Made by a program: the position numbers and the translations under genes
Assembly (NCBI GenBank): GCA_900143615.1
Contig: FREU01000003.1
Span: 62,001 to 126,000 of the forward strand
Direction of reading: 5' to 3'
Source: Rhodobacteraceae bacterium Alg231-30
GTDB lineage: Bacteria; Pseudomonadota; Alphaproteobacteria; Rhodobacterales; Rhodobacteraceae
DNA: 64,000 nucleotides
The notes under the pieces: generated by a model
What the model saw: the letters and a program-made list of their open reading frames with translations, nothing else
Databases searched by the model: none
Told to the model about the DNA's origin: nothing
Shown here: one piece after another, positions 1 to 64,000 of the stretch
Numbering within the stretch: the first letter of the stretch is position 1
Layout: every line of letters starts with the position of its first letter

Positions 1-881
1 TACCACACGCGCCTCATTTGGCTGTGACAGGCCGTCCCTGGCCGGGGTCAGTTGCCGTTTATGATGCACTGGAAGACAAGGATTATCGGGTCAATCGTCT
101 GATCACCGGGGCTGCAGTTGTCGGAACAACCAAAACACCACTGCACCGCGCGCGCATCGGCCTGTGGGACAGGGGGGAGGCACTTGAAGTAAGCCTTGTA
201 TCTGGTGCTGTTCAATCGATTGAGCAAGGTGCGATGCTAAGGGGGGGGAACCTCGCAGCAATTGGGGATGGAACCTCGGGCACTTGGGAGGTGTTCCAAT
301 TTCAGAATGCTGAATTGATTGGAGAGGATCGCTACTGGCTTGCCAATCGGCTGCGCGGGCAACTTGGGACGGATGCATTAATGCCTGACTTTTGGCCAGA
401 GAATTCATGGTTTGTGTTATTGGATCCGCGGGTGGTGCAGATTGATCTCGCCAGCAGCTCTCGCAACCTTGCGCGACACTATCGGATTGGGCCAGCGTTG
501 AGGGGGCTAGATGATCCGTCATATTCGGAACATGTCGAGGCCTTTGCCGGCAACGGTCTTCGCCCGCTTTCTCCGGTTCATTTGAGAGCCAGAACATCGG
601 AAAATGGTGACCTAGCTTTGACATGGGTGCGACGCAGTCGCATCGATGCTGACAATTGGGAGCTCGCGGATGTTCCGTTGGGAGAGGAGCGAGAAGCTTA
701 CCAAGTGCGGGTCTACTCCGAAAACACGATTTTGCGGGAAGCGACTACCACAGTGCCGAGTTGGACATATGCGGCGCAGAACTGGGTGCAAGATCAACAA
801 ACGGGACCGTTGAGGGTCGAAGTTGCACAGATTTCAGCACGGTTTGGGGCGGGGCTAAGCGGTGTTCTCTCATTGGCGTGA
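1..881 (+). CDS. GTA tail-tip / host-specificity protein (gp15-like), 3' part
   Basis: The frame is open to the left edge (first whole codon at base 3) and ends in TGA at 879-881, so only about 292 C-terminal residues are visible. The apparent TTG start at 18 is just the first start-like codon inside a longer gene. I recognise the C-terminal region of the large gp15 protein of alphaproteobacterial gene transfer agents. Landmarks are RYWLANRLRGQLGTD, SWFVLLDPRVVQ, and a fibronectin-like end with LALTWVRRSRIDADNW. In the family this protein forms the tail tip and baseplate of the particle and contacts the recipient cell. A run of eight G at 241-248 lies inside the gene. The family call is from recognition of sequence style; it could also be a related prophage tail protein. 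Confidence 0.8.
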   Translation, partial: PHAPHLAVTGRPWPGSVAVYDALEDKDYRVNRLITGAAVVGTTKTPLHRARIGLWDRGEALEVSLVSGAVQSIEQGAMLRGGNLAAIGDGTSGTWEVFQFQNAELIGEDRYWLANRLRGQLGTDALMPDFWPENSWFVLLDPRVVQIDLASSSRNLARHYRIGPALRGLDDPSYSEHVEAFAGNGLRPLSPVHLRARTSENGDLALTWVRRSRIDADNWELADVPLGEEREAYQVRVYSENTILREATTTVPSWTYAAQNWVQDQQTGPLRVEVAQISARFGAGLSGVLSLA

Positions 882-1011
882 AGATCGCGCCGGTTGCCTT
901 TGCGTTCACATTTCGGTGTATTCCAGCTTACGATTGGAGGCATCACGCCTTTGAATTTGCGAGGCAACGCTTATGTGGTGTAGTCTGATCAGATCAGAAA
1001 GAGGGCGAGCT

Positions 1012-1830
1012 ATGGCTAAAACGCGCACCAATATCACCGAACTGGATCCGGTTTGGCAAAGGATTACTGCTGAGGCTGAACAGGCAGTTCAAGACGAGCC
1101 TTTGATGGGCGGTCTCGTACACGCCTGTGTTTTGCACCATAATTCAATCGAGCGTGCCCTGAGCTATCGTTTTGCGGCCAAGCTGTCTTCAAACGAAATG
1201 TCGATGGTGATTTTGCGTGAGATCGCGGATGAAGTCTTTAGCGAGGCGCCGGAAGTGGTTGAGGCTGCACGCTCTGATTTGATGGCCGTTTTTGAACGTG
1301 ATCCAGCGTGCCACCGTTTGTTGCAGCCGATTTTATTCTTCAAAGGGTATCAGGCCGTTCAGGCTTATCGCATCGGAAACTGGCTCTGGAAACAGGGCCG
1401 CACTGATCTGGCCTACTTTATTCAGATGCGCACCAGCGAAATCTTTGGGATCGACATTCATCCGGCGGCCACCATTGGCAAGGGCATCATGATTGATCAT
1501 GCCCATTCGATTGTGATTGGGGAAACTGCGGTTGTCGGCGACAATGTCTCAATGCTGCACTCGGTCACGCTTGGCGGGACGGGCAAAGAAGAAGAGGACC
1601 GTCATCCTAAAATTGGCGATGGGGTGCTGATTGGCGCGGGTGCCAAGGTGCTGGGAAATATCTCAGTTGGACATTGCAGTCGCGTTGCTGCGGGGTCGGT
1701 GGTTTTGCAAGACGTGCCACCGTGCTCGACGGTTGCGGGTGTTCCCGCCAAGATTGTAGGAGCTGCTGGATGTGACCAGCCGGCCATCGAGATGCGTCAA
1801 AACCTTTCGGATTGCAAAGGCGCGCTTTGA
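1012..1830 (+). CDS. cysE: Serine O-acetyltransferase
   Basis: Makes O-acetylserine from serine and acetyl-CoA, the first committed step of cysteine synthesis in the cytoplasm. The 272-residue protein has an N-terminal helical half and a C-terminal left-handed beta helix of hexapeptide repeats. The catalytic pair is visible as D148 (IDIHP) and H163 (IDHAHS), with the same 15-residue spacing as in E. coli CysE. TLGGTGKEEEDRHPKIGDG is the usual substrate/cofactor loop. I chose ATG 1012 because GAAAGAGGG lies just upstream; an in-frame ATG at 973 has no ribosome site and adds an atypical 13-residue head. It follows the GTA gene by 130 bases and ends in a strong terminator. Confidence 0.96.
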   Translation: MAKTRTNITELDPVWQRITAEAEQAVQDEPLMGGLVHACVLHHNSIERALSYRFAAKLSSNEMSMVILREIADEVFSEAPEVVEAARSDLMAVFERDPACHRLLQPILFFKGYQAVQAYRIGNWLWKQGRTDLAYFIQMRTSEIFGIDIHPAATIGKGIMIDHAHSIVIGETAVVGDNVSMLHSVTLGGTGKEEEDRHPKIGDGVLIGAGAKVLGNISVGHCSRVAAGSVVLQDVPPCSTVAGVPAKIVGAAGCDQPAIEMRQNLSDCKGAL

Positions 1831-1850
1831 GTTTTCAAGCAGATTGAAGA

Positions 1851-1886
1851 AGGGCGCGTCGAGTTTAGATCGACGCGCCCTTTTTG
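1851..1886 (+). terminator. Rho-independent terminator of cysE
   Basis: Perfect 12-bp stem AGGGCGCGTCGA (1851-1862) with TCGACGCGCCCT (1870-1881), 7-nt loop, followed by a T-rich tract. It sits 20 bases after the cysE stop. The minus-strand side lacks a T tract, so it mainly serves cysE. Confidence 0.92.
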
Positions 1887-1907
1887 TTTCGAGTAAATAT
1901 TCGGAAT

Positions 1908-3203
1908 TCAAGCAAGCATGGCCATCGGGTTTTCTAGATTGTCGACAATGGCTTGCAGAAGTTGTGCACCAAGGGCTCCGTCGATCACACGATGATCCAC
2001 CGAAAGCGTAACAGACATCACTGTTGCGACTTCGACTTGCCCATCAGCTGTTGCGATTGGTTTCTTTGTACCAGCTCCAACCGCCAAAATCGCGCCGTGT
2101 GGCGGGTTGATGACCGCATCAAAGTTGTCGATCCCGAACATCCCCAGATTGGAAATGGCAAAGCTGCCGCCTTGATACTCATGCGGTGCAAGCTTGCGAT
2201 CGCGCGCACGGCCAGCAAGATCTTTCATTTCTCCGGACAATGACGAGAGTGACTTTGTGTCTGAATCCCGAAGTACGGGGGTGAACAATCCGCCCTCAAT
2301 CGCCACCGCAACAGCAACATCCGACGGGGAAAGTTTTAGAATGCGATCCCCAGCCCAGACAGCGTTGGCGTCAGGCACTTGTTGCAGGGCAAGTGCGCAG
2401 GCCTTGATGATGAAATCGTTGACTGAGAGTTTTACTCCACGCATTTCCAATTGCGCGTTTAACTGAGCGCGGAACGTAAGTAGAGCATCGAGTTTAATAT
2501 CACGGCGCAAATAGAAATGCGGAATGGATTGTTTGGCTTCTGTTAGGCGGGCCGCAATGGTCTTGCGCATGCCATCCAAAGCGACTTCTTCAAAGTCACG
2601 ATCCTGATACATTTTCAGAACCGCGTCCGTGGATGGCCCTGCCGCCACAGCTGTTTTGCCAGGGGCGACCGCTCGAACCGTCTGTTCGGTTGCGGAAGTC
2701 GTCGCAGGTTTTGCAGTTTCGAGATCGGCTTTTACGATTCGGCCTTTTGGCCCGCTGCCTGTGAGCGTGCTCAAGTCAATTCCCTTGTCCGCTGCGATCC
2801 TGCGCGCCAGTGGTGAGGCAAAAACCCGTTGCCCATTTGTTGCCGCTGTCGATGTGGGAGATGTTTTGGCGGGGGCACTTACTGGCGCTGGTGTTGTGTC
2901 TGCTTCTGATGCTGGCGCTGGGGCAGCAGTTGGTTTGCCGGATACATCATCAAGGCTTTCGCCTTCTTCGAGCAAAATTGCGATGGGGGCGTTGACCTGT
3001 ACTCCTTCGGTACCCTCGCTCACAAGAATTTTGCCGATTGTGCCTTCGTCGACGGCTTCAAACTCCATTGTCGCCTTGTCGGTCTCAATCTCGGCAATCA
3101 AATCACCTGAGGCAACCGTGTCGCCTTCGGCAACCAGCCATTTGGCCAATGTGCCTTCTTCCATCGTTGGAGACAGGGCAGGCATGAGAATTTCTGTTGG
3201 CAT
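1908..3203 (-). CDS. pdhC: Pyruvate dehydrogenase E2, dihydrolipoamide acetyltransferase
   Basis: Core of the pyruvate dehydrogenase complex; transfers the acetyl group from the lipoyl arm to CoA. The 431 residues read in order: one lipoyl domain (1-80, lipoylated K43 in ETDKA), an Ala/Pro/Thr-rich hinge (about 85-123), the peripheral E1/E3-binding domain (about 126-162, FASPLARRIAADKGIDL), a second hinge, and the catalytic domain (about 205-431) with H404 and D408 in DHRVIDG. A single lipoyl domain is usual in alphaproteobacteria, where E1-beta carries another. The start is 13 nt after pdhB with AAAGGAGG upstream. Last gene of the pdhABC operon. Confidence 0.97.
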   Translation of the reverse strand: MPTEILMPALSPTMEEGTLAKWLVAEGDTVASGDLIAEIETDKATMEFEAVDEGTIGKILVSEGTEGVQVNAPIAILLEEGESLDDVSGKPTAAPAPASEADTTPAPVSAPAKTSPTSTAATNGQRVFASPLARRIAADKGIDLSTLTGSGPKGRIVKADLETAKPATTSATEQTVRAVAPGKTAVAAGPSTDAVLKMYQDRDFEEVALDGMRKTIAARLTEAKQSIPHFYLRRDIKLDALLTFRAQLNAQLEMRGVKLSVNDFIIKACALALQQVPDANAVWAGDRILKLSPSDVAVAVAIEGGLFTPVLRDSDTKSLSSLSGEMKDLAGRARDRKLAPHEYQGGSFAISNLGMFGIDNFDAVINPPHGAILAVGAGTKKPIATADGQVEVATVMSVTLSVDHRVIDGALGAQLLQAIVDNLENPMAMLA

Positions 3204-3216
3204 GATCCGTCCTCCT

Positions 3217-4590
3217 TTAGCGATATGTCACGTGTTTCACGGCGGCGATGACATCGTCGGTTGTAACCAGGGCCAGCTTTTCGAGATTGGCGGCATAGGG
3301 CATTGGAACATCCTTGCCGGTGCAGTTGATCACCGGAGCGTCCAGATAATCAAATGCGCGCTCCATAATCGTGGCAGACAGATGGTTGCCGATTGAGCTG
3401 ACCGGCCAGCCTTCTTCAACCGTCACACAGCGGTTTGTCTTCATCACAGAAGCAATCACGGTGTCGTAATCGATCGGGCGTAGGGTTCTAAGATCGATCA
3501 CTTCTGCGCTGATGCCTTCCGCAGCGAGCTTTTCTGCGGCATCGAGCGCGTATTGCACACCAATACCAAAGCTCACCAATGTCACATCCGAGCCTTCGCG
3601 CCAAATGCGAGCTTTGCCAAAGGGCACGGTGAAGTCATCTAGGACCGGAACGTCAAAACTGCGCCCATAAAGGATTTCATTTTCCAGGAAAATCACCGGG
3701 TTGGGGTCGCGAATTGCGGATTTGAGCAATCCTTTGGCGTCGGAGGCGGAGTAGGGCATCACCACTTTGAGACCAGGGATTTGAGCATACCAGGCTGCAT
3801 AGTCCTGACTGTGTTGCGCGCCAACACGGGCGGCGGCCCCATTTGGCCCACGAAAGACCATTTGCGCCCCCATTTGACCGCCCGACATATAGAGCGTCTT
3901 GGCCGCAGAGTTGATAATCTGGTCAATGGCTTGCATTGCAAAGTTAAAGGTCATGAACTCGACAATGGGTTTGAGCCCGCCAAAGGCTGCACCGACGCCA
4001 ATTCCGGCGAAACCGTGCTCGGTGATTGGAGTGTCGATCACTCGTTTGGAGCCGAATTCGTCCAGCAGGCCCTGAGACACTTTGTAGGCGCCTTGGTATT
4101 CGGCCACTTCCTCACCCATGATGAAGACGTCCTCATCGCTGCGCATTTCTTCGGCCATAGCGTCGCGCAGTGCTTCGCGCACGGTTTGCTGTTTCAGCTG
4201 AGTGCCTTCGGGCCAGTCAGGGCTTGTATCAGGCTCTGGCGCGCTGTTTCGAGCGGCAGCAGCAGAGGCAGGCGCCTCGGAGGCCAGAGGGGCCGCCTCG
4301 TTGCCTGCGTCGGACGCCTGTGGCGCCTCCAGTTGCGCAATATCCTCGCCGTCTTCAGCCAAAATGGCGATAGCCGTATTCACCGCGACGTTTTCGGTGC
4401 CCTCAGCGATCAGAATTTTGCCAATCACACCTTCGTCGACGGCTTCAAACTCCATCGTCGCCTTGTCGGTTTCAATTTCGGCTAGGATGTCGCCGGATTG
4501 GACTGTATCACCTTCTTTGACCAACCATTTGGCCAATGTGCCTTCTTCCATCGTCGGCGATAGAGCGGGCATGAGAATTTGTGTAGCCAT
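3217..4590 (-). CDS. pdhB: Pyruvate dehydrogenase E1 beta subunit with N-terminal lipoyl domain
   Basis: Beta chain of the thiamine-diphosphate E1 that decarboxylates pyruvate. The 457-residue protein has an extra lipoyl domain (1-80, K43 in ETDKA) joined by an Ala-rich linker (about 85-135) to a normal transketolase-type E1-beta ([14 protein letters not shown] onward, [31 protein letters not shown]). This fusion is characteristic of alphaproteobacterial PDH. The lipoyl domain is nearly the same as that of pdhC. I use ATG 4590, preceded by GAGGAAC; an in-frame TTG at 4614 touching the pdhA stop has no better ribosome site. Gaps of 24 and 13 nt to pdhA and pdhC indicate one transcript. Confidence 0.97.
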
Positions 4591-4614
4591 TGTTTTGTTC
4601 CTCGAGTCCGTCAA

Positions 4615-5604
4615 TCAGGCGTAGATGTCTGTCCAAAGCTCGGAAGTGTCCGGCAATGGGCTTTCTTTGGCGAAATCAGCACTGGCGTTGACCACGGCCT
4701 TAATCTCTTTGTCGATGGTCTTGAGCTGTTCCTCAGTGGCGTGTTTACCTTCAAGGATCATCTGGCGCACGTTTTCGATGGCATCGCGTTCTTCGCGCAT
4801 TTTCTGCACTTCTTCGCGGGTGCGGTATTTCGCCGGATCAGACATAGAGTGGCCGCGATAGCGGTATGTCTTGACCTCCAGAATATAGGGGCCTTTGCCC
4901 TTGCGGCAGTGCGTCACAGCCCGCTCACCCGCGTCTTTGACCGCGAGGACATCCATGCCGTCGACCATTTCACCCTCGATGCCAAACGCCTCACCGCGGT
5001 GATAGATGTCTTTGGTTGAGGTCGAGCGCATTTGCGCGGTGCCCATGGCGTATTGATTGTTTTCAATCACAAAAATGACTGGCAACTTCCAAAGGGCCGC
5101 CATGTTGAAAGTTTCATAAACCTGTCCCTGGTTCGCCGCTCCATCGCCGAAATAGGTGAAAGTGACCCGCCCATTGTCGCGATATTTGTCAGCAAATGCC
5201 AGACCTGCGCCAAGGGGAACTTGGGCACCCACGATACCGTGGCCGCCGTAGAAATGTTTCTCCTTGGAGAACATGTGCATCGAGCCGCCCTTGCCTTTGG
5301 AGTAGCCGCCAGCGCGTCCTGTCAGCTCGGCCATGACGCCATTGGCATCCATGCCACAAGCGAGCATATGGCCGTGGTCGCGGTAGGACGTTATGCGTTT
5401 GTCGCCTTCTTCAGCGGCGGCTTCCAGCCCGACAACAACGGCTTCTTGTCCTATGTAAAGATGGCAGAATCCGCCGATGAGGCCCATGCCGTAGAGTTGG
5501 CCGGCTTTTTCCTCAAAGCGGCGTATGAGCAGCATATCGCGGTAGAATTGCGTGAGCTCCTCGCCAGAAACATTGGTTTTTTTTGCGGCGCGCCGTGCTG
5601 CCAT
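4615..5604 (-). CDS. pdhA: Pyruvate dehydrogenase E1 alpha subunit
   Basis: Alpha chain of PDH E1; with PdhB it binds thiamine diphosphate and Mg and forms hydroxyethyl-ThDP from pyruvate. Length 329 residues, normal for the alphaproteobacterial type. The ThDP motif begins near residue 152 (GDGAANQG) and closes with ENNQYAMGT. The loop YRGHSMSDPAKYRTREE matches the region phosphorylated in mitochondrial E1-alpha. The N terminus is rich in Ala/Arg/Lys. First gene of the pdh operon, 95 nt downstream of the FtsB/DivIC-like gene, a neighbour relation common in this family. Confidence 0.97.
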   Translation of the reverse strand: MAARRAAKKTNVSGEELTQFYRDMLLIRRFEEKAGQLYGMGLIGGFCHLYIGQEAVVVGLEAAAEEGDKRITSYRDHGHMLACGMDANGVMAELTGRAGGYSKGKGGSMHMFSKEKHFYGGHGIVGAQVPLGAGLAFADKYRDNGRVTFTYFGDGAANQGQVYETFNMAALWKLPVIFVIENNQYAMGTAQMRSTSTKDIYHRGEAFGIEGEMVDGMDVLAVKDAGERAVTHCRKGKGPYILEVKTYRYRGHSMSDPAKYRTREEVQKMREERDAIENVRQMILEGKHATEEQLKTIDKEIKAVVNASADFAKESPLPDTSELWTDIYA

Positions 5605-5699
5605 GGCCTGCTCTCCCCCAGTAAAATAGTTTAGCCTTAAACTAAGCTTGGGGGGATTTTAGCGCATCAGGGCAAATGTGGCGAGAGGAAACGGAAATC

Positions 5700-6002
5700 T
5701 CAGCGGATGACGATCTCGTCAGCGCGGATCATGCCCAAAACATCGCGGGCCTGTTGGTCCAGAAGATCCAGATCCAGATAGATATCTGACAGGCGGCGGG
5801 TGAGATTTTCCATGCGTTCGACGTCTGCGGTGACTTCTGCCAATTCGCTAGCAAGTCTTTCTTTTTGCGCATTAATTTCAACGCGCTGAAAGAGTCCGTA
5901 GTCGCCTTGGACAGCCGCAAAAGTGAAGTAAGAAGATAAAGCAAACGCGAGCCCGAAAAACACGAGCACGCCATAAGCTGGTCTGGATTTCTGCATTGTC
6001 AT
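5700..6002 (-). CDS. FtsB/DivIC-type septum formation initiator protein
   Basis: Small bitopic membrane protein of 100 residues: short cytoplasmic head, one transmembrane helix (about residues 10-30, YGVLVFFGLAFALSSYFTF), then a periplasmic coiled coil (AQKERLASELAEVTADVERMENL) and a conserved short tail with LDQQARDVLGMIRADE. This matches the FtsB/DivIC family, which links FtsL and FtsQ in the divisome. ATG codons at 6002 and 5996 are both possible. Located upstream of pdhA on the same strand. The family is clear; the exact role is inferred. Confidence 0.88.
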   Translation of the reverse strand: MTMQKSRPAYGVLVFFGLAFALSSYFTFAAVQGDYGLFQRVEINAQKERLASELAEVTADVERMENLTRRLSDIYLDLDLLDQQARDVLGMIRADEIVIR

Positions 6003-6053
6003 CGCTGCCTCATCGCGCGTCCTTTTCGGACGTCTGATGACACTATGGCATAG

Positions 6054-6087
6054 TTCACAAGCTTTGTGAATCCTCTAAGTTTGTGAA
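6054..6087. promoter_or_regulatory. Candidate operator: TTCACAA-N3-TTGTGAA plus a third half-site
   Basis: Perfect 7-bp inverted repeat TTCACAA (6054-6060) / TTGTGAA (6064-6070) and a further TTGTGAA at 6081-6087, 17 bases on in direct orientation. It lies 52 bp upstream of the FtsB-like gene start. The bound protein is unknown; assignment as an operator is inference. Confidence 0.4.
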
Positions 6088-6321
6088 AGTGCGTTTGTTT
6101 TCAGGCTGATCTTAAGCACTGTTGAAGGGGGGTGATCCGCCCAATCGGTCTCAAAAAATGCGCCGTTTCCGGCCAAGGATTAACCTATTTTGGAGCGCAA
6201 AACTGGGCGGCTGTATCGCGTCGGTATTACGTCGGTATTGCGACAGTGTCGTTTCTCAAAATGCCAAGACGTGAGATGTAACACCGCCGCGCTTTACTGA
6301 AACACCTCGGTGATATGCCAT
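6088..6321. other. Gap between the FtsB-like gene and the aldolase terminator
   Basis: No convincing gene on either strand. An 11-base near-tandem repeat (CGTCGGTATT twice, 6219-6240) is visible. The rest probably holds the promoter for the FtsB-like gene; I cannot pin down -35/-10 boxes. Confidence 0.4.
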
Positions 6322-6359
6322 AAGAAAAGGGCAAAGCCGCGCGCGCAGGCTTTGCCCTT
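6322..6359 (-). terminator. Terminator of the class I aldolase gene
   Basis: 12-bp perfect stem AAGGGCAAAGCC (6327-6338) / GGCTTTGCCCTT (6348-6359) with a GCGCGCGCA loop. Read on the minus strand the stem is followed by TTTTCTTA, 25 nt after the fba stop. Confidence 0.88.
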
Positions 6360-6383
6360 ATTTAACTTTTGAGCGGAGGCAGT

Positions 6384-7277
6384 TTAGCCTGCGATGGAGG
6401 CCTGATAGATGTTCTCGATGGCCCCGCCGATCATGTCGTTGAACGCCGCTTCGTCTTGCTGTGCATTCAGACCCTCGGTCAGCGCGCGCGAGAAGCTGGC
6501 GATCATGCCGCTGTTCTGTGCGAGTTTCGCGTTGGCTTCTTCACGGTTGTAGCCGCCAGAGAGGGCCACAACTTTCATCACACGAGGATGATCTACCAGC
6601 GCTTTGTATTGATTGGCGCTCTCAGGCAGAGTCAATTTTAGCATGATCTGCTGATCGGCAGGCAGGGCGTCGAGGGCGGATTTGATCTCGGCCAAGAGGA
6701 TGTCTTCGGCGTCCGCTTTGTCCGCGATGGTGATGTTGATTTCGGGCTCAAGGATTGGCATCAGGCCGTGGCCAATGATCTGCTCGCCGATCATGAATTG
6801 TTGGGCCACGATGGCACGAATGCCGTCGGTGTTGGCGGCGTTCACAACCGAGCGCATTTTGGTGCCAAAGACGCCTTTGGCGGCGGCACGCTCGCAGAGT
6901 GTGTCCAACTCGGGCATCGGCTTCATCAGCTGAACGCCGTTTGCTTCCGCTTCAAGACCTTTGTCGACTTTCAGGAAAGGCACAACGCCGCGCTGCTCCC
7001 AAAGGTATTGCGCGCTGGGGGTGCCGTCGATGTCGCGATCCATGGTCATTTCAAACAGGATTGCGCCGACCACTTTGTCGCCAGTAAAGGCAGGCGCCTG
7101 TGCGATACGGGCGCGCATGCCGTGGATCAGATCGAACATTTCGGCTTCGGAGCTATATCCGTCTTCTTCGATGCCATAAAGACGCAGTGCTTTTGGGGTC
7201 GATCCGCCAGATTGGTCCAGTGCGGCAATAAAGCCCTGACCCGAGGTGATTTTTTCTGCTTGAGACTGTTTGGACAT
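6384..7277 (-). CDS. Class I fructose-bisphosphate aldolase
   Basis: Cleaves fructose-1,6-bisphosphate to glyceraldehyde-3-phosphate and dihydroxyacetone phosphate through a Schiff base, without metal. The 297 residues match the bacterial class I family: FIAALDQSGGSTPKAL at the N terminus, GAILFEMTMDRDIDG, FLKVDKGLEAE, EPEINI, the MLKLTLPE strand carrying a candidate Schiff-base lysine, and VVALSGGYNREEAN near the end. No sign of the zinc ligands of class II enzymes. It lies downstream of pgk on the same strand with a 130-nt gap, so the two glycolytic/gluconeogenic genes may be co-expressed. It has its own terminator. Confidence 0.95.
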   Translation of the reverse strand: MSKQSQAEKITSGQGFIAALDQSGGSTPKALRLYGIEEDGYSSEAEMFDLIHGMRARIAQAPAFTGDKVVGAILFEMTMDRDIDGTPSAQYLWEQRGVVPFLKVDKGLEAEANGVQLMKPMPELDTLCERAAAKGVFGTKMRSVVNAANTDGIRAIVAQQFMIGEQIIGHGLMPILEPEINITIADKADAEDILLAEIKSALDALPADQQIMLKLTLPESANQYKALVDHPRVMKVVALSGGYNREEANAKLAQNSGMIASFSRALTEGLNAQQDEAAFNDMIGGAIENIYQASIAG

Positions 7278-7407
7278 GTCGTTTCCGCCTGAAAAATAAA
7301 TATGTGTCGGGCCGTGGCCCTTTGGTCCCGCTTCTAGTGGAGCGAGACCAAGCTTGCAATTGTGGTGGCGCTAACCGTTCGCGTAAACAGGTGGCTAGCG
7401 GGTGAAA

Positions 7408-8598
7408 TTATTGGCTTAAAGCTGCCACACCGGGCAGTTCTTTGCCTTCCATCCATTCAAGGAAGGCGCCGCCTGCGGTTGAAATATAGGTGAAATCTGC
7501 GGCTGCACCGGAGGCATTCAGCGCTGCGACGGTATCGCCGCCACCGGCCACCGAAATCAAAGCGCCGGATTTGCTGAGGCTGGCGGCCTTGAGGGCTGCG
7601 GCGTCAGTGGCGGTATTAAAGGGTTCGATTTCAAAGGCACCAAGTGGGCCATTCCAGATCAGGGTCTTGGCCGCTTCAAAGACTTCGGAGACTTTGGCAA
7701 CGCTGTCAGGGCCTGCATCAAGGATCATGGCATCTGCCGGACAGGCATCAGCGGCCACCACTTCGTTGTCCGCATTGGCGGCAAATTCGCGGGCCACAAC
7801 CACATCGGTGGGCAGAACGATGTTACAACCAGCGGTGTGCGCTTTGGTCATGATCTCGCGGGCGGTGTCGGTCATGTCGTGCTCGGCCAGTGATTTGCCC
7901 ACATCAATGCCTTGGGCGGCAAGGAATGTGTTGGCCATGCCGCCACCGATCACTAGATGATCGACTTTGGCGACGAGATTTCCCAAGAGTTCCAGTTTGG
8001 TGGAGACTTTGGCGCCACCAACCACGGCAACAACAGGGCGTTTGGGTTCGCCAAGCGCGCTTTCGAGTGCGGAAAGCTCGGCCTGCATCAAACGACCCGC
8101 GCAGGAGGGCAGGGCGTGGGCCAAACCGCAGGTGGAGCTGTGCGCGCGGTGGGCGGCGGAAAACGCATCGTTGCAGAAGATGTCGCCAAGCGCGGCCATT
8201 TTGGCAGTTAGCTCGGCGTCGTTTTTGGTTTCGCCTGCATGATAGCGGGTGTTTTCCAGCAGCAGCACTTGTCCATCCGCCAGCGCATCCACTGCGGCTT
8301 GGGCTGCAGGGCCAACGCAATCGGCGGCAAACATCACCGGCGCCTCAAAAGCGGCTTCAAGCGCGGGGACAAGTTGCTGCAGGCTCATCTCGGGCACACG
8401 TTCACCTTTGGGGCGGCCAAAGTGGGCCAGAAGGATCGGTTTGCCGCCCGCCGCAAGAATGTCGCGCACGGTTGGCACAATGCGGTCGATGCGGGTGGTA
8501 TCGGTGACTTGGCCGTCAGCCACAGGGACGTTGATATCGACACGTGTCAAAACGCGTTTGCCGGACAGATCGATTTGGTCGAGAGTTTTCCAAGCCAT
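7408..8598 (-). CDS. pgk: Phosphoglycerate kinase
   Basis: Catalyses the reversible transfer between 1,3-bisphosphoglycerate/ADP and 3-phosphoglycerate/ATP. The 396-residue protein has both Rossmann halves: [19 protein letters not shown] and the N-terminal phosphoglycerate basic patch; [13 protein letters not shown] and [14 protein letters not shown] at the hinge; [11 protein letters not shown] for the nucleotide side. I use ATG 8598 ([11 protein letters not shown]) with GGAG about 10 nt upstream; longer in-frame starts up to 8667 give an atypical head and overlap the ribosome site. It is divergent from the cyclophilin genes across 136 bp. Confidence 0.97.
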
Positions 8599-8734
8599 GA
8601 TCACGAACTCCATAGGAATATCAAAAAAATGTTGCCCCTTTCCTAGCGGAAACAGGGCATGGGTCAATGCGTCTATTGGCTTTCTTGGTCTGCATGATTA
8701 ACTAGCGCTCAAAGTATTTCAGAGGAGCGCCGAC

Positions 8735-9247
8735 ATGGCCGAGATCAAAGATCCCGAAAACACTATCCTGATGGAACTCAAAGATGGAACCGTCATCATC
8801 GAATTGATGGCTGACGTGGCCCCGGGTCACAGCGCGCGCATGAAAGAGCTGGCACGCTCGGGTCAGTATGACAACGTCTGCTTTCACCGCGTGATCGACG
8901 GCTTTATGGCCCAGACCGGTGATGTGGCCAACGGCAACATGGAAAAAGACTTTAACCTGCGCTCGGCGGGTACAGGTGGGTCGGACCTGCCAAACCTGAA
9001 AGCTGAATTCTCCAAGCTGCCGCATGATCGTGGCACATTGGGCGCAGCCCGCAGCCAGAACCCTGACTCGGCTAACAGCCAGTTTTTCATCAACTTCAAA
9101 GACAACCATTTTCTGAACGGTCAATACACCGTTTATGGTCGCGTGATTGCGGGCATGGAGCTGGTGGATAACATCGTTAAGGGCGAGCCGCCTGTGAACC
9201 CTGATCGTATGGTTTCGGTAAAGGTGGCTGCTGATGTCGACGCTTAA
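8735..9247 (+). CDS. Cytoplasmic cyclophilin-type peptidyl-prolyl isomerase
   Basis: Catalyses cis-trans isomerisation of proline peptide bonds. The 170-residue protein is a single cyclophilin domain with FHRVIDGFMAQTGD, the GSDLPNLKAEF loop and NSQFFINFKDN, which hold the catalytic Arg and Gln/Phe residues. No signal peptide, so cytoplasmic. ATG is preceded by GAGGAGCG. It overlaps the next gene, a second cyclophilin with a signal peptide, by 14 nt; the two are translationally linked and probably arose by tandem duplication. Confidence 0.95.
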   Translation: MAEIKDPENTILMELKDGTVIIELMADVAPGHSARMKELARSGQYDNVCFHRVIDGFMAQTGDVANGNMEKDFNLRSAGTGGSDLPNLKAEFSKLPHDRGTLGAARSQNPDSANSQFFINFKDNHFLNGQYTVYGRVIAGMELVDNIVKGEPPVNPDRMVSVKVAADVDA

Positions 9248-9788
9248 GCTAGCTGCAGCTTTCGCGCTGCTGACTGCGCCGGCTTTTGCGGCCGGGCTTG
9301 AGATCACGGTTGAAGGCGAAGGCGCCAATGGTGTGATCACTGTGGATCTGTTTGAAGACGTGGCGCCAAACCACGTTGAGCAGATCACCGCACTGGCCGC
9401 TGAAGGCGCATATGATGGTGTGGTGTTTCACCGCGTGATCGAAGGTTTTATGGCGCAAACCGGTGATGTTCAGTTCGGCAAGATGGGCATGGACATGCGT
9501 CGCGCTGGCACTGGCGGGTCCGATCGTGGGGATCTGAACGAAGAGTTCTCGGATCTGAACTTTGATCGCGGTGTGGTTGGCATGGCGCGTTCGCAGGATC
9601 CGAACTCGGCCAACTCGCAGTTCTTCATCATGTTTGACGACGGTCCTTTCCTGAACAATCAGTACACGATTGTTGGCAAGGTGACTGACGGCATGGACGT
9701 GGTGGATGCGATCAAACGCGGCCATCCGCGTTCGGGGGCCGTTGAGGGCCAGCCGGATATGATGAAAACGGTTATCGTGACCGAGTGA
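9234..9788 (+). CDS. Exported cyclophilin-type peptidyl-prolyl isomerase
   Basis: The 184-residue protein begins with a signal peptide (MSTLKLAAAFALLTAPAFAA, cleavage near residue 19-20), so it acts on proteins in the periplasm. The cyclophilin core repeats the landmarks of its upstream neighbour: FHRVIEGFMAQTGD, GTGGSDRGDLNEEFS, ANSQFFIMFDDG. It ends with a specific MMKTVIVTE strand. The ATG lies inside the 3' end of the upstream cyclophilin gene in another frame, so expression is coupled. A terminator follows. Confidence 0.95.
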   Translation: MSTLKLAAAFALLTAPAFAAGLEITVEGEGANGVITVDLFEDVAPNHVEQITALAAEGAYDGVVFHRVIEGFMAQTGDVQFGKMGMDMRRAGTGGSDRGDLNEEFSDLNFDRGVVGMARSQDPNSANSQFFIMFDDGPFLNNQYTIVGKVTDGMDVVDAIKRGHPRSGAVEGQPDMMKTVIVTE

Positions 9789-9810
9789 TCGATGAAATGA
9801 TTGAGTTTGA

Positions 9811-9843
9811 AAGGGCTGGCTCCGACGCTGGCCCTTTTTTTGT
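9811..9843 (+). terminator. Terminator of the cyclophilin pair
   Basis: 10-bp stem AAGGGCTGGC (9811-9820) / GCTGGCCCTT (9827-9836) with two G-T pairs, then a run of T (to 9841). It lies 22 nt after the second cyclophilin stop. Confidence 0.85.
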
Positions 9844-9933
9844 GGCTTCTGAACTTGTCTCACAACCGCGTGTGACCCTCTGGCCTTTGACGCTGCAAGG
9901 GCGCAGGCTGGGGGCGTGGTTTTGGAGGTTAAA

Positions 9934-10914
9934 ATGTTTTCTCAGTTTGCAAAATGGGTCATGGCGGCGGCGCTGGTTGTGACACTTGTGGGGTCGGTTG
10001 AGGCCAATCCCCAGTTTTGGAGACATGAGTGGCCGGAGACGGATTTTGAAACAACATCAGTCGAGAACTGGGTTGAAATCCTGTCTGGTGGCCCGCCCAA
10101 GGACGGTATTCCGGCGCTGTCGGATCCGCAGTTTATACGGGTGCATCAAGAACCGCGTATCGAAGACGCGGAACCTTTGGTGGTGGTCGAGATCGCGGGT
10201 CAAGAGCCGCGCGCTTATCCGATCCGTTATCTGACGTGGCATGAGATTGTGAATGACACCGTGGGCAATGTGCCCATCGCGGTGACCTTTTGCCCGCTGT
10301 GCAATTCGGCCATTACGTTTGATCGGCGTGTGCAGGGACGGGTTCTGACCTTGGGCGTGTCAGGCAAGCTGCGCAATTCGGATATGATAATGTATGACCG
10401 CGAGACCCAAAGCTGGTGGCAGCAGGCCATGGGCGAGGGCATTGTCGGCGAGATGACCGGCGTGACATTGACCGCCTTGCCTACATGGATGGAAAGCTGG
10501 GCGCAGTACAAAGCGCGCCACCCGGAGGGGCTGGTGATGGCCGAACCCGCCTATGCGCGCCGCTATGGGGTGAACCCTTATGCGCAATACGACAGCTCGC
10601 ATCGGCCCTTTCTGTACAGTGGTGAGATGCCTCCGCATGACATTCCGGCCTTGGCGCGCGTGGTGCGTGTAGGTGATCGGGCGTGGCCATTGACGCGATT
10701 GGCCGATAGTGGAACCGTCAACGAGGCAGGTGTTGTGATCAGCTGGCAGGCAGGGCAGGCTTCAGCACTGGACACGCCAACGATTGGCAAAGGGCGCGAC
10801 GTCGGCTCAATCCGCGTCCGCGACGGACAAGGGCAGGATGTGGCGCATGACGTGATGTTTGCCTTTGCCTTTCACGCCTTCTGGCCGGATGGCGCGTGGA
10901 TGCTGGGGGAGTAA
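9934..10914 (+). CDS. DUF3179 domain-containing exported protein
   Basis: The 326-residue protein has an N-terminal signal peptide (hydrophobic about residues 8-22, cleavage near VEA-NP) and the DUF3179 fold. The diagnostic motif is VTFCPLCNSAITFDR, with two cysteines three apart, followed by TLGVSGKLRNSDMIMYDRET and SWWQQAMGEGIVG. The family's biochemical role is not known; the paired cysteines suggest metal or redox function, which is inference. Start: ATG 9934 has a near-perfect GGAGG 5 nt upstream; the in-frame GTG at 9916 would swallow that site. It stands alone after the cyclophilin terminator. Confidence 0.85.
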   Translation: MFSQFAKWVMAAALVVTLVGSVEANPQFWRHEWPETDFETTSVENWVEILSGGPPKDGIPALSDPQFIRVHQEPRIEDAEPLVVVEIAGQEPRAYPIRYLTWHEIVNDTVGNVPIAVTFCPLCNSAITFDRRVQGRVLTLGVSGKLRNSDMIMYDRETQSWWQQAMGEGIVGEMTGVTLTALPTWMESWAQYKARHPEGLVMAEPAYARRYGVNPYAQYDSSHRPFLYSGEMPPHDIPALARVVRVGDRAWPLTRLADSGTVNEAGVVISWQAGQASALDTPTIGKGRDVGSIRVRDGQGQDVAHDVMFAFAFHAFWPDGAWMLGE

Positions 10915-10915
10915 T

Positions 10916-11276
10916 CTATAGCACCAGGCAATCGTAGCCTTGGGCATAGGGTTTGCGGATGCGGATCAGTTTATCGGCGCGGGCGGAGTTTGAGGACGGC
11001 AATGCTAAGTTTACGTGCAAGATGATCATCTTTTGACGGCGAGGCAGCATAAGGGCCGCTATGTTTCGTGACCTTAAACCAGATATCTAAGCCGTCGATC
11101 CCACGTCGCGGAAACATGGTCAAAGCCGACGCAATCTCAGCAGGCAGGGAGGCAATTTTCACGGGAGCGTGAGTTGGTCCGTTTTCCTCGCGAAAGTGGC
11201 ACGAAAAGCGCTTGGTGAGGTCACCTGCGCCCGCATCATCCTTGATGATTAAACAAGTTTCGAAGCGATCGAGTCA
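10916..11276 (-). pseudogene. Remnant or unrecognised small gene with two overlapping frames
   Basis: About 360 bases downstream of the histidine kinase. One minus-strand frame is open from the kinase stop to 10971 (about 100 residues) and holds FREENGPTHAPVKIASL and GIDGLDIWFKVTKHSGPY, but its only start-like codon is a GTG at 11162 without a ribosome site. A second minus frame gives a 44-residue ORF (ATG 11050 to TAG 10916) beginning MLPRRQKMIILHVN and ending RKPYAQGYDCLVL. Both look partly coding and they overlap in 10971-11050, as expected for a frameshifted remnant. I do not recognise the family. Confidence 0.3.
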
Positions 11277-13541
11277 GGACGTCTCGGTGTTGGAGGAGTT
11301 GGAAATCAAACCGCCCTGAAACCGGATCAGCCACTCGATCAGAGTGATCTTGCGAATAGGCTTGGTCAGAAAATCATCCATTCCCGCATCAAGGCAAGCC
11401 TGCATTTCCGTATCAAAAGCGTGTGCGGTCAGCGCGACAATTGCGGGTTGCGGCCCCGAGCTGGCACGAATTTTCCGAGTGGCTTCCAATCCGCTCATAC
11501 GCGGCATGGACATATCCATAAACACCAGATCAGGCACATCCTCAGCCACCATTTGGACGGCTTCAACCCCATCCACAGCAAAGCGAAGCTCAAGCGGTAG
11601 ATCCTGCAGGTACTTTTTCAACAGAAAGCGGTTTGTTTTGTTGTCCTCCGCAATCAGCACTTTCAAACCTGGCTGCAACTCTGCCGCTTTGCTCTCGGCG
11701 AGACGTGATTTAAGCGCAACCATTTGCTCAACTTCAACTGGCGCATAAGGAAAAGTCACCCGAAATGTTGATCCGTGACCCACGTTGGATACCACGGAAA
11801 TGTCCCCGCCCATAACTTTGACGATATGTCGCGAAATCGACAGGCCAAGCCCGGTGCCGCCAAATTTACGGGTCGTTGCAGCCTCAGCCTGCGTAAAATG
11901 CTCAAAAATACGCTCCAATTTCTCCTCAGAAATACCAATGCCAGTGTCAGAGATTTCACAATATAGGCGCGGTTCATCGCGATAAAGAGCGGTGCCCAGC
12001 CGCACATCTATGCGGCCCTCATCCGTAAATTTGATTGCGTTGCCCAACATATTCGTCACGACCTGACGAATGCGTCCGTCGTCCGCATTCAAGGCCTCGG
12101 GGGTGGAGGGTTCAACATATAAATTGATGTCCAACCCCTTGCTTGTGGCGGTTGGCCCAAGAAGGTCAATGGTCTCTTGAATACATGTGCGCGGATTAAA
12201 ATCGACAGGATGCAATTCCATGCGTCCGGCGTCCAACTTGGACAGGTCTAAAATGTCATTGATAATTGCGATCAAAGACATAGACGACCCTCGGATGGTG
12301 TCCGTATATCGTTTTTGCTCGTCAGTTTGCTCGGTCTCGGCCAACAAATCCGCCATGCCGATCACACCACTCAGCGGAGTTCGAATTTCATGGCTCATAT
12401 TTGCGAGAAATTCAGATTTTGCACGGGCGCCTTCTTCTGCCGCCTTACGCGCTTCTGCCATTTCCCAAACCAGTTCTTTGGCCTTTGTGATGTCACGTTC
12501 AATGGAGACGAAAAACTCTGGGTTTCCATCATCATCCTTGATTGGAAACAGGTTCACATCCAGCCAAATTGTGTGGCCATCTTTCGTAACATTCTGCACT
12601 TCGCCACGAAACGGTTGGCCGGCCTCCACCGCCAGATCGATTGTTTTCGTTGCTTTCAGCTCCATATCATCACCGGTCAAAAGATCCCATATCAGGGCGC
12701 CTTTGGCCTGTTCAAAACTGAAACCCGTCGACTTTGTAAAAGAGTCGTTGACCCAAAGGATCCGCCGATCTTGGTCTGAAATAATCACGCTATCATTTGC
12801 TTTACGTGCAACCAGACTGAGTTGGCGCAGCTCGGTCTGATGCATGTCCATACGGGCGTTTGCACGGTTCAATTCGGCTTGTTTACGCTGCAGATCTTGC
12901 GAGAAGCGAAAATTGTCCAAACCTGATTTTGTAACAGCAGCGAGCATATATAAAATGCAGAACACCAGCATCACACCGCCGGTGTCCGTCATCATAAATG
13001 GTTGCCAACTTTGAAGCTGCACCGCTTGCACGGCGGCATAAAGGGGCGGCGCAATCAGATAGAGAGACAGGCGGGTCACTGCCGCAATCGGGTTTTTAGG
13101 AAGCGCAATCGATGCATTGACCGCCCCGAGCCCAAGCGCGCCGACAACAAAGAGGATGTCCGCCTGTTCTCCGACGGAAAAATAGTAGACAGCCACCCCA
13201 AGCACCATAGAGAGACCTTGGATTGCGCTGGTGACCAGCGAGAGACGGTGCGCAAGCTTGAGCTGTCCGACCAACGTCAAGCGGCGCACATATCTGCGCA
13301 AAACAAAGCAATCCAACGCGTCGCCGGACAACAAAATAATATAGCTCAGAAGCGCCGGTTGAAAACCGGCCGCAAAATAGCCAATCCCACATCCAAATGT
13401 GAAAAGCCAAAACCGGCTTGGGAGCCTGCCGACACGCTCGGAGACATACTCAAGCAACAGTTTGCGCTGCGCGCGGACGTCTTTCTGAGGTGAGGGACGT
13501 TGCTGTTCGAAGGATGGGTATTGATAGAGGTCTTTCATCAT
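11274..13541 (-). CDS. Membrane hybrid sensor histidine kinase / response regulator
   Basis: The 755-residue protein has, in order: a short cytoplasmic head, a multi-helix membrane region (about 43-215), a PAS domain (about 245-365, VNDSFTKSTGFSFEQAKG, ending FFVSIERDITKAK), a HisKA domain with phospho-acceptor H384 (SHEIRTPLSGVIGM), an HATPase domain (NMLGNAIKFTDEG; DTGIGIS; GGTGLGLSIS) and a receiver with phospho-acceptor D676 (FMDMSMPRMSG) and the conserved Lys in FLTKPI. It lacks an output DNA-binding domain, so it probably signals through phosphotransfer. The signal sensed is unknown; there is no separate sensor domain apart from the membrane part and PAS. No partner regulator is adjacent. 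Confidence 0.93.
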   Translation of the reverse strand: MMKDLYQYPSFEQQRPSPQKDVRAQRKLLLEYVSERVGRLPSRFWLFTFGCGIGYFAAGFQPALLSYIILLSGDALDCFVLRRYVRRLTLVGQLKLAHRLSLVTSAIQGLSMVLGVAVYYFSVGEQADILFVVGALGLGAVNASIALPKNPIAAVTRLSLYLIAPPLYAAVQAVQLQSWQPFMMTDTGGVMLVFCILYMLAAVTKSGLDNFRFSQDLQRKQAELNRANARMDMHQTELRQLSLVARKANDSVIISDQDRRILWVNDSFTKSTGFSFEQAKGALIWDLLTGDDMELKATKTIDLAVEAGQPFRGEVQNVTKDGHTIWLDVNLFPIKDDDGNPEFFVSIERDITKAKELVWEMAEARKAAEEGARAKSEFLANMSHEIRTPLSGVIGMADLLAETEQTDEQKRYTDTIRGSSMSLIAIINDILDLSKLDAGRMELHPVDFNPRTCIQETIDLLGPTATSKGLDINLYVEPSTPEALNADDGRIRQVVTNMLGNAIKFTDEGRIDVRLGTALYRDEPRLYCEISDTGIGISEEKLERIFEHFTQAEAATTRKFGGTGLGLSISRHIVKVMGGDISVVSNVGHGSTFRVTFPYAPVEVEQMVALKSRLAESKAAELQPGLKVLIAEDNKTNRFLLKKYLQDLPLELRFAVDGVEAVQMVAEDVPDLVFMDMSMPRMSGLEATRKIRASSGPQPAIVALTAHAFDTEMQACLDAGMDDFLTKPIRKITLIEWLIRFQGGLISNSSNTETS

Positions 13542-13878
13542 CCGTTCTTAGTTCTGAGAGGTATTGATGTGTTGTGACCCCAAATTGGTTAATATTTGTT
13601 ATCCATTTCTGCCCTATGTTGTCGAACCCATCAAAAAGAATTTCGGACGAAAAAAGAATGGTTTGAGCTTTCGGGGAAATTTTCGGAGGCACGTTGAAAG
13701 GCAACCCAAATCTTCGGAATTGCACCGCTAATGTTTCCGGAGCGTGTTTTTCCAAGATTCTTCGGCGGTGGGTAATAGATTCCCTGTCCATCAGTTTTGT
13801 TGAATTAAGCGCAAAAATAGATTGCAACGCGCTCGACCCGGTTTTGCCATGCCCGATGTGAATTACTAATTTTGGCAT
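13450..13878 (-). pseudogene. N-terminal fragment of a sulfotransferase-like protein
   Basis: The frame starts MPKLVIHIGHGKTGSSALQ, which is the PAPS-binding P-loop style N terminus of bacterial sulfotransferase-family proteins, preceded by AGGAGCGG at a good distance. It continues plausibly (ILEKHAPETLAVQFRRFG, ISPKAQTILFSSEILFDG) for about 105 residues and then loses resemblance and runs into the start of the kinase gene, ending at 13450. Full-length family members are usually 200-350 residues, so this is a truncated remnant. The kinase promoter must lie within or beside it. Loss by deletion when the region was rearranged is inference. Confidence 0.55.
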
Positions 13879-14297
13879 CCACCGCTCCTTACGCAAAAGA
13901 ATGCGGTTCAGTTAGTAAGATTGGCATGGTCTTTCGTAAATCTGCAGCAGTCTCCCAAGGAGGAATTTCGCCAAAAGTGAAAATTGCTGAGACGTGGGCT
14001 TGGCCATTCGCCGACTAGGCTTTTTGCGCAACAACTTCCACAAAGCGGCTCTTCCGAGTGTGCCTTCTTGTTGGACGCTCTCGACATGCCAAATTTGGGT
14101 ATGACTAGATGTCCACTCTGGGGGGGCGACATAGCAGAGAGTGGCCAGAAGGCATAGAAATTCAAAAGCCAACTATATGCGCATGGTTGCCCTTTATCCG
14201 CGGCTAGAGCGTCGGCCAAACGCACAATTCGCCGCGTGCAGCACTAAGGTCCCTCTTGCCTGTACGGGCGCAGGGTGCGCGCCCGTCGGCCTTTTCG
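13879..14297. other. Gap between the sulfotransferase fragment and aqpZ
   Basis: About 420 bases without a supported gene. Two overlapping minus frames (13908-14225, 13912-14172) are open but have odd composition and no ribosome site. A hairpin ACGGGCGC (14264-14271) / GCGCCCGT (14279-14286) lies 12 bases beyond the aqpZ stop and may stop its transcript, though no T tract follows on the minus strand. The stretch looks like decayed sequence. Confidence 0.35.
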
Positions 14298-14987
14298 TTA
14301 GTCCTCAGAGGACACCATTTTCCAAAGAATAGCACCCAAGGCGCCGCCAATTAAAGGCGCGACCCAGAAGAGCCAGAGCTGCGCAAGCGCCGGTCCATCC
14401 GCAAACAGCGCGACACCGGTTGAGCGTGCAGGGTTGACCGAAGTATTGGTCACCGGAATGGAAATCAGGTGGATGAGGGTGAGCCCCAGACCAATAGCAA
14501 TCGGGGCAAATCCAGCAGGGGCGCCAGAGGATGTGGCCCCCAAAATGATGAACAGAAATACGGCTGTGAGCACAATTTCGATCACGAGCGCGGACATCAT
14601 GGAGTAGCCTTGGGGGGATGCTTCGCCGTAGCCGTTTGAGGCAAACCCGCCAACACCGGCAAAATCAGGTGCTCCGGAGACAATGACATAGAGCAGGACG
14701 GCGGCGACGATGGCACCCGCGACCTGTGCGACCCAATAGGGGATTAGGTCTTTGGCCTCAAATCGGCCAGCGACCATCAGCCCGAGGCTGACTGCGGGGT
14801 TGAAATGGCCACCGGAAATATGCCCCACAGCAAAGGCCATGGTCAGAACGGTCAAGCCAAAGGCAAAGCTGACACCAAGCCAGCCAATGCCCACGTCGGC
14901 CACGCCTGCAGCCAGCACGGCACTGCCGCAACCGCCAAAGACCAGCCAGAAGGTGCCGATAAATTCAGCACTCAATTTGTTAAACAT
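14298..14987 (-). CDS. aqpZ: Aquaporin Z, water channel
   Basis: Inner-membrane water channel of the MIP family. The 229 residues show six membrane helices and the two half-helix loops with NPA boxes (HFNPAVSLG and VNPARSTG). [10 protein letters not shown] and the Arg after the second NPA (selectivity filter) match AqpZ rather than glycerol facilitators; the second-half TSVNPARS is typical of the water-selective type. The start is ATG 14987 with GGGAGGTATCT upstream. It stands alone, with gaps on both sides. Confidence 0.95.
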
Positions 14988-15083
14988 AGATACCTCCCAA
15001 ATACACCTATAGCGCGATGTTAGGCAGCAAAACGGTGTTATGGAAAGGTTTTTCTGGTTGGAGTGGGGTATGTGTGCCCAAAG

Positions 15084-15115
15084 AAAAACACCGCAGCGGA
15101 GGCTGCGGTGTTTTT
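15084..15115. terminator. Bidirectional terminator after bactofilin
   Basis: 14-bp perfect stem AAAAACACCGCAGC (15084-15097) / GCTGCGGTGTTTTT (15102-15115), GGAG loop. T runs on both strands. It is 25 nt past the bactofilin stop on the minus strand. Confidence 0.92.
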
Positions 15116-15140
15116 GAATTTTTGCTCTGGCGTGGTCGAG

Positions 15141-15686
15141 TTAGGACGCAGGCTTGGCTGGTTTGGCGGGCGCTGCTGCTGCGGGTGCAGGCTTGGCTGC
15201 TGGTGCAGGGGCTGCCTTGGCAGGGCCTTTGGTCAGCGGGTCGTCTTGGCGCTGAACAGAACCTTCGAAATGTGCGCCGCTCTCGATAGCGATGGTTTTG
15301 TGGATGATGTCGCCTTCGACGCGTGCGGTCGAGGTGAGGCGGACTTTCAAGCCACGTACACGGCCGACAATACGGCCATTGATGACCACGTCATCTGCGG
15401 AGATTTCGCCTTTGATGGTGGCGCTTTCGCCCACAGTCAGCAGGTGGGCGCGGATGTCGCCTTCGACAACGCCTTCGACCTGAATGTCGCCGGTTGTCTT
15501 CAGGTTACCAGTGATGTGCAAGTCAGCCGACAGAACAGATGCCGGTGGTTTTGCCTTGGGCGCGGAAGCTGCGAAATCACCACCTTGGGAAGGCGCGGCC
15601 GGAATAGCGGGCGACGCAGAAGCGGCCGGCTTTGCCGTGTCGTCAGATTTCGGAGCAGGGTCGTTGATTTTGCTTTTAGAAAACAT
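15141..15686 (-). CDS. Bactofilin (polymer-forming cytoskeletal protein)
   Basis: The 181-residue protein has a disordered Ala/Pro/Ser-rich head (about 1-50), a central bactofilin beta-helix domain (about 50-148) made of short repeats such as ITGNLKTTGDIQVEGVVEGD, VGESATIKGEIS and VINGRIVGRVRGLKV, and an Ala/Pro/Lys-rich tail. Bactofilins polymerise without nucleotide and often recruit cell-wall enzymes. Here the gene start overlaps the stop of an M23 peptidase gene by 11 nt, the classic bactofilin-LytM pairing, which suggests a role in local peptidoglycan shaping. Strong terminator downstream. Confidence 0.93.
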   Translation of the reverse strand: MFSKSKINDPAPKSDDTAKPAASASPAIPAAPSQGGDFAASAPKAKPPASVLSADLHITGNLKTTGDIQVEGVVEGDIRAHLLTVGESATIKGEISADDVVINGRIVGRVRGLKVRLTSTARVEGDIIHKTIAIESGAHFEGSVQRQDDPLTKGPAKAAPAPAAKPAPAAAAPAKPAKPAS

Positions 15687-16989
15687 CTTGTCCAGCCTTG
15701 ATAAATGTCATCGGGTTAAGGGCACGTCCACCTTTGCGCACTTCGTAATGCAAATGGGTGCCGGTAGATTGTCCAGAGTTGCCCATATCACCAATATGAT
15801 CTCCGCGCGAGACCCTTTGGCCTTTTGTTACGCGGAATTTTGCAAGATGGGCATAGCGGGTTTCGATACCGAATTTGTGGTCAATTTTGATCAGGCGGCC
15901 ATATCCGGACTGCCAATTGGCAAAATTAACCACACCGTCGGCGGTTGCGTAGATCGGGGTGCCGTGGGGGGCAGCAAAGTCCGTGCCATTATGCATCCGC
16001 CCCCAACGCATGCCGTATCCGGAGGTGTAGCGAAAGGCTGAGCGCAGCGGGTTTGACAGTGGCGCGGTTTCGGCGGCAATGCGGTACAGGTTCAGCTGGT
16101 CCATCTGATCCAACAGTTTGTTGGCGCGGATGGTTTCGCTGGTCAGTTCGCCGCCTTTGGTCGAAAATGACAGTGGCATCAAAGGTCCGCCTTGGCCCTG
16201 ATAGCCGCGTTTGACTTCATCCATCAGCGCTTTGGGGTCTAGGCCCGCGGCTTGGAACATCTTGGTGAGCGGCTCGACGGACACGGTCATGGCGTCTTCG
16301 AGTTGGCGGAAAATCTGGTCGTTTTTCTCTTCCATAAGTGCGAGTTCAAGCCGCATCTCATTGGCCAGATCCAAAGCGGCCTGTGCGTCGGCCACAACCT
16401 TGTCGCGCTGCTCGGCGGTTTCGCTGAGAACATCAGAGAGCGTGGAGAGCATTTCGGTGCCATTTGGAGAGCCGTCGGCAATGACGGTTTCGTTTTCAAC
16501 CTGTTCGGCGCTGAGCTTTTCCAATTCTTCGCGCACATCTTCACGCTCGTGCATGGTGCGGCGCAGGGTGGATTGAATGACATCAATGCCGGTTTCCAAT
16601 TCGCGGCGGCGGGTTTCAGACGCCAACAGTTGGGACTGCATGTCTGAGATTTGCTGAAGGGCCGTATTGAAGCGGTCCTGCGCGGCCAAAGCTTCGTCGG
16701 TGCGCGCGTCGCGTTCATACGAAAGTTCGTTCAGTCGCAATTCATAGGTCAGCTGATCGCGTTTGGCCTGTTCGCGGAAGTTGCCCGAGCCTATGGAATC
16801 GATCAGCAAAATAGCGGTGGCGACAATGGTCCATGCAACAATTGTGGTGGACCCCAAAAAGGCAACAAACTGCGTGCCAGATCGCAGGCGGATAAATCGT
16901 GTGTCTGTGTCCGATCTTAGAAACAGGCGCCGTTCCGGAAAAAACCGTTCCATCAGTGCATGCATTCGGATCGCGAGTCGTGTTCTCAA
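15676..16989 (-). CDS. M23 (LytM) family metallopeptidase with coiled coil
   Basis: Periplasmic-facing endopeptidase-type protein of about 437 residues: a short basic head, one membrane helix (about residues 40-60, VAFLGSTTIVAWTIVATAI), a long coiled coil (about 65-225) and a C-terminal LytM domain (about 330-425). The zinc ligands are present: HNGTDF (first His and Asp) and HLHYEV, with SGYGMRWGRMHNG and DHKFGIETRYAHL also typical. It may therefore be an active hydrolase and not only an activator. Start is uncertain: TTG 16989 has AAGGA 8 nt upstream; ATG 16965 and TTG 17034 are alternatives. It overlaps the bactofilin gene by 11 nt. Confidence 0.9.
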   Translation of the reverse strand: MRTRLAIRMHALMERFFPERRLFLRSDTDTRFIRLRSGTQFVAFLGSTTIVAWTIVATAILLIDSIGSGNFREQAKRDQLTYELRLNELSYERDARTDEALAAQDRFNTALQQISDMQSQLLASETRRRELETGIDVIQSTLRRTMHEREDVREELEKLSAEQVENETVIADGSPNGTEMLSTLSDVLSETAEQRDKVVADAQAALDLANEMRLELALMEEKNDQIFRQLEDAMTVSVEPLTKMFQAAGLDPKALMDEVKRGYQGQGGPLMPLSFSTKGGELTSETIRANKLLDQMDQLNLYRIAAETAPLSNPLRSAFRYTSGYGMRWGRMHNGTDFAAPHGTPIYATADGVVNFANWQSGYGRLIKIDHKFGIETRYAHLAKFRVTKGQRVSRGDHIGDMGNSGQSTGTHLHYEVRKGGRALNPMTFIKAGQDVF

Positions 16990-17159
16990 CGCATTAGTCC
17001 TTGTTCGTCCCCATGTCCGGCAGTTTGTCCCCAACGCCGTTGGGGCAAAGTCTTAACGCCCGTGCCGAGATCGGGCAAGAAATTTGAGCGCGACCATACG
17101 CAGTGGTTTGGTGCATGGCCAGCGCCTATGGCAAAATGTCGCGCAAATCTCGCGTAGGT

Positions 17160-17984
17160 CTAGCGCGCGTAGGCGGGGGGTGTTTCGTCGGAAAGCGGCC
17201 AGTAGAAATCGGGCGGAAGCCCAGCATCTGCGCGCTTTTCTTCGTTAAACGGTGGTTTGAGCGCGCCATGGAAATAGTGCCGGACCAGATCGTGAAAGGT
17301 TTGTTTGGGGTCAAGATCGTGGCGGCCACACAAAAAATTGAACCACTTGGCGCCATAAGCGACGTGGCCGACTTCTTCTGCGTAGATCACTTTGAGCGCT
17401 TCAACCGTGCGGCGGTCCTTGGCGTTTTCAAAGACTTTGATCATGCCGGGGGTAACATCCAGACCGCGTGCCTCAAGCACCATTGGCACAACAGCAAGGC
17501 GGCCTTTGAGATCCTCAATGGTGTCCTCAGCTGCGCGCCACATACCCGCGTGGGCGGGCAGGGCGCCATAAAAGCTGTCATGCTCTGCAAGACAGTCGCA
17601 TATCAGGTTGAAATGATTGCTTTCTTCGTCCGCGGATTTCACCCAGTCGTCGTAAAACCCGATCGGCATTTCTGTGTCGGTAAAGCGCGCGATAATGTCC
17701 CAGTGCAGATCCACTGCGTTCAGCTCGATATGTGCGACCGCATGCAGCAGCGCGATGCGTCCCTGAGGGGTTCCGGGTTTTCGGCGCGGCACATCGCGCG
17801 GGCTGAGCAGCTCGGGCTTTTCGGGACGCGCGGGGCGCAGCGGTGGTGCGGCGTGGCCGACGGGCAGCGGATTGCCCGCCTCGCGGGCAGCAAACCATGT
17901 GGCGGCGTGACGTCGCGAGAGGGCGGTTTTGGCGTGGCCATCAGCGGTGGTTAAGACCTCAACGGCCATCTCGGCAAGGCTCAT
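17160..17984 (-). CDS. DUF455 ferritin-like protein
   Basis: The 274-residue protein belongs to the DUF455 family, which has a ferritin-like helical fold. Candidate di-iron ligands are in IALLHAVAHIELNAVDLHWD (E and H), KSADEESNHFNLI and EALKVIYAEEVGHVAYG, i.e. the two E-x-x-H type sites. The substrate is unknown. I use ATG 17984 (MSLAEMAVEVL); longer starts up to 18158 would run back through the upstream peroxiredoxin gene. It begins 2 nt after the peroxiredoxin stop and is surely co-transcribed, suggesting an oxidative-stress or redox setting (inference). Confidence 0.87.
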   Translation of the reverse strand: MSLAEMAVEVLTTADGHAKTALSRRHAATWFAAREAGNPLPVGHAAPPLRPARPEKPELLSPRDVPRRKPGTPQGRIALLHAVAHIELNAVDLHWDIIARFTDTEMPIGFYDDWVKSADEESNHFNLICDCLAEHDSFYGALPAHAGMWRAAEDTIEDLKGRLAVVPMVLEARGLDVTPGMIKVFENAKDRRTVEALKVIYAEEVGHVAYGAKWFNFLCGRHDLDPKQTFHDLVRHYFHGALKPPFNEEKRADAGLPPDFYWPLSDETPPAYAR

Positions 17985-17986
17985 AC

Positions 17987-18448
17987 TCACAGCGCGCGCA
18001 CCGCGTCCAGAACCTCTGCGGCGTGGCCATCGACTTTGACCTTGGGCCAAACGCGTGCCACTTGGCCGTTGGCGTCGATGATCACCGTGCTGCGCACAAT
18101 GCCCATGAAGGTTTTGCCATACATCTTTTTTTCGGCCCAGACGCCATAGTCTTCGCAAACCGTATCTTCGGCATCTGACAGAAGCGGGACCGTCAATTCC
18201 TTTTTGGTCACAAATTTCTCATGACTCGCCATGGTGTCTTTGGAAATCCCGAACACTTTGACGCCAGCCGCCTCAAATTCTGGCAAGAGTTCAGAAAATG
18301 CGATTGCTTCTTTGGCGCAGCCTGACGTGTTGTCGCGTGGGTAGAAATACAGCACAACGGGTGCTGGACGCAGCGCAGACAGGGTGACGGTTTCCCCTCC
18401 TGTGACGGGCAGGGTGAAATCAGGGGCAAGTTGTTCTGGTTGCAGCAT
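17987..18448 (-). CDS. bcp: Bcp-type peroxiredoxin
   Basis: Thiol peroxidase of the AhpC/Bcp class, 153 residues: APDFTLPVTGGETVTL, VLYFYPRDNTSGCAKEA with the peroxidatic cysteine, VFGISKDTMASHEKF, and an Arg in GIVRSTVIID. The usual resolving cysteine five residues after the first (GCTxEAC) is replaced by Ile, so this is probably a 1-Cys form or uses another cysteine (TVCEDYG). The ATG at 18448 has AAGGAGT upstream; the ORF runs longer to 18568 but without support. Divergent from the AsmA-like gene; DUF455 follows by 2 nt. Confidence 0.92.
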   Translation of the reverse strand: MLQPEQLAPDFTLPVTGGETVTLSALRPAPVVLYFYPRDNTSGCAKEAIAFSELLPEFEAAGVKVFGISKDTMASHEKFVTKKELTVPLLSDAEDTVCEDYGVWAEKKMYGKTFMGIVRSTVIIDANGQVARVWPKVKVDGHAAEVLDAVRAL

Positions 18449-18459
18449 GTTCAGACTCC

Positions 18460-21400
18460 TTGGGTCGGGCGCGCTTAGGGTATATAGTTGGCTCGGGTGG
18501 GCAATCGATAACAGAACAAGCTGAGGCATCAACCCTGACTGACGAGCCAGAACATACTCCCCGACCATTTCGTCGGGTGCGCCGAACGCGGCGGTTGAGC
18601 ATCTGGGCGCTGTTTAGCCTGTTGGTGCCCGCCGCTATTTTGGGGGCGGTGTTGCTGTTGGCCATCGGGCGACCGATTGTGGCGCCTGATTGGGCACGAG
18701 GTCATATCGTGCGTGCTCTTGACGAGCAATTTCCCGATATGCAGGTCGATCTGGGCGCGGTTGAGCTGGTGATAGAAGATAACTGGGATCCGAGGCTGCG
18801 TTTTCGGCATGTGGTCATACATACCCCCCAGTTTCAGGGCCGCATGGAGTTTGAGAAGGTCGAAACACGGCTGGCCATCGGCTCTTTGTTTGAAGGGCTC
18901 ATTGCGCCCCGCGAAATTCAGGTGTCCGGCGTTTTTCTACAAGTTGTGCGGCGACGGGACGGTGCGTTTAATATTTCGGTTGGTGACACCAATGGCGGTG
19001 AGGACACGTTGGGCGCCGATACCGAGCTGAGCAGTTTTGGCGAACAGGTTGAGGCGGTTCTGGAACGCCCTGCGTTGCAATATTTGAAATCCTTTGAAAT
19101 CACGGATGCCTCTTTGCGGTTGGAGGATTTGCGCGAGGGGCGGGGCTGGTTGGTGGATGGAGCCCGCATCGGGCTGCGGCGCAATGGAGATGACGTTGCG
19201 ATTTCGACGCAGATGTCGGTGTTGGGCGGGCGCAGTTATGCCAGTTTTGTCGAAGGCTTTTTTAACACCAAGTTTGGCACCCCCGCGGCGCAATTTGGTA
19301 TGAAGTTTACAGATGTCCCCGCCGAGGATATCGCCGCTCAATCGGCGGCCACATCCTGGCTAAGCGTATTACGGGCGCCCATTTCCGGTTCGATGCGGGC
19401 TGAGTTGGATCAGAACGGCGAGCTTGGCGCGGTCAGTGCGGCATTGCGCGCGGATGCCGGATGGTTGCAGCCCAATGAGGATGTGCGCCCGATCCCGTTT
19501 GATGGGTTCAGCAGCTATCTTGCCTATGATCCTGAAAAGGCCGCCATAAGTTTTGATGAGTTGTCGTTTGAAAGCGATTGGATCAAGGCGTCTGCTTCGG
19601 GGCAGGCGCATTTGCGCGAGATGGAGTTGGGCTTGCCCAACGAGATCTTGTGGCAGTTGGAAATTGCCAAGCTTGAGGCAAATCCAAAGCTGCTTGATGA
19701 TGTGCCTGTAACGCTGACCCGCTCGTTTGCGGATGTGCGGTTGCGATTGGATCCGTTTGAATTGGATCTCGGCCAATTGGTGCTCAATCAAAGCGGGCGC
19801 CAGTTGCAACTGGATGGCCATTTGAAGGTGGCAGGTCCGCATTGGGATTATGCTCTGGATGGCCATATGGACGGCGTTGATCCCGAGACTGTTTTAAGCG
19901 TCTGGCCGGATCAGGCCAAACCCAAGCTGCGCAAGTGGATTGATGAAAACATCTACGAGGCCACGCTGGAAGAAATCAATCTGGCCATTCGATCCCGACA
20001 GGCAGATCCGCCCGATGTTTATGCGGATTTCCAGTTTTACGACGCGACCGTCAAAGCGATGAAGACCATGCCGCCGGTTGAGAACGGCTCGGGATACGCG
20101 GTGTTTGCCAATAATCAGTTTCGTGTCGCGGTAGAAGGCGGTCATGTAACCGCCGATAAAGGTGGGGACGTTGATGTCTCTGGTACGGGGTTTATTGTCG
20201 AAAATACACGGCTTAAGCAGTCTCCAGCACATGTGATGCTACACACCGAGAGTTCGGTGACCGCGGTTTTATCGCTACTGGATCGCGATCCGTTAAACCT
20301 TTTCTCCAAGGCTGATCTGCCGGTGGATTTGGCAGAGGGGCAGGCGGATTTGAGTGGCGATATTCGTTTTGTGATGAAAGACAAGCTGCCCATTGAAGAG
20401 GTGCGCTATTCTGTGGGGGGCAGGCTACAGGATGTGGTGAGTTCGCATTTTATACCTGACAAGGAAATGCGGGCGGATTTGACGGTGTTGGCCAATAATG
20501 AGCGGGTGGATTTGCGCGGCACGGGCAGGTTGGGTGCGTTGCCCGCCAAGGCCCATTGGTTTGCACTAATGGGACCTGAGCATGTTGGAAAAAGCTGGCT
20601 GTCAGGCACCGCCGAACTGAGCGCGTTGGCGGTGGAGGAGTTTGCGATTGGTCTGACCGAAGGCACGGTGAGCGGGCAGGGGGTGGCGAACTATGAGATC
20701 ACCTTTGAGAAAGATGTTGTGCCGGTCTTGAAACTGTCGTCGGATTTGACCGGTGTGGTTTTGGATGTGCCGCCCTTGGGCTGGCGCAAAGCTGCCTCGG
20801 AGTCGGGAGAGCTGCGCGCGCAGATCACCTTGGGAGAGCTTCCATCGGTGGATGCCATTTCTCTGGAGGCCCCCGGATTGTCGACACAGGGTAGTGTCAC
20901 AATTGGCGAAGAGGGCGGTTTGGGCGTGGCGCGTCTGGATCGCATTGAAATTGGCAATTGGTTGCAGGGGAGCGGCGAAGTGCGCGGGCGTGGCCAAGGG
21001 GTTGCACCTGATATTATCATCGCCTCGGGCACATTTGACATGCGGCGATTTCCCAAAACTTCGGGGACGGGCAGCGGGGATAGCAGCAATATTCTTGCCG
21101 AACTCGATAGCATACGGATCACCGACAAATTGAGCCTGACGGGCGCACAGGTTAACCTCAGCACCAAACACGGGCTGCAAGGGCGCTATTCCGGGCGGCT
21201 CAATGGAGGCCCCATCGTGGAAGGGCGGCTGGCGCCCCATCAAAACGGTACGGCGATTGTTGTGAATTCCTCAGAAGGAGGCAGGATAGCAATGGCGCTC
21301 GGGTTGGTGGACGCGGCATCAGGTGGTGAAATGGAGCTGGCATTGGTGCCTTTGGCTGCCAAAGGGCAATACGACGGCGAATTGGTGATGGACGACCTGC

Positions 21401-21822
21401 GGGTGCAGGATGTGCCCGCGATTGCCGAATTGTTGAACGCGATCAGCGTGGTTGGTTTGATCGATCAATTGAACGGGCCAGGGATTTCCTTTTCTGATGT
21501 GTATAGCCGGTTCCGGTTGACGCCCGAGGCAGTGGTGATTGCTGAATCCAGTGCGGTTGGGGTCTCGATGGGGATTTCGGCGGATGGTATCCATCGCTTT
21601 GAGGGGGATGTGATCGATATTCAGGGCACTGTGACGCCGATCTATGCGCTCAATGTGATTGGGCGGCCTATTTCGCGTCGGGGCGAGGGGTTGATCGGGT
21701 TCAATTATAAGATGAAAGGGCCGGCCAAGAACCCGCAAGTGTCGGTCAATCCGCTCTCGGTCTTGACGCCGGGGTTTTTCCGAGAGATTTTCCGCCGTCC
21801 TCCTCCTGATTTGAGTAACTAG
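18460..21822 (+). CDS. AsmA-like / DUF3971 giant envelope protein
   Basis: Up to 1120 residues: a charged N-terminal head, one transmembrane helix (about 47-70, IWALFSLLVPAAILGAVLLL) and a very long periplasmic part rich in beta strands, with the DUF3971 and AsmA-like C-terminal regions (end: GLIGFNYKMKGPAKNPQVSV, NPLSVLTPGFFREIF). This is the architecture of the YhdP/AsmA group, thought to bridge the periplasm and move phospholipid to the outer membrane. The start is uncertain: TTG 18460 lies only 11 nt from the divergent bcp start and has no ribosome site; CTG 18535 (GAGG upstream) or GTG 18577 are possible. It ends 3 nt before queA. Confidence 0.88.
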   Translation: MGRARLGYIVGSGGQSITEQAEASTLTDEPEHTPRPFRRVRRTRRLSIWALFSLLVPAAILGAVLLLAIGRPIVAPDWARGHIVRALDEQFPDMQVDLGAVELVIEDNWDPRLRFRHVVIHTPQFQGRMEFEKVETRLAIGSLFEGLIAPREIQVSGVFLQVVRRRDGAFNISVGDTNGGEDTLGADTELSSFGEQVEAVLERPALQYLKSFEITDASLRLEDLREGRGWLVDGARIGLRRNGDDVAISTQMSVLGGRSYASFVEGFFNTKFGTPAAQFGMKFTDVPAEDIAAQSAATSWLSVLRAPISGSMRAELDQNGELGAVSAALRADAGWLQPNEDVRPIPFDGFSSYLAYDPEKAAISFDELSFESDWIKASASGQAHLREMELGLPNEILWQLEIAKLEANPKLLDDVPVTLTRSFADVRLRLDPFELDLGQLVLNQSGRQLQLDGHLKVAGPHWDYALDGHMDGVDPETVLSVWPDQAKPKLRKWIDENIYEATLEEINLAIRSRQADPPDVYADFQFYDATVKAMKTMPPVENGSGYAVFANNQFRVAVEGGHVTADKGGDVDVSGTGFIVENTRLKQSPAHVMLHTESSVTAVLSLLDRDPLNLFSKADLPVDLAEGQADLSGDIRFVMKDKLPIEEVRYSVGGRLQDVVSSHFIPDKEMRADLTVLANNERVDLRGTGRLGALPAKAHWFALMGPEHVGKSWLSGTAELSALAVEEFAIGLTEGTVSGQGVANYEITFEKDVVPVLKLSSDLTGVVLDVPPLGWRKAASESGELRAQITLGELPSVDAISLEAPGLSTQGSVTIGEEGGLGVARLDRIEIGNWLQGSGEVRGRGQGVAPDIIIASGTFDMRRFPKTSGTGSGDSSNILAELDSIRITDKLSLTGAQVNLSTKHGLQGRYSGRLNGGPIVEGRLAPHQNGTAIVVNSSEGGRIAMALGLVDAASGGEMELALVPLAAKGQYDGELVMDDLRVQDVPAIAELLNAISVVGLIDQLNGPGISFSDVYSRFRLTPEAVVIAESSAVGVSMGISADGIHRFEGDVIDIQGTVTPIYALNVIGRPISRRGEGLIGFNYKMKGPAKNPQVSVNPLSVLTPGFFREIFRRPPPDLSN

Positions 21823-21825
21823 AAA

Positions 21826-22872
21826 ATGCACCTGTCCGATTTTGATTTTGAGCTGCCCGAAACGTTGATTGCGACCCGTCCGGCAGAGCCGCGTAGCGCG
21901 GCGCGGCTGTTGGTGGCGCAGCCCGATAAGATCACCGACGGTGTTGTGACGGATCTGGTGGATTGGCTTCAGCCGGGGGATCGGTTGGTGCTGAATGATA
22001 CCAAAGTGATCCCGGCGCGGCTGTTGGGCTATCGCGTGCGCTCGGGCCCTGAGGGGGAAACTCAAGCGCAGATGGAAGTGACATTGCTGGAACCGCGTGC
22101 AGGTGGACGTTGGGCGGCCTTGCTCAAACCGCTGCGTAAAATCCGCGAAGGCGAAAAGATCGTTTTTGCCGCCGGATTGAGCGGGACATTGGTTGAGAAA
22201 ACCGCAGGTCAAGGTGTGATCGAGTTTGATCTGAGTGGCGATGATTTTGACCGCGCGCTGGAGCTGGCAGGCAATATGCCTCTGCCGCCTTACATCGCCG
22301 CCAAACGCGCGGCGGATGCGCGTGATAAGACCGATTATCAAACGGTTTGGGCGAAGAATGCCGGTGCAGTGGCAGCCCCCACAGCGTCGCTGCATTTTGA
22401 CGAGGCTTTGTTGGCCGCGCTACGCGACAAAGGCGTGCAGTTTACCCATGTCACGCTGCACGTAGGAGCGGGCACTTTCCTACCCGTGAAGGTCGAGAAT
22501 GTGCATGAGCACAAGATGCACGCCGAATGGGGGCAGGTGACGCAGGAAGCCGCTGCCGAGATTGCCGCCACCAAAGCGGCCGGAGGACGGGTTATTCCGG
22601 TGGGCACAACCGCGCTGCGTCTGATTGAGAGCGCGGCGGCAGGCGGGGCCATTGCGCCTTGGGAAGGCAGCACGGATATTTTCATATATCCGGGATTTGA
22701 GTTCAGAGTTGCGGATGCTTTGATGACCAATTTCCATCTGCCAAAGTCAACTTTGATGATGCTGGTCAGCGCCTTGATGGGCCAAGAGCGTGTGCGCGAA
22801 ATCTATGCGCATGCAATTTCTGAGAACTATCGATTTTTCTCCTATGGAGATGCATCTTTGCTGTTACCATAA
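21826..22872 (+). CDS. queA: S-adenosylmethionine:tRNA ribosyltransferase-isomerase
   Basis: Converts preQ1 at the wobble position of certain tRNAs to epoxyqueuosine, using SAM as ribosyl donor. Length 348 residues, as in the family. Landmarks: [18 protein letters not shown] at the N terminus, [63 protein letters not shown], and [16 protein letters not shown] near the C terminus. It follows the AsmA-like gene by 3 nt, so it probably shares that transcript. Confidence 0.97.
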
Positions 22873-22974
22873 GGGCGAAGTGCTGCGGACAAATTACGAC
22901 ATCGCGTGTCGCGAAAATAGCGGCGCTTCTCTCTGATTCTGCGGTAAAGCCGCCGGACACAAAGAGGTGTGGTG

Positions 22975-24249
22975 ATGGTTGAATTTCTCAAAGGCTCTTG
23001 GGCGTTGTTGCTGGGTGTCTTCCTGCTGCTGATCGGCAACGGGATGCAGGGCACACTGTTGGGTGTGCGTGGCGAAATCGAAGGCTTTTCCACCCTCGAG
23101 ATGTCGGTGGTGATGTCGGCTTATTTTGTCGGGTTTCTTGGCGGCTCCCAAATGACAACAGGGTTGATCCGTCGGGTCGGCCATGTGCGGGTGTTTGCGG
23201 CTTTGGCGTCGTTTATCTCGGCCGTGCTGATTTTATACGCGACCCTGGCCACACCAATTGCCTGGATATTGGGGCGCATGTTGATCGGGTTCTGTTTCTC
23301 CGGCGTGTATGTGACGGCTGAAAGCTGGTTGAACAATGCTGCGACCAATGAAAACCGTGGCAAGGCCTTGTCGGTCTATATGATCACGCAGACCCTTGGG
23401 GTGGTCAGCGCACAGGGGCTTTTGCTGGTGGCGGATCCGTCGGGCTACGTATTGTTTGTGATCCCCTCGGTTCTGGTTTCGATCTCCTTCGCGCCAATTT
23501 TGCTGTCGATTTCGCCCACTCCGGCCTTTGAAACGACAAAACCCATGAGCTTGAAAGAGCTGTTTGACAATTCGCCTCTGGGGGTAGTCGGGATGACCAT
23601 TTTGGGCGGCGTGTTTTCGGCGCAGTTCGGGATGTCGGCGGTGTTTGGGGCGCAGGCCGGATTGAGTTTGACCGAGATCTCGATTTTTGTGGCGACGTTT
23701 TATGTGGGCGCGACGCTGTGCCAGTATCCGCTGGGTTGGCTGTCAGACCGGACAGACAGACGGGTGTTGGTGTTGATCGTGGCCGCCTTTGCTTCGGCTG
23801 GATCTGTGTTGGGTGTGCTGTTTTATGAGAGTTTTGAAATTCTTCTGTTTGCGGCACTGATCGTTGGCGGCTTGGCCAATCCGCTCTATTCGCTGTTGAT
23901 CGCGCATACCAATGACTTTCTGGAATATGAGGATATGGCGGCGGCCTCGGGCGGCTTGGTGTTTGTAAACGGGGTGGGCGCCATTGCTGGCCCGCTGATC
24001 ACCGGTTGGATGATGGATGTCATCGGCCCCAGTGGGTTTTTTGTCTATATGGCCTGTTTGCTGGCCGCGTTGGCCGTCTATGCAGGCTTCCGTGCCACGC
24101 GCCGTAAAGCCATTCCTGTGGACGAGACCGGAAGCTTTGCACCAATGTCGCCTTCGTCCTCTCCGGTGGCTGTGGAGTTTGCTCAAGAGGTCGCGATCGA
24201 AGCGGCGATGGAAGAAGAGGCGCTGGAAGAGCAGCAGTCCAACAATTAG
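22975..24249 (+). CDS. MFS transporter (YcaD-like)
   Basis: Twelve-helix inner-membrane carrier of 424 residues. Loop motifs of the major facilitator superfamily are visible (GYLSDRTDRR-like segment GWLSDRTDRRVLVL; RVGHVRVFAALAS; GRMLIGFCFSGVYVTAESWLNN). The ESWLNN motif is typical of the YcaD/sugar-efflux-like group. The C-terminal tail (about 395-424) is acidic (EEEALEEQQSNN). ATG 22975 with AGAGG 7 nt upstream is chosen over the GTG at 22969. The substrate is not deducible. A 102-bp gap separates it from queA. Confidence 0.88.
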   Translation: MVEFLKGSWALLLGVFLLLIGNGMQGTLLGVRGEIEGFSTLEMSVVMSAYFVGFLGGSQMTTGLIRRVGHVRVFAALASFISAVLILYATLATPIAWILGRMLIGFCFSGVYVTAESWLNNAATNENRGKALSVYMITQTLGVVSAQGLLLVADPSGYVLFVIPSVLVSISFAPILLSISPTPAFETTKPMSLKELFDNSPLGVVGMTILGGVFSAQFGMSAVFGAQAGLSLTEISIFVATFYVGATLCQYPLGWLSDRTDRRVLVLIVAAFASAGSVLGVLFYESFEILLFAALIVGGLANPLYSLLIAHTNDFLEYEDMAAASGGLVFVNGVGAIAGPLITGWMMDVIGPSGFFVYMACLLAALAVYAGFRATRRKAIPVDETGSFAPMSPSSSPVAVEFAQEVAIEAAMEEEALEEQQSNN

Positions 24250-24368
24250 GCAACAGCTCGCTCACTGTGTCGCGATGTTGTAAAAAGTTACTGTGCAACG
24301 GAAATTCTGTGTGTAACATTTTTTGACAGGCCTCCTTGGGAGGAGCATATGGCAAAAGGAGAAGGGGC

Positions 24369-24947
24369 ATGACTGGTCCCGATCAAGTGCTGAGTTTCTG
24401 GTTGGATGAGGTGGGTCCATCAGGGTGGTATGCAATTTCTGAGGAGTTGGACGACGAAATTCGACGACGGTTCCTCAGTACATGGGAAGATGCGCAGCTT
24501 GGCTGTTTTGCCCAATGGCTAACCTATCCCAGCGGGACGCTGGCGTATGTTATTCTGAACGATCAATTCTCAAGAAACATGTTTCGCGGAACCGAGCGCG
24601 CCTTTTGCTCCGACCGGCAGGCCATCGCAGCGGCCAAAGTGGCGATCCATAAAAAGTGGGATCTTAAGATCGAAGAACCCGCGCGACAGTTTTTCTATAT
24701 GCCGATGATGCATTCGGAAAATCTTTGTGATCAGGAACGCTGTATTCGTATGTTCCTTGAGCGGATGCCGAAGACAGGCGAGTCAAACCTGCTGCATGCG
24801 CAGGCCCATCGCGAAATTATTCGCAAGTTTGGCCGTTTTCCGTATCGCAACGATGCGCTGCATCGCCATTCCACCACCTGTGAAGAACAATATGTGGCAG
24901 ATGGCGGTTACGGGGCCACAGTGCGCGAAATTCAAGCGGCGCAATAA
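24369..24947 (+). CDS. DUF924 family protein
   Basis: A 192-residue cytoplasmic protein with DUF924 landmarks: VLSFWLDEVGPSGWYA at the N terminus, LILNDQFSRNM-like VILNDQFSRNMFRGT, FFYMPMMHSENL, and FGRFPYRNDAL. The family is all-helical and TPR-like; its function is unknown. ATG 24369 has AGGAGAAGGGG upstream; the in-frame earlier start at 24336 lacks a site. The upstream gap holds an inverted CCTCC/GGAGG repeat (24331-24343). Confidence 0.88.
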   Translation: MTGPDQVLSFWLDEVGPSGWYAISEELDDEIRRRFLSTWEDAQLGCFAQWLTYPSGTLAYVILNDQFSRNMFRGTERAFCSDRQAIAAAKVAIHKKWDLKIEEPARQFFYMPMMHSENLCDQERCIRMFLERMPKTGESNLLHAQAHREIIRKFGRFPYRNDALHRHSTTCEEQYVADGGYGATVREIQAAQ

Positions 24948-24954
24948 GCTCATC

Positions 24955-24976
24955 AGCTGAGCCATTTGGCTCAGCT
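24955..24976. terminator. Hairpin between convergent genes
   Basis: 9-bp perfect stem AGCTGAGCC (24955-24963) / GGCTCAGCT (24968-24976), ATTT loop, between the DUF924 stop and the convergent small membrane gene. T tracts are weak on both sides. Confidence 0.5.
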
Positions 24977-24983
24977 CGTGACC

Positions 24984-25409
24984 TCAGCTTTGTGGTGCGC
25001 GGCACTGTATCAGGGTTTCTATGGAGGCATTTATGCGATCCGCCGTGCGATCCACGGCGACCTCCACCATGCGATCCGGCGTTTCCGACAGGTTGTTCAA
25101 CGCTTGGCGGATGTGCGCCAAATCCTGATCCAGTTGATCTGCGCGTGTCTGAAGGCCCGTGAGACGTGGTGTTGTGAACCCGTCTTGGTCTTTCAGAGCC
25201 GTAGATAAATCTGCGCGCAGGGCCTCGACCTCACTGACTAGCGCGCTCACGTTGTCGGATACAGGTGATAAGACGTTGATATTGTCCGCAAAGCTGGCCG
25301 CGATGCGCTCGCCGCTTTGCGCGACTTGCCACGCCAGAAACAAACAGAGTGCGACCAAAATCAGCGTAGCGTTCAGCAGGGCGAGCGCAAGATCCTTGAG
25401 GGTTTTCAC
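24984..25409 (-). CDS. Small membrane-anchored coiled-coil protein, unknown
   Basis: I do not recognise a family. The 141-residue protein has a short head, one transmembrane helix (about 8-30, LALLNATLILVALCLFLAW), then a helical region with heptad-like patterns (NVLSPVSDNVSALVSEVEAL, LQTRADQLDQDLAHIRQAL) that should form a coiled coil outside or inside the membrane. The GTG start at 25409 has AAGGAG 8 nt upstream; an ORF extension to 25451 has no support. Convergent with DUF924 and divergent from lpdA. Confidence 0.7.
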   Translation of the reverse strand: MKTLKDLALALLNATLILVALCLFLAWQVAQSGERIAASFADNINVLSPVSDNVSALVSEVEALRADLSTALKDQDGFTTPRLTGLQTRADQLDQDLAHIRQALNNLSETPDRMVEVAVDRTADRINASIETLIQCRAPQS

Positions 25410-25557
25410 GGCGTTTCTCCTTGGGTCACATGTGCCACAGCATGATCGCACAGTGGATGCAGAGCAATTGTGAAATTCACTCCGTTGGCGAAAATTAGTG
25501 CGCGTTGAACTGAACGGTTAACTGATTTAGGTTTGGGCAAACAGCAGGAGCGCGCAG

Positions 25558-26952
25558 ATGGCCGACAGCAACTTTGATGTGATCGTGATTGGCTCCGGCC
25601 CCGGTGGATATGTGGCAGCCATTCGCGCCGCACAGCTGGGTCAGAAAGTGGCAATCATCGAGCGCGAAAACCTTGGCGGCATCTGTCTGAACTGGGGCTG
25701 TATTCCGACCAAGGCGTTGTTGCGCAGTGCCGAGGTGTTTCACCTGATGGAGCGCGCCTCTGAGTTTGGCCTGAAGGCGGAGAATATCGGCTATGACATG
25801 GACGCCGTTGTGGCGCGCTCGCGTGCTGTTGCCAAACAGCTCAGCGGCGGTGTCGGGTTTCTGATGAAGAAGAACAAGGTCACTGTGGTGATGGGAGAGG
25901 CGACGCTGGCGGACAAAGGTAAGGTCAGCGTGAAAACCGACAAAGGCAGCGAGACCCTAAGCGCAAAGAATATCATTCTGGCGACCGGTGCGCGGGCGCG
26001 GGAATTGCCGGGGCTTGAGGCGGACGGTGACATGGTCTGGAGCTATCGCCATGCGTTGCAGCCGCCGCATATGCCCAAGAAATTGCTGGTGATTGGCTCG
26101 GGTGCCATTGGGATCGAGTTTGCCAGCTTCTTTAACACTTTGGGTGCAGACACCACTGTTGTTGAGGTGATGGATCGCGTTCTTCCAGTTGAAGATGAAG
26201 AGATAAGTGCTTTTGCTAAAAAGAAATTTGTCAAACAGGGCATGAAGATCATGGAAAAAGCCATGGTCAAAAAGCTGGACCGTGGCAAAGGTAAAGTTAC
26301 CGCCCATATCGTGGTCGGTGGCAAGGTTGAGACGCAGGAGTTCGACACGGTGATTTCTGCCGTGGGCATTGTGGGCAATGTTGAAAACCTTGGGCTTGAG
26401 ACACTGGGTGTCAAAGTGGATCGCACTCATGTGGTGACCGACGAATACTGTCGCACGGGTGTGGATGGTCTCTATGCGATTGGCGATATCGCAGGGGCGC
26501 CTTGGTTGGCGCATAAGGCCAGCCACGAAGGTGTGATGGTGGCCGAGTTGATCGCAGGCCAAAAGCCGCATCCGATCAAACCGGGCAGCATCGCAGGCTG
26601 TACCTATTGCCATCCGCAGGTGGCCAGTGTGGGCATGTCTGAGGCCAAGGCCAAAGAGGCGGGCTATGACGTCAAAGTTGGTCGCTTCCCGTTTATCGGC
26701 AATGGCAAGGCGATTGCCTTGGGCGAGCCTGAAGGGCTGGTGAAAACCGTGTTTGATGCCAAGACTGGCGAGCTCTTGGGCGCGCATATGGTGGGCGCGG
26801 AAGTGACCGAGTTGATCCAAGGCTATGTGGTGGGTCGCACGTTGGAGACCACCGAGGCCGAGCTGATGGAAACTGTGTTCCCGCATCCCACGCTGAGCGA
26901 GATGATGCATGAAAGTGTGTTGGACGCCTATGATCGGGTGATCCACATTTGA
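25558..26952 (+). CDS. lpdA: Dihydrolipoamide dehydrogenase (E3)
   Basis: FAD flavoprotein that reoxidises the dihydrolipoyl arm of 2-oxoacid dehydrogenase complexes with NAD. The 464 residues show the FAD Rossmann motif (VIGSGPGGYVAAIRAAQLG), the redox disulfide (GGICLNWGCIPTKAL), the NAD motif (VIGSGAIGIEFASF), the second FAD motif (GLYAIGDIAGAPWLAHKA) and the C-terminal active-site HPHPTLSEMMHE. Spaced AGGAGCGCAG before ATG. It is a likely E3 for the PDH operon 20 kb away, since no other lpd copy is in the window. It overlaps the following MFS gene by 4 nt. Confidence 0.97.
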   Translation: MADSNFDVIVIGSGPGGYVAAIRAAQLGQKVAIIERENLGGICLNWGCIPTKALLRSAEVFHLMERASEFGLKAENIGYDMDAVVARSRAVAKQLSGGVGFLMKKNKVTVVMGEATLADKGKVSVKTDKGSETLSAKNIILATGARARELPGLEADGDMVWSYRHALQPPHMPKKLLVIGSGAIGIEFASFFNTLGADTTVVEVMDRVLPVEDEEISAFAKKKFVKQGMKIMEKAMVKKLDRGKGKVTAHIVVGGKVETQEFDTVISAVGIVGNVENLGLETLGVKVDRTHVVTDEYCRTGVDGLYAIGDIAGAPWLAHKASHEGVMVAELIAGQKPHPIKPGSIAGCTYCHPQVASVGMSEAKAKEAGYDVKVGRFPFIGNGKAIALGEPEGLVKTVFDAKTGELLGAHMVGAEVTELIQGYVVGRTLETTEAELMETVFPHPTLSEMMHESVLDAYDRVIHI

Positions 26953-28139
26953 CCAACCCAACAGACGGCGCAGAGCGCCCCTTGCTGGCGATCTTTATCA
27001 TCTGGTTTGCCGGATTGGGGGCTGCGTCACAATACGCCCGTATCAGCGTGGTTTTTGACCATATGCAAACCGTCTATCCGCAGGCCGGTGGCTGGTTGGG
27101 GTTTACCTTGTCCATCGTCGGTGTGGTCGGTGTGCTGCTGGGGGTCGTGGCAGGGACCTTGGCGGCGCGATTGGGGCCAAGGCGAGTAATTTTCTGGGGG
27201 CTGATCTTTGGCGCGGCTGTGGCTGCGCTTCAGGCGATTGGCCTGTCGTTGGGGCTGTTTCTTCTCACGCGCGTGATTGAAGGTATCTCGCATCTGGCGA
27301 TTGTGGTGGCCGGTCCAACTCTGTTGGCACGAGTGGCACCGCAGCGGCTTTATGGCTTTGCGTTTACTTTATGGGGCGCGTTTTTTGCGATTGCCTATGC
27401 GTTTTTGGCCTGGGTTGCGCCGCCGATTGTGGCGCGCTGGGGCTTGGATGCGTTGCATTTGGGGCACGCGGGTTGGTTGATGATCTGTGCTGGATTGATC
27501 TGGATGATGCATATTCCGGCGGGTGAGCGTGCCAAAGGCGCGCCGTTAACGGTGGGGTATTTGATGCGCCGTCATTGGGAGGTTTACCGATCACCTTTTA
27601 TGAATGCCTCGGCGTTTGGATGGCTGTTTTATGCGTTCTGTTTCCTGAGCATGCTGACGCTCTTGCCGCCGCATCTTGATCCGGAATGGCGCAGCGAGAC
27701 CATTGCCGCCATGCCATTGCTGGCCACAGCCACCTCAATGACGCTGGGGGTGCGGTTGTTGCATCGCATGCCGGCATTCCGCGTGGTGCAGATTGGATTT
27801 TTTACTGCGACGGGTGTCGTTGTGATGATTATGGTCTTTGGGGCCCATCCGGCGATCTGTCTCGGATACGCCATGGCCATGGGGTTGATGCAGGGTTCCA
27901 GTTTTGCGCTGGTGCCGCAGATCAACACGAATGAGAATGACCGTGCAGGGGCCAATGGGGCTTTTGCGCAGGCCGGAAATTTGGGCAACACCATCGGCAC
28001 GCCGGTGTTGTTGCTGGTGGCAAGTGTTGCCGGATTTAACGCAATGCTGATCGTTGTGGCGCTTGTGCTCGTAACAGGGGGTATAGGGCATCAGGTTTTG
28101 GCGGTTGCGCGCAAACGTCAAAGCGGGGTGCTGTTGTAA
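26949..28139 (+). CDS. MFS transporter
   Basis: The 396-residue protein has about twelve hydrophobic helices, with a motif-A-like segment (AGTLAARLGPRRVIFWGLI), RVIEGISHLAIVVAGPTLLA, and a typical second half (GFNAMLIVVALVLVTGGIG). The start is TTG 26949 within the lpdA stop (TTGA overlap), so translation is coupled to lpdA. The substrate is unknown. This coupling with E3 is curious; no shared function is evident. Confidence 0.85.
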   Translation: MTNPTDGAERPLLAIFIIWFAGLGAASQYARISVVFDHMQTVYPQAGGWLGFTLSIVGVVGVLLGVVAGTLAARLGPRRVIFWGLIFGAAVAALQAIGLSLGLFLLTRVIEGISHLAIVVAGPTLLARVAPQRLYGFAFTLWGAFFAIAYAFLAWVAPPIVARWGLDALHLGHAGWLMICAGLIWMMHIPAGERAKGAPLTVGYLMRRHWEVYRSPFMNASAFGWLFYAFCFLSMLTLLPPHLDPEWRSETIAAMPLLATATSMTLGVRLLHRMPAFRVVQIGFFTATGVVVMIMVFGAHPAICLGYAMAMGLMQGSSFALVPQINTNENDRAGANGAFAQAGNLGNTIGTPVLLLVASVAGFNAMLIVVALVLVTGGIGHQVLAVARKRQSGVLL

Positions 28140-28151
28140 ACTTGATTACGT

Positions 28152-28166
28152 GTTCCTGTAATGTTC
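28152..28166 (+). promoter_or_regulatory. LexA (SOS) box upstream of uvrA
   Basis: GTTC-CTGTAAT-GTTC: an exact GTTC-N7-GTTC, the LexA operator of alphaproteobacteria. It lies 66 bp upstream of the uvrA start, where an SOS operator is expected. Confidence 0.87.
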
Positions 28167-28231
28167 GCATTTTTTTGTTGGCACTGGCGGCGCACTGACC
28201 TATTTGTGGGGCGTTAACCCCGGGGGCTTTT

Positions 28232-31090
28232 ATGGCTGAGTTGAAGAACATCGAAGTGCGTGGCGCGCGCGAGCACAATTTGAAGTCGATTGATGTGGAT
28301 ATTCCACGCGATCAGCTTGTGGTCATCACTGGTTTGTCGGGGTCGGGCAAGTCGTCTCTGGCCTTTGATACGATCTATGCAGAAGGCCAGCGGCGCTATG
28401 TCGAAAGTCTGAGTGCCTATGCGCGTCAGTTTCTGGATATGATGGAAAAGCCGGATGTGGATCACATCAGCGGGCTTTCCCCTGCGATTTCGATTGAGCA
28501 GAAGACAACGTCGAAAAACCCGCGTTCGACCGTGGGGACGGTGACCGAGATTTACGATTATATGCGGCTGTTGTTTGCGCGGGTGGGAACGCCCTATAGC
28601 CCCGCCACCGGCCTGCCGATTGAAGCGCAGCAAGTGCAGGACATGGTTGACCGGATCATGACCATGCAGGAGGGCACGCGCGGCTATCTGTTGGCGCCAA
28701 TTGTGCGCGATCGCAAAGGTGAATACCGCAAAGAGTTTCTGGAGTTGCGCAAGCAAGGGTTTCAGCGCGTCAAGGTGGATGGGGCTTTCTATGAGCTGGA
28801 TGAGCCACCAACGCTGGACAAGAAATACCGCCATGACATCGATGTGGTGGTAGACCGTCTGGTGGTGCGAGAGGGAATGGAGACACGGCTTGCCGACAGT
28901 CTGCGCACGGCACTTGATCTGGCCGATGGAATTGCGATCCTTGAGACTGCGCCCAAGGATGATGAGCCTGAGCGGATCACATTCAGCGAAAAGTTTGCCT
29001 GTCCGGTCAGCGGGTTCACCATTTCCGAGATCGAGCCGCGTCTGTTTTCGTTTAACGCACCGTTTGGGGCCTGTCCGGAATGTGACGGGCTGGGTGTGGA
29101 GTTGTTCTTTGACGAGCGTCTCGTGGTGCCGGACCAGACGTTGAAAATCTATGACGGGGCGCTGGCGCCGTGGCGCAAAGGCAAGTCGCCGTATTTCCTG
29201 CAAACCATCGAAGCACTGGCCAAACATTACGGGTTTGACCGCAACACGCCTTGGAAGAAGCTGACGCAGAAAGTGCAGCAGGTATTCCTGTATGGGTCTG
29301 GCGAAGAAGAGATCGAATTTCGCTATGACGAAGGCGGGCGCGTCTATCAGGTGACGCGGGTTTTTGAAGGCGTGATCCCTAATATGGAGCGCCGCTATCG
29401 CGAGACAGATAGCAATTGGATTCGGGAAGAATTTGAGCGTTATCAAAATAATAGGCCCTGTGGTTCATGTGGCGGCTATCGTCTGCGGGAAGAAGCGCTG
29501 GCTGTCAAAATTGCCGGTCTGCATGCAGGCCAAGTGGTTGAAAAATCGATCCGTCAGGCATTGGCTTGGATTGAGGATGTACCCAATCATCTGACGCCGC
29601 AAAAGCAGGAAATCGCCCGTGCGATTGTCAAGGAAATCCGCGAGCGGTTGGGGTTTTTGAACAATGTCGGGTTGGAATATCTGTCGCTGAGCCGCAATAG
29701 CGGTACGTTGTCGGGCGGTGAGAGCCAGCGTATCCGGCTGGCCAGCCAGATTGGTTCGGGTCTGACTGGTGTGCTTTATGTGCTGGATGAGCCCAGCATC
29801 GGGTTGCATCAACGCGACAACGGGCGGCTGCTGACGACATTGAAAAACCTGCGCGATCAGGGAAATACGGTGATCGTGGTGGAGCATGACGAAGAGGCGA
29901 TCCGCGAGGCGGATTATGTCTTTGATATTGGGCCAGGTGCAGGGGTGCATGGCGGGCAGGTTGTGTCCGAGGGCAAGCCCGAGGAGATTTGTGCCGATCC
30001 GGCGTCAATGACGGGTCAATACCTGTCCGGTGCACGTGAGATTGCGGTGCCGACCCAGCGCCGTGAGGGCAATGGCAAGTCGGTGACCGTGGTCAAAGCG
30101 ACGGGCAATAACCTGAAGAAAGTGACCGCCGAGTTCCCGTTGGGGCAGTTTGTCTGTGTGACCGGTGTCTCTGGCGGCGGGAAATCGACGCTGACCATTG
30201 AGACCTTGTTCAAGACCGCAAGCATGCGTCTGAACGGTGCGCGCCAGACGCCTGCACCGTGCGAAACCATCAAGGGACTTGAGCATCTGGATAAGGTGAT
30301 CGACATCGACCAGCGCCCCATCGGACGCACGCCGCGCTCCAACCCTGCGACCTACACGGGGGCGTTTACACCAATCCGCGACTGGTTTGCCGGTTTGCCC
30401 GAGGCCAAGGCGCGGGGATACAAGCCCGGACGGTTTAGTTTCAACGTCAAAGGCGGGCGGTGCGAGGCCTGTCAGGGCGATGGTGTGATCAAGATCGAGA
30501 TGCATTTTCTGCCCGACGTTTATGTGGAGTGCGAGACCTGTAAAGGCGCGCGCTACAACCGTGAGACACTGGAAATTAAGTTTAAAGGCAAGAGTATAGC
30601 CGACGTTCTTGATATGACTGTTGAAGAGGCGCAGGACTTTTTCAAGGCGGTGCCGTCTATTCGTGACAAGATGGATGCGCTGGCGCGGGTTGGGCTGGGC
30701 TACATCAAAGTTGGGCAACAGGCGACGACCTTGTCCGGCGGGGAAGCGCAGCGGGTGAAGCTGTCCAAAGAGCTAGCGAAACGCTCGACTGGACGGACGT
30801 TGTATATTCTTGATGAACCCACCACGGGGCTGCATTTTGAGGATGTGCGCAAGCTGCTTGAGGTGCTGCACGAGCTGGTGGATCAGGGAAATTCGGTGGT
30901 TGTGATTGAGCATAATCTGGATGTGGTGAAGACTGCGGATCATATCATTGATATCGGGCCTGAGGGCGGGAATGGCGGTGGCAAGATTGTTGCCAAGGGC
31001 ACGCCTGAGAAGGTTGCCAAGGTGGCGGCCAGCCATACGGGGCATTATCTCAAAGACATGTTGAAGCCCAAAAAGGTGGCGGCGGAATGA
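28232..31090 (+). CDS. uvrA: Excinuclease ABC subunit A
   Basis: Damage-recognition ATPase of nucleotide excision repair. The 952 residues hold two ABC ATPase halves: Walker [14 protein letters not shown] near residue 35 and [14 protein letters not shown] near 650; signatures [14 protein letters not shown] and [15 protein letters not shown]; Walker [12 protein letters not shown] and [11 protein letters not shown]. The insertion zinc module near 740 is intact (CEAC...CETC). The first module near 253-280 reads CPVS...CPEC, so one Cys is missing. A LexA box lies upstream, so SOS induction is likely. The stop overlaps the next start (ATGA). Confidence 0.98.
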
Positions 31091-31983
31091 GCCGCCTTGG
31101 GCTCGCACTTGGTTCAGGTGGTGCGCGGGGCTGGTGTCACATCGGTGTTCTGCGCGCGCTGGATCAGTTGGGGTTAAAGCCCGAGGTTGTTGCGGGTTGC
31201 TCCATGGGGGCTCTTGTGGGGGCCGCTTGGGCAGCGGGAAAGCTGGATGCCCTGGAAGACTGGGCCCGTAGCATGACCCAGACTCGGATGTTGAAATATG
31301 TTGATCTGCGCTTTGAAAATGGCGGGTTGCTGCGCGGCGGTACAGTACGTGATTTGATGGCCGAAGTGGGGCTGCCGGAACGAATTGAAGATCTGGATCA
31401 TCCATTTCTTGCGGTCGCGACGGATATTGCCACGGGGCATGAGGTCTGGATCCGAGAGGGCGATTTGTTTGACGCAGTACGTGCGTCGATCTCTATTCCA
31501 GCGGTGTTCTGCCCTCATCTGGTGAACGGCAAATGGTTGCTGGACGGCGGTTTGATCAACCCGGTGCCCAGCTCGGCCTGTCGGGCGCTGGGGGCTGATC
31601 GGATTGTATCTGTGAACCCGAATGGTAAGTTTGGTCATCTTTGGGAACCGGGCCGGCCGATGCTTGAGCAGATCGGCGCGACAGAGTGGTTGGATAAGCT
31701 GCCATCGGTGGTCGGTGAGCAGATGCGTGAGATGATGAAATCTGACACGCCCAAAGGCCCCGACATTTTTGAAGTTATGTCCACGTCAATCGACATTATG
31801 ACCGAATTTGTACGCAAGGCGCGCTCGGCCTCTGATCCGGCGCATCTGGAGCTCGAGGCGGACTTAAATCATATGTCGGTATTGGAACTCTATCGCGCAC
31901 AAGAGGCGATTGACGAAGGCGCGCGAATTGTAGAGGCGCAAGCCGACGCCTTGCGCCAGCTTGCGACAGACACACCAAGTTAA
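31087..31983 (+). CDS. Patatin-like phospholipase family protein (RssA-like)
   Basis: Serine-aspartate acyl hydrolase fold, 298 residues. The oxyanion-hole glycine motif is [15 protein letters not shown], the nucleophile is in GCSMG, and the catalytic Asp is in [11 protein letters not shown]. This matches RssA/YchK-like bacterial patatins; the substrate (lipid acyl ester) is not shown. The ATG overlaps the uvrA stop by 4 nt, so it is translationally coupled to uvrA and probably shares its SOS control. Confidence 0.92.
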
Positions 31984-31992
31984 GGCTTTGGC

Positions 31993-32187
31993 TTAGGTCT
32001 TCTTAATCGGGCAGGTGGATAGCCCAAAGATTGAATAGAGCGGGCAGGTTGACATAAGTCCGGTCAAAAGTGGGATCACGCCAATCCACATCCAAAGGCC
32101 ATAGCCCAGTGCAGCCCCTGTCAGCAGCAGAAGCCCCAAGACAATACGGGCGATGCGGTCAAATTGGCCTACGTTTTTTGCAAACAT
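31993..32187 (-). CDS. DUF2892 (YgaP-type) small membrane protein
   Basis: The 64-residue protein has NVGQFDRIARIVLGLLLL followed by a second hydrophobic stretch and a short end with LMSTCPLYSIFGLSTCPI, containing two cysteines. This is the DUF2892 family, found as the membrane tail of the YgaP rhodanese and as stand-alone proteins near sulfur or redox genes. ATG 32187 has AAGGAGAA upstream. The promoter side carries AT-rich palindromes (32235-32254). The ORF extends to 32214 without support. Confidence 0.88.
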   Translation of the reverse strand: MFAKNVGQFDRIARIVLGLLLLTGAALGYGLWMWIGVIPLLTGLMSTCPLYSIFGLSTCPIKKT

Positions 32188-32234
32188 GAATTTCTCCTTG
32201 GAAAACTGGACCAAGGGTAAAACACATATTAAAA

Positions 32235-32254
32235 ATCATATATGATATAAATCA
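32235..32254. promoter_or_regulatory. Candidate operator of the DUF2892 gene
   Basis: Perfect palindrome ATCATATATGAT (32235-32246) overlapping TGAT-ATAA-ATCA (32243-32254), about 50 bp upstream of the ATG in an AT-rich stretch. Such palindromes are typical of ArsR-type redox/sulfur repressors; the actual regulator is unknown. Confidence 0.4.
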
Positions 32255-32292
32255 AAGCGACAACCTAAAGTGCGCTTTGTACCGTGCGCTGA

Positions 32293-33849
32293 TTACGCTG
32301 CGAGAAGGGCGCGGGCTTCAAAGCTGCGCAGGCTCAGGCGGGCTGCGACGCCATCCTCAAGACCCGCTTGATCAAGAATTGTTTGAAGAGACTGGTTGGC
32401 GCAGGCATCAAAGCTGTGTTGGGTTTGTGGGCCGGGCAGGAAGCTTTCGCTCCATTGTCCGTTTGAGTGCAAAAGCTCATGCTGGGCCATCAGAATGTGA
32501 AAATAGATAATCGTATCCTGTGTCTGACAACGCAGAACATCGCGTTCGTTCACCAAGTCCTTGGCTTTGACCAACACTTCGTCGCAGCCAAACAGCAGTT
32601 CGGCGCGCGCACCGCGCAGCAGAATACGGTGTTGCGGGGAGACAACCAAATCGGTTGTGTTGTCCAAAACGCCAGCTTTGATGCGGATGGGCTGTGCCTC
32701 GAGGCTGGGCTGGATGTGTGAGCGACCAATCCATTGAATGGGCTGAAGGCCGGAATCCAGCGTTTCCACCAACATGCCCGCTGTGAGCTGCTCAACGGGC
32801 AAATCACCCTGCGCGGTGCGGATCATCGTGCCTGCGGTAAAGCAGGGCGGCTGTTGGGTGATTTCAACAAGGGCGGTGTCAGTGTCGCCGCTTTCATCTT
32901 CGATTGTGTAGTTAAAGTAGACGGTTTCGTTGTCGGTGTCCGCATCGATGGTCAGCGTGCCGTCGGTATTGAGGGTCACAACCTGTCCGGTGGGCAGGGT
33001 CACAGTGTCGAGCGGATCAACCTGAACGCCATTGACATGCGTGATGGTCAGGGTGGGCCCGGCGGTGGAGGCGTCATTGTCCAATACATCGATGGTTTTG
33101 CTGCCGCCGAGGCCGATGGAGACTTCGTCATCTTGGGCCACAATGGCTGTCTGCACAGAGCCGCCCGCAATCAAAAGGTTTGAATCGTAGCGGTTGTCAG
33201 AGGCATCAGCGATGCCAATCACCAGCTCGTTCACACCGTCCTGAAGCGGCACAACAAAGGTGAGCGTGACTGTGAAACCGTCCATCTCGGTGTTGTATTC
33301 ATCACCACTGTTGTCGATGTAGATGTTTTCATTGGCATCATTGATGTTGCCAATACTGGCGGAACCATCACCAACCGAAATCTGGCCCTCGACGCCGTTC
33401 ACCCAGACACCAATAGCGTCATTGTAACTTAGGTATTCCGGGTATTCTTCAGAGGAGAGCACAAAATCGATGGTCAGCATCTCACCGGCTGAGCCGTTGA
33501 AATCGATTACGATATAAGAGGCGTCATATGTGTTTGTGCCCGCCGCTGCATTAAACAGGGCGTTGTTGTTCTCACCGCTGGTGTTGGTCGAGGTGCTGGT
33601 GGACGTGTTGGTGTTGGTGCTGCCGTTGCTATTGGTGAAATCATCCGCATGTCCGGTTGATAAAATCACACCGCTGTCGGCAGGGGCGACGCCGGGCGTT
33701 GTTGTATCTGCGCCAGAGTAGATCCCCGAACTGTCCGCGTCGCCGTAATAGGTGGCATCGATTATGCGGTCTGGATCGCCAAAGATCTCGTTGGCCATCT
33801 CAAGGCCAGTGGCCGTCATGTCGATGTTTAGTTCTGTTGCCGTTGCCAT
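32293..33849 (-). CDS. Choice-of-anchor L and Hint domain protein
   Basis: A 518-residue acidic, probably exported protein. Order: choice-of-anchor L region (about 5-235: EMANEIFGDPDRIIDATYYG, SGIYSGADTT, SGVILSTG, VLSSEEYPEYLSYNDAIGVW), containing a Thr/Ser/Asn-repeat stretch near 75-95; a cadherin/VCBS-like strand region (about 235-330, TIDVLDNDASTAGPTLTITH, TVYFNYTIEDESGDTD); then a Hint domain (about 335-500) starting CFTAGTMIRTAQGDLPVEQL. No N-terminal signal peptide is visible, so secretion by a type I system is likely (inference). The start ATG 33849 has a weak ribosome site. No secretion genes are nearby. Confidence 0.88.
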   Translation of the reverse strand: MATATELNIDMTATGLEMANEIFGDPDRIIDATYYGDADSSGIYSGADTTTPGVAPADSGVILSTGHADDFTNSNGSTNTNTSTSTSTNTSGENNNALFNAAAGTNTYDASYIVIDFNGSAGEMLTIDFVLSSEEYPEYLSYNDAIGVWVNGVEGQISVGDGSASIGNINDANENIYIDNSGDEYNTEMDGFTVTLTFVVPLQDGVNELVIGIADASDNRYDSNLLIAGGSVQTAIVAQDDEVSIGLGGSKTIDVLDNDASTAGPTLTITHVNGVQVDPLDTVTLPTGQVVTLNTDGTLTIDADTDNETVYFNYTIEDESGDTDTALVEITQQPPCFTAGTMIRTAQGDLPVEQLTAGMLVETLDSGLQPIQWIGRSHIQPSLEAQPIRIKAGVLDNTTDLVVSPQHRILLRGARAELLFGCDEVLVKAKDLVNERDVLRCQTQDTIIYFHILMAQHELLHSNGQWSESFLPGPQTQHSFDACANQSLQTILDQAGLEDGVAARLSLRSFEARALLAA

Positions 33850-33989
33850 TTGCCTGCCCCGTGTCGAAAGTCGTGGGAAACTTATTGTTTCCGCTTTGGT
33901 GACAACTGGTGACGTTTAAACAAGGCGGGATGGTGGCACGGTTAAGGAAATAGTAACCAAAAATAAGGGCGGGCATTTTTGGCTTGTAT

Positions 33990-34020
33990 AAAAACAGCCG
34001 CGTCTGGCATGACGCGGCTG
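33990..34020 (-). terminator. Terminator after mmsB
   Basis: 10-bp perfect stem CAGCCGCGTC (33995-34004) / GACGCGGCTG (34011-34020). On the minus strand it is followed by TTTTTATA. It ends the acyl-CoA dehydrogenase, hydrolase, mmsB transcript. Confidence 0.88.
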
Positions 34021-34060
34021 CATCGTGGCCTGTGTGGGATTTCGACGTATGGGGGCTTGC

Positions 34061-34933
34061 TTAGTCGCGTGAGCGTTTTTCAAACCGTGGCAGCATGGCA
34101 GAAAAGTCAGTGCCTAAGCCATCTTCGCCTTCGACGAACTGCTCATATAACTTGGCGGCCATTTGTCCCATCGGGGTGTCGGCATCCGCGCTGATTGCGG
34201 CCTGTTGGCTCAGGCGCAGGTCTTTGAGCATCAACTCGGACGCAAATCCGGGCTGATAGTTGTTGTCTGCAGGCGATTGTGGCCCAACACCCGGCGCGGG
34301 GCAGTAGGCATTCATGGTCCAGCTATAACCTGAGGAGGTGGAAACAACGTCAAACATCTTTTGACGGTCCAGGCCTAGTTTGTCCGCCAAGGCGAAGGCC
34401 TCGCAGGTGGCAATCATAGTGACGCCAAGGATCATGTTGTTACAAATTTTGGCGGATTGGCCTGCACCTGCTTCGCCGCAATGCACAGCCTTTTGCCCCA
34501 TGATATCAAACAGGGGATTGGCGCAGGCAAAGGCGTCGCCGGACCCGCCCGCCATGAATGTCAGCGTGCCGGCCGAGGCGCCCCCAATGCCGCCAGAGAC
34601 GGGGGCGTCTACGCAATGAATGCCAGCCTCAAAAGCTTGGGCCGCAACCGCGCGGGCGCTGTCGACGTCTACGGTTGAGCAATCCACGAGGGTAGACCCA
34701 ATTTGCATGGCGGGAATGATTTCTTCTGCCACGGCACGCAGAATTGCGCCATTTGGCAACATGGTGATAACAACTTCGGCGTCGCTGGCCGCGATGGCGG
34801 CGGATTTTGCCATGGTGACGCCTTCGATGTCGACTGCTGCCATGTCAAACCCTGTGACGTCATGGCCCGCCGAGGCCAGATTGGCCGCCATCGGCCCGCC
34901 CATATTACCCAATCCGATAAATCCTATTTTCAT
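34061..34933 (-). CDS. mmsB: 3-hydroxyisobutyrate dehydrogenase
   Basis: NAD-dependent oxidation of 3-hydroxyisobutyrate to methylmalonate semialdehyde in valine breakdown. The 290 residues have the Rossmann motif GFIGLGNMGGPMAANL, the substrate motif DAPVSGGIGGASAGTL, the catalytic Lys in AKICNNMILG, and DLRLSQQAA at the C-terminal helix. It is 3 nt after the preceding hydrolase gene, and a terminator follows. The context (hydrolase, acyl-CoA dehydrogenase) supports the valine role rather than another beta-hydroxyacid dehydrogenase. Confidence 0.95.
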   Translation of the reverse strand: MKIGFIGLGNMGGPMAANLASAGHDVTGFDMAAVDIEGVTMAKSAAIAASDAEVVITMLPNGAILRAVAEEIIPAMQIGSTLVDCSTVDVDSARAVAAQAFEAGIHCVDAPVSGGIGGASAGTLTFMAGGSGDAFACANPLFDIMGQKAVHCGEAGAGQSAKICNNMILGVTMIATCEAFALADKLGLDRQKMFDVVSTSSGYSWTMNAYCPAPGVGPQSPADNNYQPGFASELMLKDLRLSQQAAISADADTPMGQMAAKLYEQFVEGEDGLGTDFSAMLPRFEKRSRD

Positions 34934-34936
34934 GGC

Positions 34937-35977
34937 TCACTCTCCCTTGTGAAACGTTAGTTTATCTGCGCCCAGCGGCAAAAGCATTTGTGTGACGGCA
35001 CCTTGGGGTAGGGCGTTCAGGTCATGCTTCCATTGCGGATTGCGATCCTTGTCGATGATTTGTGCGCGAATGCCTTCGAGAAAATCCCCGTGCTCCATCG
35101 CGCGATAGGTGAAGCGGTATTCCTGATCCAAGGCAAAGCGAATGTCTGAACGGGTGCGCACGCGGTGAATGATCTCAAGCGCGGCCCCTTGAGCAAGGGG
35201 CGAGGTGCGCGACAGTTTTTTCAGCGCATCGGCGGTAAATTCGCTGTCTTCAAGTTTGAGCGATGTCAGCACATCCACCAGACGCTCGCCTGCGAAATGG
35301 CGGTTGATGTCGTCCAGTTGGGCTTGCAGCGGGCCGGGCTCGGGGGCAATGGCTGCGGCATCAATCAGGGTCCAGTCGGCAGTGGCCTCCAACGCGGCAA
35401 TCAGATCAGGCCAGCGTTCTTGCGGCACGTAGTAGTCCGCAAAGCCGACAAAGATTGCATCAGCTGCGTTCAGACGCGCGGTGGTCAGTGCCAGATATTC
35501 GCCCATGCGCCCCGGCGCCTGTGCCAAAATCAACGAGCCGCCCACGTCAGGGATCAGGCCGATGCCGCATTCGGGCATGGCGATCTGGCTGCTTTCACCC
35601 ACAACGCGGTGGCTGCCGTGACAGCCGACACCAACGCCGCCGCCCATGGTAAAGCCCTGCATAAAGCTGGCGACAGGTTTGGGGAATTCAAACAGTTTGG
35701 CATTCATGCGGTATTCATCGGCCCAGAATTTGCGGCCATAAGCAAAGTCGCCTTGGGTGCCGGTGTTATACAGTTCGGCAATATCGCCGCCTGCGCAGAA
35801 GGCTTTCTCGCCTTCGGCATCAATCACCAGCATTTTCACCGCATCATCGGTGGCCCAGAGGTCCAGTGCATCCTCAATCGCGATGCACATCTCGTAAGAC
35901 ATCGCGTTGAGCGCCTTAGGGCGGGTGAAGGTGATCCGGCCGGTGTGGCCGACCTTGCAAATATTGATGTCTGACAC
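34937..35977 (-). CDS. 3-hydroxyisobutyryl-CoA hydrolase (enoyl-CoA hydratase/isomerase fold)
   Basis: Releases 3-hydroxyisobutyrate from its CoA ester, the step before MmsB. The 346-residue protein is a crotonase-fold enzyme of the HIBCH type: RPKALNAMSYEMC, EKAFCAGGDIAELY, QGFTMGGGVGVGCHG and AMPECGIGLIPDVGGS. Length 346 fits HIBCH (ordinary enoyl-CoA hydratases are about 260). I use GTG 35977 (VSDINICKVG) with GGAG upstream; an ATG at 36016 also has GGAG but adds an unusual basic head. A strong intercistronic hairpin lies just upstream. Confidence 0.92.
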   Translation of the reverse strand: MSDINICKVGHTGRITFTRPKALNAMSYEMCIAIEDALDLWATDDAVKMLVIDAEGEKAFCAGGDIAELYNTGTQGDFAYGRKFWADEYRMNAKLFEFPKPVASFMQGFTMGGGVGVGCHGSHRVVGESSQIAMPECGIGLIPDVGGSLILAQAPGRMGEYLALTTARLNAADAIFVGFADYYVPQERWPDLIAALEATADWTLIDAAAIAPEPGPLQAQLDDINRHFAGERLVDVLTSLKLEDSEFTADALKKLSRTSPLAQGAALEIIHRVRTRSDIRFALDQEYRFTYRAMEHGDFLEGIRAQIIDKDRNPQWKHDLNALPQGAVTQMLLPLGADKLTFHKGE

Positions 35978-36023
35978 GGTGTCGCGCTCCGGTTTATGTC
36001 TGTCCGTCTGGCGCATGCCAGAC

Positions 36024-36058
36024 CGCTCCGCCCCATCTTCGATGGGTGGGGTGGAGCG
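36024..36058 (-). other. Intercistronic hairpin in the valine operon
   Basis: 14-pair stem 36024-36037 / 36045-36058, with two G-T pairs, between the acyl-CoA dehydrogenase stop and the hydrolase start. No T tract follows, so an mRNA processing/stability element is more likely than a terminator. Confidence 0.5.
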
Positions 36059-36064
36059 CCCTTG

Positions 36065-37204
36065 TTAAGCGGCGATTATCTGACGGGCAATGATCAGGCG
36101 CATGATTTCATTGGTGCCTTCTAGGATCTGATGCACCCGCAAATCGCGCACGATTTTCTCGATGCCGTAATCTGCCAGATAGCCGTAGCCGCCATGCAGT
36201 TGCAGACAGCCGTTGGCGACCTCAAAGGACACATCGGTCACCATCAACTTGGCCATGGCGCAGAACTTGCTCGCGTCATGATCGCCATTGTCCAGCTTCC
36301 AGGCCGCTTGGCGCAGGAAGGTACGGGAGGCCTGAAGCCTGGTTTCAAACTCGGCCAGCTTGAATTGCAGCGCCTGAAACTGGTTGATCGGTTTGCCAAA
36401 GGCTTTGCGCTCAGACATGTACTGCACGGTCAGATCCAGCGCCTTTTGTGCGCCGCCCAATGCCCCCGCCGAGATATTCAGACGCCCGCCGTCCAGTCCC
36501 GCCATGGCGTAGCTAAAGCCGCGGCCTTCTTCACCAATCAGATTGTCTGCAGGCACTTTGCAATCGTCAAACTGCACTTGTGAGGTCGGTTGCGCGAGCC
36601 AGCCCATCTTCTTTTCCAGCGCGCCAAAACTCAGCCCCTCGGCACCGTCCTCGACCACCACGGTGGAGATGCCTTTGGGGCCATCTTCGCCAGTGCGCAC
36701 CATGGTCACATAGGCATCCGAGTAAGAGCCGCCGGAGATAAACGCCTTAGTGCCGTTGAGCTCATAACCTTCGTTGGTTCGGGTCGCGCGGGTTTTAAGC
36801 GCGGCTGCGTCCGAGCCAGAGCCGGGTTCGGTCAGACAGTAAGAGAATACTTTGGACATTGAACACAGGTCCGGCAGCCATTTTTGTTTGGTTTCTTCGG
36901 AGCCGAATTTATCAATCATGCCGCCGCACATGTTGTGGATCGACAGGAATGACCCCACGGCGGGGCAGGACATGGCGAGGGCTTCAAACACCAGCGTTGC
37001 ATCAAGGCGCGACAGGCCAGAGCCGCCGTATTCTTCAGACACATAAATCCCGCCCAGACCCAGCTCGGCGATCTGCGGCCAGAGCTCTTTGGGAATGGTG
37101 CCTGCGGCTTCCCATTCTTGGGCAAATGGGGCGATGTTTTCTTCGGCAAAGCCCTTGGCCATGTCAAAGATCAGTGTTTGTTCCTCGGTCAACGCAAAGT
37201 CCAT
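36065..37204 (-). CDS. Acyl-CoA dehydrogenase, probably isobutyryl-CoA dehydrogenase
   Basis: FAD enzyme of 379 residues that oxidises a short acyl-CoA. Landmarks: FAEENIAPFAQEWE, YCLTEPGSGSDAAALKT (FAD/acyl site), CKVPADNLIGEEGRGF, LHGGYGYLADYGIEKI and HQILEGTNEIMR with the catalytic Glu. The context (HIBCH-type hydrolase then mmsB) makes isobutyryl-CoA dehydrogenase of valine catabolism the best guess; a broader short-chain enzyme is possible. First gene of the operon, GAGGGAGGAG before the ATG, and a TTTGCAAA-N4-TTTGCAAA element lies 76-95 bp upstream. Confidence 0.93.
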   Translation of the reverse strand: MDFALTEEQTLIFDMAKGFAEENIAPFAQEWEAAGTIPKELWPQIAELGLGGIYVSEEYGGSGLSRLDATLVFEALAMSCPAVGSFLSIHNMCGGMIDKFGSEETKQKWLPDLCSMSKVFSYCLTEPGSGSDAAALKTRATRTNEGYELNGTKAFISGGSYSDAYVTMVRTGEDGPKGISTVVVEDGAEGLSFGALEKKMGWLAQPTSQVQFDDCKVPADNLIGEEGRGFSYAMAGLDGGRLNISAGALGGAQKALDLTVQYMSERKAFGKPINQFQALQFKLAEFETRLQASRTFLRQAAWKLDNGDHDASKFCAMAKLMVTDVSFEVANGCLQLHGGYGYLADYGIEKIVRDLRVHQILEGTNEIMRLIIARQIIAA

Positions 37205-37279
37205 GTGGCTCCTCCCTCAAAGCGTAAATGAACACTCGTTTAATTCTACAAAACTTGCAACAATGTGTCAGTGCCAATT

Positions 37280-37299
37280 TTTGCAAAACGCTTTGCAAA
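37280..37299. promoter_or_regulatory. TTTGCAAA-N4-TTTGCAAA element (PccR/ScfR-type)
   Basis: Exact TTTGCAAA-ACGC-TTTGCAAA upstream of the acyl-CoA dehydrogenase operon. The same motif (TTTGCAAA-X4-TTTGCAAA) was described for PccR, the short-chain acyl-CoA regulator of propionyl-CoA assimilation in Rhodobacter. Valine yields propionyl-CoA, so the context fits. Binding is inference. Confidence 0.7.
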
Positions 37300-37300
37300 A

Positions 37301-38431
37301 TTACAGGTCCGCGTGGAATTCCTCGATCAGGTGTTTGACGACGGCGTGCAGGGCTTCCTCTTGGGTGTAGCCCGCGTGTAGCGCGTCGGAATAGACCGCG
37401 CGTTGATGGTCGGCGCTGGTGCCATTGGCGGTGATGGCAAGGGTGTTTTGCACCTCCGACAGACAGCTGAGCGCGGCACCGTCTTCTTCAACCAACTCGA
37501 TCAGCTCTTGAGCGAGAGTGTCAAAGGGCACAATGGCGCGCTGGCCCCAATCGATCAGTCCTTCGGAAATGCCATAGCGCTGTGCGCGCCAGCGGTTTTC
37601 CTGAATGAGGAAGGTATCATAAAGCCGCCAACGTTGGTTGGATTTGGCCAGCCGCCACAGCATCCGGCACAGGGTTTGGGTCAGGGCGGCGATGGTCAGC
37701 GTGGTTTCCAATCGCGGCGACACATCACAGATGCGGCTTTCGATGGTGGGAAAGCGCGACGAGGGCCGCAAGTCCCACCAGATTTTGGAGGCATCTTCCA
37801 TGACACCCACATGGGTCATGGCGTGCACCGAGCGTTCCCACGTGGACCAGCTGTCCATATGAGGTGGGAGGCCGGTGCGGGGCAGGTTGTCAAAAACGGT
37901 CAAGCGGTAACAGGCCAGCCCCGTGTCTTCGCCCATCCAAAATGGCGAGGAACAACTGAGCGCCAAGAGATGGGGTAAAAAATAGCGGAGCTGATTCATC
38001 AAATCGATGCGCTGGTCGGGGTTGTCGATGCCGACATGCACATGCTGGCCACAGATCAACATGCGCCGCACCACGCCACCGAGATCGTCACGCAGGGTGT
38101 TGTAGCGTTCTTTGTTGGTATGGTGCTGCGCGCGCCAGCTGGAAAACGGGTGGCAGGAGGCTGCTATGGGGGCGAGATTAAAGCGCGCGGCTTCGGCGGC
38201 AACGGTGCTGCGCAGCCGACGCAAGTCTTCGCGGGCTTCGCCGATGGTTTGGCAGGGGCGTGAGCCGATTTCGATCTGGCAGTTGAGGTATTCCGGCGCG
38301 ACTTGATTTTGCAAGCGGGCGGCGCAGGCTTGCATCATCTCCTCTGGTACTGCCGCCAGCTCAAGGCTGTCGCGATCCACCAGCAGGTATTCTTCCTCAA
38401 CGCCAATTGTGAAGTCTGGTTCTTTGACCAC
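37301..38431 (-). CDS. Carboxylate-amine ligase (YbdK / glutamate-cysteine ligase type 2)
   Basis: ATP-dependent peptide-ligase-like enzyme of the GCS2 family, 376 residues. The N-terminal metal/glutamate motif is [13 protein letters not shown]; further family landmarks are [26 protein letters not shown] and [15 protein letters not shown]. YbdK has weak glutamate-cysteine ligase activity in E. coli, but the true substrate is uncertain. Its 3' end lies right at the regulatory element of the next gene. No partner gene is evident. Confidence 0.9.
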
Positions 38432-38519
38432 GCATGCCTCCCTCGTTTTTTAGGAGTTCAGCATGGTTGGACGGGCTCTGACAAGAGCCGGAACAGAGCT
38501 TGGGTGGTCTCGGTTGGGA

Positions 38520-38939
38520 TTAGTGTGCGGTGGCCAGCATTTTCTCGAAGGATTGGAAGGGAAGCCCTAGGACATTTAGGGATTCGGCCTCATCCTCAAT
38601 CACAATAGGAACAACCGAAGGAAATGGCTCCCAAGCTTGCATGGCGATTTGGGCGATGCTTTGGCTCACCTTGGTCGGGGCATAATAGACAATGAGCGTC
38701 TCAGCCCCTTTGCCCATAAAAGCGTCTGCCTTTTGGGCCTGAAATTTGAGAAGCTGAACAAAGTCCTGATCCCAACCGGTGATTCCAGACAAATCAATCA
38801 GCTGTTTTTGACCCGGCGCGCAATCGGGGTGGGCGGCGTAGTCTCCAAAAACGCGTGATGCGTCGCTAAGTATGGCATGGCCGGTGTATTTGACAAATAC
38901 GACCCCTTGGGATTTCAAAATGCGGAATGTAACGGCCAT
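38520..38939 (-). CDS. Hypothetical protein, STAS-like fold suspected
   Basis: A 139-residue protein of alternating strands and helices: FRILKSQGVVFVKYTGHAIL, KQLIDLSGITGWDQDF, and AETLIVYYAPTKVSQSIAQI. The pattern (strand-strand, D-L-S loop, helices) recalls SpoIIAA/STAS-like proteins common in Rhodobacteraceae, but I cannot prove this from sequence alone. No catalytic residues stand out. It lies between mmsA and ybdK on the same strand; a terminator separates it from mmsA. Confidence 0.6.
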   Translation of the reverse strand: MAVTFRILKSQGVVFVKYTGHAILSDASRVFGDYAAHPDCAPGQKQLIDLSGITGWDQDFVQLLKFQAQKADAFMGKGAETLIVYYAPTKVSQSIAQIAMQAWEPFPSVVPIVIEDEAESLNVLGLPFQSFEKMLATAH

Positions 38940-38962
38940 AGCTAGATTCCCGTATTAGGAAA

Positions 38963-38990
38963 GAAAAAGGCGACCCGAAGGCCGCCTTTT
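38963..38990 (-). terminator. Terminator after mmsA
   Basis: 8-bp stem AAAAGGCG (38965-38972) / CGCCTTTT (38983-38990); on the minus strand it continues into TCTTTCC. It is 23 nt after the mmsA stop. Confidence 0.8.
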
Positions 38991-39013
38991 GAAACCACAT
39001 TTAAGAAAACTTA

Positions 39014-40513
39014 TCAATCCATTGGTTTGAAATTGAACTCACCACCTTCGCGAATGCCTGAGGGCCAGCGCGATGTGACGGTTTTTGTGCGTGTGTAGAA
39101 TTTGAACGCATCGGGCCCGTGTTGGTTTAGATCGCCAAACACTGATTTTTTCCACCCGCCAAAGGTGTGATAGGCCAGCGGCACAGGGATTGGTACGTTG
39201 ATGCCAACCATGCCGATGTTGATGCGATTGGCAAAGTCACGCGCAGTGTCGCCATCGCGGGTATAGATCGCGGTGCCGTTGCCGTATTCATGGTCCATCG
39301 CCAGCTTCAGCGCTTCTTCATAAGAGCCTGCGCGCACGGTGGACAGAACGGGGCCAAAGATTTCTTGTTTGTAGATGTCCATGTCAGGTGTGACACGGTC
39401 AAACAGATGCGGGCCAACAAAGAAGCCATCCTCATAGCCTTGCAGCGCGAAGTCACGGCCATCAACCACCAGTTCAGCACCTTGATCGACGCCGGTTTGC
39501 ACCAGTCGCAGGATGTTTTCTTGCGCCGCCTTGGTCACAACCGGACCGTAGTCAACATCGTCACCTGCGGTGAAGGGGCCAACTTTGAGCTTTTCAATAC
39601 GCGGCACCAGCTTTTCGATCAAGCGGTCTGCGGTTTCTTCACCAACTGGAACAGCCACCGAGATCGCCATGCAGCGCTCGCCTGCTGCACCATATCCAGC
39701 ACCCACAAGCGCGTCGGCGGCTTGGTCCAGATCGGCGTCGGGCATGATGATCATGTGGTTTTTGGCACCACCGAAGCACTGAACCCGCTTACCTTGGGCG
39801 CAACCTGTGCCGTAGATATATTCAGCGATTGGGGTTGAGCCCACAAAGCCAACTGATTGGATCGTGTCATCATAGAGGATCGCATCTACGGCTTCTTTGT
39901 CGCCGTTCACAACCTGAATGATTCCTTTGGGCAGGCCTGCTTCTTCCAGCAGTTCCGCCAGCATCAAAGGCACGGATGGGTCACGCTCGGATGGTTTCAG
40001 GATAAAGGCGTTGCCGCAGGCAATCGCAGGCGCAAACATCCACATGGGGATCATTGCAGGGAAGTTAAACGGCGTGATGCCTGCGGTAACACCCAGCGCT
40101 TGGCGCATAGAATACATGTCGATGCCTGGACCGGCGGCGTCGGTGAATTCACCTTTGAGCATCTGTGGCGCGCCGATGCAGTACTCGGCAACTTCCAAAC
40201 CACGTTGAACGTCGCCTTTGGCGTCGGGTACGGTTTTGCCGTGCTCGGAGCTGAGCGCTTCGGCCAGTTTCTGCATGTCGCGGTTCAGCAGGTCGACGAA
40301 TTTCATCAACACACGGGCGCGGCGCTGTGGGTTGGTGGCAGCCCAAGCGGGCTGAGCGGCTGCTGCTGCGGCAACTGCAATGTCCATCTCGGCTTTGTTG
40401 GCCAGCGGCACTTTGGCCTGAACTTCGCCTGTGGCAGGGTTGTACACGTCGGCGAAACGGCCGGATGTGCCTTTGACGTGTTCGCCGTTGATATAGTGGG
40501 TCAGCTCTTGCAT
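39014..40513 (-). CDS. mmsA: CoA-acylating methylmalonate-semialdehyde dehydrogenase
   Basis: Oxidative decarboxylation of methylmalonate semialdehyde to propionyl-CoA (also malonate semialdehyde to acetyl-CoA). The 499-residue aldehyde dehydrogenase has FNFPAMIPMWMFAPAIACGN, GSTPIAEYIYGTGC, GAKNHMIIMPDADLDQ, the catalytic Cys in GERCMAISV, and TRTKTVTSRWP at the C terminus, all typical of MmsA. It is divergent from a LysR gene with a related TTTGCAAA element between them, and its terminator follows. It works with mmsB 4 kb away. Confidence 0.97.
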   Translation of the reverse strand: MQELTHYINGEHVKGTSGRFADVYNPATGEVQAKVPLANKAEMDIAVAAAAAAQPAWAATNPQRRARVLMKFVDLLNRDMQKLAEALSSEHGKTVPDAKGDVQRGLEVAEYCIGAPQMLKGEFTDAAGPGIDMYSMRQALGVTAGITPFNFPAMIPMWMFAPAIACGNAFILKPSERDPSVPLMLAELLEEAGLPKGIIQVVNGDKEAVDAILYDDTIQSVGFVGSTPIAEYIYGTGCAQGKRVQCFGGAKNHMIIMPDADLDQAADALVGAGYGAAGERCMAISVAVPVGEETADRLIEKLVPRIEKLKVGPFTAGDDVDYGPVVTKAAQENILRLVQTGVDQGAELVVDGRDFALQGYEDGFFVGPHLFDRVTPDMDIYKQEIFGPVLSTVRAGSYEEALKLAMDHEYGNGTAIYTRDGDTARDFANRINIGMVGINVPIPVPLAYHTFGGWKKSVFGDLNQHGPDAFKFYTRTKTVTSRWPSGIREGGEFNFKPMD

Positions 40514-40577
40514 GAGATACTCCGATCAGAATTTCCTGTAGAATAGACTTGCAAAAATTACCTGAAAAGAGGCAAGA

Positions 40578-40597
40578 TTTCAAAACAGCTTTGCAAA
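40578..40597. promoter_or_regulatory. Degenerate TTTGCAAA-N4-TTTGCAAA element at mmsA/lysR
   Basis: TTTCAAAA-CAGC-TTTGCAAA (two mismatches to the element at 37280-37299), with a further TTGCAAAAA at 40550-40558. It lies between divergent mmsA and lysR, near both starts. Confidence 0.5.
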
Positions 40598-40613
40598 ATT
40601 TCAGGAGTCAGGC

Positions 40614-41510
40614 ATGAGCCCACAGTGGGATGATTTACGTGTATTTTTGGCCGTGGCGCGCGAGGAGAGCCTGTCGGCGGCAGGACGTCGGCTAAATATC
40701 GATCCTGCAACAGTCGGGCGGCGGGTGGCGCGGCTGGAAACGTCATTTGAAACACCTCTGTTTGTGAAATCGCCAACAGGCTATGCGCTGACCGATGCGG
40801 GACAGCGGTTGATGAGTCACGCGTCGCGCATGGAATATTCTCTGCAGGAAGCTTCGGAAGATATGGTGGGGCAGACCGCCGGGCTTTCAGGGCAAATTCG
40901 CATTGGTGCGCCAGATGGGGCGGCAAATTACCTTTTACCGCAAGTTTGCGCCAAAATTTCGCGAGAAAACCCTGATTTGGAAATCCAGATCGTTGCGCTT
41001 CCACGTGTGGTCAGCCTGTCACGGCGGGAGGCGGATTTGGTTGTGGCTGTCAGCGCGCCAACCGCTGGACGGCTGACAGTCCAGAAAATTGCCGACTATA
41101 AGCTGCATTTGGCGGCGTCGCGTCGCTATTTGCGACGCAACCCGAAAATCGACTCTGTGGAGGATCTCGCGGCCCATTCCGTGGTGGGGTACATTCCAGA
41201 TATGATTTTTGACAAAGAATTGGACTATCTTAGCGAGATTGGATTGGACCGAGTTAAGCTGGCCTCCAATTCGGCGTCGGTACAGTTTAATTGGGTCAGA
41301 AGTGGCAGTGGGGTTGGTATTGTGCATGATTTTGCAATTCCTTCTGCGCGAGGGATCGAAAAATTGCTTCCCGACCAAGTGTCTTTAACGCGCAGCTTTT
41401 ATCTCGTTAGACACGCCGATGACCGCCGGCTTGAGCGGATGAACCGCTTTGCAGAAGCCCTGTGCGATGGATTGCGTGAAGAAGTAGCGCGGCTTGAAGC
41501 GGCAACTTGA
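40614..41510 (+). CDS. LysR-family transcriptional regulator
   Basis: The 298-residue protein has an N-terminal winged HTH (about 1-60, FLAVAREESLSAAGRRL, RRVARLETSFETPLFVKSPT) and a C-terminal effector domain (about 90-290). The HTH resembles the group acting near aldehyde/carboxylate catabolism, and the gene is divergent from mmsA across 100 bp, so control of mmsA is likely. The effector is unknown. ATG 40614 has CAGGAGT upstream. A CBS gene follows after 59 nt. Confidence 0.9.
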   Translation: MSPQWDDLRVFLAVAREESLSAAGRRLNIDPATVGRRVARLETSFETPLFVKSPTGYALTDAGQRLMSHASRMEYSLQEASEDMVGQTAGLSGQIRIGAPDGAANYLLPQVCAKISRENPDLEIQIVALPRVVSLSRREADLVVAVSAPTAGRLTVQKIADYKLHLAASRRYLRRNPKIDSVEDLAAHSVVGYIPDMIFDKELDYLSEIGLDRVKLASNSASVQFNWVRSGSGVGIVHDFAIPSARGIEKLLPDQVSLTRSFYLVRHADDRRLERMNRFAEALCDGLREEVARLEAAT

Positions 41511-41569
41511 CAAGACCGATTATTGCGGCGACGCTTGAACTTAGGGAATATTATTACAGGAGATTTGAC

Positions 41570-42004
41570 ATGCTTGTTCACCAGATCCTAAAATCGAAAG
41601 GCTCCGAGGGCGTTTTGACGGTCAAACCGGGGACACTGGTGTCAGAAGCGGCGAAAATTCTGGCGGAAAAAGGCATTGGGACAGTGATCGTCTCCGAGGA
41701 CGGGCAATCGCCCGCCGGCATCCTGTCGGAACGCGATATTGTGCGCGAGTTAGCGCGGACTGGCGTCGGCTGTATGGCGGAGCGCGTTGATGCCTATATG
41801 ACCGTGAAACTGGTGACGTGCGAGCGCGACGATGATGCGGTTCAAGTCCTTGAAAAGATGACCAAAGGGCGGTTTCGCCATATGCCGGTCATGGAAGGGG
41901 ACACGCTTGTCGGTCTGATTTCACTGGGCGATGCGGTTAAGGCGAGATTGTCGGAACTGGCGATGGAAAAAGACGCGCTGGAAGGCATGATCATGGGGCA
42001 CTGA
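41570..42004 (+). CDS. CBS-domain protein
   Basis: The 144-residue protein consists of a pair of CBS motifs (about 15-70 and 80-135): GTLVSEAAKILAEKGIGTVI, GILSERDIVREL, ERDDDAVQVLEKMTKGRFRH and GLISLGDAVKARL. Such modules bind adenosine nucleotides and tune partner proteins. No effector domain is attached. ATG 41570 has CAGGAG upstream; the ORF runs back to 41507 without a good site. Confidence 0.9.
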   Translation: MLVHQILKSKGSEGVLTVKPGTLVSEAAKILAEKGIGTVIVSEDGQSPAGILSERDIVRELARTGVGCMAERVDAYMTVKLVTCERDDDAVQVLEKMTKGRFRHMPVMEGDTLVGLISLGDAVKARLSELAMEKDALEGMIMGH

Positions 42005-42136
42005 TGCCTTGGGGTGAAAAAGGTCCGTGGGATGTGACGCAACGACGCCCCGCAGAAATACCCATGCGGCAAAGTCTCTCTTGAAAAGTCGTGCGCAATA
42101 ATGTTGCGTGGCACCAAGGGAACTATGGAGGCTGTC

Positions 42137-42676
42137 ATGCGGACTGCACTTTATCCAGGCACATTTGATCCTATCACATTGGGACATATTGATATTATTC
42201 GCCGCGCGTCTGTGTTGGTGGACCGATTGGTGATTGGCGTTGCGATCAATCGGGACAAAGGTCCGATGTTTTCGCTGGAGGAGCGTGTGGCGATGATTGA
42301 AGCCGAGTGCATGCGGCTTCAGCAGGAAACGGGCACGGAAATCATTGTGCATCCGTTTGAGAATCTGCTGATCGACTGTGCGCATGATGTCGGCGCGCAA
42401 ATCATTGTGCGTGGTTTGCGTGCTGTCACAGATTTTGAGTATGAATATCAGATGGTTGGTATGAACCGTGCGTTGGATGACAGTATCGAGACTGTGTTCT
42501 TGATGGCTGAGCTGCAGCATCAGGCGATAGCCTCAAAGCTGGTGAAGGAAATCGCGCGATTGGATGGGGACGTGTCCAAGTTTGTCACACCTGCGGTGAA
42601 TGACGCGTTGTTGGAGAGATTGGGTAAGGCGTCATTGGCGGTGAAGGCACCGCTTGGTGCAGCTGAGGCGCAGTAA
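42137..42676 (+). CDS. coaD: Pantetheine-phosphate adenylyltransferase
   Basis: Transfers AMP from ATP to 4'-phosphopantetheine, the penultimate step of CoA synthesis. The 179-residue nucleotidyltransferase has YPGTFDPITLGHIDII with the HxGH motif, IVRGLRAVTDFEYEYQM, FLMAELQHQAIASKLVKEI and a tail longer than the roughly 160-residue norm. Start ATG 42137 follows GGAGG. It probably has its own promoter; the 132-bp gap upstream holds a small CGCAA/TTGCG hairpin. Confidence 0.96.
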   Translation: MRTALYPGTFDPITLGHIDIIRRASVLVDRLVIGVAINRDKGPMFSLEERVAMIEAECMRLQQETGTEIIVHPFENLLIDCAHDVGAQIIVRGLRAVTDFEYEYQMVGMNRALDDSIETVFLMAELQHQAIASKLVKEIARLDGDVSKFVTPAVNDALLERLGKASLAVKAPLGAAEAQ

Positions 42677-42706
42677 GTATTTTTGCAGAGAAGAATCCGG
42701 GGGCGG

Positions 42707-42735
42707 GCGCGTATTTTTCACGCGCGCATTTTCTA
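42707..42735 (+). terminator. Weak terminator after coaD
   Basis: GCGCGT (42707-42712) / ACGCGC (42720-42725) stem with ATTTTTC loop, then GCATTTTC. A short stem, so only tentative. Confidence 0.4.
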
Positions 42736-42813
42736 TGTGGCGTGTTTTCCTCTGGTCAGCTTGGTGTCCTCGGTGCAGTCTGGGGATGAGCGGACGGGAC
42801 GGATGAGGCGACT

Positions 42814-43785
42814 ATGAGTGGATTGTTGGCGCTACTGGATGATGTAGCGGGAATTGCCAAGATTGCGGCGGCGTCAATCGATGATGTTGCCAGTCAGGCG
42901 GCTAAGGCTGGTGCCAAGGCTGCTGGGGCTGTGATTGATGATGCGGCGGTGACGCCAAAATATGTACAGGGGTTTCGTGCTGAGCGCGAATTGCCGATCA
43001 TCTGGAGAATTGCGCGCGGCTCTATTCGCAATAAGATGTTGATTTTATTGCCTGCGGCTTTGTTGTTGTCGAACTTTGCGCCGTGGTTGATTTCACCGCT
43101 CCTGATGCTGGGTGGGGCCTATTTGTGTTTTGAGGGGGCTGAAAAGATTTGGCACACATTGGTGCCGCATGATGACCACAAGGCTCACAAAGCCGAGGCA
43201 CCTGTGGATGCGGCAATTTTGGAAGAGCAGAAGGCGCAAGGTGCGATCAAAACCGATTTTATTCTATCCGCGGAAATTATGACCATCATCCTGTCAGGCA
43301 TTCCGCAGAGCAATTTCTGGATGGAGGCTTCCACTTTGGCGGTGGCCGGCATTGGGATCACCGTTGCGGTCTACGGATCGGTTGCGTTGATTGTGAAGGC
43401 GGATGATTTTGGTCTGATGCTCTATGCCAAGGGTCGACTGCGCGCGACGCGCGCCTTTGGGCGCTGGTTGGTGCGCGCGATGCCCGGGTTCATGAAGCTT
43501 TTGACCATCGTCGGCACGGCCGCAATGCTCTGGGTTGGTGGATCAATTGTGATCCACGGTATGGAAGTATTGGGCTATGGCTGGCTTGGGCATCACATCC
43601 ATGACTGGGCTTATGCGGTGGGGCATGCGGTGCCGGAGGCATGGACCGGCTTTGTGGAATGGTGCGCCAAGGCGACGATGGATGGGGTGTTTGGTGTGGC
43701 TTTGGGATTGGTGTTGATCCCCGTGGCAACCAAGGTCATTGCCCCGTTGATTGGGATGTTTCAGAAAGAGAAAGCAGTAAATTGA
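42814..43785 (+). CDS. DUF808 membrane protein
   Basis: The 323-residue protein opens with LLALLDDVAGIAKIAAASID and DVASQAAKAGAKAAGAVIDD, the DUF808 N terminus, followed by several membrane helices. Family landmarks are VTPKYVQGFRAERELPIIWR, GGAYLCFEGAEKIWH, DFILSAEIMTIIL and GSVALIVKADDFGLML. Inner-membrane, function unknown (E. coli YedI type). It starts 137 nt after coaD. Confidence 0.92.
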   Translation: MSGLLALLDDVAGIAKIAAASIDDVASQAAKAGAKAAGAVIDDAAVTPKYVQGFRAERELPIIWRIARGSIRNKMLILLPAALLLSNFAPWLISPLLMLGGAYLCFEGAEKIWHTLVPHDDHKAHKAEAPVDAAILEEQKAQGAIKTDFILSAEIMTIILSGIPQSNFWMEASTLAVAGIGITVAVYGSVALIVKADDFGLMLYAKGRLRATRAFGRWLVRAMPGFMKLLTIVGTAAMLWVGGSIVIHGMEVLGYGWLGHHIHDWAYAVGHAVPEAWTGFVEWCAKATMDGVFGVALGLVLIPVATKVIAPLIGMFQKEKAVN

Positions 43786-43839
43786 ATACGATGTTGTTCA
43801 GAGTTTGCCCTGTTTTGTCGTGAGTGATTGGATAATTGC

Positions 43840-44307
43840 ATGGAAATTTTTTTGGCACGGCTAAAAGCTGGGATTGTTCTTTGTTTCGCAAGCAGCCTTT
43901 TAAGCGGATGTGAAATTCCGGTCATGATGGCTGCGAATGCGAATGATGCCGAAATGACTGGCGCGGCTGAGATCACTTTTCCTGCAATGGTCTTGATCCG
44001 CGTGCAGGGGGAGGAAGATGAACTGCTCCCGGGCAAAATGCGTGGCTATGTAAATGGAAATGCAAAATTCGAGTTGGTCGGGCCAACATATGGTGCCTGC
44101 TTTGGTGAATTCATAAAGCGTACCGAGCTGGTGACGATGTCTTGTGAAAATGGTGCCGAAATTCGCCAATTCGTGGATGCCGGAAAACAAAGAATGTCCG
44201 GTGTCAATGTCACGAGAGTCACCGAAGAGGACTTTGGTTATGAAGTCGCGTTCGGGTGGGGCAATGACGCCAATGAAGCCGCGGTCAGAGCCGCTTTGAA
44301 AAAGTGA
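43840..44307 (+). CDS. Putative lipoprotein, unknown
   Basis: The 155-residue protein starts with a lipoprotein signal (GIVLCFASSLLSGCEIPVMM; lipobox LLSGC). The mature part has ITFPAMVLIRVQGEEDELLPG, GKMRGYVNG and a C-terminal VAFGWGNDANEAAVRAALKK. ATG 43840 is preferred over TTG 43828. I do not know the family. Convergent with the acyltransferase across a strong terminator. Confidence 0.7.
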   Translation: MEIFLARLKAGIVLCFASSLLSGCEIPVMMAANANDAEMTGAAEITFPAMVLIRVQGEEDELLPGKMRGYVNGNAKFELVGPTYGACFGEFIKRTELVTMSCENGAEIRQFVDAGKQRMSGVNVTRVTEEDFGYEVAFGWGNDANEAAVRAALKK

Positions 44308-44310
44308 TAA

Positions 44311-44342
44311 GTCTCTGTCAAAAGGTGTTTTTTGACAGAGAC
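44311..44342. terminator. Convergent terminator
   Basis: 13-bp perfect stem GTCTCTGTCAAAA (44311-44323) / TTTTGACAGAGAC (44330-44342), GGTGTT loop, between the lipoprotein and plsC genes. Confidence 0.8.
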
Positions 44343-44370
44343 GTATAAAGCTTGGCGGGCATCTCTGGGA

Positions 44371-45114
44371 TCACCATACCGTCGTCTCGCCGGTTGTCGA
44401 GTCGTAAGAGGTCGCCATGGCAGCGCGCAAACGGCCTATGGCTTGATCGGTTTCCTCATCAGGCGAGAATGTCATTTGATCCAGAACATCGATGTGAATT
44501 GTCCCCGCATGCGGGAAGACTTTGTCGCGTGGCAAAAGCTTGTCTGAGTAGGAGATGACAAACGGTCGGATGGCGCGGCCGGTGGATTGCGCGATCAGAA
44601 CCGCACCTGCTTTGAAAGGTGCAAGACCTTCCCCATGGGCACGGGTGCCTTCGACAAACAAGATGGGCGAGCGACGCGCGGGCATAGCGGAAACGGCTTC
44701 GGTTAACGAAGAAAGGGCGTCGCGGCCTTTGGAGCGGTCGATTTCCAGCAGCCCTGCACCATGAAATCCGCGATGCAGAAGAGCGGCATCAAAGAGCTCT
44801 TTCTTGGCCCCAAAAGTCACCCATTTTTCATGCGGGATAACGTGCAGCATCGAAAACCCATCCAGATGGCTGCGGTGGTTCACTGCGATGATAGAATTTT
44901 CGTCGGTACGAAGCGCTTCGCGCGCGGCAGCGCTGATCTCGACCTTGACGCTCAGCAACCAAAGCAGGCGCGAGCAGGAATTTGACACAATGCGCCAGAA
45001 CCAGCCGCGAAAGCCTGCACGTTTGCCACAAAACGTGGGCGCAAAGGCGATGAACAGAAAGATAAACGGGCCGGCAAGAACCAGCAAGATGCGCTTGGCA
45101 AGGATGAGCAACAT
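44371..45114 (-). CDS. 1-acyl-sn-glycerol-3-phosphate acyltransferase (PlsC-like)
   Basis: Membrane-bound acyltransferase, 247 residues, with an N-terminal hydrophobic helix (about 5-28). The four family blocks are present: NHRSHLD (HxxxxD), GLLEIDRSK, ILFVEGTRA and IRPFVISYSDK. It should acylate lysophosphatidate (or a related acceptor) in the inner membrane. ATG 45114 follows a poor ribosome site. Convergent terminator downstream. Confidence 0.92.
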   Translation of the reverse strand: MLLILAKRILLVLAGPFIFLFIAFAPTFCGKRAGFRGWFWRIVSNSCSRLLWLLSVKVEISAAAREALRTDENSIIAVNHRSHLDGFSMLHVIPHEKWVTFGAKKELFDAALLHRGFHGAGLLEIDRSKGRDALSSLTEAVSAMPARRSPILFVEGTRAHGEGLAPFKAGAVLIAQSTGRAIRPFVISYSDKLLPRDKVFPHAGTIHIDVLDQMTFSPDEETDQAIGRLRAAMATSYDSTTGETTVW

Positions 45115-45243
45115 GGTGGGGTCCTAAACAGGAGGGAGGATGCCTCCATAGTGGCGTTGCTTATGCAGATAGTGGCTTACGGAGCGTAAAGATAGGGGGG
45201 CGGAGCAAAAACACCTACAAGAATGGCGCAATTTCGCAGGTTA

Positions 45244-45270
45244 AAAAATGGGCCGGAGAATGTCCGGCCC
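45244..45270 (-). terminator. Terminator of the DUF1127 gene
   Basis: 8-bp stem GGGCCGGA (45250-45257) / TCCGGCCC (45263-45270), GAATG loop; on the minus strand followed by ATTTTTT. It lies 20 nt after the stop. Confidence 0.88.
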
Positions 45271-45289
45271 AGTTGGGAAGATGTCGATC

Positions 45290-45517
45290 TTAATACTGCC
45301 AGAAAGCCTTGTTTGTTTCTGTGCGGGCCTGACTTCGGGATATGCCGATGTCATCCAGTTGGTGGTCAGTGAGGCGGGCAAGGTGATTGCGGGTCTTTTG
45401 ACGGCGTTCCCATTTGGTCACCATTACCGCAAACGCCACCGCCCAACGTGCCAGAATGGGCAGGACTGTCTGGTTTTTCAAAACGGTTATGTGCTCGGTC
45501 TGGAGCGTAGGTGACAT
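45290..45517 (-). CDS. DUF1127 domain protein
   Basis: A 75-residue protein with the DUF1127 end ARLTDHQLDDIGISRSQAR (residues about 48-66). Members bind RNA or act in stress and phosphate/metabolic control in alphaproteobacteria. ATG 45517 has AAGGA upstream; the longer ORF to 45622 lacks support. Divergent from the MocR gene, with a dyad between. Confidence 0.87.
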   Translation of the reverse strand: MSPTLQTEHITVLKNQTVLPILARWAVAFAVMVTKWERRQKTRNHLARLTDHQLDDIGISRSQARTETNKAFWQY

Positions 45518-45534
45518 TGGAACATTCCTTAAAT

Positions 45535-45551
45535 TGTATTGACACAATACA
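45535..45551. promoter_or_regulatory. Candidate operator between DUF1127 and MocR genes
   Basis: Perfect dyad TGTATTG-ACA-CAATACA, overlapping TTGACA (45539-45544), a candidate -35 box for the MocR gene. A related CAAT half-site is at 45577-45580. Possibly a MocR autoregulatory site. Confidence 0.45.
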
Positions 45552-45603
45552 GCGAGATGCTGCAGTAATATTGGTACAATGTAGGTGTTTCGAGGTCCAT
45601 GAA

Positions 45604-47004
45604 ATGATTGTAACGGATACAATTTGGCATCCTGATTTATCTAAAGCTGGAAAATCGAAGTACAAAGCGCTGGCGCAGGCTATTCGAGACGCCATTATCA
45701 ATGGAAAGTTAGCGCCTTCCGACAAGTTGCCGCCTGTCCGCGAGCTGGGCTATCAGCTTGGCGTAACGCCGGGAACGGTTGCACGAGCTTATGCGATTTT
45801 AACTGAAGAGGGACGGTTGGTCGCTGAGGTTGGTCGCGGAACTTTTGTGGCGCGCTCACATCTGCCAGTAGCGGAAGATGTGCAGCCGTTGATTTCTCAT
45901 CCCAATGAAACATTTGCGGATTTTCGCAGCAGTCGGGTGCCGGATGTCGGACAGGGGCCGTTAATTGATCAAGCCTTTGTCCGTTTGGGCACTGCGCATC
46001 GTCGTCGCAATATCAACTATCCCACTGCAGAGACCGATCTTGAAACCCGCGAGGCTGTGGCGCGGTGGTTGGATCAGGATCGACTCGGCGGGGTGACGGC
46101 GCAGGATGTGGTGTTGGGCAATGGGGCGCAAAATTGTACGCTGTTGGCCTTGCAGGCCGTTTTGCGCGGGCAGGCACCTGTTATTTTTTCTGAAGACTTG
46201 TCTTATCCGGGGGTGCGTCATGCGGCGCGGCTTTTGCGTGCGCAAGTGGTGGGGCTTCCGATGGATGACGAGGGAATTCTGCCCGAGGCGTTTTTACAGG
46301 CGCATCGCGCCCATGGCGGGCAGGTGCTATTGACGTCAGCGCATGTGCACAGCCCAACCACAATCCGCACTTCTCTTGCACGCAAGCGCGCTTTGGCCGA
46401 GATCGCGCGTGATCTGAACATCACAATCATCGAGGATGATTGCCACACAGTTGCCCCAACCGAGATCCCGAGCTATCGCGCCATTTTGCCCGAACAGAGC
46501 TTTTTTGTCTCGTCGCTGACCAAATCAGTGAGTGGCGCATTGCGGTTTGGTTATGCGGTGTGTCCACCCGGGCAAAACAAGGTGTTGCGTCAGGTGGCGC
46601 AAAGTTCGTTTTATGGTGTCTCACAGCCCATTTTAGATGTGTGTAGCGATCTGTTGAATTCAGGGGGAGCGGCGCAAGTGCGTGACAAGGTTGTGATTGA
46701 AACCGCGCGTCGGGTGCGGCTGGCGGTCAATCATCTGGGGGCGTGGGATTTAAGTTGGCGCGAAGATGTCCCGTTTGTCTTTTTACAAATGCCCATAGGG
46801 TGGCGGGCTTCTGGTTTTGCTATGGCCTGTGAAAAACGCGGCATCTTTGTGAAGCCTGCAGATGAATTTGCCATGCCCAATGGTCTGGCCCCCAATGCGG
46901 TACGTTTGGGGGTGAATACCTGCAACAATAGCGAGCTGTTTTTAAAGGCAATGGAAGACATGAACGATTTGCTGGCAAATCCTGTGTCGATGATCGACGG
47001 CTAG
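45604..47004 (+). CDS. MocR-type regulator (GntR HTH plus aminotransferase fold)
   Basis: The 466 residues have a GntR winged HTH (about 8-75: IRDAIINGKLAPSDKLPPVR, GVTPGTVARAYAILTEEGRL) joined to a type I PLP-dependent aminotransferase-like domain (about 110-460). PLP-site landmarks include GNGAQNCTLLALQAV, IEDDCH and SFFVSSLTKSVSGALRFGY, where the Lys in SLTKS is the PLP-binding residue. Regulators of this type bind PLP plus an amino acid or amine. Targets are unknown; the neighbouring DUF1127 gene is a candidate. ATG 45604 with GAGG upstream. Confidence 0.92.
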   Translation: MIVTDTIWHPDLSKAGKSKYKALAQAIRDAIINGKLAPSDKLPPVRELGYQLGVTPGTVARAYAILTEEGRLVAEVGRGTFVARSHLPVAEDVQPLISHPNETFADFRSSRVPDVGQGPLIDQAFVRLGTAHRRRNINYPTAETDLETREAVARWLDQDRLGGVTAQDVVLGNGAQNCTLLALQAVLRGQAPVIFSEDLSYPGVRHAARLLRAQVVGLPMDDEGILPEAFLQAHRAHGGQVLLTSAHVHSPTTIRTSLARKRALAEIARDLNITIIEDDCHTVAPTEIPSYRAILPEQSFFVSSLTKSVSGALRFGYAVCPPGQNKVLRQVAQSSFYGVSQPILDVCSDLLNSGGAAQVRDKVVIETARRVRLAVNHLGAWDLSWREDVPFVFLQMPIGWRASGFAMACEKRGIFVKPADEFAMPNGLAPNAVRLGVNTCNNSELFLKAMEDMNDLLANPVSMIDG

Positions 47005-47028
47005 GAGGGCTTAGCCGTAAAGCAACAA

Positions 47029-47058
47029 AAAAGGCGCTCTGAGATCAGAGCGCCTTTT
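47029..47058. terminator. Bidirectional terminator of MocR and tkt
   Basis: 12-bp stem AAAAGGCGCTCT (47029-47040) / AGAGCGCCTTTT (47047-47058), GAGATC loop, between convergent genes; A/T runs on both sides. Confidence 0.88.
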
Positions 47059-47080
47059 GATTGTTTTGTAGAGACACTGC

Positions 47081-49102
47081 TTACAGCAGGTCTTTGACCT
47101 TTTGTGCCACATTGGCTGATGTGATGCCGAATTTCTCGAACAATTCACCAGCCGGAGCAGAGGCGCCAAAGCCCCCCATGCCAACATAGTCGGATTTGCC
47201 AGGCCGGGCGCGTTCACCCAACAGCCATTGATCCCAACCGCCAGCGCGAACGGCTGCTTCGACGCCAACACGGACCGCTGCGCCTGCGGGCAGAACTTTG
47301 CGGCGGTATGTTTCGTCTTGGGCCGCAAACAGCTCCATGCAGGGCATAGACACCACGCGGGTGCCGATACCTTCGGCTTCCAGCAGGGCTTTGGCTTCCA
47401 TGGCTGTGGCAACCTCAGAACCGGTGGCGATCAGGATCGCCTGACGTTTGCCTTCGGCTTCGGCCAGCACATAGGCGCCTTTTTCGGTCAGGTTGGCCAT
47501 CTTGTGCTCGGTGCGCAGGGTGGGCAGGTTCTGACGGGTCAGGGCCATGACGGATGGGGTTGTCTTGCTGGTCAAAGCAATTTCCCATGCCTCGGCAGTT
47601 TCAACCGAGTCTGCGGGGCGGAACACATAGGTGTTTGGTGTTGCGCGGCAGATGGCAAGATGCTCGACGGGTTGGTGTGTCGGGCCGTCTTCACCCACAC
47701 CGATGCTGTCGTGGGTCATCACGAATACGGTTGGGATTTTGCTCAGCGCGGCCAGACGCATCGAAGGACGCGCGTAGTCGGTGAAGCAGAAGAATGTCCC
47801 GCCGTAGGGGCGCATACCGCCGTGCAGGGTCATGCCGTTCATCGCTGCGGCCATGCCGTGCTCACGGATACCCCAATAGATGTAGCGACCTTTGCGGTTG
47901 TCGGTGTCAAACACACCCATGTCCGCTGTCAATGTGTTGTTGGATCCTGTTAGGTCAGCCGAGCCGCCCACAGTTTCAGGCATGATCGGGTTGATCGCCG
48001 CCAGTGCCATTTCGGAAGATTTGCGAGTGGCAACTTTGGGCTGATCTTCGGAGATCTGCTTTTTCAGCGCTTTGACGGTGGCTGAGAGCTTTTTAGGAAC
48101 GTCCAGCGCATAGGCGCGGTTGAAGCGTTGCTGTTTCTGCTTGGATACTTCGGCAAAGCGAGCTTCCCATGCTTCACGGTCAGCAGCGCCACGCGCACCG
48201 ATGGCTTCCCACTGGGCTTTGACGTCTGCGGGAACTTCAAATGGGCCAGTTGTCCAGCCGTAGACTTCTTTTGCAGCAGCCATTTGCGCCGCGTCTGTCA
48301 ATGCGCCGTGACCTTTGGAAGTGTCCTGAGCGGCGTGACCTATGGCGATGTGGGTTTTGCAGGCAATCATAGATGGCTTGCGGGTCTTTTTGGCGGCTTC
48401 GATGGCGGCATCGATGGCTTCTGGATCGTGACCGTCGATTTCCTGAACGTGCCAACCGGACGCTTTGAAGCGTTTAACCTGATCGGTGCGATCAGACAGC
48501 TCGACAGTGCCGTCGATGGTGATGTTGTTGTTGTCCCACAGCACGATCAGGTGACCCAGTTCGTGACGACCAGCAAGGCCGATCGCTTCCTGAGAGATGC
48601 CTTCCATCAGGCAGCCGTCGCCAGCGATGACATAGGTGTTGTGATCTACAATCTTGCGGCCGTATTGGGCGCGCTGCATTTCTTCGGCCATGGCGAAACC
48701 CACGGCGTTGGCGATGCCCTGACCCAACGGGCCAGTGGTGGTTTCAACGGCATCGAGCAGGAAGTTTTCCGGATGACCAGCAGTCAATGCGCCCATCTGG
48801 CGGAAGTTTTTCACCTGCTCAAGTGTGACCTGTTTGTCGCCCATGAGATACAGCAGCGAATAGATCAGCATCGAGCCGTGGCCTGCAGACAGGATAAACC
48901 GGTCACGGTCAGGCCAACTGGGGGCTGCGACGTCAAATTTCAGGTGCTTTTCAAACAGCACGGTGGCCACATCAGCCATGCCCATTGGCATGCCCGAATG
49001 GCCGGAATTTGCGGCTGCGACGGCATCAAGTGTGAGAGCACGGATGGCGGTTGCCTTCATCCAATGCTGGGGGTTTTTTTCACGCAGGGCGGCAATATCC
49101 AC
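47081..49102 (-). CDS. tkt: Transketolase
   Basis: ThDP enzyme of the pentose phosphate pathway, moving two-carbon units between sugars. Start choice: GTG 49102 ([14 protein letters not shown]) has AAAGGA 9 nt upstream; ATGs at 49126 and 49111 do not fit the site. 673 residues. Landmarks: [56 protein letters not shown] (ThDP), [26 protein letters not shown] and [17 protein letters not shown]. It is divergent from the coiled-coil gene upstream of zapA. Confidence 0.97.
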
Positions 49103-49308
49103 GGGGCGCATTCCTTTAACTGGCATTCGGGGTCAAACGCTCCATACCACCCCTACAAATTAGTGCAAGCGTGCAGGTCAAGTGCTTGATGTCTAAGGGG
49201 GCGCAATTTGGTTTCCCATTGGGTAATATCGGGAAAAAGGCAGTTGTGCGCCGATTCGCGTGAATGCGTGAGCGGTGTAAAAGATCATAAAGTTAAAGGA
49301 CGGGGCAC

Positions 49309-49926
49309 ATGAGTGACATCAGCGAACTCGAAGGCCGTATTAGCGCCGCGATGGAGCGGATCGGGCGTGGGTTGGAAACGTTTCAGCACGGTGCGGCGCC
49401 AGATGACGCGGCTGACAGCCAACTTGAGGCTGTGCGTCGTGAATTAGAAGAAGAGAAGCTGGCAACCGCCCAAATGGCGGAAAGCGTGCGTGCGCTGACC
49501 GATCGGCAGGCAGAGCTTGAGGCCGAGTTGGTTGCGGCATTGGAAGCAAAAACCGAAGTCGAGGCGGCTTTGGCAGCCACACAACAAGTTGAAGCCGTTG
49601 CAATTGAAGCGAATTCCGAAGGGGCTCTGAAGGAAATGAGAGAGTCCATGGAAGAAGTCGGGTTGCGCTTGCGACGTATGAAACAGATCAATCGAAATCT
49701 GAAGCAAAACAATGCTAAATTGCGCAGTGCAGTCGAAGACAATTTGGAAACGCCGGATTTGGTCGACCAGGCTTTGAAGTTGAATGTGCAGTCAGTGGAA
49801 GTTGAACGCCAAGCCGATTTAGCGGTGTCAGGCGTCATTCTTGCCGGTTTGAAGCCCATGTTGGTCGGACATGATGAGGGGCTTGCCGACGTTGAAAATG
49901 ACAGTGCAACATCAGGAGAAGCGTGA
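49309..49926 (+). CDS. Coiled-coil protein upstream of zapA, unknown
   Basis: A 205-residue acidic protein dominated by coiled coil (about 40-165: QLEAVRRELEEEKLATAQMA, LTDRQAELEAELVAALEAK, MRESMEEVGLRLRRMKQINR). It resembles the conserved hypothetical next to zapA in Rhodobacteraceae, which may assist division, but I know no tested function. ATG 49309 is preceded by a weak ribosome site. The stop overlaps the zapA start by one base (TGATG), showing translational coupling. Confidence 0.85.
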   Translation: MSDISELEGRISAAMERIGRGLETFQHGAAPDDAADSQLEAVRRELEEEKLATAQMAESVRALTDRQAELEAELVAALEAKTEVEAALAATQQVEAVAIEANSEGALKEMRESMEEVGLRLRRMKQINRNLKQNNAKLRSAVEDNLETPDLVDQALKLNVQSVEVERQADLAVSGVILAGLKPMLVGHDEGLADVENDSATSGEA

Positions 49927-50309
49927 TGCCGGAAGTAGAAGTGGAAATTGGCGGTCGTAGTTTTGAAGTTGCCTGTCAGGATGGTGAGCAGCATTTTTTA
50001 ACAAGTGCTGCCAAGATGCTGGATGATGAAGCAAAAGTTTTGGCCGCACAAACCGGGCGCATTCCCGAAGCGCGTATGTTGCTGATGGCGGGGCTGATGT
50101 TGGCAGATCGCACGGCTGGGGTTGAAGACAAGTGTAAGGGGCTTGAGGAAAAGCTGGCCGAGCTGGAAGCCGAAATTGAAACGCTGCGAACTGCGCCAGC
50201 TGAAAAAGTCGAAGTGCCAACTATTCCCAAAGAAGTCACCGAGACTTTGGCGGAACTGGCTGCACGTGCCGAAGCTTTGGCGGCGGAAGTTGAAGAGAAG
50301 ACGGCCTAG
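49926..50309 (+). CDS. zapA: Cell division protein ZapA
   Basis: FtsZ-ring stabiliser of 127 residues: globular head (about 1-60, VEVEIGGRSFEVACQDGEQ, LTSAAKMLDDEAKVL) and a coiled coil (about 70-125). ATG 49926 follows CAGGAGAAG and overlaps the previous stop. The C-terminal extension (EAEIETLRTAPAEKVEVP onward) is longer than in E. coli ZapA. It is co-translated with the coiled-coil protein. Confidence 0.9.
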   Translation: MPEVEVEIGGRSFEVACQDGEQHFLTSAAKMLDDEAKVLAAQTGRIPEARMLLMAGLMLADRTAGVEDKCKGLEEKLAELEAEIETLRTAPAEKVEVPTIPKEVTETLAELAARAEALAAEVEEKTA

Positions 50310-50614
50310 GTCACAAAACAACGCCAAAATTTTATGAAACCATCCGCGAGCGGGGGGGGGGTTCGTTGCGGCATTTTTGCAAACGACAGCCTTGGACTGG
50401 CGATTGATTGTCTGATCTTGCGTGATTTGGCAGGGAAATAGGCGAAAATTCCCTTATATGGTGGGTGTTTTGGCGATGTTTCGCTGTTTTTCTGGCGGGT
50501 TCTAGATCGATTTTTGATTTCTCTCTAAAGCGGCGACGGAAAGCTGGATGTGTTGCGTATTAGGTGGCGACGCGGACGGCTGCGTTCGCATTACCTAATT
50601 CCAAGGATTTTCTG
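50310..50614. other. 305-base gap after zapA with G10 run and a structured leader
   Basis: No supported gene. Contents: a run of ten G at 50352-50361; a strong hairpin ATTAGGT (50559-50565) / ACCTAAT (50593-50599) enclosing GCGA-CGC / GCG-T-TCGC, just before the cytochrome b561 ribosome site (AAGGA). In many proteobacteria the gap after zapA holds the 6S RNA gene (ssrS); I could not confirm a 6S fold by eye. Part of this stretch must hold the cytochrome gene promoter. Confidence 0.4.
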
Positions 50615-51154
50615 ATGACCTCGAAACTCGTAACTTATGACAAGCTATCGCGCTTGAACCATTGGTTTGTAGCGCTGTTGATGATCGCGATGATCATCAC
50701 CGGTTTTTACATCTTTCGCGCCGTAGAAGGTGGGCCAGGTTCCATTAAGGGCATGCTGATCGGGTATCACAAATCTGTTGGTCTGTTGATCCTGGTTTTG
50801 GGCACATTGCGAGTGATCCACCGCCTGCGTCAGGGCTTTTTGGAAAGCACACAGGTAGGTTGGCAGGAGACAATGGCACGCATCATGCATTGGGTGTTGT
50901 TGGCCGGTATCGTTGTGATGCCAGTTTCGGGCGTTATCGGATCGTTCTTTGGCGGTCGTGCAACAGGTTTCTTTGGTATGTCGGCTATTCCAGCAGGACC
51001 GGAAATTGAAGGTTTGAAAAACCTAGCTTATGGCATCCACGGTGTATTTGCGTTTTTGATCGCTGCAGCAGTTCTTCTGCATGTCGCTGGCGCGCTGAAG
51101 CATCATTTTATCGATCGTGACGACACAATGGCGCGGATGACCGGCCGCGTTTAA
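50615..51154 (+). CDS. Cytochrome b561 (CybB-type)
   Basis: Four-helix di-heme inner-membrane protein of 179 residues. Likely heme His in RLNHWFVALLM, IGYHKSVGLLI, IMHWVLLAGIVV and GIHGVFAFLIAAAVLLHVAG. Family members move electrons between quinol and acceptors such as superoxide. ATG 50615 with AAGGA 8 nt upstream; the ORF extends to 50564 through the structured leader. A terminator follows. Confidence 0.92.
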   Translation: MTSKLVTYDKLSRLNHWFVALLMIAMIITGFYIFRAVEGGPGSIKGMLIGYHKSVGLLILVLGTLRVIHRLRQGFLESTQVGWQETMARIMHWVLLAGIVVMPVSGVIGSFFGGRATGFFGMSAIPAGPEIEGLKNLAYGIHGVFAFLIAAAVLLHVAGALKHHFIDRDDTMARMTGRV

Positions 51155-51173
51155 ACCTGCCTTATCCAGATAC

Positions 51174-51205
51174 AAAAAGCCCCGGAGTATCTCCGGGGCT
51201 TTTTT
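51174..51205. terminator. Bidirectional terminator (cytochrome b561 / grxD)
   Basis: 14-bp stem AAAAAGCCCCGGAG (51174-51187) / CTCCGGGGCTTTTT (51191-51204), TAT loop; serves both convergent genes. Confidence 0.93.
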
Positions 51206-51233
51206 GTTTCTCATCGACGTTTTGTCGTAAGAA

Positions 51234-51596
51234 TTAGCCGTTGGCTTCGCGGATTTTGTCGGCTGCGTCTTTGTCATAGCCGACACCGTTGTCATCAAAC
51301 AACGTGTCCAGCTCACCCGACAGGGTCATTTCGGTGATGATATCGCATCCACCGACGAATTCGCCTTTGACGTAAAGCTGTGGAATGGTGGGCCAGTCGG
51401 AGTAATCCTTGATGCCTTGACGAAGGGTTTCGTCCGCCAAAACATTCACGTCTGAGTAGTCTACGCCCATGTAGTTGAGCACGCCCGCCACGCGAGAGGA
51501 AAACCCGCATTGCGGCATCTCTTTGGTGCCCTTCATAAACAGCACCACGGTGTTGGCTTTGACGGTTTCGTCGATTTGCGCGTTTGCATCAGTCAT
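51234..51596 (-). CDS. grxD: Monothiol glutaredoxin (Grx4 type)
   Basis: A 120-residue CGFS glutaredoxin that binds and transfers [2Fe-2S] clusters with glutathione. Landmarks: [20 protein letters not shown] (active CGFS), [20 protein letters not shown]. It is on the same strand as bolA (355 nt apart), and BolA-Grx heterodimers sense iron or pass clusters. ATG 51596 has a weak GGAGA ribosome site; the ORF runs back to 51647. Confidence 0.96.
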
Positions 51597-51951
51597 GTAA
51601 CTCTCCGTTTCCAAGCTCGGTGACGCAGCTGTCGCTCGACGCGCCAAAATCTCGGACCGTATTTTATCAGTTTCCGAAACTCACATATGGTGATCAGGAC
51701 CCGATAGGCAAGATCAATTACGTGTATCACACTCCAAGCTGCCGCAGTTTCAAGTGGGTTGTCTATAGCCAACCCGCATCATGATAGGAAAAAATGTGAC
51801 AGCGAAAGAGGCTAAATAACGTGCCTTATGCCTATATTCTCTGAGCAATAAAGCGTTGTTCGCGGCCTTGGTCCGGTCCATGTAATTGAACGCTAGGGCG
51901 ACGATCATGTAAATGATCGCCAAATCTAACAGCAGGAAGGTATCTAGGCGC
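51597..51951 (-). other. Gap between grxD and bolA with a doubtful small ORF
   Basis: A 52-residue frame (ATG 51908 to TGA 51750; MIVALAFNYMDRTKAANNAL, then YLASFAVTFFPIMMRVGYRQ) reads like a membrane protein with amphipathic middle but has no ribosome site. No homologue recognised. The rest should hold the grxD promoter. Confidence 0.25.
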
Positions 51952-52188
51952 TTATTCCGGCGCTTTTGTGGTCAGCGCCAGCGCGTGCAGTTCACCGTTG
52001 GTGCCATCCATTTTACCTTTGAGGGCGGCATAGACGGCGCGTTGCTGTTGCACGCGGTTTTTTCCACGAAAGCTTTCGTCGATGACCATGGCTGACATAT
52101 GCACACCATCATTGCCACCCACTTGGATGTCAGCATCTGGAAAGCTTTCGCGCAGCAGTTCTTCGATTTGGTGGGCAGTCATCGCCAT
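51952..52188 (-). CDS. BolA-family protein
   Basis: A 78-residue BolA-fold protein with the helix-turn region LRESFPDADIQVGGNDGVH, a conserved RVQQQRAVYAALKG helix and the C-terminal HALALTTKAPE. The invariant His and Cys/His ligands of BolA-Grx pairing are in the HALAL strand. Adjacent grxD suggests an Fe-S/iron role. ATG 52188 has AAGGA 7 nt upstream. The IbaG/YrbA-like subgroup is equally possible. Confidence 0.93.
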   Translation of the reverse strand: MAMTAHQIEELLRESFPDADIQVGGNDGVHMSAMVIDESFRGKNRVQQQRAVYAALKGKMDGTNGELHALALTTKAPE

Positions 52189-52260
52189 GAGGAAGTCCTT
52201 TTTGATCTCATATGAAAATGTAGGGGGGCAGGGCGAGGTCTGCAAGCGCGATTGCAGTAC

Positions 52261-52782
52261 TTAGGCGAAGGGTGACAAAGAGCGCAGAAAGATTGGTACG
52301 TATTCGAGCGCATCTTGCACGTCGGGTTCGGTGAAACGGTGCATTGAATTGGCATCCGTCGGACATAGTGCGGAAATGAGGCGATCACATTGCGCCGTTT
52401 CGCTAGGAGGCAACGGCAGAGTTTTCTTGGCCTCAACAAGCAGCAGCAGCGCCTCGTGAACAGGGCGCATAAGGTGCAGGGCGTCGGTCATATCTCGGCG
52501 CAATAGGCGCACATCACGCCAATTTTCGCCTTCAAAGAACTCTTGGGTGACGCGCTGGCCAGCTCCCGCACAGTCATAAGACACACAGCCGCCAAATCCG
52601 CGTTTGGCGAGCGTGGCGTGGATGGTGCAGCGAAAATCGTCTTTGGAAAGGTTTGGGCAGGGTGTGCCAACATCCTTGTCGATGGCAAACCCGTCGCCTT
52701 TTTCAAAAGGATACGCCACACAACACAGGGCTGCACAAGAAGTGCAGTCCGGTGTTAGGTCTGGGAGGGTCACGCTGCTCAC
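52261..52782 (-). CDS. Cys-rich protein with CxxC-x3-CC module
   Basis: A 173-residue protein with a cysteine-rich N-terminal half: CTSCAALCCVAYPFEKGDGF, GTPCPNLSKDDFRCTIH, RGFGGCVSYDCAGAGQR. This pattern is the cysteine module also seen at the head of some actinobacterial pentapeptide proteins and may bind metal (inference). The second half is helical (DALHLMRPVHEALLLLVEAK). It lies 12 nt after purL and is probably in the same transcript. Confidence 0.8.
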   Translation of the reverse strand: MSSVTLPDLTPDCTSCAALCCVAYPFEKGDGFAIDKDVGTPCPNLSKDDFRCTIHATLAKRGFGGCVSYDCAGAGQRVTQEFFEGENWRDVRLLRRDMTDALHLMRPVHEALLLLVEAKKTLPLPPSETAQCDRLISALCPTDANSMHRFTEPDVQDALEYVPIFLRSLSPFA

Positions 52783-52794
52783 AGCGTGAGACCC

Positions 52795-54954
52795 TTAGGC
52801 GACAGCGTCGGCAAAGCTTGTGCGGAAAGTAGCAGCCAAATCAGCAAGCGGTGCTTCGGTGCTGCCAAAGCGCACGGTGTCGCCGGTGAATTTACCGACT
52901 GAGGTGACCGTAATGCTGTTTTGCTGAGCGGCAATCATCAAGGCTTCGGCCTGATCAAAGTTACAGGCGACCAAGTAACGCGCCTGATCTTCACCAAACA
53001 AGGTTGGGGTGTCATCCATGTCCAGATGCACGCCTACGCCGGCAGCTTCGGCCATTTCAAAGGCAGCCAGCGCCAAACCGCCGTCAGACAGGTCGGTGCA
53101 GGCTTTGATCATCTCGCGATTTGCGCGGATGAATTCGCCGTTTTTGCGTTCGGCTTCCAGATCAACATGGGGCGCATCGCCGTCTTCGCGGTTGAAGACT
53201 TCGGCCAGCAGAGCCGATTGGCCCAGATGGCCAGCCGTGTCACCAATCAGCAGCGCAACGTGACCGTCACGCGCTGTGTCGTTGATGACTTCTTCGTCGG
53301 CCGCAATCAGGCCAACCGCGCCGATGGTTGGCGTCGGCAGAATGCCGGAGCCGTCGGTTTCGTTATAGAGCGACACATTGCCGGACACGATGGGCATGTC
53401 CAGTGCTGCCACTGCCTCGCCGATGCCTTTGATCGCGCCAACGAACTGACCCATGATTTCGGGCTTTTCAGGGTTGCCAAAGTTCAGGTTGTCAGTGGTT
53501 GCCAGAGGTTTGGCACCAACCGAGCAGAGGTTGCGATAGGCTTCGGCTACGGCCTGTTTGCCGCCTTCGGTTGGGTTGGCTTTCACATAGCGTGGTGTCA
53601 CGTCAGAGGTGAAGGCGAGTTTCTTGTCGGTGCCATGTACGCGGATCACGCCAGCGCCAAGACCGGGCAGGCGCGCGCTGTCGGCCATGACCATGGTGTC
53701 ATATTGCTCATAGACCCACTGTTTGGCGGCATAGTTGGGCGAGGCCAAGAGAGCGCGCAGACCGTCGATCGGATCGATGGAAGGCACATCAGCGAGTTCT
53801 TCTGCGGCAGGGGTTTCTACCCATGGGCGGTCATATTCTGGTGCGCGGCCTGACAGCGGCGAGAGTGGCAGGTCCGCTTTGACTTCGCCGTGGTGCAGGA
53901 TCAGGAAGCGGTCGTCAGGCAAAGTTTCGCCGACGATGGCAAAATCGAGGTCCCATTTTTCAAACACGGCGCGGGCTTCGGCCTCAAGTTCGGGCTTGAG
54001 AACCATCAACATGCGCTCTTGAGATTCGGACAGCATCATCTCATAGGCTGTCATGTTGTCTTCGCGTTGAGGCACGTCTTCGAGGTTGAGCTTAACGCCG
54101 AGCTTACCTTTGTCGCCCATTTCCACAGCCGAACAGGTCAGGCCCGCAGCGCCCATATCCTGGATCGAAATCACAGCGCCAGTTTGCATCAGCTCGAGCG
54201 TGGCTTCCATCAGACGTTTTTCGGTGAAGGGGTCGCCAACCTGAACGGTGGGACGCTTCTCTTCAATCGTGTCGTCAAATTCGGCAGATGCCATGGTGGC
54301 GCCACCAACGCCGTCACGGCCGGTCTTGGCACCGAGATAAACAACAGGCATGCCAACGCCGGAGGCAGCTGAGTAGAAGATGCTATCGGATTTGGCGATG
54401 CCGGCAGCAAATGCGTTGACCAAGCAGTTGCCGTTGTAGGCAGGGTGGAAACGGACTTCGCCGCCCACAGTTGGCACGCCAAAGCAGTTGCCATAACCGC
54501 CGACACCTTCAACCACACCGTTCACAAGCTGGCGGGTTTTGTGGTGGGACGGCTCGCCAAAGGAAAGCGAGTTCATTGCCGCAATAGGACGGGCGCCCAT
54601 GGTGAAGACATCACGTAGAATGCCACCCACGCCGGTAGCGGCGCCTTGGTAGGGCTCGATGTAGGAGGGGTGGTTGTGGCTTTCCATTTTGAAAACCACC
54701 GCGTCGCCGTCACCAATATCCACGATGCCTGCGTTCTCGCCGGGGCCGCAGATGACTTGAGGACCTTCGGTGGGCAGGGTGCGCAGCCATTTTTTGGAGG
54801 ATTTGTAAGAGCAGTGCTCGTTCCACATCGCCGAGAAAATGCCCAGTTCGGTGAAAGTAGGCTCCCGTCCGATGATCTCGAGGATCAGCTCGTATTCGTC
54901 GGGCGCAAGCCCATGTGAAGAAATGAGATCGGTGGTGATGGCCGGTTCTTGCAT
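52795..54954 (-). CDS. purL: Phosphoribosylformylglycinamidine synthase II (PurL)
   Basis: ATP-dependent step of purine synthesis that makes FGAM from FGAR, with ammonia from PurQ. The 719-residue small-type PurL has [69 protein letters not shown] and the second-half [20 protein letters not shown]. No purQ or purS is adjacent, so they lie elsewhere. First gene of a minus-strand run with the Cys-rich protein and bolA. Confidence 0.97.
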
Positions 54955-55044
54955 GAACTGAGTTTCCCAATAGACGCGTTTGGGGGGCTTTTAGGTCAAG
55001 CAGGCAAGGAGGAAAAGGGGTATCGGTGTTTTGATGCCGAGATA

Positions 55045-56181
55045 TCAGAACCTTTGGCCCACATAGATGTAAACAGATTGATCTTTTTCGTCGTTTACAG
55101 CCACGTCCACGGCGAACATCGCTTTGAACTTCTTGGAAAGCTGAAAGCGAAAACCAAGACCGCCTGCCGCATGTGCGCCATCGTCACTTAGTGCGCCAAA
55201 TTGTGAGCCGGTCATGCCTGCGCCGCCAAAGAGAACGGCGCTAAAGCGGGAGGCAAACTGATGACGATATTCGGCCTGAGCGGACAACATTGCATTGTCC
55301 AAATACTGTGTTGGGTTGAAACCGCGAAATGAGTCGGTGCCGCCAAGGGAGCATTTGTCAAAGAATGGTGCCGCTGAGGCAACAGAACAGCCAGTCACTT
55401 TGAAGGCGAAGCTGTGGGCATCGCCAATGGGATGATAACCGCTGTAGCTGAGTACGGCTTTTTGATAGGAGCGCTCGCTGCCGTTAAGTATCTCGCCGTG
55501 CATGGCCTCAAAGTCGAGCAAGAACCCGTCGCGCGCAGAAAATGTGTCATCGCGGGTGTCCCATTCGGCTACAAAGCTGAGGCTGGCCAGTTCTACGTTG
55601 ACGTCTGGAAGCGGGGGCAGGGAGCCAGTGCCGCCGTCATAGCCAATAGTGGTGTCCAGATGGCGCAGATTTGCACCAACACGAATGTCCTGCGTCAACC
55701 CATAGAGCAGTTCGGTTTTTGTCAGAGTGCCGTCTTGGCGTATGGCAAACGGCAGTCCGCCAATATAGAGGTCATAAAACATCTCGGCTTCGCCTGATGT
55801 CAGCCCTACTTTCCAGCGGTTCTCGTGAAAATACAGACTAGCGGAGAGTGCGACTGCGTTTGAGCCGTTTTCGCTACGCAAACCGCCAAGGCCAATGACA
55901 GATGTGTCGCTGTTTGCATCCAGCTGGAACAGATAACCGGCGCCAAGTGCGAGACCTGCGCCGATCAGAGAGTTTTTGAACGGGATTGGAGCCACCACAA
56001 TGGATCCGGTGGTAAAGCCATAATCGCGCTCGTTTGTGGTCTCACTGATGCGATCGGCCACGACTTCGGTTGCATTCTGGGCGGCGGCGTTGGACGAGAT
56101 GCACATCGCGCTTAGAATACCTAAAACCGCTCGAGCGAGCGGTTTTAGAAGGGGTGCGGTTTTTGTCTGGGCCAAAGTCAT
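55045..56181 (-). CDS. Omp85/BamA-like outer-membrane barrel protein without POTRA
   Basis: A 378-residue protein with a signal peptide (cleavage near AAA-QN, residues 34-35) and then almost wholly beta-barrel strands. The Omp85 loop motif is GGTDSFRGF; the C terminus VYIYVGQRF ends in the Phe typical of outer-membrane proteins. There are no recognisable POTRA domains, so it is a barrel-only member of the surface-antigen/BamA group. ATG 56181 fits the signal peptide; an in-frame ATG at 56235 lies inside mscS. It starts 25 nt after the mscS stop. Confidence 0.83.
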   Translation of the reverse strand: MTLAQTKTAPLLKPLARAVLGILSAMCISSNAAAQNATEVVADRISETTNERDYGFTTGSIVVAPIPFKNSLIGAGLALGAGYLFQLDANSDTSVIGLGGLRSENGSNAVALSASLYFHENRWKVGLTSGEAEMFYDLYIGGLPFAIRQDGTLTKTELLYGLTQDIRVGANLRHLDTTIGYDGGTGSLPPLPDVNVELASLSFVAEWDTRDDTFSARDGFLLDFEAMHGEILNGSERSYQKAVLSYSGYHPIGDAHSFAFKVTGCSVASAAPFFDKCSLGGTDSFRGFNPTQYLDNAMLSAQAEYRHQFASRFSAVLFGGAGMTGSQFGALSDDGAHAAGGLGFRFQLSKKFKAMFAVDVAVNDEKDQSVYIYVGQRF

Positions 56182-56206
56182 TCTCGCAGCCTGCGTTACA
56201 ACCGGA

Positions 56207-58492
56207 TCAATCCGGCCCCTTGGGGGCGGCGGCACCTTCTTCGGTCATCTGTTCCTGTGCCGCAGCGGAGGCGGCGCCTGCGATCGCGGCTTTGTCCGCG
56301 TCACTGAGGTCCTCTGAATGCTCAAGTCCGGGAATGGCGACACGGACTTCGCGGCGGGCAAAGTCGATGCCAGCAGCGGTGAATTCCGATTTCACGCGGT
56401 TGTAGATTTCTTTACGAATCATGAACTGCTTGCCCGGTTTGGCCATGAATTTGCCGCGGATGATCATGCCAACATCATCGAAGTCAAACACACCCTGTGA
56501 TTTGAAGGGCTGCAGGAAGTCGTCCTTGTAAAGCTCCTCAACCAGCATTTCCTGACCGATCTTTTTGAAGATCTTTTTGACCTTGTTGGGGTCGGTATCA
56601 AACGGCACGGTGAATTTGAGCTTCATGATGACCCAATCGCGCGAATAGTTGGTCAGCTTGGGAATTTCGCCATAGGGAATGGTATGCACAGGGCCGCGAT
56701 GGTGGCGCAGTTGCATCGAGCGGATCGAGATTTTTTCAACCGCGCCCATGGTGCTGTCGATTTCGACGTATTCTCCCACACGGAATGCATCGTCGATCAG
56801 GAAGAACACACCGGAGACCACGTCTGTGACAAGCTTTTGTGCGCCAAAGCCAATTGCTAAACCAGCGATACCAGCACCGGCGAGAAGCGGCGTGATGTCG
56901 ATGCCAAGGTTACCCACAGCCAGCAGGCCGAAGATCACGATAATCGTGCCACGCGCGGTCAAAAGCATCAAAGGCAGCACAGTAGAAAGGCGCGAGCCGC
57001 CACCGCCGCCCATCTCATCACCAGCGTCTTCCTGAGTGAGACCCAAGGCGGTAAATTCGGCAGCTAGACGGCGGTTGATCCAAAGCGAGACGCCTTCATA
57101 GGCGACATATCCCACAATCACTGTCATCGCGAAGGAGAAGAGGTTGTCAGCGATGCCTGCGCGATCTTGCATCAGACCGATCAAGCTAAAGTTCCAAGCG
57201 CGCGCGATCAGCGCGAGAATGATCCCGAGGGCAATCACACGACCAATGCGAACATAGCTGCGCTTGGTAGCAACATAAGCTTGGTGCGCGACATCGCCTT
57301 CACCTTGCATGGGGGGCACCAGATGGCGCACGAGACCCCGAATGGCGGTGTCCACGGCAGGGGTGAAAAGCAGCAGGAACATTGTGGTGTAATGTGCGCC
57401 GCCGACAACCTGAGTAAAGTTTCCAAGGCCTGCCAAAATCCGGACAATGACCCACATTCCCACGGCAACAGCGATCCCAAAGTAGGGGTAAGCCCGTGCG
57501 ACAGCCTCGTCAAAGTTGGTGTTGTCCGGGTCCGTGCCGCGCATCATGTCCGACAGGCCGTCGCGTGCAAACCACGCGATATAAGCGATGTAGACATAGA
57601 CGAGACTATCGAGCCAGAACCCGATCCGGGTTTCCCCGATGCTCACACCATTTTGGGTGTTGAAGTCGATGATAAAGATCGTTGCTGCGCCGAGCAGTAC
57701 GATGCCAACAAGGTGGCGGTGGATGAATTTTGCCCAATGGTCCGACACATTGACGAGACGCAGATCCGACCGCTGCGGGGCCATGACAAAGCGTGAGAAG
57801 GCCGCTGCAACCCGTGGCATCCAGATCAGATAGCCAATAAATGGCGCCACAAAAGCTGCCTGATCAGGGGATAGAATAGCGCGGCCCAAAGTTCGGATCG
57901 TGGCGTAAAAAATGACCAAGCCAAATATTTCTCGCAAGAAGCGTCGTACCAAGAAAGAAACGGCTTCCTTGAGACTGCTGTTGGTTTCAGAGACCTCGGG
58001 GTTGCGTACCTTGATCAGCCATGTGCGGACGGCAAATTCGACGCCGAAACCTGCAGCAAGCAAAAGGCCGATGATGCCAAACAGCGTGAGTACTCCGCCA
58101 GCACCGCCATAGGTCGCCGCAAAATTGCCAATCGCCTCGCCTTGTTTCACGAACAGGGTTGGAAGTTTCTGAATGGCTTCAATGATTGGAGTGCTAAAAG
58201 CGGTCCACAAGGCTTGGGCACGCACCATCGGGGAGGTGGGCGCGGCCGCAGTTGCTTCTTCCAATGCCAGGGCATCTAATCTCTGAAGCAGAAAGTCGCG
58301 TACTTCGTCGTCTGACATTCGGGCAACCATTGCGTTGATTGCATCGGGAGACAGATCTTGTGGCAGAACCTCTTCTTCGGCGTCGCCGCTGACCATGGAG
58401 GTGGTTCCAGGCATCATTTGGGCCTGTGCCGGTCCGAGCAGAGTGGCGCTCAACGACATAGCCATCAGTAACTTTAAAAATAAAATGCGCAT
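56207..58492 (-). CDS. Large mechanosensitive channel (MscS family)
   Basis: A 761-residue inner-membrane protein: signal peptide (about 1-24, LLMAMSLSATLLGPAQAQ), an acidic periplasmic segment, many helices (about 120-520), the MscS pore region (AGAGIAGLAIGFGAQKLVTD, about 565) and a cytoplasmic beta/alpha end (DDAFRVGEYVEI, HHRGPVHTIPYGEI). It relieves osmotic pressure in the family. ATG 58492 is chosen; GTG 58498 is possible. It is followed closely by the barrel protein, hinting at co-expression. Confidence 0.93.
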   Translation of the reverse strand: MRILFLKLLMAMSLSATLLGPAQAQMMPGTTSMVSGDAEEEVLPQDLSPDAINAMVARMSDDEVRDFLLQRLDALALEEATAAAPTSPMVRAQALWTAFSTPIIEAIQKLPTLFVKQGEAIGNFAATYGGAGGVLTLFGIIGLLLAAGFGVEFAVRTWLIKVRNPEVSETNSSLKEAVSFLVRRFLREIFGLVIFYATIRTLGRAILSPDQAAFVAPFIGYLIWMPRVAAAFSRFVMAPQRSDLRLVNVSDHWAKFIHRHLVGIVLLGAATIFIIDFNTQNGVSIGETRIGFWLDSLVYVYIAYIAWFARDGLSDMMRGTDPDNTNFDEAVARAYPYFGIAVAVGMWVIVRILAGLGNFTQVVGGAHYTTMFLLLFTPAVDTAIRGLVRHLVPPMQGEGDVAHQAYVATKRSYVRIGRVIALGIILALIARAWNFSLIGLMQDRAGIADNLFSFAMTVIVGYVAYEGVSLWINRRLAAEFTALGLTQEDAGDEMGGGGGSRLSTVLPLMLLTARGTIIVIFGLLAVGNLGIDITPLLAGAGIAGLAIGFGAQKLVTDVVSGVFFLIDDAFRVGEYVEIDSTMGAVEKISIRSMQLRHHRGPVHTIPYGEIPKLTNYSRDWVIMKLKFTVPFDTDPNKVKKIFKKIGQEMLVEELYKDDFLQPFKSQGVFDFDDVGMIIRGKFMAKPGKQFMIRKEIYNRVKSEFTAAGIDFARREVRVAIPGLEHSEDLSDADKAAIAGAASAAAQEQMTEEGAAAPKGPD

Positions 58493-58618
58493 AAACACTC
58501 TCTGAAAGACGAACTGAAAATCGGTACTTTATCAGAACGTGTCCGAGGGGCGTGCGTCAAGGATGTTCGAGGTAAACAGGACGAAAACTATTCTTTTGGC
58601 CCAACACAAATCTTTTGA

Positions 58619-58704
58619 GCAAAAAAAAGGGCCGAGCAATAAGCTCGGCCTAAGTCCAACAGGGAGGTATGAAGATGATGCGCTTTTAAGCAATCATCGC
58701 CTTC
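58619..58704 (-). ncRNA. Candidate AbcR-like sRNA downstream of the VtlR/LsrB-type regulator
   Basis: Predicted about 84-nt RNA. Signals in transcription order on the minus strand: -35 TTGAAC (58734-58739), 17-nt spacer, -10 TAATTC (58711-58716); a hairpin (58673-58682 / 58689-58697); a single-stranded CCTCCC (58661-58666), complementary to a Shine-Dalgarno; and a strong terminator (GGCCGAGC stem, 58629-58636 / 58642-58649) with a T tract. AbcR sRNAs of Rhizobiales use CCTCCC-like seeds and are activated by VtlR/LsrB. Existence and family are inference. Confidence 0.5.
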
Positions 58705-58770
58705 GAGTGTTGAATTAGTAGTCGGTTTGCAAACGTTCAAGGGGTAACATGTCGCACCCGCAGCATTCCG

Positions 58771-58791
58771 GCTATGCGATTTGTGCATAGC
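58771..58791. promoter_or_regulatory. LysR-type dyad upstream of the candidate sRNA
   Basis: Perfect 7-bp dyad GCTATGC-N7-GCATAGC, which contains T-N11-A, the LysR box. It abuts the stop of the lysR gene and sits about 77 bp before the predicted sRNA start, near the usual -65 site. Confidence 0.6.
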
Positions 58792-59697
58792 TCAGGAAAT
58801 ATCTTTTGCCGCCAGTTGTTTGCGGTGCGAAAAGATCTCTTGCTGAACAAAGTCACGGAACGCGGAAATCCGCTTGGATTGGCGCAACTCTTCCGGATAA
58901 GCCAAAAATACTGGAACTTCGGCTGACCCGGTTTCGGGCAATACACGTTGAAGGTTCGGGAAATCTTGAATCACGTAGTCGGGTAGAACGCCGATGCCCA
59001 GATCATGCAGAACCGCCTGAAGGACGCCAAAGTAGTTGTTCACATACAACATTGAGTTGATGTTGTTTGCCAGCAGGCTCTGAACAAAAGTCGCCCCTGC
59101 GCCAACTTGTTCTGAATTCACATTCTGGCAAATCAGCCGATGTTCGTTGAGATCGGAGAGCTGGGTCGGTGTGCCGTGGCTGGCCAGATACTCGGGAGTT
59201 GCATAGAGGCGCATGTGCACGCTCATCAAGCGCTTGCGAATAAGATCGGCCTGGCTTGGTTCTTTCATTCGGATCGCAAGGTCGGCCTCGCGCATCGGTA
59301 GGTCCAAGACCCGTTCTTCCAGCATCAGATCGATGTTGAGATCCGGATACTTTTTGTAAAGCTGCGGCAGGCGGGGCGCGAGCCAAAGGGTGCCAAAGCC
59401 AATTGTTGTGGTGACGCGCAGTTCGCCGAACACTTCCTCTTCGCTGTCGCGAATACGTGCGGCGGCAGCGTCGAGACGTTTTGACATGGCGGAGGTGGCG
59501 TCAAACAGCAACTCACCTTGCTCGGTCAGAATCAGACCGCGGGCATGGCGGTGAAAGAGCGTGGCATTCAGCGATTCTTCGAGCGCACGAATCTGGCGGG
59601 ACACCGCAGATTGAGACAGATGCAGCACATCACCGGCGTGGGTCAGGCTACCCGCATCCGCGACGGCGTGAAAGATTCTGAGTTTGTCCCAATCCAT
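58792..59697 (-). CDS. LysR-family regulator, VtlR/LsrB-like
   Basis: A 301-residue LysR protein: winged HTH at the N terminus (DKLRIFHAVADAGSLTHAGD, LSQSAVSRQIRALEESLNAT) and LFHRHARGLILTEQGELLFD, then an effector domain (about 95-290, including FGELRVTTTIGFG and DLPMREADLAIRM). This opening is very like VtlR/LsrB of Rhizobiales, which activate abcR sRNAs. ATG 59697 (MDWDKLRIF) is chosen; the ORF to 59727 is not supported. It is divergent from the indolepyruvate oxidoreductase. Confidence 0.92.
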   Translation of the reverse strand: MDWDKLRIFHAVADAGSLTHAGDVLHLSQSAVSRQIRALEESLNATLFHRHARGLILTEQGELLFDATSAMSKRLDAAAARIRDSEEEVFGELRVTTTIGFGTLWLAPRLPQLYKKYPDLNIDLMLEERVLDLPMREADLAIRMKEPSQADLIRKRLMSVHMRLYATPEYLASHGTPTQLSDLNEHRLICQNVNSEQVGAGATFVQSLLANNINSMLYVNNYFGVLQAVLHDLGIGVLPDYVIQDFPNLQRVLPETGSAEVPVFLAYPEELRQSKRISAFRDFVQQEIFSHRKQLAAKDIS

Positions 59698-59798
59698 TTC
59701 GGCAACTTTCGTAAGGCTTTGTCCCATTTAGACGAAACGGAGACTGAACAAAACATATCTTAAGCGAGAAAACCTTAATGCAGGAAGAAATTTATTGC

Positions 59799-59821
59799 TT
59801 AGGTCAATAATTGTGACCTAA
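59799..59821. promoter_or_regulatory. Dyad upstream of the indolepyruvate oxidoreductase
   Basis: Perfect 8-bp inverted repeat TTAGGTCA-ATAATTG-TGACCTAA (contains T-N11-A), 45 bp before the ATG. A LysR- or Lrp-type operator is possible. It differs from the dyad at 58771. Confidence 0.6.
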
Positions 59822-59866
59822 AATGCTTCTATATTGGGAAGAGGTCGTCCAGCGGGGGAGCGCAAG

Positions 59867-62800
59867 ATGAGCATCCAGAAAGTATCTTTGAATGACAGGT
59901 TGGACCTGAAAAAGCGCAATGTGCTTTTGAACGGCACTCAGGCGTTGGTGCGCTTGATGCTGATGCAAAAGGCACGCGACACCAAAGCCGGTCTAAATAC
60001 GGCAGGCTATGTGACCGGTTATCGCGGGTCACCGCTTGGGGCTGTGGACAGCCAGATGATGCGGGCCGAAAAGGTTCTGACAGAGGCGGATGTGACGTTC
60101 CAATCCGGTCTGAATGAAGATCTCGCGGCGACGGCGCTATGGGGGAGCCAACAGGCGGAATTGCGCGGTGAGGGCAAGTTCGACGGCGTCTTTGGGCTTT
60201 GGTACGGCAAGGGACCGGGCGTTGATCGCACCGGCGATGTATTCCGCCACGCCAATATGGCAGGCAGTGCTGAGAACGGCGGTGTTTTGGTGGCTATGGG
60301 CGATGACCACACTGGCGAAAGCTCAACCGTCTTGCATCAATCGGAATGGGCGCTGATTGATGCCTACATGCCGATTGTGTCGCCAGCCGGTGTTCAGGAG
60401 ATCATGGACTACGGGCTATATGGCCTTGCTTTGTCGCGGTTCTCCGGTCTTTGGGTTGGATTGAAAACGATGAAGGATACGATTGAGGCGACCGCGGTTG
60501 TCGACGGTGATCCGCATCGCTTGGAATTTGTGACGCCAGAGTTTGATATGCCTGAGGGCGGGTTGAACATTCGGCTGGTGGACACGCCGCACGCGCAAGA
60601 AGCCCGCATGATTGATGCCAAACGGTTTGCTGCTGAAGCCTTTAGTCGTGCCAATAAGATGGACAAGCGAGTCTGGGGGCAGAAGGGTGCCAAAATCGGG
60701 TTTGTGGCGGCAGGTAAGAACTGGCTCGATCTGGTGCATGCCATGGATTTACTCGGGATAGATGAGGTTGAGGCCGAGCGTATGGGCATCACCACATATA
60801 AGGTTGGTCAGACATTTCCTTTGGATATGACCAGCTTTAACGAGTGGGCGGAAGAGCTTGATTTAATTGTGGTTGTTGAGGAAAAGCGCAAACTGATCGA
60901 GGTCCAGATCAAAGAAGCGATCTTTGATGACCGACGAGGTCGGCGCGTTTATGGCTGGTACAAAGGCGGCGCAGGCATGATGGGACGCGAAGAGTTGTTC
61001 CCGACACGCGGCGCGCTGGACCCGATCATGATTGCCCAAAAACTGGGCGGCATTCTGCTGGAAGAAGGGCGTGGTACCGAAGCTGTGAAAGCAGGGTTGC
61101 AAACGCTGAGCGAAGCACAACGCGCCGATAACGCTGAGGATATCGCGGTGCGCACGCCTTGGTTCTGTTCCGGCTGTCCGCATAACAGCTCCACCAAAGT
61201 GCCCGAAGGCAGCCGCGCCTATGCGGGGATCGGGTGTCATTACATGGTGCAATGGATGGACCGCGAAACGCTGGGATTCACCCATATGGGCGGCGAGGGT
61301 GCCAACTGGATTGGGGAAGCGCCGTTTTCCACAACAGAGCATGTGTTTCAGAACTTGGGCGATGGGACCTATAACCATTCGGGCGTTCAGGCGATCCGCG
61401 CGGCCTTGTCGGCAGGGACCAACATTACCTATAAAATCCTGTTTAACGATGCTGTCGCGATGACTGGTGGGCAAGCCAATGATGGCGATCTGAGCCCGCA
61501 GCGTATTGCCGACGAGGTGCGAGCCATGGGGGTCGAACATCTAGCCGTTGTTTATGACGAAAAAGAAGACGTGGATCAGAGCGCTTTCCCAAGTGGGATC
61601 GAATTTCATGAACGTGCTGAATTGCCGTTGGTTCAGGATAAAATGCGCAATATCAAAGGTGTATCTGTTATTGTTTACGTGCAAACCTGCGCTGCTGAAA
61701 AACGTCGTCGCCGCAAACGCGGGCTGTTTCCCGATCCGGATCGCCGCGTGTTTATCAACACGGATGTCTGCGAAGGCTGTGGCGATTGCGGGGTGCAATC
61801 CAACTGTATTTCGATTGAGCCGGTTGAGACCGAGTTGGGCCGCAAGCGCGCCATCAACCAGTCGAGCTGTAACAAAGACTTTAGTTGTCTGAACGGGTTT
61901 TGTCCGAGCTTTGTGACCGTTGAAGGCGGCACAATTAAAAAGGTTGCCACGGCGACTGTGGATTTGCCGGATATGCCGAAACCGCAAATCGGGCCGATCG
62001 ATGGCACGCATAACGTTGTGATTACCGGCGTTGGCGGCACGGGTGTTGTGACCATCGGTGCGATCATGGCGCAGGCCGCGCAGATTGATGGCAAAGCTGC
62101 CGGCATGATGGAAATGGCCGGGTTGGCGCAAAAAGGCGGCGCGGTGCACATCCATTGCCGTTTGGCGGAAACACCTGACGCAATTAGCGCGGTGCGCGTG
62201 GCGACAGGTGAGGCGGATGCGTTGATTGGCGGTGATCTGGTGGTCAGCGCGGGGGGCAAAACGCTGGGTCTGACCAGTGCGGGGCGCACGGGTGCTGTGG
62301 TGAACAGCCATGAAATTATTACTGGCGATTTCACTCAAAACACGGAATTCAAACTGCCAACCAACCAGCTGGAAGTGGCGCTTCAGGCGCGGCTGCGCGA
62401 AGGGTTGGCGATGTTTGATGCCTCCGAGCTTGCGCGGGTTGTGATGGGGGACAGCATTTTCTCCAACATGATGGTGTTTGGCGGGGCTTGGCAACAGGGG
62501 CTGGTGCCGCTCAGCTATGAAGCGATTGTGGCAGCCATCGAGATCAATGGGGCTGCGGTTGAACGCAACTTGCGTGCCTTTGAAATTGGTCGCTGGGCGG
62601 TTCTGTATCCGAAAGATGTTGCTGCGATGTTGGAGCCCAAGGTGGTCTCATTGCCCAAGACCCTTGAGGAGAAGATCGCGTTTCGGGCCGATCATCTGGT
62701 GAAGTATCAAGGCAAACGGTTGGCAAAACGCTATCGCAAGATGGTGGACGGTATTGAGGACGCGCGGCTGAAAGAGGCTGTGGCACTGGGCTACCACAAG

Positions 62801-63283
62801 CTTTTGTCTTACAAGGATGAATATGAGGTGGCCCGTTTGCATCTGGAAAGCCGTGCCAAGGTGGCCGAAGTATTTGACGGCGATTTTGACGTTAAATTCC
62901 ACCTTGCCCCGCCGATTCTGTCCAAGGATGGGCCAAACGGGCGTCCGCTGAAGAAAGAGTTCAGCGCGGGGATGCTGCGGTGGTTCAAGCTCTTGGCGCG
63001 CCTCAAGGGGGTGCGTGGTACGCCGTTGGATTTCTTTGGTCGCACAGAGGAGCGGCGCATGGAACGTGCGCTGATCCGGCAATATGAGGCCGATATGAAG
63101 CCCATTCTTGCCGAGCAGGGCGTTAGTGCCAGTGATGCAGCTGTTGCGCTGGCGGAACTCCCGCTGCAAATCCGTGGGTTTGGTCCGGTGAAAGCGGCCA
63201 ATGAAGCCAAGGCTGCGAAACGCCGAGAGGAGTTTCTGGTAGCTATAAAGCAGGAGGATTTGCCGCAAAAGGCGGCAGAATAA
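59867..63283 (+). CDS. Indolepyruvate ferredoxin oxidoreductase, fused
   Basis: ThDP and Fe-S enzyme of 1138 residues that oxidises aryl pyruvates (from Phe, Tyr, Trp) to aryl-acyl-CoA, reducing ferredoxin. The N-terminal 2-oxoacid:ferredoxin oxidoreductase part has YVTGYRGSPLGAVDSQMMRA; the ThDP core includes CSGCPHNSSTKVPEGS and GIGCHYM. A ferredoxin-like cysteine cluster begins near residue 634 (VCEGCGDCG, then SCNKDFSC and CPSF). The gamma-type domain starts near 717 (VVITGVGGTGVVTIGAIMAQ). ATG 59867 follows GGGGGAG. Fused chains of this type are common in aerobic marine alphaproteobacteria. Divergent from the lysR gene. Confidence 0.94.
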   Translation: MSIQKVSLNDRLDLKKRNVLLNGTQALVRLMLMQKARDTKAGLNTAGYVTGYRGSPLGAVDSQMMRAEKVLTEADVTFQSGLNEDLAATALWGSQQAELRGEGKFDGVFGLWYGKGPGVDRTGDVFRHANMAGSAENGGVLVAMGDDHTGESSTVLHQSEWALIDAYMPIVSPAGVQEIMDYGLYGLALSRFSGLWVGLKTMKDTIEATAVVDGDPHRLEFVTPEFDMPEGGLNIRLVDTPHAQEARMIDAKRFAAEAFSRANKMDKRVWGQKGAKIGFVAAGKNWLDLVHAMDLLGIDEVEAERMGITTYKVGQTFPLDMTSFNEWAEELDLIVVVEEKRKLIEVQIKEAIFDDRRGRRVYGWYKGGAGMMGREELFPTRGALDPIMIAQKLGGILLEEGRGTEAVKAGLQTLSEAQRADNAEDIAVRTPWFCSGCPHNSSTKVPEGSRAYAGIGCHYMVQWMDRETLGFTHMGGEGANWIGEAPFSTTEHVFQNLGDGTYNHSGVQAIRAALSAGTNITYKILFNDAVAMTGGQANDGDLSPQRIADEVRAMGVEHLAVVYDEKEDVDQSAFPSGIEFHERAELPLVQDKMRNIKGVSVIVYVQTCAAEKRRRRKRGLFPDPDRRVFINTDVCEGCGDCGVQSNCISIEPVETELGRKRAINQSSCNKDFSCLNGFCPSFVTVEGGTIKKVATATVDLPDMPKPQIGPIDGTHNVVITGVGGTGVVTIGAIMAQAAQIDGKAAGMMEMAGLAQKGGAVHIHCRLAETPDAISAVRVATGEADALIGGDLVVSAGGKTLGLTSAGRTGAVVNSHEIITGDFTQNTEFKLPTNQLEVALQARLREGLAMFDASELARVVMGDSIFSNMMVFGGAWQQGLVPLSYEAIVAAIEINGAAVERNLRAFEIGRWAVLYPKDVAAMLEPKVVSLPKTLEEKIAFRADHLVKYQGKRLAKRYRKMVDGIEDARLKEAVALGYHKLLSYKDEYEVARLHLESRAKVAEVFDGDFDVKFHLAPPILSKDGPNGRPLKKEFSAGMLRWFKLLARLKGVRGTPLDFFGRTEERRMERALIRQYEADMKPILAEQGVSASDAAVALAELPLQIRGFGPVKAANEAKAAKRREEFLVAIKQEDLPQKAAE

Positions 63284-63342
63284 ACCTTCGTCTGCTGGGC
63301 GCAATAAAACTGTCATTGCTGCGTCATATTTTCTGGATAGTG

Positions 63343-63378
63343 ATCTTGGTCCGCCTTAAAAGCGAGGCGGACCAAGAT
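63343..63378 (+). other. Long inverted repeat before the acyltransferase gene
   Basis: 14-bp perfect stem (63343-63356 / 63365-63378, plus one G-T pair) with AAAAGC loop. No T tract, and it ends 19 bases before the next ATG. Terminator of the oxidoreductase gene or a leader/operator structure. Confidence 0.5.
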
Positions 63379-63397
63379 TGACGCTCAGAGACATGCC

Positions 63398-64000
63398 ATG
63401 ACACGCGCCCCACACAGTGATCTTAAAAGTGCCCGAGATATCAGTTACGCCTATTCCGCCGCGACCAAGTGCGGGCGCGCGATGATCCGCGCGATGGAAA
63501 ACGCCACAGGACGCCTACGCCTTATCAAACGGGCGAAAGGCTATGAGGACGAAGTGGCTGCGGGGCGTGATTTCTGGGCGGTTATGAAGGAACGTTATGG
63601 TCTTGAATTAGAGATTGTTGGCGGTGCGTTGAGTAATATTCCGCGCCAAGGTCCGCTGTTGATGATTGCCAATCACCCCTATGGTATTCTGGATGGGTTG
63701 ATGATGGGGCATATCCTGAGCGAGACGCGTGGAGATTTTCGCATTTTGGCAAACAAAGTGTTCCGCAAAGCCGAGGATTTGAACAAAATCATCCTGCCGA
63801 TCAGCTTTGACAGCACCAAAGATGCGATGCGGCAGAATCTACAGACCCGCAAGGTATCGTTGGACTATCTCGCGCAGGGCGGAGCAATCGGGATTTTCCC
63901 CGGCGGGACTGTATCCACGGCCGAACGCCCCTTTGGCACACCGCTTGATCCGGGGTGGCGTAGTTTCACCGCGCGAATGGTTGCCAAGTCGGATGCCACG
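63398..64000 (+). CDS. Lysophospholipid acyltransferase family protein, 5' part
   Basis: Open to the right edge, 201 residues visible. The acyltransferase HxxxxD box is in LLMIANHPYGILDGLM, followed by RILANKVFRKAEDLN, LPISFDSTKDA and the glycine/Pro motif IGIFPGGTVSTAERPFG, characteristic of the PlsC/lysophospholipid acyltransferase group. ATG 63398 is the first useful start; an ATG at 63393 stops at once. The rest lies outside the window. Confidence 0.88.
   Translation, partial: MTRAPHSDLKSARDISYAYSAATKCGRAMIRAMENATGRLRLIKRAKGYEDEVAAGRDFWAVMKERYGLELEIVGGALSNIPRQGPLLMIANHPYGILDGLMMGHILSETRGDFRILANKVFRKAEDLNKIILPISFDSTKDAMRQNLQTRKVSLDYLAQGGAIGIFPGGTVSTAERPFGTPLDPGWRSFTARMVAKSDAT

Follow-up and report, generated by a model that had tools for sequence, protein, structure and literature searches.

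A Probable AbcR1-Like Circuit in the Rhodobacteraceae: An LsrB-Type Regulator Beside a Counterpart of the SorY Small RNA

A LysR-type regulator gene and a small RNA (sRNA) gene stand side by side in the window (the whole 64,000-nt stretch of DNA analysed here, from Rhodobacteraceae bacterium Alg231-30, whose genome is called the source genome below). By its sequence relationships the regulator is a single-copy orthologue of VtlR/LsrB, and the sRNA is a counterpart of SorY, a characterised stress sRNA of Rhodobacter sphaeroides. We consider it very probable that LsrB activates SorY through tandem boxes for a LysR-type transcriptional regulator (LTTR) upstream of an RpoH-like promoter, in a circuit like that of AbcR1. 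This reading is drawn from the orthology of the regulator, the conservation and spacing of the box, SorY genes that lie away from lysR and have kept the box, synteny, and the DUF1127 genes to which the motif leads. The RNA and the regulator are of known kinds; the link that joins them appears to be undescribed as far as we searched and is strongly supported by comparison alone. If true, the riboregulation of photo-oxidative stress by SorY and CcsR in Rhodobacter and the VtlR/LsrB-AbcR circuits of plant and animal associates would be one old module, two sRNA circuits previously studied apart would become linked, and the missing transcriptional activator would be named for both SorY and ccaF1-CcsR.

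The original prediction, made from the sequence of the window, had the regulator and an AbcR-like RNA as its target side by side, separated by the box, which our comparisons support, and described this arrangement as not known at the locus. The RNA is already known as SorY, and the adjacency of regulator and target has already been described, since abcR1 and abcR2 are reported downstream of vtlR in A. tumefaciens (PMC7486931). LysR control of SorY was not found in the literature searched, which was open-access only and did not take in the founding SorY paper, so the link may be in print. Within the available portions of the SorY literature the sole occurrence of LysR is a LeuO reference (PMC11089165), and the available portion of the CcaF1 paper contains none (PMC10253847). 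The same open-access search returned nothing joining SorY with AbcR, AbcR with a Rhodobacteraceae sRNA, or LsrB with the CcsR/CIN1 locus.

Architecture of the Locus

All features described here, apart from the divergent neighbour of lysR, lie on the minus strand of the window. The lysR gene (58792..59727) carries PF00126 and PF03466; the listed open reading frame (ORF) starts at ATG 59727, the conserved start MDWDKLRIF is at 59697, and the TGA stop reads directly at 58794-58792. Its upstream neighbour is a divergent indolepyruvate ferredoxin oxidoreductase gene. Directly after the stop codon begins box 1 (58771..58791), a perfect 21-bp dyad GCTATGC-N7-GCATAGC of T-N11-A geometry, whose core ATGC-N7-GCAT was read at 58774-58788. 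LTTRs conventionally use a recognition site and an activation site. Box 1 is the predicted LsrB recognition site. An imperfect dyad, ATGCTG...CGACAT (box 2, 58749..58766), separates it from the -35 element and is the putative activation site. The promoter follows as CTTGAA (58736..58741) and, after 16 nt, ACTAATT (58713..58719), of which the commonest form in relatives is CCTAAAT. The sRNA of about 86 nt (58621..58706) has its start placed by analogy with the published R. sphaeroides transcription start site (TSS) and its end at the T run. It comprises a 5' hairpin (58671..58704) in the predicted folds of the window RNA and its relatives, a conserved ACCTCCCTGTTGGACTT segment (58652..58668, from the alignment of relatives) containing the anti-Shine-Dalgarno-like CCTCCC (58667-58662), and an intrinsic terminator, GGCCGAGC-TTATT-GCTCGGCC plus T run (58621..58650; stem 58650-58630, 8 T).

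Direct reading found the dyad, promoter, hairpin, CCTCCC and terminator after the lysR stop as predicted, and the coordinates given with the prediction were right. The promoter originally proposed, TTGAAC (58740-58735)-N17-TAATTC, is present as read, and it can also be written as CTTGAA-N16-ACTAATT, close to the RpoH1 pattern. The dyad is the sole zero-mismatch match within the window; at up to 3 mismatches there are 4 matches against 3.16 expected, so these looser matches are at chance level. A terminator scan of the window found 1 against 0.8 expected, and a sigma-70 scan did not report the promoter before the sRNA. Taken singly, the parts are weak, and it is their conservation, described below, that lifts them above chance.

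An Orthologue of LsrB/VtlR

The assignment of the LysR to the VtlR/LsrB type is supported by a PDB match, a search of the source genome, a tree and the recognition helix. The best PDB match of the window LysR is 9hh1 (E 5.8e-74; next PDB match 1.5e-31), the deposit for A. tumefaciens LsrB (PMC11975290). Searched against the source genome, A. tumefaciens LsrB has the window LysR as its top hit at 251 bits, with the next LysR at 125; the two are best hits both ways, the reverse direction being the window LysR against PDB chains, not the whole Agrobacterium genome. At E<=1e-60 orthologues were found in 192/198 genomes of the family and 102/190 of the class, one in each matching genome. These counts do not fit the description of LsrB as unique to Rhizobiales (PMC11975290); high conservation of VtlR across alphaproteobacteria is already the claim made by the title of a paper from 2015, to which that work and others refer. 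The tree, built from 44 chosen rows, has a Rhodobacteraceae clade (90/78) and a Rhizobiales clade (100/100) among LsrB-type proteins. One (L306) of three very-long-branched paralogues falls inside the LsrB-type group at an open fork.

The recognition helix and the cysteines were compared in an alignment of 282 proteins longer than 250 aa: 116 Rhodobacteraceae rows (which contain two genomes twice), 87 from other alphaproteobacteria and 79 of a Rhizobiaceae set. The helix stretch LSQSAxSRQ is 96-100% conserved per position in each of the three sets. The redox cysteines C144 and C273 (A. tumefaciens numbering) occur in 79/79 Rhizobiaceae-set rows and in 0/116 Rhodobacteraceae rows; among the other alphaproteobacteria C144 is found in 7/87 and C273 in 0/87. 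We do not take these cysteines as defining the wider LsrB group, and their absence from the Rhodobacteraceae rows means that the input signal of LsrB there is probably different from the Rhizobial one. The window LysR has a cysteine in HRLICQNVN that is present in 99/116 Rhodobacteraceae rows and is not usual at that position in either of the other sets, making it a candidate lineage-specific sensor residue.

A Counterpart of SorY

The sRNA matches the SorY model RF02651 over its whole length (58703-58622; 65.3 bits, E 3.3e-12, model 1-83 of 83; cmscan), with lesser matches to SorX (43.2 bits, E 1.5e-8) and suhB/mmgR (26.8 bits). The RF02651 gathering cut-off of 111 bits is not reached, so we name the RNA a SorY counterpart and do not file it under the Rfam cut-off. 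Across the family the model gives a match at E<=0.001 in 185/198 genomes, and 1/198 passes the cut-off; it is so strict that annotation by cut-off will miss most copies. In the sole genome over it (G051) the model match is at 1632645, and the published TSS of R. sphaeroides SorY, which has its own promoter, is at 1,632,642 (PMC6238624). From these two positions we take G051 to be R. sphaeroides 2.4.1. A lysR of the same type lies directly upstream of SorY in G051, and lysR is present in 28/30 loci picked by SorY score (L002 and 27 more). Alignment to the R. sphaeroides TSS sets the start of the window RNA at 58706 and centres box 1 at -75 in both. The reported target of R. sphaeroides SorY is takP mRNA (PMC6238624); the RNA is also described as Hfq-interacting and RpoHI/RpoHII-dependent.

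The plan of the RNA is well conserved. A 5' hairpin of at least 6 bp was predicted in 110/111 relatives, with a mean z of -3.8 and values under -1 in 109. The outer pairs of this stem occur as GC, AT, TA and CG; MAFFT misaligns its 3' arm, and the pairs were tallied from each sequence's own fold, so that they are standard pairs by construction. The terminator has at least 6 bp in 110/111, and ACCTCCCTGTTGGAC is invariant in the 20 relatives (chosen of 111) that were aligned. The claim that CCTCCC is unpaired needs qualifying: the fold predicted for the window RNA places 2/6 of its bases inside a weak 2-bp mini-hairpin, and at least 5/6 are free in only 5/111 relatives, the cause in their predicted folds being a weak CC/GG mini-hairpin. 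Perfect seed complements, AACAGGGAGG, occur at 3 places in the source genome, one of which is SorY's own complement.

Conservation of the Box and Promoter

The family set holds 117 loci (120 minus 3 duplicates). Thirty were chosen by SorY score; lysR score or list order decided the others, apart from G105 and G034, added for their displaced SorY; L006 and L024 are without lysR, leaving 115 lysR loci. A CCTCC core lies 110-279 nt after the lysR stop in 111/115. Before SorY, ATGC-N7-GCAT is exact in 85/111 relatives and has at most one mismatch in 106/111 (107/111 if a position before the promoter is not required), and 15 other gaps (0-6, 8-15) give 0-21 exact matches, the 21 belonging to gap 10, the spacing of box 2. 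The dyad core, the CCTCC core and the terminator are all retained in most of the Rhodobacteraceae loci read.

The distance from box to promoter is also constrained. The box ends 31 or 32 nt before the -35 element in 97/111 relatives. In 3/111 the interval is 21-22 nt, shorter by about one helical turn, and in 11/111 it is 6-19 nt; in these last the match that scores best is mostly box 2. The first half-site of box 2 has T in 100% and G in 97% of the 67 relatives with 32-nt spacing. The -35 element of the 111 relatives is CTTGAT in 63 and CTTGAA in 29, in a search that favoured CTTGAA-like sites and so leans to that consensus, and the spacer is 16 in 103/111, with other spacers scored slightly down. 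The published RpoH1 pattern, CTTGAA-N16-CCTATAT, and that of sigma-70, CTTGAC-N17-CTATAT (PMC8844928), have the same geometry, so the sequence does not decide the sigma factor.

Genomes in which the two genes have parted are informative. In G034 the coordinates put ~174 kb between SorY and lysR; the box before SorY is exact (L006), and the lysR locus (L126) shows neither a SorY motif over 691 nt nor an exact core over 260 nt. In G105 the distance is 1.5 kb, and the exact box again stays with SorY (L024). Two genomes have lysR and no SorY core downstream: G164 (L152) in 688 nt, and G102 (L161) in 380 nt, with no SorY match genome-wide. Upstream of lysR, the exact box occurs in 0/114 Rhodobacteraceae loci, 2/86 of other families and 0/80 of the Rhizobiaceae set, and a one-mismatch box in 9/114, 11/86 and 9/80, respectively.

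LsrB Loci in Other Families

Outside the family, 87/99 loci were read (12 were omitted for contig ends, as second species of a genus or for lowest scores), and 84/87 had enough downstream sequence. CCTCCY occurs within 450 nt after lsrB in 62/84 (reversed sequence 22/84; Fisher 9e-10) and a box within 400 nt, one mismatch allowed, in 59/84 (reversed sequence 9/84; Fisher 1e-15), the Fisher values being a guide only as the compared genomes are related. Further controls for CCTCCY and box gave 12 and 9 of 82 farther downstream, and 3 and 7 of 87 in coding sequence. In the Rhizobiaceae set, counted with no control alongside, CCTCCY is found in 76/80, the exact core in 37/80 and the core with at most one mismatch in 73/80. 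A fixed distance from box to -35 was considered as a rule outside the family and rejected, with 13/84 loci having one of eight distances to TTG like those in Rhodobacteraceae. In the A. tumefaciens locus (L225) the published consensus for LsrB, GCAT-N3-TG-N3-T (PMC8844928), falls on the right half-box and the bases after it. Three loci of other alphaproteobacteria (L037, L041, L289) have two or more units of box and CCTCCY behind lsrB, which suggests sRNA duplication. Contigs titled Arenimonas (L260) and Bacillus subtilis (L304) bear a Rhizobiales-type lsrB locus, and these are probably mislabelled or contaminated records.

Membership of the RNA in the AbcR family was also considered and rejected. 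A search with the AbcR model (RF02345, ar15; alpha-r15), proposed with the original prediction, gave no match in the source genome at E<=1. This separate search is the proper AbcR test, as the cmscan list (7 matches, no AbcR model) keeps only the best of a clan. As a positive control, ar15 finds two genes over the cut-off in Agrobacterium genomosp. 13 (121.7 and 68.5 bits), 225 and 425 nt after lsrB, which is SorY's place in the window. As an AbcR gene would, the window RNA gene directly follows the LsrB gene, and its promoter contains an LTTR box. In our reading the RNA would work like AbcR1, and we do not file it as AbcR.

DUF1127 Genes and CcsR-Type Repeats

The bare core ATGC-N7-GCAT was rejected as a genome-wide finder, with 97 sites in the source genome and a backwards control that was unfair. 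Motifs that include the flanks took its place, with gaps of 8 and 9 as controls. A strict motif derived from SorY promoters has 18 matches in 12 genomes, 7 of them at SorY by coordinates. Six of the 11 non-SorY matches precede small ORFs, and all six are PF06568 DUF1127 genes, two of them in tandem in the source genome (boxes G000:C9:78173 and 78673). A looser motif has 70 matches in 30 genomes, 26 at SorY (assigned by coordinates, by eye) and 44 others at 43 loci, all of which were read. A DUF1127 ORF is present at 19 of these loci, CCTCCTCCC within 400 nt at 20, either at 23 and neither at 20. The gap 8/9 control (61 matches in 30 genomes, both gaps together; 30 loci, 29 sites, examined) has DUF1127 and/or CCTCCTCCC at 0/30 loci examined (vs 23/43; Fisher 2e-7), and the 20/43 with neither target class are about the chance expectation from the 61 control matches. 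The six proteins behind the DUF1127 profile come from genomes in which none of its 19 matches lies.

The box does not precede every DUF1127 gene. In the source genome 3/7 have the exact core upstream and 4/7 do not, and a fourth gene (L426) has a one-mismatch box with the same flank. Three of the DUF1127 genes stand in tandem within ~1.3 kb (G000:C9:77873-79193; L315, L323, L425, L426, L430), two with an exact LsrB-type core box and the third with a one-mismatch box. In the Agrobacterium genome the exact core is found at 0/6 DUF1127 genes, and 2/6 (L420 and L422) have a one-mismatch box that also fits GCAT-N3-TG-N3-T. We take the products of atu1667, BAB1_0914 and BAB2_0512 to be DUF1127 proteins. 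VtlR is reported to activate directly atu1667 and its B. abortus orthologues, described as small proteins (PMC7486931), and three DUF1127 proteins of B. abortus are linked to fucose use (PMC12501420).

In G051 a box precedes a 71-aa DUF1127 ORF followed by a long CCTCCTCCC repeat array (L332). The ccaF1-CcsR1-4 operon of R. sphaeroides has been described (PMC12501420, PMC10253847), and by the box, the 71-aa ORF and the repeats, not by locus tag, we take L332 to be this operon. It is described as RpoHI/RpoHII-dependent, with no LysR named in the available portion of the source (PMC10253847). At four other loci (L366, L368, L376, L377) the box is followed by CCTCCTCCC hairpins and the search found no DUF1127 ORF; these are possibly CcsR-like sRNA genes without a protein gene. 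In two genera (L364 in G175, L385 in G123) the motif near position 700 precedes a similar small protein, DFVDGTAFN...KYGNGPEQIARWARS..., whose gene is a possible further LsrB target.

Proposed Circuit and Alternative Explanations

We propose that the LysR protein would bind box 1 as its recognition site, centred at -75, and box 2 adjoining the -35 element, and that the bound protein would activate SorY from a promoter of the CTTGAA-N16-CCTAAAT type that is also RpoHI/RpoHII-dependent in R. sphaeroides. SorY would act through its CCUCCCUGUUGG segment on the ribosome-binding sites of transporter mRNAs, takP being the published target in R. sphaeroides. Binding and activation at box 1 and the mode of action of the seed are what we infer from the comparisons. 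Further probable targets of LsrB activation are DUF1127 genes and the CCUCCUCCC sRNAs that follow these genes in many genomes. Several points weigh against the LsrB-SorY reading: the RpoHI/RpoHII dependence with no LysR named, the distance rule lost outside the family, the 97 bare cores, the 20/43 targetless loci, the 37/80 exact cores in the Rhizobiaceae set, the DUF1127 genes without an exact core, the absent cysteines, and the two lysR loci without a SorY core (L152, L161).

Some of these points would suit a different owner of the boxes, another LTTR or a stress factor, with lysR a neighbour by descent only. The targetless 20/43 loci favour such a regulator, as does the R. sphaeroides literature, which in its available portions names sigma factors only. 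We nonetheless hold this to be very improbable given the T-N11-A geometry of the box, a recognition helix nearly identical to that of Rhizobial LsrB, and the LsrB consensus overlying the right half of the box at L225 and also at L420 and L422. LTTRs can repress, and the box stands directly behind the lysR stop codon, both of which are compatible with LsrB binding there to repress SorY or merely to autoregulate lysR. Set against this are a box centre at -75, upstream of the -35 element and in mostly fixed phase, which is activator geometry, the box that goes with SorY and not with lysR in G034, the rarity of the box upstream of lysR itself in the family, and the fact that the Rhizobial counterparts are reported as activators; we regard repression or autoregulation as very improbable. 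It is extremely improbable that the dyad is an RNA element, a lysR 3' hairpin or terminator, with SorY purely the output of an RpoH-type promoter. No T run follows the dyad in the window, a gap of exactly 7 predominates, the box precedes SorY also where lysR is elsewhere, and the same motif precedes DUF1127 genes; these outweigh the position of the dyad just after lysR and the reported RpoHI/RpoHII dependence, which are what an RNA element has in its favour.

Activation of SorY by LsrB remains our preferred reading, and an AbcR1-like circuit of LsrB and sRNA is probably ancestral. We also lean, with less assurance, towards a broader proposal: that LsrB is an ancestral alphaproteobacterial activator dedicated to anti-Shine-Dalgarno sRNAs (AbcR1, SorY, CcsR-type RNAs and unnamed relatives) and to DUF1127 proteins, that Rhizobiales gained redox sensing through cysteines only later, and that the inputs from LsrB and RpoH, divided in S. 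meliloti between AbcR1 and AbcR2, come together at one promoter in Rhodobacteraceae.

Comparison With Known Systems

SorY of R. sphaeroides is the closest known relative of the window RNA. The two have a common RNA plan, with near-identical ACCTCCCTGTTGGACTT segment and terminator, and differ in that the window RNA scores under the gathering score of the model (65.3 against 111 bits). Of the ccaF1-CcsR1-4 and CIN1 loci, which pair DUF1127 genes with CcsR-like sRNAs, the one in G051 (L332) has an upstream box as at SorY; unlike the window locus, ccaF1-CcsR1-4 is a protein-sRNA operon elsewhere in the genome.

In Rhizobiales, VtlR/LsrB is reported to activate abcR1 and small-protein genes (PMC7486931, PMC8844928). 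The VtlR/LsrB-AbcR1 circuit of A. tumefaciens, B. abortus and S. meliloti and the window locus have in common an orthologous LTTR, a same-strand sRNA gene directly behind the regulator, and tandem T-N11-A boxes before the promoter together with a CCTCC-type motif in the RNA, and small DUF1127-type genes appear as a second target class in both Rhizobiales and Rhodobacteraceae. The differences are that the window RNA is not recognised by the ar15 model, that trxB, the neighbour of lsrB in Rhizobiales, does not neighbour lysR in the window, and that the redox cysteines of Rhizobial LsrB are absent from the window-type LysR. Finally, S. meliloti is reported to place LsrB and RpoH1 on separate copies, abcR1 and abcR2 (PMC8844928), whereas here the LsrB-type box and an RpoH-like core stand together at one promoter.
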